Shown piece by piece: positions 1 to 64,000 of a DNA stretch of 64,000 nucleotides. How positions within the stretch are numbered: position 1 is the first letter of the stretch; each line of letters starts with the position of its first letter. The stretch comes from Branchiostoma lanceolatum (taxonomy: Eukaryota; Chordata; Leptocardii; Amphioxiformes; Branchiostomatidae), in NCBI RefSeq assembly GCF_035083965.1, contig NC_089722.1, positions 22,251,142-22,315,141 on the forward strand. Reading direction: 5' to 3'. The notes under the pieces were generated by a model, which saw nothing but the letters and a program-made list of their open reading frames with translations, had not been told where the DNA came from and ran no database searches. Both the position numbers and the translations under genes were made by a program.

Positions 1-1957
1 GAATGTAGAAGAAAGCAGGAGAATGCGGTAGAAAGCAGGAGAATATAGGATAAAGCGGGAGAACATAGGAGAAAGCAGGAGAATGTAAAAGAAACCAGGA
101 GAATATAGGAGAAAGCAGGAGAATGTAGGAGAAAGCAGGAGAATGTAGCAGAAAGCAGGAGAATATAGCAGAAAGCAGGAGAATATAAGAGAAACCAGGA
201 GAATGTAGGAGAAAGCAGGAGAATTTAGGAGAAACCAGGAGAATATAGCAGAAAGCAGGAGAATATAGCAGAAAGCAGGAGAATATAGGAGAAAGCAGAA
301 GAATGTAGGAGAAAGCAGGAGAATGTAGGAGAAAGCAGGAGAATATAGGAGAACGCAGGAGAATATAGGAGAAAGCAGGAGAAGCAGGAGAATGTAGGAG
401 AATGTAGGAGAACGCAGGAGAGCGCAGGAGAATGTAGGAGAAAGCAGGAGAATGTAGGAGAAAGCAGGAGAATATAGCAGAAAGCAGGAGAATATAGGAG
501 AAAGCAGAAGAATGTAGGAGAAAGCAGGAGAAAGCAGGAGAATGTAGGAGAAACCAGGAGAATGTAGGAGAACGCAGAAGAGCGCAGGAGAATGTAGGAG
601 AAAGCGGGAGAATATAGGAGAAAGCAGGAGAATGTAGGAGAAAGCAGGAGAATGCGGTAGAAAGCAGGAGAATATAGGATAAAGCGGGAGAACATAGGAG
701 AAAGCAGGAGAATGTAGAAGAAACCCGGAGAATATAGGAGAAAGCAGGAGAATGTAGGAGAAAGCAGGAAAATGTAGCAGAAAGCAGGAGAATATAGCAG
801 AAAGCAGGAGAATATAGCAGAAAGCAGGAGAATGTAGGAGAAAGCAGGAGAATGTAGGAGAAAACAGGAGAATATAGCAGAAAGCAGGAGAATATAGCAG
901 AAAGCAGGAGAATATAGGAGAAAGCAGAAGAATGTAGGAGAAAGCAGGAGAATGTAGGGAACGCAGGAGAATATAGCAGAAAGGAGGAGAATGTAGGAGA
1001 AAGCAGGAGAATGTAAGAGAAAGCAGGAGAATATAGCAGAAAGCAGGAGAATGTATCAGAAAGCAGGAGAATGTAGGAGAAAGCAGGAGAATATAGCAGA
1101 AAGCAGGAGAATATAGCAGAAAGCAGGAGAAAGTAGGAGAAAGCAGGAGAATGTAGGAGAAACCAGGAGAATGTAGGAGAACGCAGGAGAGCGCAGGAGA
1201 ATGTAGGAGAAAGCAGGAGAATGTAGGAGAAAGCAGGAGAATATAGCAGAAAGCAGGAGAATATAGGATAAAGCGGGAGAACATAGGAGAAACCAGGAGA
1301 ATGTAGGAGAAACCAGGAGAATATAGCAGAAAGCAGGAGAATATAGGAGAAAGCAGGAGAAAGTAAGAGAAAGCAGGAGAATGTAGGAAAACCCAGGAGA
1401 ATGTAGGAGAACGCAGGAGAGCGCAGGAGAATGTGGTAGAAAGCAGGAGAATATAGGAGAAAGCATGAGAATGTAGGAGAAAGCAGGAGAATGCGGGAGA
1501 AAGCAGGAGAATATAGGATAAAGCGGGAGAATATAGGAGAAACCAGGAGAATATAGGAGAAAGCAGAAGAATGTAGGAGAAACCAGGAGAATATAGCAGA
1601 AACCAGGAGAATGTAGGAGAAACCAGGAGAATATAGGAGAAACCAGGAGAATGTAGGAGAAACCAGGAGAATATAGGAGAAAGCAGGAGAATGTAGGAGA
1701 AAGCAGGAGAATGTAGCAGAAAGCAGGAGAATATAGCAGAAAGCAGGAGAATATAGGAGAAAGCAGGAGAATGTAGGAGAAAGCAGGAGAATGAAGAAGA
1801 AAGCAGGAGAATATAGGATAAAGCGGGAGAACATAGGAGAAACCAGGAGAATGTCGGAGAAACCAGGAGAATATAGGAGAAAGCAGGAGAATGTAGGAGA
1901 AAGCAGGAGAATGAAGGAGAAACCAGGAGAATATAGCAGAAAGCAGAAGAATGTAGG
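1..1957. repeat. 20-bp minisatellite array 1 (purine strand on +)
   Basis: This is a tandem array of a 20-bp unit with consensus GAATATAGGAGAAAGCAGGA on the + strand, entering from beyond the left edge and ending at about 1957. Variation is confined to a few positions: A/G at unit position 5, G/C at 9, and AAAGC, AAACC or AACGC in the middle. A few units are shortened or extended (about 385-400, 957), which shifts the phase. The complement has almost no stop codons, so open frames of 156 and 326 codons appear on the - strand. They encode a repetitive F/L/S/P peptide and are not treated as genes. The purine bias of one strand is nearly complete over 2 kb. Confidence 0.97.
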
Positions 1958-2140
1958 AGTACCTATGTGAAAATGAATCCGCCCGGGACGGTCCGGACCG
2001 GTTCGGAAGCAGTCCAGACCGCACACCCACGCCCACCCAGTCCGGGCCGTAAGCCTCCCAGTTCGGACGCCCACGCGGTGAACCATCATTAGGTGGTTCG
2101 GCGCGTTAGGTAGTTCAGGACCGCCCGGACGTTTTGGGCA
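1958..2140. other. CpG-rich block at the array 1 edge
   Basis: The array ends at the word TACCTATGT, followed by a GC-rich stretch built from CGGTCCGGACCGGTTCGG-like words. The same order (TACCTATG, a short A-rich run, CGGG, then TCCG.ACCGGTTCGG) is found in reverse complement at 9280-9330, beside array 2. The block contrasts with the AT-rich DNA around it and has no convincing reading frame. It may be the end of a mobile element or the ancestral flank of the satellite. Confidence 0.6.
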
Positions 2141-2149
2141 CCGTAAACA

Positions 2150-2190
2150 CTTAGAAAATAATTGGCGGCGCCTGGCCAATTTTTTCTAAG
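2150..2190. repeat. Short hairpin inverted repeat
   Basis: CTTAGAAAATAATTGG at 2150-2165 is matched by CCAATTTTTTCTAAG at 2176-2190, a stem of about 15 bp around a GC-rich loop. It lies directly after the CpG-rich block and may mark the outer end of that element. Confidence 0.6.
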
Positions 2191-5100
2191 TCCCTAAATG
2201 AGATCTAGCCGTGCGGCAGCGCCCCCTTCCGTACGCAAAGCGCAGCGATAAGAACAACAAGAGGTCAAGTCGGCAGGTTGCTACAAGTAGCCGAGATCGC
2301 TGTGTAGAACACCGTGACTCGCAGAAAATTATTTCAGTGCTGCGGGCAACTGTTTCAAGATATCGCTCAAGACCTTCGTTCTCCACATTTTGTCGAGATA
2401 TTTCATGTCTTCCAAACGTGACCGATCTACTCTGGATACCGTTACGTGCAACCCAACAGAGCGACAAGCTGAGAGCGGGCGAACATAAACATCAACTGGC
2501 ACTCAATCACCCTGTGGCAATTCCCCGCGGGATCTGCTAATCGAAAACATCTCTCTATCCTAAATCAACTAAATAGCAGAGTAGGGTAGGGTAGGTTAGG
2601 GTAGAAAAAAAGAAACTGACCCGTCTTCTACGTATAACCGACTTTATCTTTAAAATGCTTTTCAATTTCCCGCTTTGGAGCTGTTTTGAGTTGCCGTTTG
2701 AAGAATCTGCTACGCCGCGATCACGTCCTGCAATCAGTGGAACCGCTGTGACAAGGCGCCAGGCAAGCCCCGCCCCGTTGTTATCACATTATTTGTCACG
2801 CCAAAGTTCACTTTCCGGATAAAACCGACTGCAAATTAGGTAGAAATTGCTGTCGATTTGTCACTGAGTCTGTGCCGAGGTTTAGCAAAGAGGCGAGCAT
2901 ATTTTATCTCTCCGTTCAACCTCCTTGGTTCAACCGACGGGAGCCAAAAGACCACGTCAACCCGCTGAAACACACGCAGTGCCTGTCAGTGTCAGTTACG
3001 TTCTCTGCGATCTGCCCCACAGCACAACAAAATAAAACGAATGTTGCGTGTGCAGAATGACGAGAGGGTCCAGAATTGCAAAATATATTCACGGCGGTCG
3101 GTTGCAGGCCCAATCAAAAGGAAGAAGTTGTTCCTCCCCGTTTATAATCCCCCGCGGTCTGCAAGCCAGGGAGGAGCGCCGCGCCTTTGATCAGGAATTT
3201 CGCCGCGGGCTTTCATCGGCTTCTCAAGTATGCAAATGAGCCAAGACATGACGTAGCAAGCTCCGATTTCCCCCGAGCACAAGTCGGCCTGGACCGATGT
3301 GCCTCAGATTTCCGACAATTCCCATATTTAGAAAACTCGACTGGGTTAGGTAGACGTCATCCTCGGCTGGAATGACGTCCTGTAGATATTTGTTCCTCTA
3401 CTTACAATAGATGACTTAGATTCCTTCACTGTACGGTTGACAAACTTGAGTTTACGGCTACCTTTGTTTCAGTTTTCTAACGATAGGAATATAGATATGT
3501 ATACAATGTAGTTTCATGTAGTTATAAGAAAATTATGAAACTCTTCTCAGCTATTAAAATTTATTGTTTTTTTGTGTAGTCCTTTAGGTCCTACTGCACT
3601 GAGACGTTTTATCTGGTCACTATCGAAATGCTGAGAGAAGGTAGAATACAGTCATTAATGTAAAATATTTTGTTCGGCGATGTGGTTTATTTGTATTTCA
3701 CGTTCTATCAGAAAGCCAGAAAAAAACGTAGCTAGAACGGCTATTTCATTTCTTGTATATAATCTAATAAACGTCACGGCCGTGTCTTACTTGTACACTT
3801 GAACGGTAACGGCTGTTACTAAATTTGGCCACCTTAGCGAACAAGAACTGGAGCGATATGACTTGATCTGTTGAACGATCTGAGTAGCTGACTTCACCAA
3901 CCAACTGAAACATTTTCGGAACTACGTTGTTGCGTTTTAGGCCGTTTTCTTTATTCATGTCCTCCCGACAGCCGCTATTAGGGGGTGCAATACCCCCATG
4001 GCTAAGGTTTCTTCCAAGCCACCAACCGATGTTGTGCATTTTTTTTAAATCATCCTGTCATTAAGACTGAGGGTAGAATTTTGAGAACGAACCATATGTA
4101 CGAGGCAAATTTTCTTACCGTCTACTTAATCGCCCTAGCTATTTTCTTTCGCTTCATTTATATCGTTTTAAAATCATCCTCCGTCACTGATATCGGAGTC
4201 ACTCCACACTAACCTGATCTGGCCTTCTTGTCCACACGAAGCCGACATCGCCGGGCCGTGATCGATGACAGGGAGAACACCCCCAAATGAGTGTCTTTGA
4301 CACTTGGGTGTTCATTGAGATGTCCATATCCGCTACACGCGTCCCTGAAAGGAGAATCCTGTGCTCTCTCCTATTGATCGACTTACCATTCTAAGGTCCA
4401 AGGGTGTCAGGTTACCGGGGCTCTTGCGCGCGTGATCTTGTGGAGTCTGAGGCTACTATAAACATCTTAAACAAGATCATAACAGTTTCTTTAGTATTGC
4501 AAATATTGCAAAATTTTCTTAGAGTATTTATTCCATTCGTAATTTTCAGAGCTACACAAAGTCAGGATCAAAGCAATGGCCAGATGGATTAAGTGAAACC
4601 TATGTCCTTGGTAAAACCAAAGTTCTTGTACATCCAAAACTCCTTTCGATTGATCGAATTGTCCGGAATGGTGTTTTCCAGTAAGGACATTTGGATCGTA
4701 TATACCAAACACAAACCATGATGGTGTCAGCTGTATGTGTCTTCAAACATTTTACTTCATTATTCAAGGAGTTCATTGCAAATCCTAAGGCTGCGTATTT
4801 GACTGTAAAGGCACCGAGAGTACACGCGTACACAAACATGCTAAGATATTAGGCGACAACATAGCCGGTGATTTTTCATCAAACAATTTATAGAGGAAAA
4901 TGGAAATATCATTCATCTCCATGACTTAGAATTCATGGAATGATAGTAAATGTCTAAATGAATAGCTAGTCTTTCAAGTTCTGAGCGGAAATGAACGTCC
5001 CAGCAACTTCACGACACTCGACAGTTTCCCGTACATACGAGCAAGTTTTTCCTGTTTACTACTGCACGGGCGCGCTGTTTGTTCCGCAATGCCATACGGC

Positions 5101-8100
5101 TTGGCACGGACTTCTCAAAAACCTTATCAAAGTCAGAAAAATGAATTAAGACCTTCACTGAACATTTTTTCATACTCGGGGCTTAAGTAGTCAGATCAAA
5201 ACTAAAAAATGTTGAAAGTAGATAGATACGAAATAAACAATCATTAGATACATTGAAAATAGTCGGCAAAGGCAAAAGGTTATGAATTCAAAATGAAGCA
5301 AACTAGCCGCATGCCCTCAGCATCAAATATCTAACTGAGAGTACTGCAGTTAGATCTAGGCGTCTGACCAGGACACCGAAAACTGATTTATTTGACATTA
5401 CGCCCGGGCGCAGTGGCCGGCAGGGTGATGGCGATCTCAGGTCACGCCACGGTGCTCCCCGAACCGTCCGGACTGCTAGTTCGGGACCGGCAATTATTCT
5501 AATTTTCGGCGGGTGTGAAGCAGGAGAGACTGGCCTGTCTCCCCTGAGGAAACCGTGTGGAATTCCAGCACTTGCACTAACTGCATTGCGCGTGCGTCGC
5601 GGTCTTTTCAATTCAAAACTGTATCTTGTAAACCGTTTCGTGCTGTCCTGTTTGATTTTCGCTGCGTTTTTAGCTTTGCACTGAGGCTAACAGTACTGAG
5701 GCTAACAGTATCATGGATAAGACGTGTCATAGGAGAGTTTGTACCCCGTCATTGTGGCTCAGGATACGTCAAGGTGATATTAGGAGATGAAAACAGTCTG
5801 GAAACACAAAGGTTTGTGTGGAATGTTGTGACGCCGTCCCACCCATCTTGCCGAAGGTCCAGTGAACTACCAAGATCCCCTCCTGTTGGATAAACATGGT
5901 AAGAAACTCTGTTTTTATTGTGAAAGAGTCCTACCGAGTATGAGATGATAGTTGGATGTCTTCAACTTGGATATGAAACAAAATCACAGTTTCCTGGATA
6001 TTGTAGAATTTACATTTTGGCCTACTTCGGGGAAGGGGACACGAGGGGGGGGGGGGGGTTGTGTTATGCAGATGTTTTGGCGCCCATAAGTTTCGTCAAG
6101 GAGTTATTGGTTTCGTGAAGAGACGATGATTGCTTCTTGCATCGAACAGAAAGATTATGTTCGTTAACGTTGGCCAAGGAAATCTAATTGTGTTGGGTGT
6201 GCCGATGCCAGAAATACAACCTCAATAGGAAGAAAAAAAATCGTCAATCGAAGAGAACGTTGCTCTTCCATGATAAAGTTTTTTCTGTCCCTTTTCGAGT
6301 GTTTGATTTCGAATACAATCATTAAAAAATCAACGGTACCTTCCGTGGTCAAAACTGATTATTTTCAATAACCTGACATTACACCAAATTATGCAGTTTC
6401 TTGCCAAATCACCGCCGATCTATAGTCGGTAGACCGTCTTGACCCCTGATGTGAAGTCATATTTTCATGACTTGGGGCTCTCCTTCTTATCACCAAGCAG
6501 ATGTATGTTTCGGCACGTTTTTGTACGTCCTTGAACATGTGGCACATTTCATGGTCAGCAATCGCCCTCGAGATTCCGTTCGTTGCTGAAAATAGTAGAA
6601 TCATTATGATTCCATAAGGACATACTCGCCGAGAAAATACGTTTTAAGATACTGTACAAGAAATATATTTACTTATGTGTAAAATCGACCATCTGTGCTT
6701 GCGTATACTAAATGATTGAGTAAAAGAAAGCTGAAACGATGTCCTTACTGTGACCCTTACACTTGGCCTGGTATTGGAATGAATGATTTACAGATTATTA
6801 CAGACCACATAAATGTAAATGCAACCGAAAACATATTGCAGGCAATGTTACCTCACCCCTGCAATTATATTGTAACGACGCAACTCTATTATGATCGTAC
6901 AAAACATATCCATATACACCAAAGAACAGATAGTTTTAGATGCACAAGGAAGTTTACGAATCTATATTCTTCTTAGTTCCTTTTGACTTTTCGGTACATA
7001 GAACAAAGCATGAACCAAATCAATTTTTGTCCACGCTTTATACAATTCAAATGAACCACTGAGCAAACATAAACGTTCCGTTACATTTTTTAAAAAAACA
7101 GATTACAGTTACAGAGTTATGAGATACTAGTAAATCGCATAACTTCCTCCACCCCGTAAAATGAAATTTCGCCCCAACAACAATGGTTGTTTGATTCCCG
7201 CAACATGTCCAAAACCATTTGTATGTTCATCTATGCCGTAACCTATTTCACGAGATATTCGTTAACTTCGTACTTTAACTGACATAGAAATCTGACGCCA
7301 CCGGAGGTCTACAACATGTCTTCCCATAGGGATTCTTTTTTAGCAGATTTTTACACCCTCTTTGTCCTGCTGTAAAAACTATAGTAGAAATTCAGTAATT
7401 CTAGCACGCTCTTGTCAGCTCAAAGGTGGCGGACTTTTGAGATTTATTGCGCATTCTCCCATCCCCTCCAGAAACCAAAGTGCGACATGTTGATCCCCAA
7501 CCTACCGTAAACAGTCTGCCTGTCTCGTTGGGAAGTGACTTGCGGTAACGACAGTGTCAGGTCACTTCCACTGAAAAGGGACTCGGCTGCCCCCGATATC
7601 GGGGTTGGGAGGGAAACTTTTTGCCTGAATGGCGGGTTGACGATCGCATGTGTGGTATGACACGGCCGCAGTATGCCGACAACGAAGATTAGCCATTCAT
7701 CAGTCTGTCTATCTTTTTGGATCGTGTCATGAGAGCACCCGGGTCACTCTTGTCAATAGTCGCCAGAGCGTAAAATTCCCTGTACATGTGTATATTCAAG
7801 TGGTACATTAACCTCCTTGGTATATGGAAACGCAACTACACAAAGCACAAAGACAGTATGACCCCCAGTGGTGATGTGGTTGTCGGTAACGCAACACAGC
7901 GTCGAGTGACAGTGATGGACAGCCGCGCGCCTTTGATATTCAAAAGTGGGCCCGCGCGCGCTGGGCGTGGCCACATGCTCGCGAATTATGTACATCTCAT
8001 GGTTTGATTTTCTTGTTTTCCCCGGAATTTCTACAACTTGCTTGTGGGGAAATGGCGGGAGTCACATCAAGAAAGTACTAGTAGTATGAGGACATTATTC

Positions 8101-8814
8101 TCAGTAATAGTCCTGGCAATGTATGTGCAAACTGTGACAAAAAATAACACATGTGGAACGTGATAAATAAACAATAACGTAACTTACTTGTATGTGGAGC
8201 GGACTAGTTGGCGGCTGCCCCAAAGGACCGGGAGACTTCAATCAACCAGGGAGAGTTTAATTCATACATAGGGGACAGCACACATCAAAGTTTATGTTAC
8301 TTTAGATCTCCTGGAGTTATCTTTTATGATACTTGATTTACAGATACAGTATAACAATTTAAACACGATTCTTTTATACGATGAAGAGCAATACGTGTCA
8401 TCAATAAAATATTTGCCGTTTCTATATGGATTCGCCTTCTTGTGGGGTCAATGAACTCTCGCCGCCGCTGGGATTACGTGCCAATGTCGGCATTAATAAT
8501 GTTCGCTTGCTCTTTTCCGTCGGTCTGTTAGGAGATATGAAGAGGTTGCTAAATTCAACAATGTTTAATTTGCTGGATGATGAACTTATTGTAAATCTAT
8601 ATATTAGTCTTTCCCCCAAATGCACAAAGCAACCACAATTACGTTTAAAAAATGTCAACAAAAATCCAGCGATTTTTTTGGGCTACATTAGCTTGTGCTG
8701 GCGATCAAATGCTTCATTGGGTTTCGCAAATCATGTCACTTCAAGCCCTCCTTGATAGTTGATCTATAGCCGCCGCAAAGAGATCTGTATTCAGATTCTT
8801 TCAATTTTGCAACG
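2191..8814. other. Gene-poor interval between arrays 1 and 2
   Basis: I see no supportable gene here. All open frames are under about 115 codons, overlap each other on both strands and show no recognised domain. Small landmarks: TAGGG-type repeats at 2581-2606; a copy of the AACCTCCTTGG motif at 2918-2930 and again at 7808-7820; a CpG-rich patch at 5400-5500 that shares GTCCGGAC/TTCGGGAC words with the array-flanking blocks; a short tandem duplication of ACTGAGGCTAACAGT at 5679-5709; and a run of 14 G at 6045-6058. The rest is unremarkable AT-rich DNA. Confidence 0.6.
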
Positions 8815-9325
8815 GCCGTCCGGCGGTTCAGACGGTCCGAACTCTGTAGACAGCGATCTCGACCTCATAACAGCTCCAATTTACGCATTCCACGGGCGTT
8901 CGGGGGCGTTCCGTTACCATAAAAATGGGTGGTTCGCGGTAGTCCGCAGACGTACGAACCGGCTCCCCGCGGCGTTCTGCGCGTCCTCAGACGGGTCGGG
9001 GTGATTTGTTGCTATGGGAACCGCCAGTTCGGGGGTCCCGCGACGCCGGTTCGGAGGTCCCGCGACGCCGGTCCGGGCGGAGCCGAACCGGTTCGAACCA
9101 CCCGCCGCTGGCAGCGCTACCGAACCGGTCCGAACCATGCCGTTCCGGACGTAGTCCGAACTAGTTCGGACCGCCAATCTGAACCACTTCAGGCCGTCCG
9201 AACCCGTTTGGACGGTTCAAGAACGTACGCCCCGCCCGACCGACCCGTCCCTCTCCCGAACTCTTAGGCGTTCGAACTGCCCGTCCGAACCGGTACGGAC
9301 TGGTCCCGTACGGGCAAATTTTTAC
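8815..9325. other. CpG-rich block beside array 2
   Basis: About 500 bp of GC-rich sequence is dominated by GGTCCGAAC, GGTTCGGA and ACCGGTTCGAACC words. It includes a 22-bp unit (TTCGG.GGTCCCGCGACGCCGG) repeated twice at 9028-9073. It ends in ACATAGGTA at 9326-9334, the reverse complement of the TACCTATGT junction at array 1. Overlapping open frames exist on both strands but their composition is that of the repeat, so none is called. The CpGs are intact rather than decayed to TG/CA, which suggests a young or unmethylated sequence. Confidence 0.6.
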
Positions 9326-10345
9326 ATAGGTAAGCAGGAGAATATAGCATAAAGATGGAGAATATAGCAGAAAGCAGGAGAATGTAGGAGAAAGCAGGAA
9401 AATATAGGAGAAAGCAGGAGAATATAGGAGAAAGCAGGAGAATGTAGGAGAAAGCAGGAGAATGTAGGAGAAAGCAGGAGAATGTAGGAGAAAGCAGGAG
9501 AATGTAGCAGAAAGCAGGAGAATATAACAGAAAGCAGGAGAGTATAGGAGAAACCAGGAGAATATTGGAGAAAGCAGGAGAATGTAGCAGAAAGCAGGAG
9601 AATGTAGCAGAAAGCAGGAGAATATAGCAGAAAGCAGGGGAATATAGGAGAAAGCAGAAGAATGTAGGAGTAAGCAGGAGAATATAGCAGAAAAAGGAGA
9701 ATATAGCAGAAAGCAGGAGAATGTAGGAGAAAGCAGGAGAATGTAGGAGAAAGCAGGAGAATATAGGAGAAAGCAGGAGAATATAGGAGAAAGCAGGAGC
9801 ATGTTGGAGAAAGCAGGAGAATATAGGAGTAAGCAGGAGAATAGAGGATTACAGAAAACAGTAGAACATAGGAGAAAGTTGGAGAATGCAGGAGAATGTA
9901 GGAGAATATAGCAGAAAGCGGGAGATTGTAGAAGAAATAGGGAGAATACAGCAGAATATAGGAGAAGCTTAAGGTAGGACAGAGCAGTAGAACACAAGAG
10001 AAAGCGGGAGATTGTAGAAGAAAGCGGGAGAATATAGCAGAATATAGGATAAGTAGAACAGCCTGAGGAGTAGAACACCCTGAGGAGAAAGCGGGAGATT
10101 TTAGTAGAAAGCGGAAGAATATAGGAGAAAGCAGTAGAGTACAGGATAAAGTGGGAGATTGTAGAAGAAAGCAGGAGAATGTCGAGGTAAGCAGAACATG
10201 CAGAATATAGGAGAGCGAGGGAGAAAGCGGAAGAATATAGAGGAAAGTAGGAGAATATAGGAGAACGGTCAAACTCGGAGAATATAGAAGAAAACGGGAC
10301 GATATAGGAGAAAGCTTTACAGCAGAAAGCAGGAGTATATAGGAG
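9326..10345. repeat. 20-bp minisatellite array 2 (purine strand on +)
   Basis: This array has the same 20-bp unit as array 1. Units are well conserved from 9326 to about 9830 and become degenerate to the right (9840-10345), with units such as GGGAGATTGTAGAAGAAAGC and irregular spacing. The - strand is open for 305 and 316 codons because the repeat lacks stops. Array 2 touches the CpG-rich block only on its left side. Confidence 0.95.
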
Positions 10346-10780
10346 AAAACTGGGGAATATTAGATATCTAATGTTATAATTTTCTATTCCCTTTTTTTTT
10401 TATTGTCTATGCAGAAAGAGAAACTTTAGAAATATGAAGTCATTATTTGCGGAAGGTTAGAAAGTTTTTATTGTCAAAGTGTTTCCTCTGAACATTCAAA
10501 CAAAAAGACTATCATGGAATGACATTTCAAAATGTTATATACATTTCACACATCTACAAAGTGTTCAAAAAAAGACACTGACACATGTTTTCAAGTTAGT
10601 AGATACTCAAACATTTAGAACAAAAACGTTCTGCTATCATGGAATGACATCTCAATATGTAATACATTGCACACACTTTGAATTTCCGTCGGCTGCGTTC
10701 CTCGGATACATGTCGGTGAGAATTTGTCTCTCCGATAGGTGACCGTCCAAATATCTTTCATCTTTTCATATTTCATAGTG

Positions 10781-10900
10781 AAACCTCTGCTTGGAGAATA
10801 CACTGCTAGTACTTTCAGCACAAATGTGCAATAAAGGTCCTTCATTCAAGTCTATCTACTGTATATGCGGGGCGTATCATTAGAAAATGATACTCATCTT
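10781..10900 (+). repeat. Dispersed repeat, copy related to 12297-12412
   Basis: From AAACCTCTGCTTGGAGAATA onward this stretch matches 12297-12412 with few differences. The shared part includes CACAAATGTGCAATAAAGG and a TCATTCAAGTCTATCTAC block. The copy at 12297 is joined to a large hairpin, while this copy has only the one arm. It is probably a member of a MITE family whose end carries CTCCAAGCAGAGG. Confidence 0.7.
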
Positions 10901-11190
10901 CAACGCTATATTGACATCGTCTCCGGTTGAACTTAGGCCTGTGTATCGAACGTTATCAATTTCCAAACGATGTGAACTGATTCTTATTTACTACATAATT
11001 ACGATATACTCGTTATAGAAATATATGTCTGATTCAGTTGTGAGTGTTATGCATCTTGAACAGAGATATGAATAGCTCTACTAATTAAAGGATGAAATAT
11101 TCAAAGCCATCAACTAACTATGATAGTATTTGAAAACGCTTTCGAATATTAGTAGTCTAAAAAGTTTTAAAAGACGAAGGAAGCAGGTAT

Positions 11191-11230
11191 GTTAGACCAA
11201 GGAGGTTAATTTTAACCTCCTTGGTTAGAC
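11191..11230. repeat. AAGGAGGTT palindrome
   Basis: ACCAAGGAGGTTAA at 11196-11209 faces TTAACCTCCTTGGT at 11212-11225, an almost loop-free palindrome. The same arm sequence recurs through the window and likely represents the termini of a small inverted-repeat element family. Confidence 0.7.
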
Positions 11231-12158
11231 CGAGGATGGTTAGACAAAGATAACGCACAGCTCGAATGAACACGAAATTGTGACTTGTTTTGCATGGTGG
11301 CAGCACTTGTCACGCCGCAAAACCTTTGCTTGCGTTTTTGGCGCCTTGCGGCTAATATAACACAGAAACATTTCAGTGGTAAATACATCCGTAACCTACA
11401 GGTTAGCATGGAAGTTTAGTACCGGCCCAAAAGTTACCGCAGACAAACCATAGTTCGTGTGACCCAAGTTTCTATTCAGATATCTAACTTAAAAGTTCCC
11501 TGCAAGACCAACTTGGTCCATTTGGAACATACGGTTTTATTTTATAAATCTAACGTTACTACAAGTTGTCCCCAGTATGTGTGAAATGGCTCGTTTGCTA
11601 ATCAAAATTTGGTGGTCGCAGGAGGGATCGGCGACAGTTTGTTTTGACAAATCGGTTTACAACTAGCCGAAAGAACACAAAACTCCTCCGTGGCACTGAC
11701 ATGAGAAGGAATTTAACAAAACAGACGGACACATGACATGGGAGGGCATGTTCTTATATCAAGGGTGTTTTATGTATAAAACCTCCTTAGTTATATCGAC
11801 CGTATTAGGAATTCAAGTCGCCAATTTTCAATTTTACGTGTGACCCATATGTGAGTGAAGTGTTCTTCAGAAAGTTTTTCAGAACGAAAAATATCAATTA
11901 TCGTTTTGTGCAAGCTGGACATATGGGTCACCCGCGCGGTGTAATATGGCTCTGCGTGTGTCCGGCCGCGACACTGTAATCAGTCAATTTTTGTGTTGCT
12001 ATTATTGTCAACTACGTGTTAGGTTTTAATGAACTGAAGACAAAGAGGTGCGAAACTTGGATGAACTCAGTCAGTAACAAAGAAAGTAGCATGAAATAAA
12101 CAGAGATTTTGTGATATGCCAACTCAAAGGCTTCCACGGGAGCCACAAAGTCAAAAGA

Positions 12159-12192
12159 ACCAAGGAGGTTTTATATATTAAAAAACTCCTTG
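12159..12192. repeat. AAGGAGGTT inverted repeat
   Basis: AACCAAGGAGGTTTTATAT is followed at once by the imperfect complement AAAAAACTCCTTG. It abuts the large hairpin at 12191-12325. Confidence 0.6.
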
Positions 12193-12325
12193 CTAGCATT
12201 CTCCAAGCAGAGGTTTCGGTCGAGTAGGGCGGGAGTGTCCGGGAATCACGGAGAGAGACGTAAAAACATCCCGGACACTCCTACCCGACTCTATCGAAAC
12301 CTCTGCTTGGAGAATACACTGCTAG
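12191..12325. mobile_element. Hairpin MITE with CTCCAAGCAGAGG ends
   Basis: The left arm (about 12201-12243, CTCCAAGCAGAGGTTTCGG through GTGTCCGGG) pairs with the right arm (about 12271-12314, CCCGGACACTCC through CCTCTGCTTGGAG) with few mismatches and a loop of under 30 nt. CTAG-containing sequence (TGCTAG) lies on both sides and may be part of a target duplication. There is no coding capacity. The same arm motif recurs at 10781, 44595, 55805, 58475 and 58609. Confidence 0.75.
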
Positions 12326-13303
12326 TACCTTGGGCACAAATGTGCAATAAAGGTCTTTCATTCAAGTCTATCTACAGTAAATGCGGGGCGTATTATTAGA
12401 AAATGATAGATTAGAACTCCAGTCAGTGAAGGCCAGTCCCAAATAAGTAACTGGGTTATATGGGTTATACAGTGTTGACATGTGTGGCAATTCAACCTAA
12501 TATTTCTATTGAGAAACATAATGTTAGATTTTACAAAGACTGCCTCGCGCACCACCTTTGCCGATGGCTGGGAATATTAATATTTTAGAGTACATAGCGA
12601 CAGTCACATAGTGGTACCGTAGAATAAGTTTCCAGAAAAATAAGAACATGGTCAAAATAATATGGAAATTAAAAGATTCGCTCGTTTCGACAGTACATTT
12701 TGTATTTTGAGGGGTCGGTATAACTTTATTAACGATTAGCTAAATATGCAATAAGCAAATGCGTTCTCCAAGCAATTATTCATATAAACCAACTCCTAGC
12801 GCATTGTTTGCATCCAATATCAGCTTTGTAGCTCTTGGCTAAAGGTGGGGCCCAAAACAGTTTAGATACATCAAGGAGGTTCTTAAAGTTTTCTGTCTCT
12901 TGCCAGTCCATCAAAGTCAATCAACGTGGCAGCTGAATATCTGTCAAAAGATTAATTGTATTTCACACCCTCTCTCAGAGTCGTTTTGTGTAATTATCTT
13001 TAATTATGCATAGAGTGCAGACAGAAACGTCCTGATGGGCGAACAGAATGGGCCAGGTCATTGTACAAAATACTAGTATGGCTGAAATAGATGTTTGCTA
13101 AACAAGGACAGTGCTGCCTGAACATTCTTTCGTTAGGCGAAGAAGAAGGGATTTTACAATGAAAGTGAGTTGTGGGGCAGTGCTCCTAGACATACGTTAT
13201 GCATTCAGCCGGCAGGTGTCTCCACAAGTCCCCTTTTATGTAAAGGAGAGCGAATGATACTCAACACGATTCTACCCCGCGAGACGAAAGATGAATGTGT
13301 AGC

Positions 13304-13420
13304 ACTAGTAGCCTGGAATCCAAACCTATTATAGCTCCAAAGTCTCTCTCCGCAAATACTATTTGCGGAGAGAGACTCGGGAGCTATGATAGGTTTGGAT
13401 TCCAGGCTATAGTACTAGTA
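13304..13420. mobile_element. Long hairpin MITE, GCCTGGAATCCA ends
   Basis: GCCTGGAATCCAAACCTAT at 13311-13329 opens an arm of about 48 nt whose complement runs from 13360 to 13408 and ends ATAGGTTTGGATTCCAGGC. The loop is only a few bases. ACTAGTA occurs on both sides (about 13304-13310 and 13413-13419), which suggests a target-site duplication. The ends resemble those of the larger element at 57113-57395. Confidence 0.8.
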
Positions 13421-13920
13421 AGTGTCTGGCATAAATGTGCACCTAGAGTTACAAAAGCATACACGCTGTTCCACATATATAGTAGCGCTATGACTTTTCT
13501 GTACACACTAACATGGTCACAACAAGATTAGCCCTAAGAGAGAATTTTCGGGCAGCTTTGTCTTGATTAACCCTTCAAATCAAGCAAGCGACATCGACGA
13601 ATAAGAGTTGTCTGAAAGTGGCAAAATAAAACAAAACATGGCTTTTCCGCTAGTTTGGTTTTAGTATGGGCTTTATACATCGGTTAGTGTTGTTGCACTC
13701 TGTGGGGACAAGAGTTAACACTATAGGTCAAGAATACACTTTGCGATTAGAAACTACATTGTACCTCCTTTTATTATGTTGACGAAAGACTGATTTGAAT
13801 TTAGGATTGCAGTTATGAGATTGCCACAATAAAAGTTTTCAACAAATGTTCAAGGTCAATCGTTGCCATCATAAATTGACCCCTCTCAACAAAGTAAACC
13901 TAACAGATTCTTACTAGTAT

Positions 13921-13952
13921 TTCCAAGGAGGTTTCATATAAAACCTCCTTGG
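13921..13952. repeat. Perfect CCAAGGAGGTTT palindrome at array 3 edge
   Basis: CCAAGGAGGTTT and AAACCTCCTTGG are separated by a few bases (CATATA). It lies about 15 bp before the first minisatellite unit of array 3. Confidence 0.8.
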
Positions 13953-13966
13953 TATTTCTTGTGATT

Positions 13967-16900
13967 TCAAACCTACATTCTCCTGGTTTCTCCTACACTC
14001 CCCTGGTTTCTGCTATATTCTCCTGCTTTCAGATGCTATATTCTCCTGCTTTCTACTATATTTTCCTGGTTTCTCCTACATTCCTCTGCTTTCTCCTACA
14101 TTCTCCTGCTTTCGCCTACATTCTCCTGCCTTCTCCGATATTCTCCTGCTCTTTTCCTGCTTTCTCCTATATTCTCCTGCTTTCTGCCATATTCTCCTGC
14201 TTTCTGCTATATTCTCCTGTTTTCTGATATATTCTCCTGCTATCTACTACATTCTCCTGCTTACTCCTATATTCTCCTGGTTTCTCCTACATTCTCCTGC
14301 ATTCTCCTATATTCTCCTGCTTTCTCCTGGTTTCTCCTGCTTTCTCCTATATTCTCCTGCGTTCTCCCATATTCTCCTACATTCTCCTGGTTTCTCCTAC
14401 ATTCTCCTGCTTTCTGCTATATTCTCCTGCTTTCTGCTATATTCTCCTGCTTTCTGCTATATTCTCCTGCTTTCTGCTATATTCTCCTGCTTTCTCCTAC
14501 ATTCTCCTGCTTCCTGCTATATTCTCCTTCTTTCTGCTATATTCTCCTGCTTTCTGCTATATCCTCCTGCTTTCTGCTATATCCTCCTGCTTTCTCCTAC
14601 ATTCTCCTGCTTTCTCCTACATTCTCCTGCTTTCTCCTACTTTCTTCTGCTTTCTCCTATATTCTCCTGTGTTCTCCTAAATTCTCCTGCTTTCTCCTAC
14701 ATTCTCCTGCTTTCTCCTGCTTTCTCCTGCTTTCTCCGATATTCTCCTGCTTTCTATTATATTCTCCTGTGTTCTCCTATATTCTCCTGCTTTCTCCTAC
14801 ATTCTCCTGCTTTCTCCTATATTCTCCTGCTTTCTCCTACATTCTCCTGCTTTCTCCTTCATTCTCCTGCTTTCTGCTATATTCTCCTGCTTTCTCCTAC
14901 ATTCTCCTGCTTTCTCTTACATTCTCCTGCTTTCTCCTACATTCTCAGGCTTTCTCCTACATTCTCCTGCTTTCTGCTATATTCTCCTGCTTTCTCCTAC
15001 ATTCTCCTGCTTTCCGCTATATTCTCCTGCTTTCTCCTACGTTCTCCTGCTTTCTTCTACATTCTCCTGCTTACTCCTGTATTCTCCTGCTTTCTGCTAT
15101 ATTATCCTGCTTTCTCCTACATTCTCCTGCTTTCTGCTATATTCTCCTGGTTTCCCCTTCATTCTCCTGCTTTCTCTTACAATCTCCTGCTTTCTCCTAC
15201 ATTCTCCTGCTTTCTCCTACATTCTCCTGCTTTCTGCTATAGTCTCCTGGTTTCCCCTTCATTCTCCTGCTTTCTCCTACAATCTCCTGCTTTCTTCTAC
15301 ATTCTCCTGCTTTCTCCTACATTCTCCTGCTTTCTCCTACATTCTCCTGCTTTCTGCTGTATTCTCCTGCTTTCTCCTACATTCTCCTGCTTTCTGCTAT
15401 ATTCTCTTGGTTTCTCCTTCATTCTCCTGCTTTCTACTACATTCTCCTGCTTTCTCCTACATTCTCCTGCTTTCTCCTACATTCTCCTGCTTTCTCCTAT
15501 ATTCTCCTGCGTTCCCTATATTCTCCTGCTTTCTCCTACATTCTCCTGCTTTCTCCTACATTCTCCTGCTTTATGCTATATTCTCCTGGTTTCTCCTTCA
15601 TTCTCCTGCTTTCTCCTACAATCTCCTGCTTTCTCCTACATTCTCCTGCGTTCTCCTATATTCTCCTGCTTTCTCCTACATTCTCCTGCTTTCTGCTATA
15701 TTCTCCTGCTTTCTGCTGTATTCTCCTGCTTTCTCCTACATTCTCCTACTTTCTCCTACATTCTCCTGCTTTCTCCTACATTCTCCTGCTTTCTCCTATA
15801 TTCTCCTGCGTTCTCCTATATTTTCCTGCTTTCTCCTACATTCTCCTGCTTTCTGCTATATTCTCCTGCTTTCTGCTATATTCTCCTGGTTTCTCCTTTA
15901 TTCTCCGGCTTTCTCCTACATTCTCCTGCTTTCTCCTGGATTCTCCTGCTTTCTCCTACATTCTCCTGCTTTCTCCTATATTCTCCTGCGTTCTCCTATA
16001 TTCTCCTGCTTTCTCCTACATTCTCCTGCTTTCTGCTATATTCTCCTGGTTTCTTCTTTATTCTCCTGCTTTCTCCTACATTCTCCTGCTTTCTCCTATA
16101 TTCTCCTGCTTTCTCCTACATTCTCCTGCTTTCCGCTATATTCTCCTGCTTTCTCCTACGTTCTCCTGCTTTCTTCTACATTCTCCTGCTTACTCCTGTA
16201 TTCTCCTGCTTTCTGCTATATTATCCTGCTTTCTCCTACATTCTCCTGCTTTCTGCTATATTCTCCTGGTTTCCCCTTCATTCTCCTGCTTTCTCTTACA
16301 ATCTCCTGCTTTCTCCTACATTCTCCTGCTTTCTCCTACATTCTCCTGCTTTCTGCTATAGTCTCCTGGTTTCCCCTTCATTCTCCTTCATTCTCCTACT
16401 ATCTCCTGCTTTCTTCTACATTCTCCTGCTTTCTCCTACATTCTCCTGCTTTCTCCTACATTCTCCTGCTTTCTGCTGTATTCTCCTGCTTTCTCCTACA
16501 TTCTCCTGCTTTCTACTACATTCTCCTGCTTTCTCCTACATTCTCCTGCTTTCTCCTACATTCTCCTGCTTTCTCCTATATTCTCCTGCGTTCCCTATAT
16601 TCTCCTGCTTTCTCCTACATTCTCCTGCTTTCTCCTACATTCTCCTGCTTTATGCTATATTCTCCTGGTTTCTCCTTCATTCTCCTGCTTTCTCCTACAA
16701 TCTCCTGCTTTCTCCTACATTCTCCTGCGTTCTCCTACATTCTCCTGCGTTCTCCTATATTCTCCTGCTTTCTGCTATATTCTCCTGCTTTCTCCTACAT
16801 TCTCCTGCTTTCTGCTATATTCTCCTGGTTTCCCCTTCATTCTCCTGCTTTCTCCTACATTCTCCTACTTTCTCCTACATTCTCCTGCTTTCTCCTACAT

Positions 16901-18050
16901 TCTCCTGCTTTCTCCTATATTCTCCTGCGTTCTCCTATATTTTCCTGCTTTCTCCTACATTCTCCTGCTTTCTGCTATATTCTCCTGCTTTCTGCTTTAT
17001 TCTCCTGCTTTATCCTACATTCTCCTGCTTTCTCCTACATTCTCCTGCTTTCTGCTGTATTCTCCTGGTTTCTCCTTCATTCTCCTGCTTTCTCCTACAA
17101 TCTCCTGCTTTCTTCTACATTCTCCTGCTTTCTCTACATTCTCCTGCTTTCTCCTACATTCTCCTGCTTTCCACTCTATTTTCCTGCTTTCTCCTACATT
17201 CTCCTGCTTTCTGCTATATTCTCCTGGTTTCTCCTTCATTCTCCGGCTTTCTCCTACATTCTCCTGCTTTCTCCTAGATTCTCCTGCTTTCTCCTACATT
17301 CTCCTGCTTTCTCCTATATTCTCCTGCGTTCTCCTATATTCTCCTGCTTTCTCCTACATTCTCCTGCTTTCTGCTATATTCTCCTGCTTTCTGCTGTATT
17401 CTCCTGCTTTCTCCTACATTCTCCTGGTTTCTGCTATATTCTCCTGCTTTTTGCTTTATTCTCCTGCTTTCTCCTACATTCTCCTGCTTTCTCCTACATT
17501 CTCCTGCTTTCTGCTATATTCTCCTGGTTTCTCCTTCATTCTCCTGCTTTCTCCTACAATCTCTTGCTTTCTCCTATATTCTCCTGTGTTCTCATATATT
17601 CTCCTGCTTTCTCCTACATTCTCCTGCTTTCTGCTATATTCTCCTGGTTTCTCCTTCATTCTCCTGCTTTCTCTTACATTCTCCTGCTTTCTCCTACAAT
17701 CTCTTGCTTTCTCCTATATTCTCCTGCGTTCTCCTATATTCTCCTGCTTTCTCCTACATTCTCCTGCTTTCTGCTATATTCTCCTGCTTTCTGCTTTATT
17801 CTCCTGCTTTCTCCTACATTCTCCTGCTTTCTCCTACATTCTCCTGCTTTCTGCTATATTCTCCTGGTTTCTCCTTCATTCTCCTGCTTTCTCCTACAAT
17901 CTCTTGCTTTCTCCTATATTCTCCTGTGTTCTCATATATTCTCCTGCTTTCTCCTACATTCTCCTGCTTTCTGCTATATTCTCCTGGTTTCTCCTTCATT
18001 CTCCTGCTTTCTCCTATATTCTCCTGTGCTCTCCTCTATTGTCCTATATC
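13967..18050. repeat. 20-bp minisatellite array 3 (pyrimidine strand on +)
   Basis: About 4.1 kb of the same 20-bp unit lies here in opposite orientation, reading TCCTGCTTTCTCCTATATTC on the + strand. Larger blocks are duplicated within it. The irregular run starting TTTCCGCTAT at 15011 recurs at about 16130, with the unusual TACTCCTGT, ATTATCC and GTTTCCCC units in the same order. The block at about 17450-17690 recurs at about 17790-18010. A shortened GCGTTCCCTATATT unit occurs at about 15510 and 16589. Open frames of 907, 262 and 219 codons arise only because the unit contains no stop in any register. The right edge is about 140 bp before the conserved leader of NAT copy 1. Confidence 0.97.
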
Positions 18051-18130
18051 CTCCTTTCTTCTTTGTTTCTGCTTCTTTCTTTAGCATGGAGCGTTATCTA
18101 TTTCTTATAAAGGGACTGACATTTGCATAA

Positions 18131-18177
18131 CATTAAGCATACTCGGGACACATTTCATTAGCATACTCGGGACAAAG
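18131..18177 (+). repeat. Short direct repeat between array 3 and NAT copy 1
   Basis: CATTA(A)GCATACTCGGGACA occurs twice in tandem, at about 18131 and 18156. It sits where copies 2 and 3 of the NAT gene carry their upstream promoter sequence. Confidence 0.7.
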
Positions 18178-18189
18178 TAAATGAAGCCG

Positions 18190-18304
18190 TTACCCGGAAG
18201 AGCCGGTCGATGTGGCATTTGTCCGGTTCGCGACCTATCGTCCTATTCCAGTGACCCACTGACATCGCAGTTCCCCTCCATATCCGATCATAACTGAAGA
18301 CATC
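18190..18304 (+). promoter_or_regulatory. Conserved NAT leader, copy 1
   Basis: The sequence from ACCCGGAAGAGCCGGTCGAT to the start codon is closely matched ahead of copy 2 (26137-26217) and copy 3 (about 29085-29197), including TTTGTCC.GTTCG and TGACATCGCAGTTC. Similarity stops at about 18190. The upstream part shared by copies 2 and 3, with its TGACCTTTGCCC motif, is absent here. Confidence 0.65.
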
Positions 18305-21300
18305 ATGGACGTCAGGCAGTACCTGTCACGTAAAGGTTACCATGGCGACACCAGCCCCACCCTGGATAACCTTCGCGCCATCCACCAGGCACACATGCTG
18401 ACAGTTCCTTTCGAGAACCTCAGGTACAAACGAGGAACAGCATGTCTTTCAGATTGAATCGTGCCTGGTCTGCATAATGAGCTGTAAATACTAAAAACTT
18501 CCAAGACCCCATACCTTTGCCAATGATGTTGAACCTTTAGTGAACTGACGTATTGTAAAGGTTTCTCTTTGATTATGCAAATAAGGTCCTCATTTGCATA
18601 AATTATATCAGTTGTAATCTAGGAGGTTAAATCTGTTTTTACCCTCCTTGCTTCTTCGGAATGAGGCCCTGATTTGCTTGATTTGTGTTTAATAATGTTC
18701 ACCTTCCAAATGCCATAAGTATGCCACTAGCCTGTGTTTACAAAATCAGGCTCTCGCTGGCTGGGGTTGATGTCGGCATTTGGGCGGAGCTCAAATTGGT
18801 TAATTATATGCGTGAACCCTGACCCGCGAGTCACGTGATTCCGTCAGTCTAGTTCGTCGATAGAACGTTTTGAGCTCTACAGGAAAGAATCGCTGATTCC
18901 TCTGTTCATTGAGTGAGAGTGCAGATAATTGACCCCCTTTTAGAGGACGGTTACCGTCGGGCCGGTCTCTAGGAGCGCGATTTAGTTTGCTCCAACACTC
19001 ACACACACACACGCACGCACACACGAAAAACAAACCTTCATGGCAAAGGTAATAAAAAGTAAGCGAGTCAAACTCAAAGCGTAACGCCTTTTGAGAGCTA
19101 CTAGTAGTGCTAGTGCAATGCACCCCGCCGAGGTTCGCGTTCAGCGAAGCACACCGAGTCGCCCCTACTGTTCTCAATAAGTATGTCTATTTTTTCGGGC
19201 AGAGGTTTGACACCTGGGGCTAGCCCTTGGAACTCCTATTGTCTCAAATGTTCTATCGTTTCTACTTCTAAGTTATACTGACCCCATGTTACAAATGTTA
19301 AAAGATTTGTTGTCTTCTCTATATTTTTACAGCATCCACTGTGGAGAAGAGATTATACTTGATCTTCAGCTTCTCTACAACAAGATCGTGCTGAAGGGAC
19401 GAGGCGGGTTCTGTTATGAGAATAACGGTCTGTTTTCATGGCTACTCGGTCAGCTCGGTTTCAACCTCAAAACCGTGTCAGCGCAGGTGATGAACAACAC
19501 AGGGGAATTCACGCCAGAGATGGCACACCTTATCAACGTGGTGAGCATAGATGGAGACCGCTGGGTTGCGGATGTGGGGTACGGTTGTGCCTTCCGTACA
19601 CCCATCCGTCTGGCACCGGACCATGAGCACCCTGACGTCACCGGTACATACAGGTAACGATACTGGTGTTAGTGGTGTAGCTTAACTTAGCTTCAGGCTA
19701 ACTAGTGTACCTAACCTGTAGTAACTGTGCCACTTCTTCATGAGCACAAGAACTATCTAACATTTGAAGATCATAGAATAAAGGATGATAAACTTTTAAA
19801 GATCATAGTATGTCCAGAGCACAAGATATGAAAAGCAGAGGCTCTGATGCAGTACCACAATGAGACACCAGGTGGTCCATAATCGAAATTCAACGGTCCT
19901 TTTTTGGCCGACACCTATCAACATTTTTTTTTTTTTCAAATGATTTTAATTTCAACATGGTACATAATTTCGCCAGGATACATAATTCCACCAGGGTAAA
20001 TAATTCCGTCCGGGTACATAGTTCGATCAGGGTACATATTTCCACCTGGGTACATAGCATCGGGTACATAATTCCATCGGGGCACATAATTCCGTCAGGA
20101 TACATAATTCCATCAGGGAAGCTTAACATTGTATAGTGAACACAAATGCAGAAAAGGTAGGAACACATCATCCCTCATTAGTTGTCTAGGATTATCTTTA
20201 CATTTTAACCAGGAGACATAGATCGAGTACTTTGCTATTGTTAATAAGCTAGCGCAGCATTCTTTGGATCCTAACAAGACTTCATCCTGAGTAATGCTAA
20301 TTCTACACCAGAAGTTTCTTAATCTACTGCATTGTAAAAACATATGTTCATAATTTTCGATCTTTTCACATATATCACAGGTAGGGCTGTAAATGTTACC
20401 AGACAAATCTCTTACTTTCCATTTGTTGAGCAGGTACTTACAAGGTAGTATTCCATGTAATAATTTAAAGTTAAATTCTCGCAACTTATTATGTTTGATC
20501 GTACAAGTCTGGCATTTCCATATCGCTCTCCAGTCCAGATTAGGGATTGTAAAATCCCAATATGCCTGGGAGGTAGGTGTTACAGGGTTATGAAATACAG
20601 AATTTGAATACAAGTATCTGCTAGTAAAAGTGTCAGCTATTTTACGCTGCCCATTAAACCAGAGTGAGTTGCTTTCAAGGAATTGGCTTCCATTATCTTC
20701 TTCAGTAAGCCATCTCCGCCCTGTTGCCAATTTAACACAGGTGAACTCACAAAGCCAGTTATTCCTGATGGTGAGTCTCTCGAGCAACGACACAGGCGTT
20801 ATATAGTCTGAAGCACAGCATATATCTCTTACAAATATAATACCACTATCTATCCAGTGTCTATAGTAGAGTGTTTTGTTGTTCAACATAAAATTTTCGT
20901 TACACCAAATTATTTCGTTACGTACATGGGCAAAATCTGTCTTTCCTCCTCCCAAATCATGCCAAGACAATACTACATCCCTGTAGAAAGGGGGAAGGGT
21001 TAACAGAGAAGGTGCATCTGCTTTTCGTTTGAAATTAAGTCGAAAGACCAGAAAGTCTTTGCCAAGCTTGTCAATAAAGTGTAAAGGTATTTGTCGCCAT
21101 CTACAAATTCTGCTGGGATCCTTTGGAGTTTTAATTATCCTTCGGACCCAAGCAGCTTGTAGACTCTTGCATTTTGTATTTATATCCAGCATCTTTAACC
21201 CTCCATCCTTGTACTCTGAATACAATGTTTTTCTCTTTATCTTGTCCGGTTTTCCATTCCACAGGAAACGGAAACAGGTCCTTTCAATTCTTTTTAATAC

Positions 21301-24300
21301 CCATGGAGGGGTGGATATAGAAGACATCTTATAAACGATCTGAGATATTCCTAAAGACTTAATAATCAATATTTTGCCATATAAGGTAAGTCTCCTTCTC
21401 TGCCATACCCGAAATAAGTTTTCCATTTTTTCAAGGGATTCTTCCCAGTTCAGAGATTCACAATTTTTCTCTTCACGACTGTAGTATAGACCTAGAGATT
21501 TAATGGGTGTTTCTGGCCAATTTATTCCACATGGCTTATCAATTCTACAAGAATAAGAACCTATCCATGTGGCTTCACATTTTCCAACATTCAGTTTTAG
21601 CCCAGCCACAAGACAGAAGTCCTTTACGGTCTTTAACGCAATTCTGATGGCTTCTTCATTAGCGAGGAACAGAGTAGTGTCGTCGGCCACCTGGCTAATC
21701 TTAATCTCTTCACTCTCTACTTTAATGCCTTTAATTGTATCTGTTTGCCGAATCTTAGCTGCAAGGGTTTCAACAACAAGATTAAATAACATGGCAGATA
21801 AGGGACATCCCTGTCTGATTCCTCGTTGTAATTTGAAATAAGCGGATTTCCATCCTGCATTGATGATGCAACTTTCGATGTCAGTGTACATAGTTTTAAC
21901 TAATGAAATGAAAGTAGGTCCAAAACCAAACTTATCTAAAGTCCTTAGCATGAAGTTCCAGCTCACCGAGTCGAAAGCTTTCTCAAAATCGAGCCAGACG
22001 ACTGCAGCCGGTAAATTATAATAGTTACAGTAATAAATAACATCTTGTAGTAATCTAACGTTTTGTCCAATAAACCTGGTCTTAATGTAGGCGGTTTGGT
22101 CTTCTGAAATCAGTTTTGGGAGAAAACTCTGCAGTCGTTTTGATAATACCATAGCTAATATTTTATAATCAGTGTTTAGCAAACTTATTGGCCTCCAATT
22201 AGATAAGTCGGTCTTGTCACCCTTTTTGTAAATGAGTTTCAATAGGGCCCTCTTTTGGGTCACAGAAAGACATTTATTATCTATCGCTTCTGTCAAGGAT
22301 TCGAAGACCAAGTCCCCTATTTCACTCCAGAATTTTAGATAAAATTCAGCCGGTAGCCCATCAGTACCTGGCGTTTTATTTTGGTTCAAAGATTTCAAAG
22401 CTAAAAAACATTCATTTTTTGTTATAGGTTCATCTAACAGGATCCTTTCGTCATCCGAAAGCGAGGGCACATCAACTGACCCGAGAAAAGTGTTGATTTG
22501 TTCGTCAGATGCAGAATTATCACTATCGCAACAATACAGTTTCTTATAAAAGTTAACTTCCAAGTCTAGAATTTTAAAGGGATTTGTTTCTTCACCTGTT
22601 GCATGTTTTAATTTAGTAATTGTATTATGTTTCGAACGGGAGTTTTCGAGACTCAAAAAGTATTTGTTAGATTTTTCTCCCTTCTCCACCCATTCGGCCC
22701 TGGCTCTAACTTGAGCCCCTTTTGCTTTATATTCGTATATTTTCTCTAGCTTTGATTTAATTTCTGTATATTCATTCAAAGTTTCATCGTTCAGTGTCTC
22801 ATCTAAATCTAATTGGCACTCTAGCTCTTGGAGTCTCATTTCAAGTTCTTTGTGTTCTGTGTTGATATTACTTGCTTTAATCCTGGAGTATTTATCCGGA
22901 GAACTCTTTAATCTTTATTTTGCACATCTCCCAAGCTAGTTGTTTTGATTGACAGTAATCACTAAGTTCTTCAGTAACAGAACGTACTGTAGATTTCACA
23001 CCTGTGGCATAATTCTCATCCATCAGGTGCGAGGTGTTCAGGCGCCAAGACCCAGGCCCTCTAGAGCAGTCAGTTATTTGCACCTTCAAAAATATAGCAA
23101 GATGATCTGTTCTGATAGATGTTCTGATATCACAACTTATAATGTTGGTTGATAGCGACTTGTTGATAAGCCAGAAATCAATTCTACTGGATACTGGGTC
23201 TGGGTTTTTTCGCCTCCAGGTGAATTGCCGCACCTGTGGGTGGCGTTCCCTCCAAATATCTACAAGTGCTAGACTTTTCTTGAAACTATTTAATGCCTTC
23301 GTATTTTCACCTGAGCTCCGCGCCAGGGGGTGCTTGCTTATCCTATCAATGGCAGTGTCGTTTACCATATTAAAGTCACCGCCAGCAATCAGATTATCAA
23401 CATTATTGTCGTTAATCCAATTCCGTAAGACACCTATCAACATACCAGATGTAATAAATATATATCCATAGCTTCTCGAGTTATGGTGTCCGAAAACAAA
23501 CAAATTAAATATATCCAACCGCAAACACACACAGCCACCACCCTCGTAAACCATGACCGCCTATCGCTCGACGTTACATCGCGAGCGTAAGCGGCCCTGG
23601 TGAAAAGACCCTACACATATGGTTATGACGACGTCACCTGCTTCCCCTCATCGGAAGCAGCGCGCAAAGAACGCTGGGAAGCTATCAACCAATCAGGTTA
23701 CGTGTTACATTGTTGCTTTGGTTACCCAAAACAAATGGCAGCCGATAGTTTTGCTCATTAATTATTCATGAGCAAGTGTCGGCGAGGTCCCAGAACCATA
23801 TGCGTAGGGTCTTTTTACCAGGGCCGCTTACGCTCGCGATGTAACGTCGAGCGATAGGCGGTCTTGGTTTACGAGGGTGTCAGCCACAAACGGAACCGAA
23901 AACATAACCTTCTTGGCGAATGTGAAAAGGTTTAAATGTATTGCAAAATGTCGCGCGCTCGACAAAAACATTTGATTTGACCAGTAGATAAAACTTTCCC
24001 TTCCACGTAAACTACATGAATGTACTTTGTTTTCGTCCCTAAGGCTTAAACAAGAGGGCGATACGTGGTTCCTTCAAAGAAAGAGCAAAGCCAAGCTGGA
24101 TGTCGACAACTACGAAGCGACTCCTGACGGAATTCATAAGGACGACATTAAGAGAGGTACTTAGAACTTGCTGGTTTTGAGTTGCGCTCGGCCATCAGCA
24201 AAGTAAGAATTAGTGCTCACCCCCTAGAAGTAGAGAGAGGACGACATAAGAAGAATTTGTAAATAATGTACGTCCAAAGCGGTGGAAGACGAAGCACATT

Positions 24301-25053
24301 TTATTTCCAGTTGTCCAGTTAACCATGACGAAAGAGCCGAATTGTTTAAATCATTTGTAGCTCTTGGGAAAATGACAGCGAAGAGACTGGTATTCGACCG
24401 GTTTCGACTTTATTGTCTTTTTCAAGAATCGAATTGTTTAAAGTTACCACGAAATACCCCTACTTTTACACATTCTCGCATAGACGAAAAGCTTCTTTTC
24501 TCTTGAAATCACAGAACCCACAAATTCTAGAAAAATTGGGACTTTTCGTCCTCCGTTGCTTAAAAAAAAAAGAAGTCAAACCCAGCTTGTCTAGATATAG
24601 CCAACAGTCGCATTTAGTATTAGTAGCCTATTGTTACAACAAAGTCAGTCACAGTTCACTGACACAACACTGTATGTTTTTGTTTTTCCCCTATGTTTCT
24701 ACCATGTACTTGCAATTAATGAAATTGCAACAAAACTTCTTATTAATGTAGAATCTGGCGAGTGGGTAGTGCTGTACAAGTTCACTTTGCAAGAACACAA
24801 GCTGCAAGACTTCTCCGAGATGTGCTCCTGGGCACAGCGGGAGAGTCCTTTCTTCACCGGACGACCATTTTGCGTGCTCCACTTGGCGGATGGTCTCATC
24901 ACCTACATGGGAAGGAAGCTCATAACAACACGATACTACGAAACCCACCTTACCAAGACAACCACAGTTCTGGATAGTGATGATGCTATTCTGGCGATTC
25001 TATGGGACATGTTCAGAATCAAACTGGAAAACCATCTTATGGTAAAAGAGTGA
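18305..25053 (+). CDS. Arylamine N-acetyltransferase, copy 1 (transposon-laden)
   Basis: This gene transfers acetyl from acetyl-CoA to arylamines and hydrazines in the cytosol. Exons: 18305-18423, 19333-19653, 24044-24156 and 24752-25053. The frame closes as 284 aa, normal for NAT. The active-site cysteine lies in GRGGFCYENN (Cys67), with His105 before NVVSID and Asp120 in VADVGYG, giving the full Cys-His-Asp triad. Intron 2 contains an antisense LINE and a MITE. The third exon is interrupted by a LINE fragment; read through, a TAG follows within a few codons, but donor GAG|gtactt at 24157 and acceptor aatgtag at 24751 would remove it in frame. The 24157-24751 intron is inferred and the other splice sites follow copies 2 and 3. 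If that intron is not used, the gene is broken. Confidence 0.85.
18617..18651. repeat. AAGGAGGTT-type inverted repeat in NAT1 intron 1
   Basis: CTAGGAGGTTAAA and TTTTTACCCTCCTTG form an imperfect inverted repeat of the family seen at 11191 and 13921. Confidence 0.5.
18999..19024. repeat. CA-type microsatellite
   Basis: A short run of CACACACA and CGCACGCACACAC lies in NAT1 intron 1. Confidence 0.8.
19955..20120 (-). repeat. 18-bp tandem repeat in LINE 3' UTR
   Basis: About nine imperfect copies of TACATAATTCCATCAGGG (as read on +) lie between the poly(T) tract and the end of the reverse-transcriptase frame. Confidence 0.85.
20113..23428 (-). pseudogene. LINE endonuclease/reverse transcriptase ORF2 remnant
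   Basis: The 5' part (23428 down to 22892) encodes the C-terminal half of an apurinic endonuclease with the GGDFN motif. The main frame (22839 down to 20113) encodes a reverse transcriptase: KTPGTDGLPAEF, NWRPISLLN, DFEKAFDSVSW, RQGCPLSAMLFNL and a catalytic VADDTT (usually FADD). A C-terminal CDICEKIENYEHMFLQC segment follows, a cysteine/histidine motif typical of L1-like ORF2. The two frames are joined across a single-base frameshift near 22900-22905. The frameshift and the missing N-terminus mean this copy is not autonomous. Any open frame to the right of 23428 is NAT intron sequence and not part of the element. Confidence 0.92.
23539..23879. mobile_element. 341-bp MITE with 84-bp terminal inverted repeats
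   Basis: The left arm 23539-23622 begins CACCCTCGTAAACC. The right arm ends GGTTTACGAGGGTG at 23879 and matches the left with about three mismatches. Flanks are ACAGCCAC (23531-23538) and TCAGCCAC (23880-23887), an 8-bp target duplication with one difference. NAT copy 2 shows the empty site CTCAACCACAAACGG. An 8-bp duplication fits hAT or P-type transposases. There is no coding capacity. Confidence 0.92.
24152..24746 (+). mobile_element. LINE 3' fragment inserted in NAT1 coding exon
   Basis: Relative to copy 2 (GACGACCTTAATGTAAAATCT) this copy has about 595 bp inserted after GACGACATTAA, with ATTAA repeated at the right end (24742-24746). The insert encodes a peptide with EDEAHFISSCPVNHDERAELF (from 24285), a form common at the C-terminus of CR1/L2-like LINE proteins, so it is probably a 5'-truncated element in sense orientation. 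The predicted donor lies at its left end and the acceptor in the flanking NAT sequence. Confidence 0.8.
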
Positions 25054-26106
25054 ACAGTAAAATTGTCAAACCAGACAAATGCACAAAATGGTCTCAAAGT
25101 TGTATGTTAAGGACACTCGTTATCCTTTCGAAGATAACTTTTCTACAAGTCCGTATATAGAACAATGATATCGCAATGAAGTCGTCATGCAATGTACTAT
25201 CATTGTTTAACTATGTTAAGAGAAGAACAAAAGGAATTTACTCTAAAGATAATCGTGAAAATACATTGGGTTTCTTTATACTTTCTTTTCCTAGTGTATA
25301 AAATGCCATCTTGTCCTTGGTACTGAAGCTCTATCAAATTCGAGATAACACATAACTGTCTGTTGATCGTGTAGAAATACAAACACAAGTGCACATGATT
25401 ACATATTAGATATGTTTAAAAACTTATCAATAACAAATTATGAAAGCTACGAAACCCCAGTGCGATACATTCCAGAGCAGATTTGCGAAAACGTCAGTCT
25501 CTGGAAATAAACTGTAAAGGATTGCGTGGTATCAAATAATATTGCTCAGGAATTGCGGCGGAACCCAACGGAGACAATTTCTAAGGTGTGTGCGTATTTG
25601 TGTCCTGTTAACGTTCATACGATTTATTACGTGTGCTGAAATACATGTATGTGTAAACAAAGTTAATAGCTGCATAATTTTTGTCTTTTTTCTTTGTGTC
25701 AATGGTTCTGACTAAACCGCCCCCCACCTCCCGTGGTGGTTCGGTCCATCTGAGTAACTTCGCATTGAACATTGCACCACTGGATAATTGCGCAAAATAT
25801 GGTCGCATATGAGCAGTTAAACGGCAGTTAACGTTAAACATCTTCTACCGGTACCGTAGTCCGATTTTCTGGATTCATAACAGAATGTGTCTGTCTTTCA
25901 TCAGAATTACGTATCGTATGATAACTAATGTGCCTGTCGAACAAAGCTTATAGGCTGTGTTGTCGACCATCATAGTTGTACTGTTCACGCGAAAGAAAAG
26001 TAGATGGTGGTTAACGTTAGATGGGGTTCTTTTTTTCAACCTTCATCTCTTTTAAACAATGAGAGAGCAACTCCAAGTAAGAATCGAAGTGAGTGAGCAA
26101 GCGTTG
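25054..26106. other. Intergenic DNA of the NAT tandem unit
   Basis: This region holds the 3' flank of copy 1 and the upstream region of copy 2. It shares blocks with the regions after copies 2 and 3, such as TTGTCCTTGGTACTGAAGCTC at about 25313, 28288 and 31539. AATAAA at 25506-25511 is a possible polyadenylation signal. No separate gene is seen. Confidence 0.7.
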
Positions 26107-26118
26107 TGACCTTTGCCC
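26107..26118 (-). promoter_or_regulatory. DR1 nuclear-receptor motif upstream of NAT copy 2
   Basis: TGACCTTTGCCC is the complement of GGGCAAAGGTCA, a direct repeat of AGGTCA-like half sites with one-base spacing (HNF4/RXR type). It lies about 100 bp before the start codon and is conserved ahead of copy 3. Confidence 0.5.
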
Positions 26119-26217
26119 TCTCAACCCATAAGCACCCGGAAGAGCCGGTCGATGTGCTATTTGTCCAGTTCGCCTGTCGTCCTATCCCAGTGACATCGCA
26201 GTTCAGAGTCAGGCATC

Positions 26218-28046
26218 ATGGACGTCAGGCAGTACCTGTCACGGATAGGTTACCATGGTGACACCAGCCCAACCCTGGATAACCTTCGCGCCATCCACCA
26301 GGCACACATGCTGACAGTTCCTTTCGAGAACCTCAGGTACAACAGTCTTAGTCAAACCAATGGGGTCAAACGAGGAACCACGTGGTCAAATTCAGGCTTA
26401 GAAACTCCCATGTCCAGCCGGATTCGGACCTTGTTCTACGATGTTCGATCTGACGTAATTAGATCCGAACGCGTGTTCCATTTGGGATCACCTGCGGTCA
26501 TTGCAAGTTTCTACTGTAAACCCAGTCGAACCATCGTTGTCGTGCCCTTTTTTTCCGCATCAAGAGAAAAACTACGTTTTCACACATTTTCACGATTTTC
26601 TGCAGAGAACATCTATTCTGGCACTCTTCTATGGACATTTAAAACATGCAACGAAGCTACTAGCGTCATTGTTGGTGACCTTGGGGATTGTTTTCGCCCA
26701 GAGTCAATTACCCCTCCCCTTATCCATGCACATGTGGCATGACATGCGTTCAAGACATTCTATCGTTGGTTTCTGTTACTAAATAACACTGACCTTATGT
26801 TCCCAAATGTTAAAAGATTTGTTTTCTTTTTGATATCTTCCGTACAGCATCCACTGTGGAGAAGAGATTATACTGGATCTTCAGCTTTTCTACAACAAGA
26901 TTGTTGTGAAGGGACGAGGAGGGTGCTGTTATGAGAATAACGGTCTGCTCTCATGGCTACTTGGTCAGATCGGTTTCAACCTGAAAACTGTGAAAGCGCA
27001 GGTGAACAACACAGGAGCCCATCCTATCAACGTGGTGAGCATAGACGGAGAGCGCTGGGTTGCGGATGTGGGGTTCGGTTGTGTGTTCCGTACACCCATC
27101 CGTTTGGCAGCGGGCCAAGAGCACCTTGACGTCACCGGGACATACAGGTAACGATATTGGCCTAGTTTTATAATAGCTTTAAAGTTAGCCGATGTGCCTT
27201 ACCTGAAGTAACTGTACCACTTCTTCATGAGCCCAAGAGCTATCTACCATTTAAAGATCATTGGATTCTAGAGCACAAGATAGGAAAAGCGGAGGCTCTG
27301 CTGAGAGCCACCAGGTCATTCATAATCCTTTGTTTTGCCGACACCTATCCACATGCCAGATATCATAAATATCTATCAATGGCCTATGGTGTCCGAAAAC
27401 AACCAAATATATCCAACCGCAAACGCACTCAACCACAAACGGAACCGAAAACATAACCTTCTTGACGAATGTGAAAAGTCTTGATTACATTACAAAATGT
27501 CACGCGTTTGTTGTTCAGAGAATCTCTGAAGAATATGGAATCAACAAAAGCATTCCATTTGACAGGTAGATACAACTTTCCCTTTCACGTTAACTACATG
27601 AATGTACTTTGTTTTCGTCCTTAAGGCTTCAACAAGAGGGGGAAACGTGGATCCTTGAACGAAAGAGCAAAACCCGGCTGGATCCGGATGCCAACAACTT
27701 CGGAGCGACTCCTGGCGGAATTCAGATGGACGACCTTAATGTAAAATCTGGCGAGTGGATAGTGCTGTACAAGTTCACTTTGCAAGAACACAAATTGGAA
27801 GACTTCTCCGAGATGTGCTCCTATACACAGCGGGTTAGTCCTTTCTTCACTGGCCGACCATTTTGCATACTCCACCTAGCGGATGGCCTCATCACCTACA
27901 TGGGAAGGAAACTCATCACAACGCGATACTACGAAACCCACCTTACCAAGACAACCAAGGTTCTGGATAGGGACGATGCAATTTTGTCGATTCTATGGGA
28001 CACGTTCAGAATCAAACTGGAAAACCATCTTACAGTAAAAGAGTGA
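26218..28046 (+). CDS. Arylamine N-acetyltransferase, copy 2 (intact)
   Basis: This is an acetyl-CoA:arylamine N-acetyltransferase with three coding exons, 26218-26336, 26848-27147 and 27626-28046, giving 279 aa. All junctions are GT-AG and keep frame (phase 2 at both introns). The triad is present: Cys67 in GRGGCCYENN, His98 before PINVVSID, and Asp113 in VADVGFG. The C-terminal part includes TYMGRKLITTRYYETHLTKT. It is the reference copy for this cluster: its introns lack the insertions in copy 1 and its frame lacks the breaks in copy 3. An open frame from 26218 runs through into intron 1 and should not be taken as the protein. AATAAA at 28439 may serve for polyadenylation. Confidence 0.93.
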
Positions 28047-29061
28047 ATAGTAGAATTGTCAAGTGCACAAAGCGGTCTCAATTTTGTGTTTGGGACACTC
28101 GTTGTCCTTTCGAATATGTTTTTTCAACAATGAAATAGCAATGAAGTCGCCATGCCATGCCTTATAGCATTGTTTAACTCAATTCTATGTAGAGAACAAG
28201 GCCAAAAGGAATTTACTTTGAAAATCATCCCGAAAATATATTGGGTTTCTTTTTACATTCTTTTCCTAGTGTATAAATACCAACCTTGTCCTTGGTACTG
28301 AAGCTCTATCAAATTCGAGATAACACATGGCTGTCTATTGACCGTGTAGAAATACAAACACAACTGCACATAATGACATTGGATATGATTTTAAAACTTA
28401 TCAATAGAAATATCATGAAAGGTACGAAACACCAATGCAATAAATTCCATGCAACTTAGAGAGCAGATTTGTGAAAACGTCAGTCTCTGGAAATAATTGT
28501 TGCCAGTTAGGTTCGCTTAGGATTGATCACATGGTATCAAATAACTTTGCCCGAGAATTGCGGGAAATTTTAGTAGGTTTCCTTCGCCTTACGCAACTGG
28601 GACAAGATTTGTTACATGTCCTGAAATATGTGTAAACAAAGTTAAAAGCTGCTTAATTTTGTCTGTTTTCTTTGTGCCAACGGTTCTGACTTCCCATCCC
28701 ATCCCTTGGCTCCTTCGCCCGTGGTGGTTTGGTCCAGCTGGGTAACTTCGCATTGAACATTGCACCGCTGGATAAGTGCACGAAATACGCTGAAAAATGG
28801 GCAATTAAGCGGCAGTTGGCTTCTACTGTAGTTCAATTTTCTCGATTCATAACAGAATGTATCTGTCTTTCATCACAATTACGTATCGGATGATAACTAA
28901 TGTGCCTGTCATTGAACGAAGCTGATACTCTGTGTTCTCGATCATAGTTGTACTGTTCACGCGAAAGAAAAGTAGGTGGTGGTAGACGGAATTCTGTTCG
29001 TTTAACATTTATCTGTTCGAAACAATGAAATAGTAACTTCGAAGTGAGTGAGCAAGCGCTG
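28047..29061. other. Intergenic DNA between NAT copies 2 and 3
   Basis: This region is homologous along much of its length to 25054-26106, so the duplicated unit includes both flanks and is close to 3 kb (start codons 26218 and 29198 are 2980 bp apart). No gene is seen. Confidence 0.7.
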
Positions 29062-29073
29062 TGACCTTTGCCC
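29062..29073 (-). promoter_or_regulatory. DR1 nuclear-receptor motif upstream of NAT copy 3
   Basis: TGACCTTTGCCC lies in the same context (GAGTGAGCAAGCG.TGTGACC) as the copy 2 site, about 125 bp before the start codon. Confidence 0.5.
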
Positions 29074-29197
29074 TGTCATTCCATAAGCACCAAGCAGAGC
29101 AGGTTGACGTGTCATCTGTCCAGTTCGTCTATTGTCCTATCCCAGTCCCACTGACATCGCAGTTCCCCATCCATATCCGATCACAACTGAAGACATC

Positions 29198-31189
29198 ATG
29201 GACGTCAGACAGTACCTGTCACGGATAGGTTACCATGGCGACACCAGCCCCACTCTGGAAAACCTTGGCGCTATCCACCAGGCACACATGCTGGCCGTTC
29301 CTTTCGAGAACCTCAGGTACAACAATTTGTTTATTTGTTGTTTTTTTTAGTTCATCACAACGTGGATTATAGTCAAACGAGAAATAATTAGAGACGCATT
29401 TACCTGTTCCAACATATCTTCTAGACCAAAACATGCCTGGTCGGCAAAATGTAGAAAGAGATACTAAAAACTACATTTTTTTCGGCTCCATCCCTTTGCC
29501 AGAATTATGATGTTTACCTTTACAACTGACGGAGGGGCCGGACCAAAGTGCAACAGGGGCCGCGCCTCGCGTTTTCAGCCAGTAAAGCACATCGATAAGT
29601 CAGTCATGTTCTTCTCCGTGCAGACGTTTCACACTTGAAGATAGCCCTGAAACTCGTGCCGGTGGAGGTCGCCGGCTTGACGTCCACATCCGAAAGGGCG
29701 AATGCAAACATGCAAACCATTAATTTTACAAAATGGTCTCAAACGTTCATATCGGAAACATGCCCTACATCTCACTGTACCCGCGGCACGTTGGTGACCT
29801 TTGCTCCGACCGAGCGATCTGACAAAGCGCACAATGAATTTCATCGATAAAAAAAAAAACAATCGTCTTACTCTTTGTGTATTTCGTTGTCTTTTTAGTC
29901 ATAATTGTACGTTTTGGATGATATCCCCATTATAGACTCAAGGGTAACACAAATCAAGTTTAGGTAGAAGCGACGCTGCCAAAGTGCCGTAGGTCCAGTG
30001 AGATAGGGCTTCAGTTACACTGAACTCATTTTCGAAATGTTGAAATATATGTTTTCTCGACATTCCTCCGTACAGTATCCACTGTGGAGAAGAGATTATA
30101 CTCTACAACAAGATCGTACTGAAGGGACGAGGAGGGTTCTGTTATGAGAATAACGGTCTGTTCTCGTGGCTACTTGGTCAGCTCGGCTTCAACCTGAAAA
30201 TCGTGAAAGGGCAGGTGGGTGACACAGGGGCCCATATGGTCAACGTGGTGAGCATAGACCTCTGAGCATAGACGGAGAGCGCTGGGTTGCGGATGTGGGG
30301 TTCGGTTGTGTGTTCCGTACACCCATCCGTTTGGCAGCGGGCCAAGAGCACCTTGACGTCACCGGGACATACAGGTAACGATATTGGCCTAGTTTTATAA
30401 TAGTTCTTAAGTTAGCCGATGTGCCTAACTTGTAGTAACTGTACCACTTCTTCATGAGCACAAGAGCTATCTACCATTAAACGATCATAGGATGCCCAGA
30501 GCACAAGATATGGAAAGTGGGCGCCCTGCTACAGTTCCACAGACAGCAACCAGGTGGTCCATAATCGATTGTGTCCTTCGTTTTCCGACAGATACCCAGT
30601 ACCCAGATACCAATTATCATTAAGATCCATCCACAGCCTCTTGAGTTATGGCGTCCAAATCAACCCAATCACAACAAGATTGGCAACATAAAAAGACGTT
30701 GCCAAACATTCGATTTGACCAATCGATACAACTTTCCCTTTCACGTTAACTACATGAGTGTACTTTGTTTTCGTCCTTAAGGCTTCAACAAGAGGGGGAA
30801 ACGTGGATCCTTGAACGAAAGAGCAAAACCCGGCTGGATTCCGCCGTTTTCGAAGCGACTTCTGGCGGAACTCAGAAGGACGACATAGGCTCTGGCGAGT
30901 GGGTAGTGCAGTACAAGTTCACTTTGCAAGAACACCAACTGCAAGACTTCTCCGAGGTGTGCTCCTGGGCACAGCGGGAGAGTCCTTTCTTCACGGACGG
31001 CCATGGTGCGTGCGCCACCTAGCGGATGGTCTCATCACCTACATGGGAAGGAAGCTCATCACAACGCGATACTATGAAACCCACCTTACCAAGACAACCA
31101 CAATTCTGGATGGTGATGACGCCATTTTGGCGATTCTATGGGACACGTTCAGAATCAAACTGGAAAACCATCTAACAGTTAAAGGGTGA
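29198..31189 (+). pseudogene. Arylamine N-acetyltransferase, copy 3 (broken)
   Basis: The three-exon layout of copy 2 is kept (29198-29316, 30076-30374, 30782-31189) with the same splice signals. Exon 2 has lost 15 bp (in frame) after EEII and has gained 14 bp at about 30260-30274, where GAGCATAGAC is repeated. This shifts the frame into a stop just before the catalytic Asp region. Exon 3 has also lost one base near 30994 in the FFTG segment. The catalytic Cys and His codons remain. Promoter and splice sites look intact, so it may still be transcribed. If either lesion is an assembly error the other still breaks the frame. Confidence 0.88.
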
Positions 31190-33421
31190 AGAGTAGAATT
31201 GTCAAGTATGGGAGGGCAATTGTCAAGTTAAGGTGCTTAGGCACCTGTTTTGCCCTCCCTTTCACACTGTGATGAACCCAAATAAAGAAGTAAAGAAAGT
31301 GCTCAAGGTGGCCGGTCTCAATTTTTGTATTAGGGACACTCGTCAACCTTTCGAAATTACCTTTTCAACAATTCAAGCCCTTATGGGGCGATTGACTCGC
31401 AATAAAGTCGTCATGCAACGTAACAGTATTGTTGTGAATTAGATACCAAAAAGAATCTAACGTTCCATTGAAAATCTTTCCGAAAATACATTGGTTTTCT
31501 TGATATTTTGCTTTCCTTATATATAAAATACCAACCTTGTCCTTGGTACTGAAGCTCTATCAAAATCAAGATAACACATGGCTGTCTATTGATCGTGTAG
31601 AAAATACAATACAAACAAAAATGAACATGATTATATTGGATATGTTTTCAAAACTTGTCAATAACACATTCATGACATGAAAGCTACAAAACACCAGTGC
31701 GATACATCGCATGCAAGTTAAAGAGCAGATTTGTGAAAACGTTAGTCTCTGGACGATTCTGGAAATAAGCTATAGCCAGTTGGCTAAGGATTACGTGGTG
31801 TCAAATAACTTGCCAACGAATTGCGTGGAAATTTAGTAGGTTTCTTACGCCCTACGCAACAGGGGCATGCTCTATTAAAGGTCTGTGGGTACCGTCAACG
31901 TCCTATTTGATTAAAGATGGATTCAGAAAGGCAGCGGGTATGGATTGCGCTAAAGTCTAGCTTGGCTTAACGTTACATTCAAGCGCAGATTACTCTTTGT
32001 ATAGAATGCATCGATTACGCTCTACGTTAAATTTGTGGCTACAAATTACATGGATTTAAAACGGCTGATTACGTTCCACGTCAAAGGGCAAGCAGGCATC
32101 AATGAAGGGCACGGCTTTGTTTTTAGTAGAGTTACTTAAGAGTAGAGTAGAGTTTCTTCGGCCAGGTAGGAAACGGCTGGTTCCATTACATCGTTTACAC
32201 GCCGACTCCTCTCTAATACTAGTAGTTTAATCCTTTTTCTGCAATGTTCACTTTAAGCTTTGACAGAGACAAACTAAGGAGGTTTTATTAAAATAGGACA
32301 AACCAAAAGCCTTTGGGTTTGTCGTCCGGTTGCTCGAGTTACGTCACTGCCGAGATGTATTGCGCAATGTCTGACAGTACATTTTGTACTTGTAACTTGC
32401 GCGACAGCCACAGTTTGGAAGGTAGAATATAACGTTAATTGATCTAGACTAGTGCTTTTTATAAATGAAAAGTGACTCGTTGTTTTCGGTCCAGATCACA
32501 TTGAATATACTGAGACAAGTATTCGATCCTTGTTATGCGCTCTTTGAACTTTGAACTTTGAACTTTATTCACCTTTGAAGCGGTGGCACATCGGCAGCGC
32601 CGAGTGCTAAAAGTACATACTTAACGCAGATTGAGATATCATAATTAACCAATATACAAAATCTAGTCGAGAGTATCGATGAGTAATAAAATAAAGTAAC
32701 AGTATTAGCTGGTGCATGGAAACCAAAGAAGTTCAAAGAAGTAATATTATAGCAGTAAAAATAAAATATAGATAAATTTTAAAATGATAGCAGATAAATG
32801 GTAAACCTTTACTAACATTTCTATACCTAGCTGAAGCAGGAAACAATGGAATTTATATACTAAAAACAAACGAAATTGATATAAACAACAATACACAACT
32901 CGAGGGGAGTATGATAGACAGTGTCAGCTGGGTGGCAAGTGGATTACTTATTTAACCATAGTTGTATGGGGGGGGGAGGGGGCAGGTGAAAATAATATAA
33001 ATAATAACAGTGGAGTCTTGGCAGTAATCTGGGTGTAAACAGTTAGCTATAGTGCGAAAAGCTATAACGGGCTAGGTTTACATGTAGCTGTGGTTTGAGG
33101 ATATGATGTTACATAGTAACTGATAACAATTAACAGAGTCGTGAGATTTAACAATGATTTAACCATAGTTATCGTGTAACTATAATAGGCATAACAAAAA
33201 GTAGGCTGGGTGACAAATGGTCTACATAAGCAACATAGCTGGTTTTTAGACAATCAATTTGAAACTAATAGTAGAGATTACATGGTGTGGATAGAGTAGC
33301 TCCCCGTTGACAAGAATGGTTTGGCCCATTGGGGTCAAGGTTGACGCCGCTCCCAAACAAAGATCAGCTGATTGGCGCGAGCTGCGACACAAAGCCTAAC
33401 GTTACGAAAACCCAATCAAAA
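31190..33421. other. Intergenic region between the NAT cluster and the ADA2-like gene
   Basis: No gene is supported. It holds the copy 3 3' flank, an imperfect GGGAGGGCAA/TTTTGCCCTCCC inverted repeat (31208-31259), an AAGGAGGTTTTATT motif (32276-32289), and a CTTTGAACTTTGAACTTTATTC tract at 32543-32569. Followed by a GC-rich stretch, this tract looks like the 3' tail of a LINE in - orientation. A G-rich run is at 32968-32982. The rest is AT-rich. Confidence 0.6.
32543..32640 (-). mobile_element. Probable LINE 3' end
   Basis: On the - strand the sequence ends GAATAAAGTTCAAAGTTCAAAG, a polyadenylation-like signal followed by 7-bp tandem repeats, as seen at the 3' ends of CR1-like elements. A related CTTTGACTTTGACTTTATTC tract is at 53297-53317. 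The element body was not traced. Confidence 0.45.
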
Positions 33422-36400
33422 ATGCCGCCGCTTTTCGCCTTGCAGTTGATTTTCCTAGCCTGTACCGTACCCCACGTAAAAGCCGAGACCAAAGCAGACT
33501 TTCTAAACGTCAGGGCTAACTTGTTGTCGCTGGAACACGGGCTGAAAACAGGCGGAGACGTCGCTCTAGACGATGTGGAGCAGGCGGCGAACAAAGTGCT
33601 GATGGCCCTGAAGGTACAGGAACTGGACACGGCGCTCGGATCAGGAAGTTTCCCGCCGTCTACGCACTTCTTCCACGCCAAATCTGCGATAGAACAGAGC
33701 AAGGTGTTCCAGTTCATCAGGAAGATGCCAAAAGGTAACGTTACAGTCGTTGCGTTGTTGTACATACTCTCCACCATGCACAAGGCTCATAAATTTGAGG
33801 GCGTGGGAAAATAGTAGTTATTTTCCAGATACAGCCCTATTTGGGCTATAGCCCTATTTGGGCCCCGAATATCATGGATAAATAATGATTTTGCCAGAGG
33901 ATCGTCTATTTAGCTTTAAGACCCTTCTTCAGCCGTCTCTGGACTGCGTCCAAGTTCACTTGATAGTCAGATTTTGGGTTGGTGGAAAAAGCAGTCCAGT
34001 CTGGACAGCGGAAAACATGGTTCATTAATGTCAGGGAATGACCATAATTTAAAATGGTCCAACTCTCGTAAAGAGCTATAGAATCGTAGCAGTCTAGTAC
34101 CCCACTAATGTGTTCCTGTATGTTCTTTCACGAAGTACACTGATTGGCTATATGGGGGTCTGTATGCAAATATGACTGCCGAATTCAGGATGATTTGCGA
34201 CGCTTTACAGATAGACTGGCAGCTACTGGTAATACTTTGGTGGTCTTGCTTACCCTTATTATACTCTCTATACTTGTTACTTTAAGGTGCTGCCCTCCAC
34301 CTGCACGACGACTCCCTAGCAGACCTCACCTGGCTTGTGAAGAACGCCACCTACCGGCCGGACTGCTTCATGTGCCTGAACCGCCAGGGGGCACTACAGT
34401 TTACCTTCTCCGGTAGCTGGCCGCCACGTGATCCAAACTGTAACTGGAGACGCGTCAATGCCACGAGGATTGAAACAGGGAATGCCACCAAGTTTGATGC
34501 TGAGTATGGTCACAATCATCACCTTTACCTTAGATGTGTTAGTCTACTGTATTTTGCTCCAATGGTCCGTGTGCGACCAAATTACAGTCAGACCTATACA
34601 AAGACTACCTGGCCAATGTAACCACTTTTTGGTAGTGCCTTAGATGATTGTTCCCATCGACAAAAGCATTGAGAATCTTGTCTAAAGTGACCACCTGTCC
34701 ACATACCGGTAGACCAGTTTTTATCAGTGGTATTCTTGGGCAGTTTTGACTGTTGTATGTTACAATGTAGTCATAGTTTTCATAGGATTAGAGTTTCTCC
34801 TACATTGCAATACAAAAACACATACATGCAAAATTTTGGCTGACTGAAAGTCAGGCTTTTAGCTGTCACCCCTTGCAGCTGGGTCCTTTCCCTTTTGCCC
34901 CTTGTTTTCATCCAGAAACTAGCAGTCAAGTTAATGTGGTATGAATTGATTTCAAAAAGTAGCCAACCGAACCATACTTTCAATTGTCCAAGTATCCTCT
35001 TACACCCCTTCCGCCTAACATGCTGCCACTATGCAATATTCACATCACTGCAGACTCACACCAAGACAAACAAACGAACACACCAACTGATCACAATAGC
35101 GGCATTTTCACCAGAGGTAACAATTATGTCTTCTTATTCTAGATTGGTGGCTAACATGTCCCTAATCAGAGAGGACCCAAAGATGGCGTACCCAACTCAG
35201 GCAGCAGTCTGGAGGGCTTTTGAAGGGGTTCTCACAGTGGCCAACGGCCTTGTATTCTACAGTCCAGTCTTCAAGGCTTACTTCTATGAGGCACTCAGGG
35301 AGTTCTATGAGGACAATGTGCAGTATATCGAGCTGAGAGGACTGTTGCCAAAAGTGAGCAAAATATGTATCTGCTGGAAATAATAAAAAAGAAAGAGACT
35401 GACCTGCTCTGTAACAGTCAGTACAAATTTCCTATCAAACCATTGTATCAGTCATTTTAATTTATAACACAAACCCAAAATAACACTGTATTCACTTGAA
35501 GCTTGTTACTGCTTGCCTGTGGTAAGCTGATGACTTTCCATTCACATACTTTAACTTATTATTGACTGTTACAGTAGATCAACGGTTTGACTTGAAATTT
35601 AGGATCTATAAATGGCAGACTGCCCTAAAACATTTCTAGCATCCTGATTGGAGTCGGTGTTGACAAAGACCTCGATCAGGATCTCTATCGGCAGAATTTT
35701 GCAAGATCCCAACCTCTACCCAGAGTGACATATATTTTAAACTGTGTTTGTTGTGTTTTCAGATCTATGAGCTGGATGGAACCACTCATGATGAGGAGTG
35801 GGTGGTGGCAGCTTATAAAGAAGTGACAGAACAGTTTGTGAAGGACCACCCAGATTTCTCTGGAGCAAAATTTATCTACTCAAGTATCAGGTAAGAGAAT
35901 ATCCCCTGATCTTAAGGAATCTAGCAGGTGTATTCTATACAGATCAATATCTTCTTAACCTTCTCCCTGCTGCCTAAACCCATAACCACTACAAATTTGG
36001 TGCCAAATGGCTTGACCTGAGCTAAAGGTTCCATTTACATTGTTTAGATTTGTGTTCTCTGTTTAGTTTTTGTATACCTGTCTCCATGACCCTTCCTCCA
36101 TCCCATGACAGAAATTTGCTTCTTGAGACCGAGAAAAACTTCATGACATGAAAATGATGATTTAACAGTGATTCAACAACGTGGGCTCCCATTCCCAATA
36201 CAATGAGTGGGACAGAAAAAACTCAAAGCTGGAGACGACCCTCAGCTACTTGTACATAGTGCATGGTGAAGTTTTAAAAAAAAGAAACTATGCAAAAGTA
36301 TGCATTATTGATATCACAAGGTATGTTGATACTGCACATTTTTTCCATAAATCATATCCTGTTTTTGTGTATGTTTTGAATACATCAAAGAAATATACAA

Positions 36401-38848
36401 TTTGCCATTTTTGTGTCTCTCTTTACCTATAAGGGCATTTAATCAAAGTGACATTGCCAAAGACGTGGCCAAAGCTGTGAAGCTGCGTGCGAAGTTCCCC
36501 TCGTTCTTCGCGGGGTACGACCTGGTGGGACAGGAGGATCCTGGCCACCCCCTGGTGTACTTCCTGGACACCCTCCTCCAGCCTGGGCAGCAGCACCCAC
36601 CAGTGGACCTGCCATACTTCTTCCATGCAGGGGAGACAGGTACAGCCAAAACTGACAATTGCAAGAAGACCACTCACGGGACCGATAAAATCTGCTCTGT
36701 GTTAACAGGTGGTCACTATAGACAAGATTCCTAATGTCTATGGGACCACCAAAAAGTGGTTACATTGTCTTGTAGATGACCTTATGTAGAGGTGATCACT
36801 TGTACAGGTTTGAATGTGATTAAGGATGGACAATGTAGACATTCAAGAATTTGGTATATCCATCTAAAACATGGTTTGCAGCAAGGATAAAAAAATCTTG
36901 ACTGTAAATGATGAGTTAAAACACTTTAATGTAATGTAATGTAATGTAACATTAACTTTAAATCTGACAAATTCTTTTTTTGTCTAAAGAGTTTTTTTTA
37001 GATAATTATACAAATTGACGTTCTAAGAAACCCATATCTTCCATGGTCCAGTGACTAATTCATAAACACAGGTATCAGGTGTTTTATGTCACTGTGAACT
37101 GCTTGAGATGATACCCCATGCAATGTAACTAGCCACTGCTACATGTACTTGTATATGAAGCCAATGCATTAGCCTGGAGGACAGTAATGATACTTTATTT
37201 TACTGCTGTTGACTATGATACTGTGTGATGAATACTCTAGTATCATAATGGTATCATAATGATTATATACTTTATGGATGATACTGTACATATTGGGTCT
37301 TTTAATTCTTTTAACATCATGTATTTCATTTGACAGACTGGGAGGGTATGGCCGTGGACTATAACATACTGGATGCCATCCTGTTGAACACGTCACGTAT
37401 CGGACACGGGTTTGCACTCGCAAAACATCCCGTCGCCATGGATTTGGCAAGGAAGAAGGGCATTCCCATCGAGGTGTGCCCCATATCAAACCAGGTCAGT
37501 TTGGGTTGTAATTGGTACCAGGATCATAGAGTGTATCATACAAATGTACATGTGATTGATTATATCCTACAAAATATGTCAAATAAAGGACAGTTGACTT
37601 TGGAACATTGGAACATTGGATAACAGTGAAATTGTAAGCATATATTGGTCATGATAACAAGTCAAAGAACAAGACAATGCTTCACTCTTGTGAAAGATCC
37701 AAATCCATGATTTTGTAAATATTTCTTCATTGTTGGAATATATGTCAATGCCCTTTGTGGCTCCTTTTCAAATGACAGATGGCACACGTGTGATGGTAAT
37801 ATATGGTGTAGCCATGGTCTGCATTGCCAGAGCTTTTAATTATCTTTTATTGTGAAAGAAAGTGCATATGTATAACATAGGGACAGCCCTATGTTTCCGA
37901 CACCCCTTCATGTATGTTTCGACACCCCTACATTCCTACCCCCTATTTTAGGGTTAATGTTCCGAGGGGTGTAGGGGTGTCAGAACATAAGGGTGTAACC
38001 ATGTAACATAGGGACTTTACAGAGATACGTGTATAAGGTGGTGACCTTACCTAGTCAGCTTTGCAAATATCCAGGATAAACCTTCTCCATCTTTCACACA
38101 GGTGTTAAAACTGGTGGACGACCTTCGGGACCATCCAGTGTCCTTCCTCCTGGCCCAAGGTCATCCTGTGGTCATCAGCGCGGATGACCCGTCTGTGTGG
38201 GGTGCGAAGGGTTTGTCGTACGACTTCTACCAGGCCTTCATGGCCATGGGAGGTGTGGATGCTGACCTCGCGTTCTTAAAGAAACTGGCTTTAGACTCTT
38301 TAAGGTATGACTTATTATGAAATATTTATTGTAAGATGTTTCTTGTTAATGTGAAATACCTACAAAATTAATGTACAATGATTTTTTTTAAACAGGCTAA
38401 TGATTCATTACCATAGCCTGTTGGTAATATTTTGTTCTACAGTCCATTACCTGTACCGGTGACCACCTCTGCATAAGGTCAACCTGGCCACTTTGGCCAC
38501 TTTTTGGTGGTCCCTTAGATTATTTTTTGCATTAATTCAAGCATTTTAATGCTTAAAATAATTCCTGTCTACTTTGGCCACATGTCTAGTGTGACTATTT
38601 GCTACATGTCTCTTGAGTGGTCATGATAAACAGGTTTGACTGTAATTAGTAAAACTTTAAAGGAAGGGAGTGTTTCTCACTTCAGTGGATAGTAGTATAC
38701 AAGGCCATTGCTATCTCTCTGATTTACATGTTCTGTATTTGCATACAGGTATAGCAGTATGGCAGAGAATGAGAGGTCAAAGGCCATGCAGCTGTTTCAA
38801 CAAAAGTGGAAATCGTTCCTCCATGATGTCCTTTCCAATGGCATTTAA
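33422..38848 (+). CDS. ADA2: ADA2/ADGF-type secreted adenosine deaminase
   Basis: This enzyme deaminates extracellular adenosine and deoxyadenosine to inosine and deoxyinosine. Eight coding exons: 33422-33734, 34287-34503, 35143-35353, 35763-35890, 36434-36639, 37337-37494, 38102-38304 and 38749-38848. They join in frame to 511 aa, the usual family length. A signal peptide (residues 1-21), the ADGF N-terminal region and a cysteine-containing insert (about 126-175, N-glycosylation sites) precede the catalytic barrel. Metal and active-site motifs are present: HLHDD (His109, His111), [19 protein letters not shown] and [10 protein letters not shown] chose the ATG at 33422 because it starts the signal peptide; an in-frame upstream codon at 33329 would put 31 residues before it. 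Possible poly(A) signal at 39393. All key residues are present, so activity is expected. Confidence 0.94.
34612..34735. repeat. Dispersed CCACTTTTTGGT repeat in ADA2 intron 2
   Basis: Words such as AACCACTTTTTGGTAGTGCC and AAAGTGACCACCTGTCC recur in introns 5 and 7 of this gene and in intron 5 of NCBP3. It is probably a degraded short element. Confidence 0.5.
36700..36825. repeat. Dispersed CCACTTTTTGGT repeat in ADA2 intron 5
   Basis: Contains ACAGGTGGTCACTATAGACA, GGACCACCAAAAAGTGGTTA and GTGATCACTTGTACAGGTTTGA, the same set of words as at 63180-63425 and, partly, 38460-38640. Confidence 0.55.
36927..36950. repeat. TAATG pentanucleotide repeat
   Basis: Four tandem TAATG units lie in ADA2 intron 5. 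Confidence 0.8.
37873..38015. mobile_element. Hairpin element in ADA2 intron 6
   Basis: An inverted repeat (CCCTATGTTTCCGACACCCCT against AGGGGTGTCAGAACATAAGGG) is bounded by direct copies of TAACATAGGGAC at 37873-37884 and 38004-38015. The direct repeat could be a target duplication. Confidence 0.55.
38440..38645. repeat. Dispersed CCACTTTTTGGT repeat in ADA2 intron 7
   Basis: GGCCACTTTTTGGTGGTCCC, CTGTCTACTTTGGCCAC and AACAGGTTTGACTGTAA match the family members at 34612, 36700 and 63130. Confidence 0.5.
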
Positions 38849-41524
38849 AGGTCAAGCATCACCACTGCATCCCTGCTGGAACATCAGTGAATGGACATTT
38901 TTAAGATGTACATGTTGGCAACCTACTTATCCAGTAAACCTCTATAATAGACCAATTTGAACGACGAAAACTGTTTTCGTCATAGGGGTGATTTTATTCA
39001 CAAACTGTCAGGTCATCGCGCACTTTCAAACGCTTTCGAATGACATTCCCCAAACCAGGAGGAAGCAGGTGTTTGATTACAATCTAAATTATAACAGATA
39101 AGAACAAAACAAGCCATGTTTCTCCATACTTTATGCAAGTGAGAAAGGGGAATAGCCACCGACACTGTATAGCGATATGCAGAAACGTTTGATGGCATGT
39201 GTGCGGGCGCCCGCAAGAAGTGAATACCCATGAGACGCAGGGCTCTGTGACACCAGTCGGAGTTCTTGGAAAGTCGTTTGAATGCATTCTATTATCAACA
39301 GATGTGCGTGATGATCTGGCTGTATAAAATCCTCCCTGTGAAGAAATCAGTTTGTGTCATTGAAATTTGTCTATTTATTTTTGGTCAAGGTTAATAAAAA
39401 CATGTAATATCAAGATCGTAACAATTTGTAAAGATGTACAAGTAACATTATCTATGTTACAAGTTGTATCTTATAACTGGCATTCCATAGCTTCCATTGA
39501 AGTTGGCCCATAGATAATGTTTCATTAGTTGATAACAAGTTGTCTTTCCTGTAACAAAATTCTAGTTGCCACCTAAGATGTGTCATTGAGCGTACTGTCA
39601 AGAAAAAGGCTACTACAATGTAGATTTCTTTATATGTGCAATTGAATTTAGTACAAAAATATGTCATTAAGCAAAATGACCAAAGGAATGTTCCAAATCT
39701 AGCTTCTACAATTGTACTTAACTGTATAAGGTCGATTTGCTGTTAAAGCCTGTCGAAATTATGACTATTTGAAGAACTGAAATTTACTTTTTGTAAAATA
39801 ATGAAGTATTCAAAAGGCTATAGAATTTTTGATGAAGTATCTTCAATGTGTATTTTAACAAAGTTACTGACTGTTATCAATTACCCAAATGCAATCAAAT
39901 GTATAAAGAGTAGTTTTTAACTATATGGTGCAGGTACACTTTAAACATGAGCACTACTGAAGATCTATATCTAAATTATCACTATTGATTAGTGTTTTGT
40001 GCATTATTTGTCACTGAGCAGTCATTTTAAGTAATACAAATAACAGTAGATTAACATTGATAGAAGACAGAAATGTTGCATAGTTTCCTTCCTGATATTT
40101 TACAATGTGAAAGTATGTAAGTATGGATTCCGAATAAAGTTTCCAAAAAAGCTAGAAATTTGTTTCCATTTTTGTAGTGTGCAATTTGTTTGATAGTTTG
40201 TAGGACTTTCCCACATAAAAACAAAGAGGAGGATAGGCTTTGTGTTAATAGAGTGGTAGGGACGTAACTATATAGCAAGTTAGAAGTTGTCATAAACAAA
40301 GGAGAGAAATACAGCAACAGCAGCTATTGTAGTCATGCAGCCTACAGCTTACACGCATACAGCCCACAATCTTAATATTTGTCAAAAACTAAATTAGAAC
40401 TTTCGTTGCATTGATCGTCAGTGTGTCTTTAATGGAGTGTGGGGGCCGGCGTGTGCGCCGTGTATCTTCTACTGATGTCTTTCCATGGGTCACTTCAAAC
40501 GTACCCACCAGAACGTGCCTTTGTAGTGGCTTAAGAACGTGTTACGTCATACCAAATAAAGGTCACGCCCTTGCCTTTGTGTTTACCGTTGAAAGTTAGA
40601 TCGTACACCGTCTGTGCTTTCTAGTCTGCTGATGTTGTATCATTGTACGTTATTACTTCTCTCCATAGATATTCAGGGCGATAAATTTGCAGGAGAGGGC
40701 GCGCCCGCGGTCCGGGAGTTTTCTGAATGTCCCCAAATAGTGTTCTTTATCTGTTATAGGTAAACAAACTGACAAAACAGAGCGCTGAAATCTCTTCACA
40801 ATCTTTTTAATGAATTGAATCAACTAGCCAATGAGGCTGTGGTACTGTTGTATTTATCATTCCTTTCACGACTCTTAAGTACAATACGTGTCCATGATTG
40901 GGGACAAATTAGCACAAAGACTGACTTCAGACACACACGGATAAAATCAAAGATCCCTATCTGTTTATGTAGGGACCTGTCATAGTTTTCAAGTTACGGC
41001 AGGTGTTTGTTTAACGTCACGATACATTCACGGCACCTTGTTAACAGTGGAAGCCGCCCGAAAGTGATACCTGTCCAACAACAGTCACGTTAGAGAAGCA
41101 TAAACAGAAATGGGCACATTAAACAGTCATGGACGCGATATGGCTTGTGGTCGAACAGTTGACAACTGTGCTCCTATTTTCTGTGTTAGAACGCTGAGAC
41201 TATGACCCTTATATCTGATTTCTGGCTGTTTTGTTTTATCCACAAGAGTGCCCACTACGAATGCGGCATTAAGTTGAAGCGGCCTTGCGTCGCGGACGTT
41301 CGGACGTCGCATGTTTTAGTCCAGGACGAGGGACACAGGTGACACCCCTGGCTGGACGAAGGAACGGGAGACTCTTGTTTTAACGTCAACACACCGACCG
41401 GACACATTGAAAAACACAGAACGTTTTCTGTTGAGTAGAACATCGTGAGCTTGATGTAGAGGAGCATTTTGGATTTTGTCCAACGGTTGAACCTCTTCTG
41501 TTGAATCTGAGTCTATCCAAAGGT
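38849..41524. other. Intergenic region, ADA2-like gene to the 41.5 kb gene
   Basis: The first part is the ADA2 3' untranslated region, with AATAAA at 39393-39398. From there to about 41.1 kb the DNA is AT-rich with only short, overlapping open frames. The stretch 40430-40740 is GC-richer and 41040-41524 may contain the promoter and leader of the next gene. No domain is recognised. Confidence 0.6.
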
Positions 41525-42241
41525 ATGGCACATCAAGAACTGTTCGACTTGCAAGTGCTAGTCGACGATGATGAAGAGACGTCAGGAAAGGTACCGAACA
41601 TCAAGGAGGCCCTGTCCCGGCGACAGCTCAGCGCCGGCCGCACGGCGGACTACCGACTTCCCGAGGTACCGGCGAGCCTCGGGACGGGATACCAACTCGA
41701 CATCCTCACGGCGATGAGGCTGAGAACTTTAGACAAAAAGAAGGCGGCTGAGAACTCTGAGTCTCTTGTCTTGTGGCACAAGTCGCCCATTTTGAGAAGA
41801 ATATATGCCAAGTCTGCTCCACCACCAGGCGAGCCTTTAAGACATGCGAATGCCTTTAAGAAAGCTGCTACAGAAAAGGCAGAAGAGGGAAGACAATCCA
41901 GCATGACTGTAGACCACGAAATCAGACGGGTGTTCCGCGGATTTGACTTTCGTGACGTGGATGTCAGCAACCTACCGGTGGTCAAAGACATTCTGAAAGA
42001 CGGCGACTCGGAAATGACGGACACAAATGGCAACCCCGGCGATAAACCAACAAAGAAACGGTCAAGAAAGGAGTCAAGATGTGACCCGCAGAAAAGACAT
42101 CACGGCAGAAACGGTCTTGACGACAGACTGGCGTCTCCAGGTGTGCAAGACTGTGAGACACCACGGACTTATAAGACGGAGAAGGTCTCAAGGTGGATAG
42201 CAAAACACTTCAGACATCGGAGTCACTGGGACGACGTATAA
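41525..42241 (+). CDS. Unrecognised intronless gene, 238 aa
   Basis: This is a single open frame from ATG at 41525 to TAA at 42241. I do not recognise the family. The protein starts with an acidic region (VDDDEE). A central part of about 110 residues has K/R-E-rich helices (MRLRTLDKKKAAENSE, HANAFKKAATEKAEEG) and a VDHEIRRVFRGFDFRDVDV segment. The tail is basic, with KPTKKRSRKESR resembling a nuclear localisation signal. There is no signal peptide and no membrane segment. The frame is open for 239 codons at coding-like composition, longer than any non-repeat frame nearby that lacks a known domain, and its overlapping opposite-strand frames are shorter. It could be the terminal exon of a larger gene, but I see no strong acceptor just upstream. 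Confidence 0.65.
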   Translation: MAHQELFDLQVLVDDDEETSGKVPNIKEALSRRQLSAGRTADYRLPEVPASLGTGYQLDILTAMRLRTLDKKKAAENSESLVLWHKSPILRRIYAKSAPPPGEPLRHANAFKKAATEKAEEGRQSSMTVDHEIRRVFRGFDFRDVDVSNLPVVKDILKDGDSEMTDTNGNPGDKPTKKRSRKESRCDPQKRHHGRNGLDDRLASPGVQDCETPRTYKTEKVSRWIAKHFRHRSHWDDV

Positions 42242-43067
42242 CATGTACTTTTAACGTGATTTTAGATGGCTGAACTTATTGTATCACATCCGCATCCAAT
42301 GCATCTATTTCTGTCAGTAATAACGTTAGTAATTGTCAGGTAACAATGACCGCCGTTATGCCAGGGAGCAGAAGCGGTCTCTCAGACGATAGTTGTTAGC
42401 TCTGAGATGAATTGAAGCTCGCAAAATTTCCTGATTTTACCTAAGACGATACTACACTTGTAAGTATACATACATACATATTTTGAATTATTGACCTGGA
42501 CATATACGTCGTTCGCTATAATAGTCCGATATAGCAGAGAACCTATTGTATAACAACTTGTACAACGCTAAAGGCATTCAAGAAGTAATCGCACTTTTGA
42601 GTATACAAACTATTTATCTCTTTTATTGTAACTATCCCGCATCTAGCCCATAGCGGCCTGTTTTGTATACTAAAAGATGTACATTTTATGAATAGGGATC
42701 GTCGGGAATATATTAAAAATAACTTCACAAAAACGTGTTTCTTCATCTTTTCTGCATGCGTACATAGTTAGATATACGTGATCCTCATTATTAAGATTAT
42801 ATCTTATCACTTCCTATTGTATACGTGTTTCTCTTTTATACCGTTATACTTTTAATTCGTATTTCCCGAGAACCATAGTAGAATGGAACTCGTTGTCATC
42901 AAGTACTGTAGGAGCTTCATCACTAAGTAGCTTTAAAGAACGGTTGCAGTCAGATATGCAAAGACTAGGTGTAACAGACCGTTCGGTGTAATATGACCAG
43001 CTGCTGCCGCGCCGCGTGCCTGCGAAGCTGGTGTGTTACGCCTGATGGCGGTTATACCGGCTATATA

Positions 43068-43097
43068 GATACAGATACAGATACAGATACAGATACC
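43068..43097. repeat. GATACA hexanucleotide repeat
   Basis: Five near-perfect AGATAC/GATACA units in tandem. Confidence 0.85.
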
Positions 43098-43392
43098 AAA
43101 TTTCTAGCATTTGTTAATCAAATTGGAAAGGCCACCAAACGGGTAATCACTACCACTAAAAGGGTAGTTTATTGAATGGAACGTCAGTGAAATCTTGCAA
43201 ATGCGTATTGAATCTTCACTTATCAAACAAGTCCATGACAAGAGCCTGTGAGGGTATATGATTACAACAGAAAATGTATATCTAAGAGGTACAGAAAACC
43301 GCTAGATTCTGAGATTGCCACACGTACAAGCCACACACACACCTGCCGCTAACTTTTTTCTTGGCTTGGCAGAAAACAGATACGTCATCAAA

Positions 43393-43405
43393 GGGTCAAA
43401 GTTCA
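43393..43405 (+). promoter_or_regulatory. DR1-like motif upstream of the thioredoxin-fold gene
   Basis: GGGTCAAAGTTCA fits the DR1 consensus for HNF4/RXR-type nuclear receptors and lies about 140 bp before the start codon. A TACGTCA half-CRE is just upstream (43381). Function is inferred from the motif only. Confidence 0.35.
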
Positions 43406-43544
43406 CACACAGGTGGGAGTTTGTTTTCTGGGTCAGGTGTGACGAAGCACATGACGATCACGACCCGGGCAGAGTCCTTCCGTTTTCTTGTAGAAGAGAC
43501 AGACTGTTAGAAGACTGGGGATCCGTGACACAACACACACCATA

Positions 43545-47027
<3,483 letters not shown>

Positions 47028-48319
47028 GCAGACCTTGTGCTGATCTTAGCATTTGGGACAACATTTGATTTGGAGGACATAAAAGTGAAGAGTAACATTT
47101 ACACCAAATCCGACGGTCAACAATTTTGTGAGAACTGATTTTGCTGCTGTTACTTTTCTAATCTTTATGATTAACGGGTACCAAAGCTACTGTAAGGACA
47201 ATCAAATTATTACTAAAACTGAAGATTTTCCAACGGTTTAACAATTGAAATTGTTTTTCTAGAAGTTTAAACATGCAAAATGCATGTCATCTATAGATTG
47301 TTTGACTACCAAATATAGAACTGATCATAGTTGTCCTGTCAATGATCAAAAGTAATTTGCAATAACTACCCTTAGTTATTACAAGTATGCAAAACAAACA
47401 AGACCAGGTATCAGCTTGAATACATGTATGTGCAATCGTATTGTGTGTTTCATATCAATTCAATGTATGTGTGAAAATAAAGTGCAACGACAAGCTTTCG
47501 TGACTTCGCTTGGAATTCTTTATGTAACACTTGAAACATTTCAAACCATCATAATTAGAGACCCACCAGTAATCATGTACGAGGTACTGTACAAGAACGA
47601 GGTACAACATGTACAACGATTAGTATTAAGGGCAAGAAGCTCCTCTAGTCAGTTCACAAAGTCACGCAAAATATGCACAACATCAGCAAAAACCACAGAA
47701 CTATTAAGCATGTGACCTACTGAGGCACATTTGTAGGAAACTTATGTAAAGCCGAAGAAAGGAATTGCTGTGTTTCTGGTCACAGTCCTGAAAAACCAAG
47801 GAAGGTAGGTAGGGATTCTCTACAGTTTTCAAACGATTTGGGCCAAAGTGCTCCAACAAACAGTTGAACAATGTAAAACTGGAATGCTCAGGACACAGGT
47901 ATCTTAAACATGGTGTTGTTCAAAGAAGTACGATGTGTACTACACATTTCTACATCAACTGTTCAAAGCCTTAATCTGTTAAGAGAGTGTGGAACATAGG
48001 AAATCTGTAAGAACATTTTCATGACTACACGGTTTCTATTTTGAATTTTCATCACTCAGATGTCAGATCGAAAATTTTATGTCCCTTGCTAGAGGTCGAA
48101 AAAAAAAAGGCCAGGGTCAGCAGGTTTTAGCTAGGGTCTGTCGGGTAACTGGAAACACAGCATTTTTTCCCCTAGGTCTACACGAAGGAGAATGTCTACC
48201 CAGCTCGATTTTGCATATCCTTGTTTCCTTACATGTAACTCGATGGTTAAAAATATCTCACCATCATCAATCAAATCTATCCCTGTGTCATCCACATATA
48301 CATATGAGTTTATATGTAT

Positions 48320-48556
48320 TTCTTAAGACAACTGATCTTTGTACATTATAAATCAAGTCTTTGTGTCAAACAATTAAATTTAGATGAATGCCCAATCAAT
48401 AAAAGATGTTCAGAGACATTGAAGGAGAATTTATAGATGGCAAGTAACATACATCAGACATGTAAAGGAAAAGTCATTAAATAACAAGTCTATGAATGGA
48501 ATTTGAAAGAAATCACAAAGTGTGTTGGTATGCAAAGGTCATTTCTACATTAGTAG
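48320..48556 (-). repeat. 235-bp inverted repeat, right copy
   Basis: Reverse-complement partner of 45777-46012. The two copies enclose exons 5 and 6 of the thioredoxin-fold gene. Confidence 0.85.
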
Positions 48557-49701
48557 TAAGAGACACTGCAAGACACCAGTACGGTGTTGTTATTACCATA
48601 TACTAGTTTCGTGAGTGACCTTCTCCTAGTATTCTCTTACTGTACTGTACCTTAGCGAAGCCTAGATGAGCACAGGAGGGCCCAAACCTTACCCGTCACT
48701 GGACGTATTTGCTTTAAACGTACTTATGTACAGCCTTTTTAAAAATTTGCATCACCTGACTGTGCTTTTCAGAGTTACAGCAACATACACTGTGAAGTAT
48801 ATCAAGGCACTTTGGGTACAAGGAATAAAATTATGCATATGACAGGCAATGGAATACTTTGGTATTCACTTTTGGAAAATAAAAATTTGCTCTTTGCTAA
48901 AAATGTTCTTGTAACAATATTGATTATTTCTATGAAAGTTTTACACTCTGTGACCTCTTTTTCCTATATCTACTTGTTAATTTTAAGATTCTTCTTCAGT
49001 AACACTGTTACTATCAATATGATACTGTTGGTTTACAGTAGTGCACTGGTTACAAAGAGACTTTCAAACTTTGGCTTTTCAATAAATCAAATATCCCCTT
49101 ATCAGATGAATTGTCAGCTTCTTTACAGACTTTTTACATACAAAAGCTGAAATACATCAACAGCCATGTCTTTGGAGATAAAACACAGTTAAAAACACTT
49201 TGTACATACCACCATAGTGCTGGCATACACCACATGTAACAGTCTTCTTCATCAAGGCACAAACATGTTTGCAGCATAATTTGAATCACCACTGACCAAT
49301 CAGGCCACACCTAGGTTTGACCAATCATGTGACTGACAGCTCATTGCTATGGCAACAACAGCATGTAAGCAGATCTTAATAAAGTGAACCAGTGAAAGTT
49401 CTTTGGGATTAATTATTTTCTTACAGTTACACATTTAAGGCAATACCAGTAGCCATTTAGGTGACATTAAAATCTAACAGTTGATAGCACAGAAATATTT
49501 CATTTGCATATTCATAGATTAGAATTTGCACTTAAAATAATAACAAATCACTTGTCACATACAAATGTGATAGAAAGCTTACTTCATTACACATTATATG
49601 TAGTGATATTAAAAGTGTTTATCTCGAAATAGGTCTCAAATTCCTGTTACATTTGCTAAAACTCACTGTGTCTGAGCACAGGAATCTACTTTTAACAATT
49701 C

Positions 49702-49809
49702 TTTATTTTGACATATCTTGGACACATTTAACAACATACACAAAGAAAAAGATACTTTGACATTTCTTGGACACACTTAACAACATACACAAAGAAAAAG
49801 TTACTTTGA
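49702..49809. repeat. 49-bp tandem duplication in RNF34-like 3' region
   Basis: TTGGACACATTTAACAACAT and the following sequence to AAAGAAAAAG occur twice, starting at 49718 and 49767. The 5' edge overlaps the TTTATT poly(A) signal for the - strand gene. Confidence 0.8.
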
Positions 49810-50045
49810 TGTTACAAAGTTACAAAGCTCATATTACATACAAAATACAATTTACAAGGTTTGAGTCATGATTTTTACCCTGTAACATGATTGTGCAAGG
49901 AATTCACACCATTAGTATAGTTTACAACAGGTCAGTCTAACACTGCAAACTACTATAGTTTATAACAGGTTCAGTGTATCACTGCAAATTGGAAATAAAA
50001 CATGGCAGGAGACCTTTCCATTCAAGGTCAAGCAACGACTGGAGG

Positions 50046-53000
50046 TCATGACTTGAAGACGTGAACGGCCCGGACCACGTACTGGCGACAGATGGGACAT
50101 TCGTTCATCTGTCGTCCGCACTTGGTACAGGTGACCATGTGTCCGCACTCCAGAAGTACGCAGTCTATGGCGGCGTCCATGCAGATTTTACACAGAGTGT
50201 CTTCAGGGACAGAACTATCACCGTCCATTCCCTCACCTGAAACAGTCAGCAAACTGAAGTTTAGACTTAAAATTATTGGTCAGTTAGATTCATCAATGAA
50301 GGTTGGACATCCACAGAAAATGTTACATAATATGAAACAAATCAAACAGGATGAATTTTCTAAAGAGTCAGACAGTTCAGATAGCATTCACTATCATTCT
50401 TCAGTCACTGATCATGACGAAAGACTGTTGATGCTATCTGAAACATCTGACTGTTTAGAGAATTCATGCAGTTGCTTGATTTATTGTTTGTATTATGTAC
50501 AGCAGTTAGACTCCTTAAACCAAACATCTCTTTAACATTTCACTGATGAAATTAGCTGAAACAGCACTGATATAAACCTTACAACAATGCCAACTCATAA
50601 GATTTAAAAGTTTTTCAGACCATAACAGAAAAGCAATGCCCATTCCAGATCCCTTACCCTCTGTGGTGTCTGTTGGGATGTTCTGTCTGGACTTGTACAG
50701 TCTCTTCACCCTCTCCACTAGCTCCTCCTTCTCCACACAGCCTTTGTAGTCTACAAAGTTTGCCGACAGTAATTCCTTCAGCTGTCTGACTGTCAGATCT
50801 TCCACCTCGTCTGCATTACTGAGGTCCGTTAGAGAAGTACGTCTCTTTGGCTGGCTGGGCTGTTCACGTGAACAAGAACAGAATAATATTAAAATGGTGG
50901 AGACTACACTTCTTCATAACAAAGCAAGCAAGAGTTTCAAGATCTCACAACTGTGTGAAATCTTTAGAGTTTTTCATAAGTCTTGTTTAATTGTAGTTCC
51001 TTAATCATGACTACTATTATATGTGTCCATTGATCACTTCCTGTCACTCTAAAGTGACCATGATTGGCATATGGAAAACATCCAAAAAGAATACCTTTCC
51101 ATGAATCATTAGCCACTTCCATTGACCCCAATGGCCAGTACTTTCATATCTGATTAATGGTCTACCACCTCTGATCTTTATTTCCTGCCACTCCGAGAAT
51201 CTTTGCAGTCATCTTCCCAGTCACTAACTTCTTGCCACTCTAATGACAGTGTATAGTGTATTCAAATGACTAAGAACACATACCAACCCAAACAAACATA
51301 AAGCAGACCGAAAACAAAGTCTCACTAGTCAACTATTGAACAACAACCAGAGACAGCGTTTGTGATTCTTGACTTACTGGAGCTTCTTCATTTGAAGTAG
51401 CACTACTTGGTTCGCTGTCTTCTCTCTCTGAGAACACATGTCGCTGCACTTCCTCCTGTAGCCGCCGGAGGGTCTCTGTGAGCTGCTCCCCCACCCCGGG
51501 TGTTCCTGATGTGTATGTAGTGGACGTGTGTGATGAGAACGCGGATGAGCTGAAGTTACTGTTGTCACCAGGCGTGGCTTCCTCGGCAGCTCTTCTGCGT
51601 GTCTGTTGGGAAAGTACATGTAGTTATAATGTAATTTCATCTATTTCAGCAGGGACTTAATTTCGCATTAGAAGGGGAAGAAGGTTTCACTGTGTTTTAA
51701 ATTTGCATTTAAAACAATTCTGAAGTACCGTAGTAATACCTTGGAGATGCATATTTGTGTTTAGACACCACAAATATGCACCTCCAAATCATTACTACTG
51801 TGTGTATGATGAATTTGGGAGAGCTCTGCAAAAATACCCCCCCCCCCTCAAAAAAAATGCCGCAGCATGAAGCAAACAACCATCATACATTTCATTGCAA
51901 CAAGACCATCCAAATCAAAAGAATACGACAATAAAACAACTAAAATCAACCAACGGATTAACATTTTTTTTAAACAGTAAAATTACTACTACCAGACCTC
52001 TGCCTGAGCCCTCTGTTCCTCCGCTGTTCTTCTTGTTGTCTCATTGGCCGAATGTCTCATGATCAACTCAACCAGCTCGTCCTTCTCTGTGCACATGTCG
52101 GACGGAATGTGTTTCGTGGTCAAGAACTGACGCAGATCCTTCACACGCAGACGACGGAGTTCGCTACGCTGCATCGGGTCGAGGGAGAAGACCCGACAGC
52201 GGTTGCACCGCCGGCGGTCTCGTGTTCTGTCCGCCTCATTGAGCAGGCAGTTGTCGCAGTAGAGGCTGTGGCACTGGAAACATTTGTGCTGGAACACGGG
52301 ACAGACAGGTTAGTATCTGTATCTGTACAGCCCCTATAACAGACCTTCAGTGTAGCATAGTTATATTGATTACACTAAACAACCTGTCACACCTATCAAA
52401 TCTACCTTCAAGCATCGTTTAAAGCTATCTAGTGAGAGTGCCTCTACTATACTTAGTGGTAATGAGTTCCGCTCTATAATTACTAAATTGTTCAAGGAAA
52501 AAAGACAATTTTTGAACACATAAATCATGAGTTTATAACTCTGGTACTTGAGGACTTTTTCTTGTTCTTTTCTAAGCTGGTATTAGATACTTGGATGTAC
52601 TTAGATGATTAGATACTTAGCAGTCCACAAGTTAATTAGTCATTTTGTACATCATTACATGTCTGGACATTTTTCTTGAGAGACATCTACTAGTACTAAA
52701 GACTTGTTTTCATTTTGGTGGATTTACTTTATTGATAGTAATCACTAATGGGGAAATCCAAAGGGTATGTGCACCTGTATTTTGGATGAGCAACAACTAA
52801 ATCTTATTCTGTATATTCAAACTTTTGTTTTTCTATATTAGATTAGGGTGTGGCTGTGAAAGCTTTCAGGCCATCAGCCTGATACTACTTTGTCTGATAA
52901 GTTCATTATGAGGTCATCCAGCTTTTAATATTTTATGACCTGCCCTGCTTAAACCAACAAAAGAAAAGGCTGCCATTCAGGTAAGTAGGGGATTTGTCAA

Positions 53001-56000
53001 TAATGGAGGCTGGCAAGACACACGATTAGCAAGCGACATCCTTTACAAAGACAGCATGATCTACAGCAAGACCATCTGTCACTGTGGTCATGTGGCCTCA
53101 GCATAAGAATTCAGTGCATTTCTGTACATATGTAGGATAAAAGATTGCAATCTGGTAATGTCGGCTTTTCTTCCAGTAGAGATCCCGATCAGACTCATTC
53201 AGAGTCTCTGGTTAACAGATCAGGATGCCAGGAATGTGACAGGAAATGAAGTTTACAAGTTCTGACTGTATTTTAAGGAAATATCTTTAAATTTACACTT
53301 TGACTTTGACTTTATTCAGATCCACAATTAGCTTTCAATGTGTAGCTATTCTTCCTGTGGTCCTTAAACACTTAAGACTCAGATTGAGAATTCGGGATCT
53401 CTACCATTAGATCATCATTGTCTTTAGTACATGTAGTTATCATATTAGTACCCTTGACATAAATATTCTAAGATACTTTCCTCGTCTGTTACAAATATTT
53501 CGACAGTGGCAGTGACATAATTCACACCTTTCTCAGAATGTACACATGGAAAACTGGTCTAAAACAAACTTTCAGCTTCATGTGTTTCTATTGACATATG
53601 TAGACAAAACCATGGCATGTATATCATGTGACTGACCTCAGTCGTCATGGTGAATTAGGCTTTACTAAACATTGATATTGTTGTTGTTCACCTTGTAGGG
53701 CACAAAGGTCAGCAAGTTCCCTTAGTGTTTCTGTAACACTAACTAACAGGGTATCTTTTTACAGGGAGGGGTTGCTTCCTTTGAATGGTGCTCGAGGCAC
53801 CTCTCTAGCTAGGTCCCTTCTGAAAGACAGGTGCAGCCCCAACCAAGATGCAACTGAACCTGGGCCGCCAGCGCAAAAACCCAACATACTCACCACACAG
53901 GCTAAAACTAAAGGTCTGGACCAGTTAGACTGGTGAGTAAGTGGCGCTTAAACCAAACTGTTGCAATTGTGCTATAAACTAAATATGAACCCACCCTGAA
54001 CTAACCCTGGCACTATGCTTCCTATTTCTAGAATAATGCTGAGTCAGTCCTGAATTCGAAGCTTGTCAATATATACTAGGTACCTATTTACTTAGGTAAG
54101 GCCTAAATCCTCAACGGTAAACCATTATGCAGGTCAGGGTGTGGAAAGGAAAGTATTACCTAAGTAACTGACACTACAAAGGTCACTGTGCTTCACTGAC
54201 TGAGTAAAACCTCCACTGGACTGGTGCCAAAGTGACCATTAGTGATTTGTGTAAATGTAGTTTTCGAGTGCTTGTGAAACATTGAACCAAACTCTCAAGT
54301 TGTCCAATCTATTTATACATACACAGGAAAACAACTGGAGAATCACAACTCACAAGAAATTGCCGAATACTACGTAACTTTAGAATAAAAATGATACTTG
54401 AAGCACAAATTCTTAGGCAAGACTAGGTTGATAAGCAATGATTTGCATTGATAAGGCCCAAGTGTGATGAACATAACATGACACATGACGTTTCCAGGAT
54501 CTATGCGGCTACAATCATCAGATGTATAAATAGGACAGACACACCTAACCATTTTAATGACAAAACCCATAATATTACATAGCCACAACTCCCAAAGGAA
54601 TCTTGGCCGCACATACATGTAAATATATGTATACAAAGCTATCTTCAGTCATAAAATCATGCGTATGTTATATGAAGGCCAGGCGTGTGTTGTACCAGAT
54701 GTCAACACATGGGTGTTTTTGTTTTCATGCTCGACTCAATGAGTGGCAAACTTTGAACAGGTACTCGATGCATTACATCATACAGAGAAAGATAAATAAT
54801 TAATATGTAACTTCCTTACTGCTAGTACTTGCTGGTAAATTCTAACTGTTGGTAACACAAAAGGATTCTAACACAACTTCTTCTTCCTCAAGCACATGAT
54901 CTTGGAAGCTGATTATCTGTCAACAAGGAAAACAAAGCCGCTCTTACCTTTCTTCTTAGAATATGGAAGCTACGATCACAATTTGAACATGGCATTCTGT
55001 CTCATATTTTTCACTGTTTGTCTCTTTCGCAGGTTACAACATCTAGCTTGTACTTTGGACCACAATGGCAATGGGCAGTATAGACCATACTGGTGTACGG
55101 CAAGGGGGGGCACAGTTTCGTGTTGGTAATTCCATTTACGCTGCAAATTTGCTTAAGCCCAGCAATTGCTCTGGCATACAATTTCTACAATAAACATTCT
55201 CACTTACATAATGAAAACACTGTTTAGATAGCTTTGAGTGCACCAAAAAGTGCGAAGTCATACTTTACCCACTAGGTTTCACAAGTGGTACATTCCAATT
55301 CTATTGACAGAGTTGGGAGAAACCCAAATTCTACCAAGGGGTGGCCAATGATGTCTAATACAGATTTTCCTTTCCTTTTTCATGCCTGTTTATTTTTTTC
55401 AAAATCCGAAATACAGACCCTTTTGCTCCTAAACATATACCTCTGATGACTTTAAAAGAATAGATTTCGACCTTGCACATTATTTTTACCCCTCCCCTCC
55501 CCTCCCTCTAACCAACTTGCTGACCCCATGTACCAGCCTGTTGAATTATTCAGAGCTTATTTGAAACCACATGACAGCAGCCAAACATGCAAAACACTCC
55601 TATGAAGCATCATGGGAAGGGTGAACATTTGATCTCCCTTGGGAACGACCTAAAGATAGCTGCTCCCATCAGCTGGGGTCAGGCACTGTCAATGGAGCAT
55701 GCTGTATGTCATCACCACTGTTAAAAGTTTCCGGGGACTTAATATTGCTGTTATGTAGGAAGGGTAAGAAGACAATCACAGTAATTCAAGTTCACGGCTG
55801 ATAATCTCCAAGCAGAGCTATCGATGGTAATTACAGTACTTTAATATTAAATACATTTAAGTTCGCATGATTTTTATTGGGAAAATGGAGTGTTCGTGGT
55901 GGTTTTAAGTTCGCATTTGAGACAATAGTAAACAAGGTCAAGCGGGTAGGAGGGCAAAAACTTTCACGGTGGTTTTAAGTTCGCTGTGAAAAGCTTACCA

Positions 56001-58064
56001 TGAAAAACGCGAACATAAAACCACCGCAAACATTTCTGCATTTACAGTATCCAGGGGCAGTATCCTTTTGCCCTTTGGATACTGTCATTGCCACCGATAG
56101 ATCTGCTTGGAGATTACCGGCTGCAGGCATCGAAATTAACCATGTCCCGTGTCCCGAGGACAGTAGAATTTGGGTTCGGGACAATTCAACTTACGTTTCG
56201 GGACTATTTCGGGACAATCAGAAAATTCTGAGTCAGTCCCCGTCATGGAGGAACTCGATTCAGCGGAAGATTTTGCGGTAAAGATGTTCCCATTTCCATT
56301 GGGAAATGTTTATCAAATAGTTCCATCCGTAGTCAACCTGTTAAGTTGTGCCTAAAAACACCAAAAAAGCAATAAAAACTCCCGCGATTTCGGCCATTTG
56401 GCGAAGAATAGAAATAAACACCGGCCATCTTGAAATTTTTAGCGAACTCTCGCTAAATCTCGCAATAACACGCGAGAACGACACAACGCCCTCTAACGAG
56501 AATTTGTGAAACTGCAGTTTCAAATGTCGATAGAGGGCCGATATTGTCCGATAATATGATAGATTAAATCCAGCATCGTGCTTAATTCTTTCTTGGGGCA
56601 AAATTAAGTACTTCTTTGTTATTTTTGCCATATTAGAAATTTTACTAAATTAGAAAAAGGTATTGATTTCTTAAAAACTTGTATATTGTATGTTGGAATT
56701 CTTCACTGTTTGAGGGCTTTTGTGTTTACTACTGACTGTATATAATTTTGCATGTATTATATTTTGCATGCAAAATGTTTGCCAACATGCAATTTTGTAT
56801 GCAACTGAAAAAAAAAAAATATTTCTAACACACATATGCCATGGCTTGAGTTCAGGTTCAGACTTGAGTATAGGTTCTAAACTGAACATGAACCTCTGGA
56901 ACTTAATCCAGAACCCCCACTAAGTTCACATCTTTGGCCCTGGTTGGTACACTTCGGGACACTTTCGGGACAGTTGAAATCCACTTTCGGGACGATTCAG
57001 GGACAATAGGGAAAAAAGTTAATTTCGAGGCCTGGGCTGAAACTATACAGCAGTACGGTAGTAAAGGAGGTTCTACTGAATACCAGTAGAAGAGTCCCCC
57101 TTTATACTGATAGTAGTTACCCTGGTATCCAGAGCAATTATACCGAGCGTGGACCTACACCGGCCCGTGCCCGGAGCTTCCTCGGGACCTACCCTCCCGC
57201 TGGCCCGACAACGCACCCTGCCCCACTTCCCACTAGCCAAACAAGATCCGCTCTCTTTGTTCCGGCTGCGGAGTTTGGGTGGCTAGCGGATTGTGGGGCG
57301 GGGTAGATCTTCGGGGGAGCGGAAGGGTAGGCCCGGGTAAATCGGAGCGCGGGCCGGTACATATGCTCTGGATTCCAGGGTAGGTAGTAGTGGGTAAGAC
57401 ACAGAGTATCTGATTGCATTGACGTGATAAATCTACAGTGAACAACTGAATAATCTTCAAAGTGAAAGTAAAAGTGTTCGTATAGGTAAAGTGACATATG
57501 AGAAACTTAGAGACTGGGCCAATGAAGGAAGTTCTCTGGCAAGAAGTTTGTTCACTTCAAAGAACTTTGTTATTTGTGCAAAGCATGATCAATAATGTTC
57601 ACAAATTTCACCAGCCAAAAGTGCTGCATTGAATTTGAAAGCAAAAGTGTTTTGGTCATGAAAATTTTCTTATCAAAATTGATCAATCTCCAAAACTCAT
57701 TCCCTAATACTGAGTAATAGGTACTGATACATGTACAATGTAATTTGATATACAATGTATATTAAAATGCATGTACAAATCTAATTCTGTCTCATACTAC
57801 CGGTAGTATTTACAGAAACTAAACATGGGAGAAAAATTGTACCTTTTTTCTGGTCGTTGTGAAGTTAAGCGTACAATTTTCGCATCTCCCTGAGGACGCA
57901 TCCTCCGCACTCCTGCTGCCAGGTCGCTGGTTTGATGCTGACGTGCCGGAGTGAGCGCCGGATCGCGGGGTGGCCGAGCGGCCCGCGTAGGAAAACCCAT
58001 TGGAACGACTGCCGGACATAAACTCAGGCGGCATATTGTCTGCCTTAATCACCACAGCACCCAT
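50046..58064 (-). CDS. RNF34: RNF34/RFFL-type E3 ubiquitin ligase
   Basis: Five coding exons on the - strand: 58064-57843, 52288-51998, 51602-51378, 50859-50658 and 50236-50046. They join in frame to 376 aa, close to vertebrate RNF34 and RFFL. An FYVE-like zinc finger is split across exons 1 and 2 ([29 protein letters not shown]). SAP-like helices follow in exon 2 ([18 protein letters not shown]) and exon 4 ([18 protein letters not shown]). A serine-rich linker is in exon 3. The C-terminus is a C3HC4 RING ([30 protein letters not shown]). The vertebrate proteins bind endosomal membranes and ubiquitinate caspases and other targets; this function is inferred. Being ancestral to both vertebrate paralogues, it could equally be named RFFL. 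Intron 1 is about 5.5 kb and rich in transposon remnants. Confidence 0.93.
50350..50468. repeat. Inverted-repeat element in RNF34-like intron 4
   Basis: ATGAATTTTCTAAAGAGTCAGA with TTCAGATAGCAT pairs with ATGCTATCTGAAACATCTGAC and GTTTAGAGAATTCAT. Related arms and loop occur at 61217-61326 in NCBP3 intron 2. Confidence 0.65.
51640..51790. repeat. TTTTAA.TT.GC dispersed repeat
   Basis: GGGACTTAATTTCGCATTAG, GTGTTTTAAATTTGCAT and AAACAATTCTGAAGTA lie in the same order as in the copies at about 55850-56045 and 62460-62600. Confidence 0.5.
53297..53320 (-). mobile_element. Probable LINE 3' tail
   Basis: On the - strand, GAATAAAGTCAAAGTCAAAG: a poly(A)-like signal followed by hexamer repeats, similar to 32543. 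Confidence 0.4.
55850..56045. repeat. TTTTAAGTTCGC dispersed repeat in RNF34-like intron 1
   Basis: The motif GTGGTTTTAAGTTCGC occurs twice (55900-55916, 55970-55985), with its complement GCGAACATAAAACCACCGC at 56011-56029. Related copies are at 51640 and 62460. Confidence 0.6.
56124..57034. mobile_element. 911-bp non-autonomous DNA transposon
   Basis: 17-bp terminal inverted repeats CAGGCATCGAAATTAAC (56124-56140) and GTTAATTTCGAGGCCTG (57018-57034) differ at one position. GGCTG flanks both ends (56119-56123, 57035-57039), a 5-bp target duplication. Clusters of TTCGGGACA words lie just inside each end. Only short open frames occur, so it is non-autonomous. Confidence 0.75.
57113..57395. mobile_element. 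Foldback MITE, CCTGGTATCCAGAGC ends
   Basis: The left arm starts TTACCCTGGTATCCAGAGCA (57117) and the right arm ends GCTCTGGATTCCAGGGTA (57366-57383). The arms extend inward through GC-rich sequence (ACCGGCCCGTGC against GCGCGGGCCGGT). The ends resemble the hairpin at 13304-13420. Confidence 0.7.
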
Positions 58065-60380
58065 GTTTACAACTGTTGGACGTTAAGAAGTCAAGAAAGA
58101 AAGACTTTTGGGCACAATCCCTATAGAAGAGCTTGTATGTTGTTCTCTAAGTGTAGATCTTCACATGCTCCATATTTCTGCCTGCAAAGATATTAAAGAA
58201 GATGATTAACAGTCTATTCAAATGTGTGTTATCACATTCAGTAGATAGTACACAGTGTGAAAGGCCAATCAATCATCCTCGGGCATCAGTATTGCATTGA
58301 AAAATTCCAACAATTTTGTGTAAACAACACAAGGCCTTGTAAAAACAGGTTGCCATTAGGAGCTACTGGTCTCCATGGCTATTGTCATTTTGTTGCTGTA
58401 ACCATGGTTACACCTACAGGCCACCCAGCCCATTAGAGCCTTTGTGACACTGTACCCTTTGGCATTTCAAATTACTCTCCAAGTAGAGGTTACTCTCCAA
58501 GCAGTGGTTGTTGAGGAAAATTGTGACCTTCTTATCATAATTCATATGTCCCGTTTTTTGTCAGCACTCCCAAAGAACAAAAAGGTGGGCATATACCATA
58601 TGATAAGCTCTGCTTGGAGGGTAATTTCAAATCTCTTTCTACCTCCTCGAATTGATGGCTAGATTTACCTTCACAATAAGGGAGCAGTTTCTTTTGCCAT
58701 CTACAAAGTTGCAAGTTTAGTATTTATCTGCAATCTCTCAGAAGTGCTTGTGTGCCAGGGCAATATTATCAGCTACAGGTAACCACTGCTTTATGGTAAC
58801 AGGGGGTACCAGTTCGCTAGGCATGGTCCGAATCCTGTTGCAACATCCAAGAATCAAGTAAAAAACTCAAAATCGTGAGACGAAACGAGGTGCACATAAT
58901 ATAACTTACACTCAGTTACAGACATTTGTAACACTAACAGTTGTACATTCCAACGAAAGAATCCAGCGGCGCGCTCAGTGCACTCGAAATGCATTCTAAA
59001 TATTCTATGGAAGCCTGTATGATAACCCAAAGTTATTGATTCTGTCCGGAACACCCGCATTGAACACTTTTTGCGGCCCAGGCATTACATAATATAACTT
59101 ACGGACATTTCCATCAAGACAAAGTAAAGGGAACGCCTTAGGAGAGATGCTTCAAATCATTCAGTTTACTTTCAGTTAGTTTACAACTCAAAAGCACAAA
59201 ACACCTGTGTAACACTACAAGGATGTTTTAGTTGCAATCACTTCACTAACACCTAAGTCCTTGGTGCTGGATGAAACGTGTGATGTTCAGTTCATCACAG
59301 TGGCTACTTTTTTCCAAGGTAGATACTAGATACTTTCACTTTATCATAAAACTGCCACATTGCTATCGTTTTTGCGCTGCCCCAAGATGCACTCTGTGTT
59401 CCAAACAGAAAATTCAGTAACAGATGGTCTTCAACTGACTATGCAAATATTTAAACTCCATGATCATGACTATAGGCTATGACTTCTGCTTACAAACATA
59501 GCGAATATGTTTGGCTCCCCTACTTCAAACGCTGAAACTGACCAAACACAGCTCTGTCTACCATTCATGGCAATAATTGCCTTTTCTTCCGTGATTGAGG
59601 ATGAGACACATCCTTAGCAACGCTTCGGTCTCTGCCGACAAGTAGAAGAATATATTTGTTTTTCTCAGACTCAATTTTGAAGTCTTGCACACAACTACAC
59701 GGCCGGGCACGCACACTCTTCAAATAGTCGGCGTTTCTATTATAAAATTAGCCAGGGGAGATATCACATCTTCTGCAGTCTATCAGCTCACACATCAAAG
59801 AACTGGAGAATATCATCAAACCACACAAGATGTGAACGACTGACCTGATCTAAGCCACAGAAAGGCGACAAGGGAGTTCTCCTGTTGCTTTTCACCTGAG
59901 GGCCATCTTGAAACTAGAGACTAGTGTGTAGGTGGTTGTATGACGTCACTGAGCTCTCTGTCCCAGCTAATCGTTTGGTGTCAATGATGATACTCTGAAG
60001 TTAAGGACAGAAAAGTTACAGTTTTGATATATAAATACAAATTGTGTATAATTTCACTGCATTTTTTCTCTTTTGTGCAGGTTTCTTTGATAAAGTATGG
60101 AGTAGGGACTACAAAATGGTTGGAATTAGGGAACGAGAGTATTGACGCAAGTTGATTGACTGCAACTAAATACACAGAATAACTGTTCTTCAAGTTGATA
60201 TATACACAGATATGTATCCAATATACACATATTTATTTCATTGATGTATTACAGTTAATATATACATTTTATTCGACGTGTTTAATTTTGCCAAAATTAC
60301 GGAAGATCAGTGAAAACGGGTGATGAAAGACGTTTACATTTCTTGGCGCTCGTTACTTCCTCAACACGAGCAACACAAAG
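58065..60380. other. Divergent intergenic region, RNF34-like and NCBP3
   Basis: About 2.3 kb separates two divergent start codons and should contain both promoters. I see an inverted-repeat element at 58469-58627 and a GC-richer stretch near 59600-59760. Open frames are short and unrecognised. Confidence 0.65.
58469..58627. mobile_element. CTCCAAGCAGAGG-family MITE
   Basis: AAATTACTCTCCAAGTAGAG at the left pairs with GCTCTGCTTGGAGGGTAATTT at the right. A second TACTCTCCAAGCAG copy is just inside the left arm. Confidence 0.7.
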
Positions 60381-60389
60381 ATGGCGTCT
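60376..60389 (+). promoter_or_regulatory. TISU/YY1-like element at the NCBP3 start codon
   Basis: ACAAAGATGGCGTC matches, apart from one base, the SAASATGGCGGC element that combines a YY1 site with a start codon in genes having very short leaders. It implies transcription starting only a few bases upstream. It is inferred from sequence. Confidence 0.4.
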
Positions 60390-63300
60390 AGGGGAGACAG
60401 CGATCTGCTCAATCTGAAGATTTCCATCGATGCCGACGAATTGTCGGACATGGAAGAAGATGTTCCCATTGAAGAGGACGCGGATAAGCCAGAGGGATCA
60501 TTAGGAGACGTCTCTGAAGCTCCCCATGTCGAAATTAAGCGTTCACTAGAAGGCAGAGTGTTGGTGCGTGTGTGTGGTTTACACCTACGATTACGAATCG
60601 CATGTTCTTTCAGTAACTCTACTAACTGTCTTGTATGGTGCTATGAAAATGAAAGTTGTCCAAGCTTCAGAATAAATTCTACTAACACATATGAGCTGTC
60701 GTATCTATATGGAGCTTTCTTATCCTATAATAAGACTGTGTTATGCCGTTGAATTGATACAACGTTATTATTTTGTGGTTAGTCCATGCTACAGTTCAGC
60801 ATAAATGGGAAGTTGAACTTGAACTATTAAAAAATTTTCTTAAAAAATATGTATACATGTATCTCTTATCGTCTGTTGCAGCCTAATCTGGGGGAAAGAA
60901 AGTATGAGAACAAGGCTGGTGACTTCATTACTGGCATTGACATCACTGATCCGGTAAGGATATCAGACTTGTACATATCTGTATCTGCTACATAATTTTA
61001 ACTACCTGGAGCTTTAATACTAGTAATTGGTGTACCTTTGAAATGTGAGGTTTTGTTTCCTTATATGTCCCTCTGTTTACAATCAAGATAGGTCTTATAC
61101 CGAGTCGTTCTAAGGTATCCTAAGGTATTTTGTTGTGTATACTATTAAAAAACATCAATTATGAAGGTTAGACAGTCCAGGTAATAAAATGTACAATATA
61201 ACAGTTGCTCAAGCAACTGGATAGAATTCATAAACGGTTAGACGTTTCAGGTAGCATCCACTATTTTTCATCAGTGATTGTGACAGTTACTGACGAAAGC
61301 TAGTGATTGGTATCTGAATCATCCAGTTTTTTTACTAACCAGTGAATCATCCAGTTCTTTGTACTGCATGAATGAAAGTAACTTGATGTGAAAGAAATGC
61401 CATGATCATTCGTTGACATTGTATGCTGTCATTATAGCGTCATAGACACATACAAAGAAAAAGGAAAATCAGACAATTTGATTTCTTCTGATTGTCCACT
61501 CAGGAATTTCTGGAGAAGAGACAACAGCGAGCCAAACGGTTTGGCGTTACCCCACCAGCAGAGGAAGAAGCCTTTGCAAAAAGGTGACTTCAGTGTTCTT
61601 CATTTAACCTAACTGCATCATATACATCTGTACTAGTGCTGCGTACCGGTACTGTACCGTAAAAATTGATTAGGTACAGGTCCAAAATACCGGATCATGA
61701 AATACCCGTACTGTATCGATATATAGTTTACACCAAGTATGTGCTTATTTTGTGACTGATCACCTGTCAGACCTAATGCAACCTCAACCTTGGAACAGCG
61801 TAACTAATATGCAACAGATCGTTCAGGCAGGCCGGAAGTTTTGATAGCAAGGCCAAGGGAGTTTGGCGGTAGGAAACCTTGAATAAAGATAGTGACAATT
61901 TGTAAACAGTTTACTTATGTTTCTGTCATTATTGAAGAAGTTAGGGAAAACAGATGTTCATTTTTCAAATTGTTCAGGTACAGATACAGGTCCGGACCTG
62001 TACCTAAACTTCTGTACTTGTACTTGTACCTGATGTTACATTGTACGTTTAGGTACGCAGCACTAATCTGTACTGTTGCATACATCTTAAAACCATTGAC
62101 TATTTGCTAGAAAAAATGATAGTTGCTGCAGTTAAACCTATGAAACATTCTTTCCTTGTGATTTCCTTAAATTCCTATGATTATAAAACATTCCTTCATA
62201 GTGATTTCATTTCTTTAACCTTTGATTTAAAAAAAATTATTTCCTTGTGATACACCCTCTTAGGTTGGAGTTGCTGAGAGAGGAATTAAAGGAAGGTGAG
62301 TTTTAGAAGTAAATATTCTTAGTCACTATCAAGGTAAAGAATGGAGAGGGAAATTCTTTGAGTTACAGTTTTCATCTCAGAAGTACAGCCTGTGTGGATC
62401 TTCCCTTCTCTGTCAGTTGTAGTACATGTACTACATGTACTACAACTGACAGAGAAGTCATGTACTGTGGATTCATTAATTTTTGCAAGGACTACATTTC
62501 TCGTTAGGAGGGAAAAGAGGTTTTTGCTGTGTTTTAAGTTCACGCCTGAAACAATTCTGTAGTTCAGCAGCAGTAATACAAAACACAACATTGGAGTGTG
62601 TTTTATTTTACGTGAGGTTATATGCCTGAAAGAAATGCCTGTTATATAAAGCCTGTTATATAATTGCCTGTTGAATAAAGAGTTGTCCACACAGAATGAT
62701 TCACTGTTTCTGCCAGAAGATCTGAACACTCTTGAGAAATGGCAAAGCAAATGGCTCCTGCAGTATATTTTTAAATGTTGACCTGTGTTTGTACTCTGGT
62801 ACCTTGCAGCATCTGAGGCAGAGTGGGGTATCCGTCCTGAGGCCCTACATGTAGAAGGGGTGGATGACCTGAACACACAGCAGGTGTTTGACTACTTTAA
62901 GCAGTTTGCCCCAGGCTCCATAGAGTGGATCAATGACACCTCGTGTAAGTACAAGAACTTCATTTAACCACAAGGTACTAAATGAAAGTTATATGTGATT
63001 GTCAACGGTATACAGGATGTATAGTACTAGTAATATATCCGTATAGCCTTAGGAGATGTTGTTATTTGCTCTGATCTGTGAATATCTTATTGTCGTTGTT
63101 AATACTACTATATCTTGATATTGTACAGTCAAGACTGGCCAAGAAGGCCACTCAGGGGACTGCTAACATGTGGTCTATTTAGACAGGTGGTCACTATAGA
63201 CAGGATTCTTCATGATTGTATCAATGGGAAACATTTTCTATAAGGGACTTCCAAAAAGTGTCACATCGGGCAGGTGGACCTTATGTGGACCCGCCTTAGC

Positions 63301-63777
63301 CCGGGACCTCAACTCCCCCCCCCCCCCCCCCCCCCCCCCCCTACTATGCCCCTGAAGGGGTTATTTGGGGGCAACACCTATGTAGATGTAGATGTTATCT
63401 AGATGTGGTCACTTGTACAGGTTTGAGACTTTGACTATATACAATTTTCCCTCTCCCATCCAACTTATGGGTACATGGATGCACCCTTGGAATTGAGAAG
63501 GTTGACTATCTAGCTTTTACCATATGTTTGTCTTTGCAAAGCAAGTTGTAAAACAATAGTTCTTGTTCATGCTCTTATTATTTATGTCAATGTTGTATAT
63601 TTATTTTAGGCAATGTGGTGTGGCTGGATCCCAACACAGCAGCCAGGGCTATCCTGTACTACACAGACTCCAGCAAAATACACCAGGCTACTGAGACAAA
63701 GGACACTTCAACTGAAGAAACCAAGAAGGAAGAGGTCCCCAAAACAGAAGAAAAAATGGAGGAGAGTAATGTTACAG
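60381..63777 (+). CDS. NCBP3: Nuclear cap-binding protein subunit 3, N-terminal part
   Basis: Six exons are in the window: 60381-60563, 60882-60953, 61504-61583, 62264-62295, 62810-62944 and 63610-63777. They give 223 codons plus one base, and the gene continues past the right edge. An acidic N-terminus (SDMEEDVPIEEDAD) leads to the conserved block RKYENKAGDFITGIDITD and EKRQQRAKRF. An RRM-like fold follows (ALHVEGVDDLNTQQVFDYFK, then CNVVWLD). In vertebrates NCBP3 binds the mRNA cap with NCBP1 and supports nuclear export. The WLDD motif tied to cap binding reads WIND here (SIEWINDTSC). Exon 6 turns into a K/E-rich stretch (ETKKEEVPKTEEKMEE). All donors and acceptors are GT-AG. Confidence 0.93.
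61217..61326. repeat. Inverted-repeat element in NCBP3 intron 2
   Basis: ACTGGATAGAATTCATAAAC through AGCATCCACT faces AGTGATTGGTATCTGAATCA and TCCAGT. It is related to the element at 50350-50468. Confidence 0.6.
61634..62065. mobile_element. 432-bp hAT-type MITE in NCBP3 intron 3
   Basis: TAGTGCTGCGTACC at 61634-61647 is the exact reverse complement of GGTACGCAGCACTA at 62052-62065. ATCTGTAC flanks both ends (61626-61633, 62066-62073), a perfect 8-bp duplication. TAGTG ends and an 8-bp target site are typical of hAT elements. The interior has many GTAC words and no transposase. Confidence 0.92.
62405..62457. repeat. Perfect 26-bp-arm palindrome in NCBP3 intron 4
   Basis: CTTCTCTGTCAGTTGTAGTA begins a 26-nt arm whose exact complement follows after a single C at 62431. 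The arms themselves contain repeated GTAGTACATGTA words. Confidence 0.9.
62460..62600. repeat. TTTTAAGTTC dispersed repeat in NCBP3 intron 4
   Basis: TTTCTCGTTAGGAGGGAAAA, GTGTTTTAAGTTCACGCC and AAACAATTCTGTAGT repeat the word order seen at 51640-51790. Confidence 0.5.
63130..63425. repeat. Dispersed GGTGGTCACTATAGACA repeat in NCBP3 intron 5
   Basis: ACAGGTGGTCACTATAGACA and GGTCACTTGTACAGGTTTGA match 36705-36815. A run of 27 C (63315-63341) is embedded and may be a weak point of the assembly. Confidence 0.6.
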
Positions 63778-64000
63778 GTTAGGATGTACATCTTTAGTTC
63801 CAACCCTTTCCCACAGTAGTATCTTGTGACGTAATGTACCTGGTATTGAAGAAACATTATTTGGCCATGTTGATTTGATCATATGGATTACATCCGCATG
63901 TGCATAAATTTTCTTCCGTTTCCAAAAAACATGTTTTCGGCCATACTGTAAATCGTACAAAGCATCTGCAAAATGAGAAAATATATGCTTTGAATTGCAA

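Follow-up and report, generated by a model that had tools for sequence, protein, structure and literature searches.

A retrotransposon-like fragment as a probable intron in one of three tandem arylamine N-acetyltransferase genes

Has an insert in the last coding exon of an arylamine N-acetyltransferase (NAT) gene become an intron, or has it destroyed the gene? The locus was studied within a 64-kb stretch of DNA (the window). Three NAT copies lie there in tandem, and the insert is found only in copy 1. Pfam Acetyltransf_2 was matched above cut-off by 3/3 NAT pieces (two from copy 2, one from copy 1), and the copy-2 protein matched human NAT1 with an E value of 2.3e-27. In exon 2 of copy 1, three motifs are listed below which we take to be the surroundings of the Cys-His-Asp triad. 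By Pfam domain and triad region, the three copies are arylamine N-acetyltransferase genes. The site of the insert is a length-variable stretch of the NAT family, immediately 5' of VVLYKFTL.

18305-18423, forward strand: coding exon 1 of NAT copy 1, donor CAG/GTACAA (tblastn and reading frame)
19333-19653, forward strand: coding exon 2 of NAT copy 1, with RGGFCYENN, MAHLINVV and VADVGYG around the expected triad (reading frame)
24044-24156, forward strand: predicted coding exon 3a of NAT copy 1, its final five bases, GAGAG, derived from the insert (sequence, reading frame)
24752-25053, forward strand: predicted coding exon 3b of NAT copy 1, through the stop codon (tblastn, reading frame)
26218-28046, forward strand: NAT copy 2, intact, empty site; exons 26218-26336, 26848-27147 and 27626-28046 (reading frame)
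29198-31189, forward strand: NAT copy 3, a frameshifted pseudogene, empty site; exons 29198-29316, 30076-30374 and 30782-31189 (reading frame)

A preliminary description of this DNA had placed an insertion between two copies of ATTAA in the copy-1 exon and had noted that the exon of copy 2 is uninterrupted. Both statements agreed with the sequence. The insert is 590 bp long and the repeats stand 595 bp apart; copy 2 (from 27736) and copy 3 (from 30879) both read through the site, which is thus empty in 2/2 of the other copies in the window. The flanking repeats are identical, over a length of only 5 bp. Since the frame of the element is still open where the insert ends on the right, and no tail was seen there, this may not be the true 3' end of the element.

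24147-24151, forward strand: left flanking repeat ATTAA (sequence)
24152-24741, forward strand: insert, with a decayed C-terminal retrotransposon-like frame in the sense of the gene (sequence, tblastn, frame reading)
24742-24746, forward strand: right flanking repeat ATTAA (sequence)

We examined the splice sites that could remove the insert.

24157-24751, forward strand: proposed intron, 595 bp, phase 1, GT-AG, 37.8% GC against 46.9% and 47.7% in the exons (frame reading, chance test)
24157-24162, forward strand: proposed donor GAG/GTACTT (sequence, splice score)
24203-24208, forward strand: rival donor AAA/GTAAGA, with a better weight-matrix score (splice score)
24655-24751, forward strand: acceptor region, with CTGAC at 24659-24663, a pyrimidine-rich stretch at 24670-24704 and 95 AG-free nt before the AG at 24750-24751 (sequence)

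Removal of 24157-24751 leaves an intact frame of 284 residues up to the TGA at 25051-25053, and its 855 nt equal the length at the empty site. The spliced model reads DDIKRESGEW and the empty site DDINVESGEW, a change of N to K and of V to R. If the insert were retained, the protein would end as DDIKRGT at a TAG (24162-24164), and use of the donor at 24203 would end NAT at this same stop. As had been proposed, the donor lies inside the insert (GT at 24157-24158, five bases from its left end), the acceptor AATGTAG belongs to the old exon, and frame and length are kept at the price of two residues. An AG is found equally far 5' of TCTGG in copy 3, beside a 6-nt gap, and by eye copy 2 has AA there; the acceptor AG may therefore predate the insertion.

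The proposed sites were weak in comparison with their neighbours. With approximate score tables, the donor reached 0.84, the same as the exon-1 donor of all three NAT copies, and the acceptor 1.25; scores this high or better were obtained for 8.2% of 7506 GT and 6.2% of 8407 AG on both strands of the window. The acceptor was the weakest of the eight with positive scores in 24157-24800, the better ones (exons from 24228, 24311, 24319, 24361, 24427, 24484 and 24515) scoring 1.51 to 4.64. Three of the four other positive donors in 24044-24751 also exceeded 0.84, namely 24203 (4.02), 24268 (2.13) and 24644 (1.24). In view of these stronger rivals, the "clean" intron gain of the preliminary description is doubtful. 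None of the higher-scoring rival donors and acceptors preserves the NAT frame. U1 pairing was better for 24157 than for 24203 (-5.7 vs -4.5), and among the four in-frame GT-AG pairs in the real sequence, donor and acceptor were both positive only in the 24157/24751 pair.

How often would such a pair arise by chance? We counted in-frame, stop-free GT-AG pairs that would leave the protein no more than 10 residues off its old length and whose two scores were at least those observed. When the insert was dinucleotide-shuffled, a pair of this kind was present in 22/4000 sequences; when random 590-bp segments of the window took its place at the site, it was present in 16/4000, the insert region and two minisatellite regions being left out of the segments, which could overlap one another. 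By summed score the counts were 91/4000 and 77/4000, and a smaller run of 400 shuffles gave 2 by both scores and 5 by the sum. In-frame pairs of any strength were common (3511/4000 shuffles, 3425/4000 segments). The 95-nt AG-free run before the acceptor was matched in 1/4000 shuffles and in 42/3441 window segments, the draws left of 4000 after the insert and minisatellite exclusions. These results indicate that a comparable pair is expected by chance in about 0.5% of cases on both scores and about 2% on the sum.

Selection on the NAT exons was compared between the copies, with gapped codons excluded throughout and stop codons excluded from the pairwise counts. Copy 1 has no frameshift or stop across 284 codons. 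3' of the insert, dN/dS was 0.21 between copies 1 and 2 (98 codons) and 0.23 between copies 1 and 3 (97 codons). The synonymous to replacement singletons there were 6:3 in copy 1, 7:11 in copy 2 and 5:9 in copy 3, where singletons are unrooted three-copy differences in which changes before and after the insertion are inseparable; the contrast of 6:3 with the other two copies was not significant (Fisher P 0.15 to 0.24). The exon is unlikely to have been neutral for over about 37% of the copy-1 branch, as 7.9 replacements would then be expected (P for three or fewer, 0.046). 5' of the insert, the counts of 13:21, 4:8 and 9:17 in copies 1, 2 and 3 gave no hint of special constraint on copy 1, and dN/dS of exon 3a exceeded 1 for all pairs (1.60, 1.24 and 2.65). 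The NAT exon 3' of the insert looks constrained, with dN/dS of about 0.2. From the preserved frame together with this constraint, we infer that 24157-24751 is probably spliced out.

We then asked what the inserted fragment is.

24152-24253, forward strand: first piece of the retrotransposon-like frame, ERYLELAGFELRSAISKVRISAHPLEVERGRHKK (frame reading; putative family motif)
24255-24350, forward strand: second piece, past a frameshift and with one stop, reading ICK, stop, CTSKAVEDEAHFISSCPVNHDERAELFK (frame reading; relative at 44634-44753)
24332-24442, forward strand: nested insertion, 19-bp repeats at 24332-24350 and 24424-24442 around 73 bp (absent from the relative at 44634-44753)
24443-24589, forward strand: the frame resumes, VTTKYPYFYTFSHRRKASFLLKSQNPQILEKLGLFVLRCLKKKEVKPSL, and is open onward to the right end of the insert (frame reading)
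44634-44753, reverse strand: fragment related to the frame of the insert, continuous over the nested-insertion point (sequence search)

The insert carries only the C-terminal stretch of this frame, which resembles that of a retrotransposon in what we take to be a family motif. In Pfam, two versions of the insert peptide gave no retrotransposon match and nothing above the cut-off; a zinc-finger match fell under it (E 0.0018 and 0.00078), and zf-CCHC_2 had an E value of 0.26. Of the LINE fragment put forward in the preliminary description, the LINE-like C-terminal frame stands, with its class dependent on the putative motif. The relative at 44634-44753 shared 20/40 identities with the insert (E 4e-7 with composition correction off) and scored 39.3 bits, while 100 shuffled queries reached 25.4 at most. 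A DNA search revealed no further copy of the insert in the window, the best match being 66% over 68 bp at this relative. Two pattern scans of viral contigs, with 18 and 44 pattern matches, yielded no confirmed relatives.

The nested insertion adds 92 bp, its 19-bp repeats match at 17/19 positions, and exact matches between its 73-bp piece and the rest of the window are at most 14 bp long. The insert carries a frameshift, a stop and this nested insertion, which is lacking in the relative; the intron had been called newly made, and its newness is doubtful in view of these lesions. The lesions and the nested piece could also antedate the insertion into NAT.

Other origins of the insert were considered and rejected. 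For a DNA transposon, 0/15 inverted-repeat pairs in 24140-24775 join both insert ends. piggyBac and Kolobok, which are TTAA-type elements, and ProtoRAG, which has a 5-bp target, were dropped together with this reading. CGACCGGTTTCGAC within 24351-24423 seemed to us reminiscent of a hammerhead ribozyme or a Penelope-like element. Searched with Rfam, the 19-33 kb region had no hit at E values up to 1, and the insert by itself had just two, both at chance level.

If the insertion had instead killed or truncated NAT copy 1, the GT-AG pair would be a coincidence and the gene a pseudogene, or the source of a protein that ends at DDIKRGT and lacks the final 100 residues, as would follow, for example, from use of the donor at 24203 or of an inner acceptor. 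The weakness of the proposed sites beside several stronger ones fits such an outcome, the copy-3 pseudogene demonstrates that NAT copies do die in this array, and the intact copy 2 could render copy 1 dispensable. We nevertheless consider it unlikely, because the 284 codons are free of lesions, the 3' exon looks constrained, the insert itself has decayed, and the chance frequency of such a pair is low by both scores and by their sum. The constraint would carry less weight if the insertion were recent, perhaps even polymorphic, so that the exon mostly records its earlier history and the source already carried the lesions and the nested element. The selection data permit up to about one third of the branch to be unconstrained, the identity of the outer repeats is in line with a young event (weakly, at 5 bp), and the nesting may have occurred elsewhere, before arrival in NAT. 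Yet the nested repeats differ at 2/19 positions, so that the nesting, if they are a target repeat, is not recent, and the relative is without the nested element; a recent insertion is rather improbable.

The same intron could have arisen in another way, if a fragment was joined into a chromosome break during its repair; ATTAA would then be microhomology or the product of end filling. The shortness of the repeat and an element frame that stays open to a tailless right end, so that both ends may be arbitrary, are compatible with break repair. Target-primed insertion, however, also yields 5'-truncated copies between short repeats. A break-repair origin is a real possibility, albeit on the doubtful side. 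Very improbable, in contrast, is an ancestral intron lost from copies 2 and 3. Among three copies without an outgroup locus, a single ancestral loss is as cheap as a single gain; however, copy 2 retains and reads through TTAATGTA, which is the 3' end of the intron in the spliced model. This is at odds with cDNA-mediated loss, and only a deletion from ATTAA to ATTAA would fit. The sequence also resembles a retrotransposon fragment, and in the copy-2 alignment the human NAT1 protein spans the site with short gaps only; to our knowledge, the human NAT coding exons are intronless. Intron gain by break repair is on record in Drosophila, according to passages of PMC3296678.

Taken together, the sequence evidence suggests that an intron was probably gained through insertion of a retrotransposon fragment in NAT copy 1 and that it is probably spliced at 24156/24752. 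A fragment truncated at least at its 5' end would have entered the last coding exon between two copies of ATTAA, presumably a target-site duplication left by target-primed reverse transcription. The insert would have supplied the donor five bases from its left end and the pyrimidine-rich, AG-free stretch, past which the first AG is that of AATGTAG/AAT in the old exon. Splicing of 24157-24751 would keep only GAGAG of the insert and drop ATTAATGTAG, so that the NAT protein would keep its length and have K-R in place of N-V. As this NAT would still be usable, the 3' exon may have stayed under selection while the insert decayed and received a second insertion.

We hold a wider reading more tentatively, at slightly less than even confidence. 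A chordate coding exon would then hold an intron that derives from a retrotransposon, next to two sister copies with empty sites, one intact and one dead, in the same array; the intron would have been kept long enough to decay and gain a second transposon with the enzyme intact, and its donor would come from the element and its acceptor from the target exon. The origins of animal introns are mostly argued from old events whose evidence is erased. Here a single 13-kb array still displays the fragment with its flanking repeat, the candidate splice sites and the two empty sister exons, and the steps of the proposed gain are therefore individually testable. Among the matches listed for the intron-gain literature, the titles, abstract openings and passages contained no retrotransposon-made chordate intron, although a passage of PMC3296678 names gains in Oikopleura by transposons, which may be of any type. 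In passages of PMC2746811, known repetitive elements were not detected in the non-standard introns of fish serpins.

The proposed event resembles known intron gains. In Drosophila sechellia, passages of PMC3296678 describe the third intron of GM26034 as an insertion of the retrotransposon Doc1053 flanked by target repeats; the intron matches Doc1053 at 98.4% over 99% and stops 15 nt before the right repeat. NAT copy 1 is similar in that a retrotransposon insertion between repeats would have made an intron in a gene, and it may be regarded as an event of this known kind. In contrast to the Doc1053 intron, which ends before its right repeat, the acceptor of copy 1 is 5 nt past the repeat in the old exon, and the fragment is decayed and holds a nested insertion. 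Introners, as presented in passages of PMC9860276, insert into exons, carry one splice site and co-opt the other from the target; in Chrysochromulina the 5' site is the one brought along and the 3' site the one taken from the target, the same division as proposed for copy 1. Introners come in families of four or more similar introns, most of which fit DNA transposons, whereas the NAT insert is single in the 64-kb window and retrotransposon-like. Chordate intron gains are also mentioned in the parts of the literature consulted: transposon insertions in Oikopleura (named in PMC3296678), the "mirage" tandem duplications of amphioxus globin (PMC3087553), and the amphioxus PRHOXNB intron, which holds the MITE LanceletTn-2 (named in PMC5802833). 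Two of these three involve a transposable element, and unlike the retrotransposon-like fragment of NAT copy 1, the globin gains are tandem duplications and the PRHOXNB element is a MITE.

Three tandem arylamine N-acetyltransferase (NAT) genes, all on the + strand, were found in the window by tblastn and a repeat search, and their exon limits were defined by reading frame and homology:

18305-18423, 19333-19653, 24044-24156 and 24752-25053, + strand, exons of NAT copy 1
26218-26336, 26848-27147 and 27626-28046, + strand, exons of NAT copy 2
29198-29316, 30076-30374 and 30782-31189, + strand, exons of NAT copy 3

Pfam assigned Acetyltransf_2 to all three NAT pieces tested. Joined as listed, the exons of copies 1 and 2 give unbroken proteins, 284 and 279 residues long. 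By contrast, copy 3 (29198-31189) is a frameshifted pseudogene with a 15-bp deletion, a 14-bp insertion that duplicates adjoining sequence and shifts the frame, and a 1-bp deletion.

The last coding exon of copy 1 carries a 590-bp insert (24152-24741) between two ATTAA motifs, and is best read as a case in which a retrotransposon fragment created a spliceosomal intron, by gain rather than loss. The preliminary description had proposed such a transposon-made intron, and its coordinates were all correct when the sequence was re-read. Copy 1 reads GACGACATTAA, the 590 bp and ATTAATGTAGAATCTGG across the site, and the empty sites read GACGACCTTAATGTAAAATCTGG in copy 2 and GACGACATAGGCTCTGG in copy 3. 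Removal of 24157-24751 as a GT-AG, phase-1 intron gives DDIKRESGEW, where the empty site would give DDINVESGEW. The donor would be supplied by the element and the acceptor by the target exon. The acceptor AG may predate the insertion, since copy 3 has an AG equally far ahead of TCTGG, adjoining a 6-nt gap; copy 2 has AA at that place. When the copy-2 protein was aligned with human NAT1, the insertion stretch, which directly precedes VLYKFTL, was gapped.

Splice sites were scored with weight matrices. The proposed donor at 24157 (0.84) equals the exon-1 donor CAG|GTACAA of all three NAT copies, and both lack G at +5. The proposed acceptor scored 1.25, less than any of the other six acceptors in the three NAT copies (2.29 to 8.23). 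Two comparisons count against the pair: three of the five positive-scoring donors in 24044-24751 exceed the proposed one (24203, 4.02; 24268, 2.13; 24644, 1.24), and the acceptor is the lowest of eight positive-scoring ones in 24157-24800 (the rest, 1.51 to 4.64). No rival site could be paired so as to keep the frame free of stops and the protein no more than 10 residues longer or shorter than before. U1 pairing energy favours 24157 over 24203 (-5.7 vs -4.5). Also in favour is a 95-nt AG-free run with CTGAC and a pyrimidine-rich stretch, after which the next AG is the proposed acceptor; such a run occurred in 1/4000 shuffles and 42/3441 window segments. Four pairs in the real sequence kept a stop-free frame and changed the original length by at most 10 residues, and only 24157/24752 had both sites positive. 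Pairs matching or beating both scores appeared in 22/4000 shuffles and 16/4000 window segments (summed score, 91/4000 and 77/4000). Because the pair was chosen on the same sequence, the match was treated as a coincidence at the level of roughly 1% and not as proof.

We compared substitutions among the copies. Downstream (3') of the insert, dN/dS was 0.21 for copies 1 and 2 (98 codons), 0.23 for copies 1 and 3 (97 codons) and 0.38 for copies 2 and 3. Copy-specific synonymous:replacement changes there were 6:3, 7:11 and 5:9 for copies 1, 2 and 3 (upstream, 13:21, 4:8 and 9:17). The copy-1 share of 6/9 exceeds that expected from the sites (P 0.005), but its contrasts with copies 2 and 3 did not reach significance (P 0.15 to 0.24). 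For the exon to have been free of constraint ever since the insertion, that event would have to lie within roughly the final third of the copy-1 branch. Decay of the insert argues for longer residence, though its lesions could have come from the source. Exon 3a, the coding part before the insert (24044-24151), gave dN/dS of 1.60, 1.24 and 2.65 when the copies were compared two by two (33 to 35 codons), against 0.26 to 0.31 for exons 1 and 2; being above 1 in every pair, it does not help the constraint argument.

Translated in the gene's sense, the insert reads ERYLELAGFELRSAISKVRISAHPLEVERGRHKK, then ICK*CTSKAVEDEAHFISSCPVNHDERAELFK in the next frame, which is probably the Cys/His region found at the C terminus of non-LTR retrotransposon proteins. 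No second copy was found in the window by DNA search. The frame is interrupted by 92 bp, as located by repeat comparison:

24332-24350 and 24424-24442, repeats 17/19 alike, flanking 73 bp

With both sides joined as query, a search within the window found a relative at 44753-44634 (minus strand; 20/40 residues identical, E 4e-7) that is continuous over the interruption point. It scored 39.3 bits, where none of 100 shuffled queries exceeded 25.4, which supports kinship of the insert with another dispersed fragment. The two sides separately scored 32.7 and 19.2 bits, so the second is not significant alone. Most simply, the insert would be part of a truncated retrotransposon that took a small second insertion, before or after arrival here. 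The nested piece (24351-24423) contains CGACCGGTTTCGAC, which may resemble the termini of Penelope-like elements; no hammerhead ribozyme was detected with Rfam.

The frame is open from the ICK*C stop to the insert's right end (nested piece omitted), where there is no A-rich or simple tail; both argue against the right end being that of a textbook LINE. Searches of Pfam, Rfam and viral contigs gave no finer identity for the element. On these grounds, arrival via break repair is a plausible alternative. A ten-A run at 24562-24571, 170 bp short of the right end, could mark an internal boundary.

An intron made by a retrotransposon fragment is of a known kind. Doc1053 created an intron in Drosophila sechellia, earlier transposon-made introns are named for maize, rice and the chordate Oikopleura (PMC3296678), introners bring a single splice site and recruit the second (PMC9860276), and amphioxus intron gains are recorded through other routes (PMC3087553, PMC5802833). 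The portions of open-licence literature consulted held no retrotransposon-made chordate intron, which leaves absence unproven.

Intron 2 of copy 1 holds a long retrotransposon (20113-23560, minus strand) with a 933-residue open frame that matches RVT_1 (E 3.9e-36) and, under cut-off, zf-RVT; its upstream frame has weak endonuclease matches under Pfam cut-offs. This element seems distinct from the one in the exon insert. Between it and exon 3 of copy 1 lies a MITE-like inverted repeat (23539-23627 / 23791-23879; 89-bp arms, 96% complementary, 163 bp between). Large minisatellite-like tandem arrays at 382-1974 and 14026-17715 are mutually inverted, with copies spaced 10 and 20 bp in the latter.
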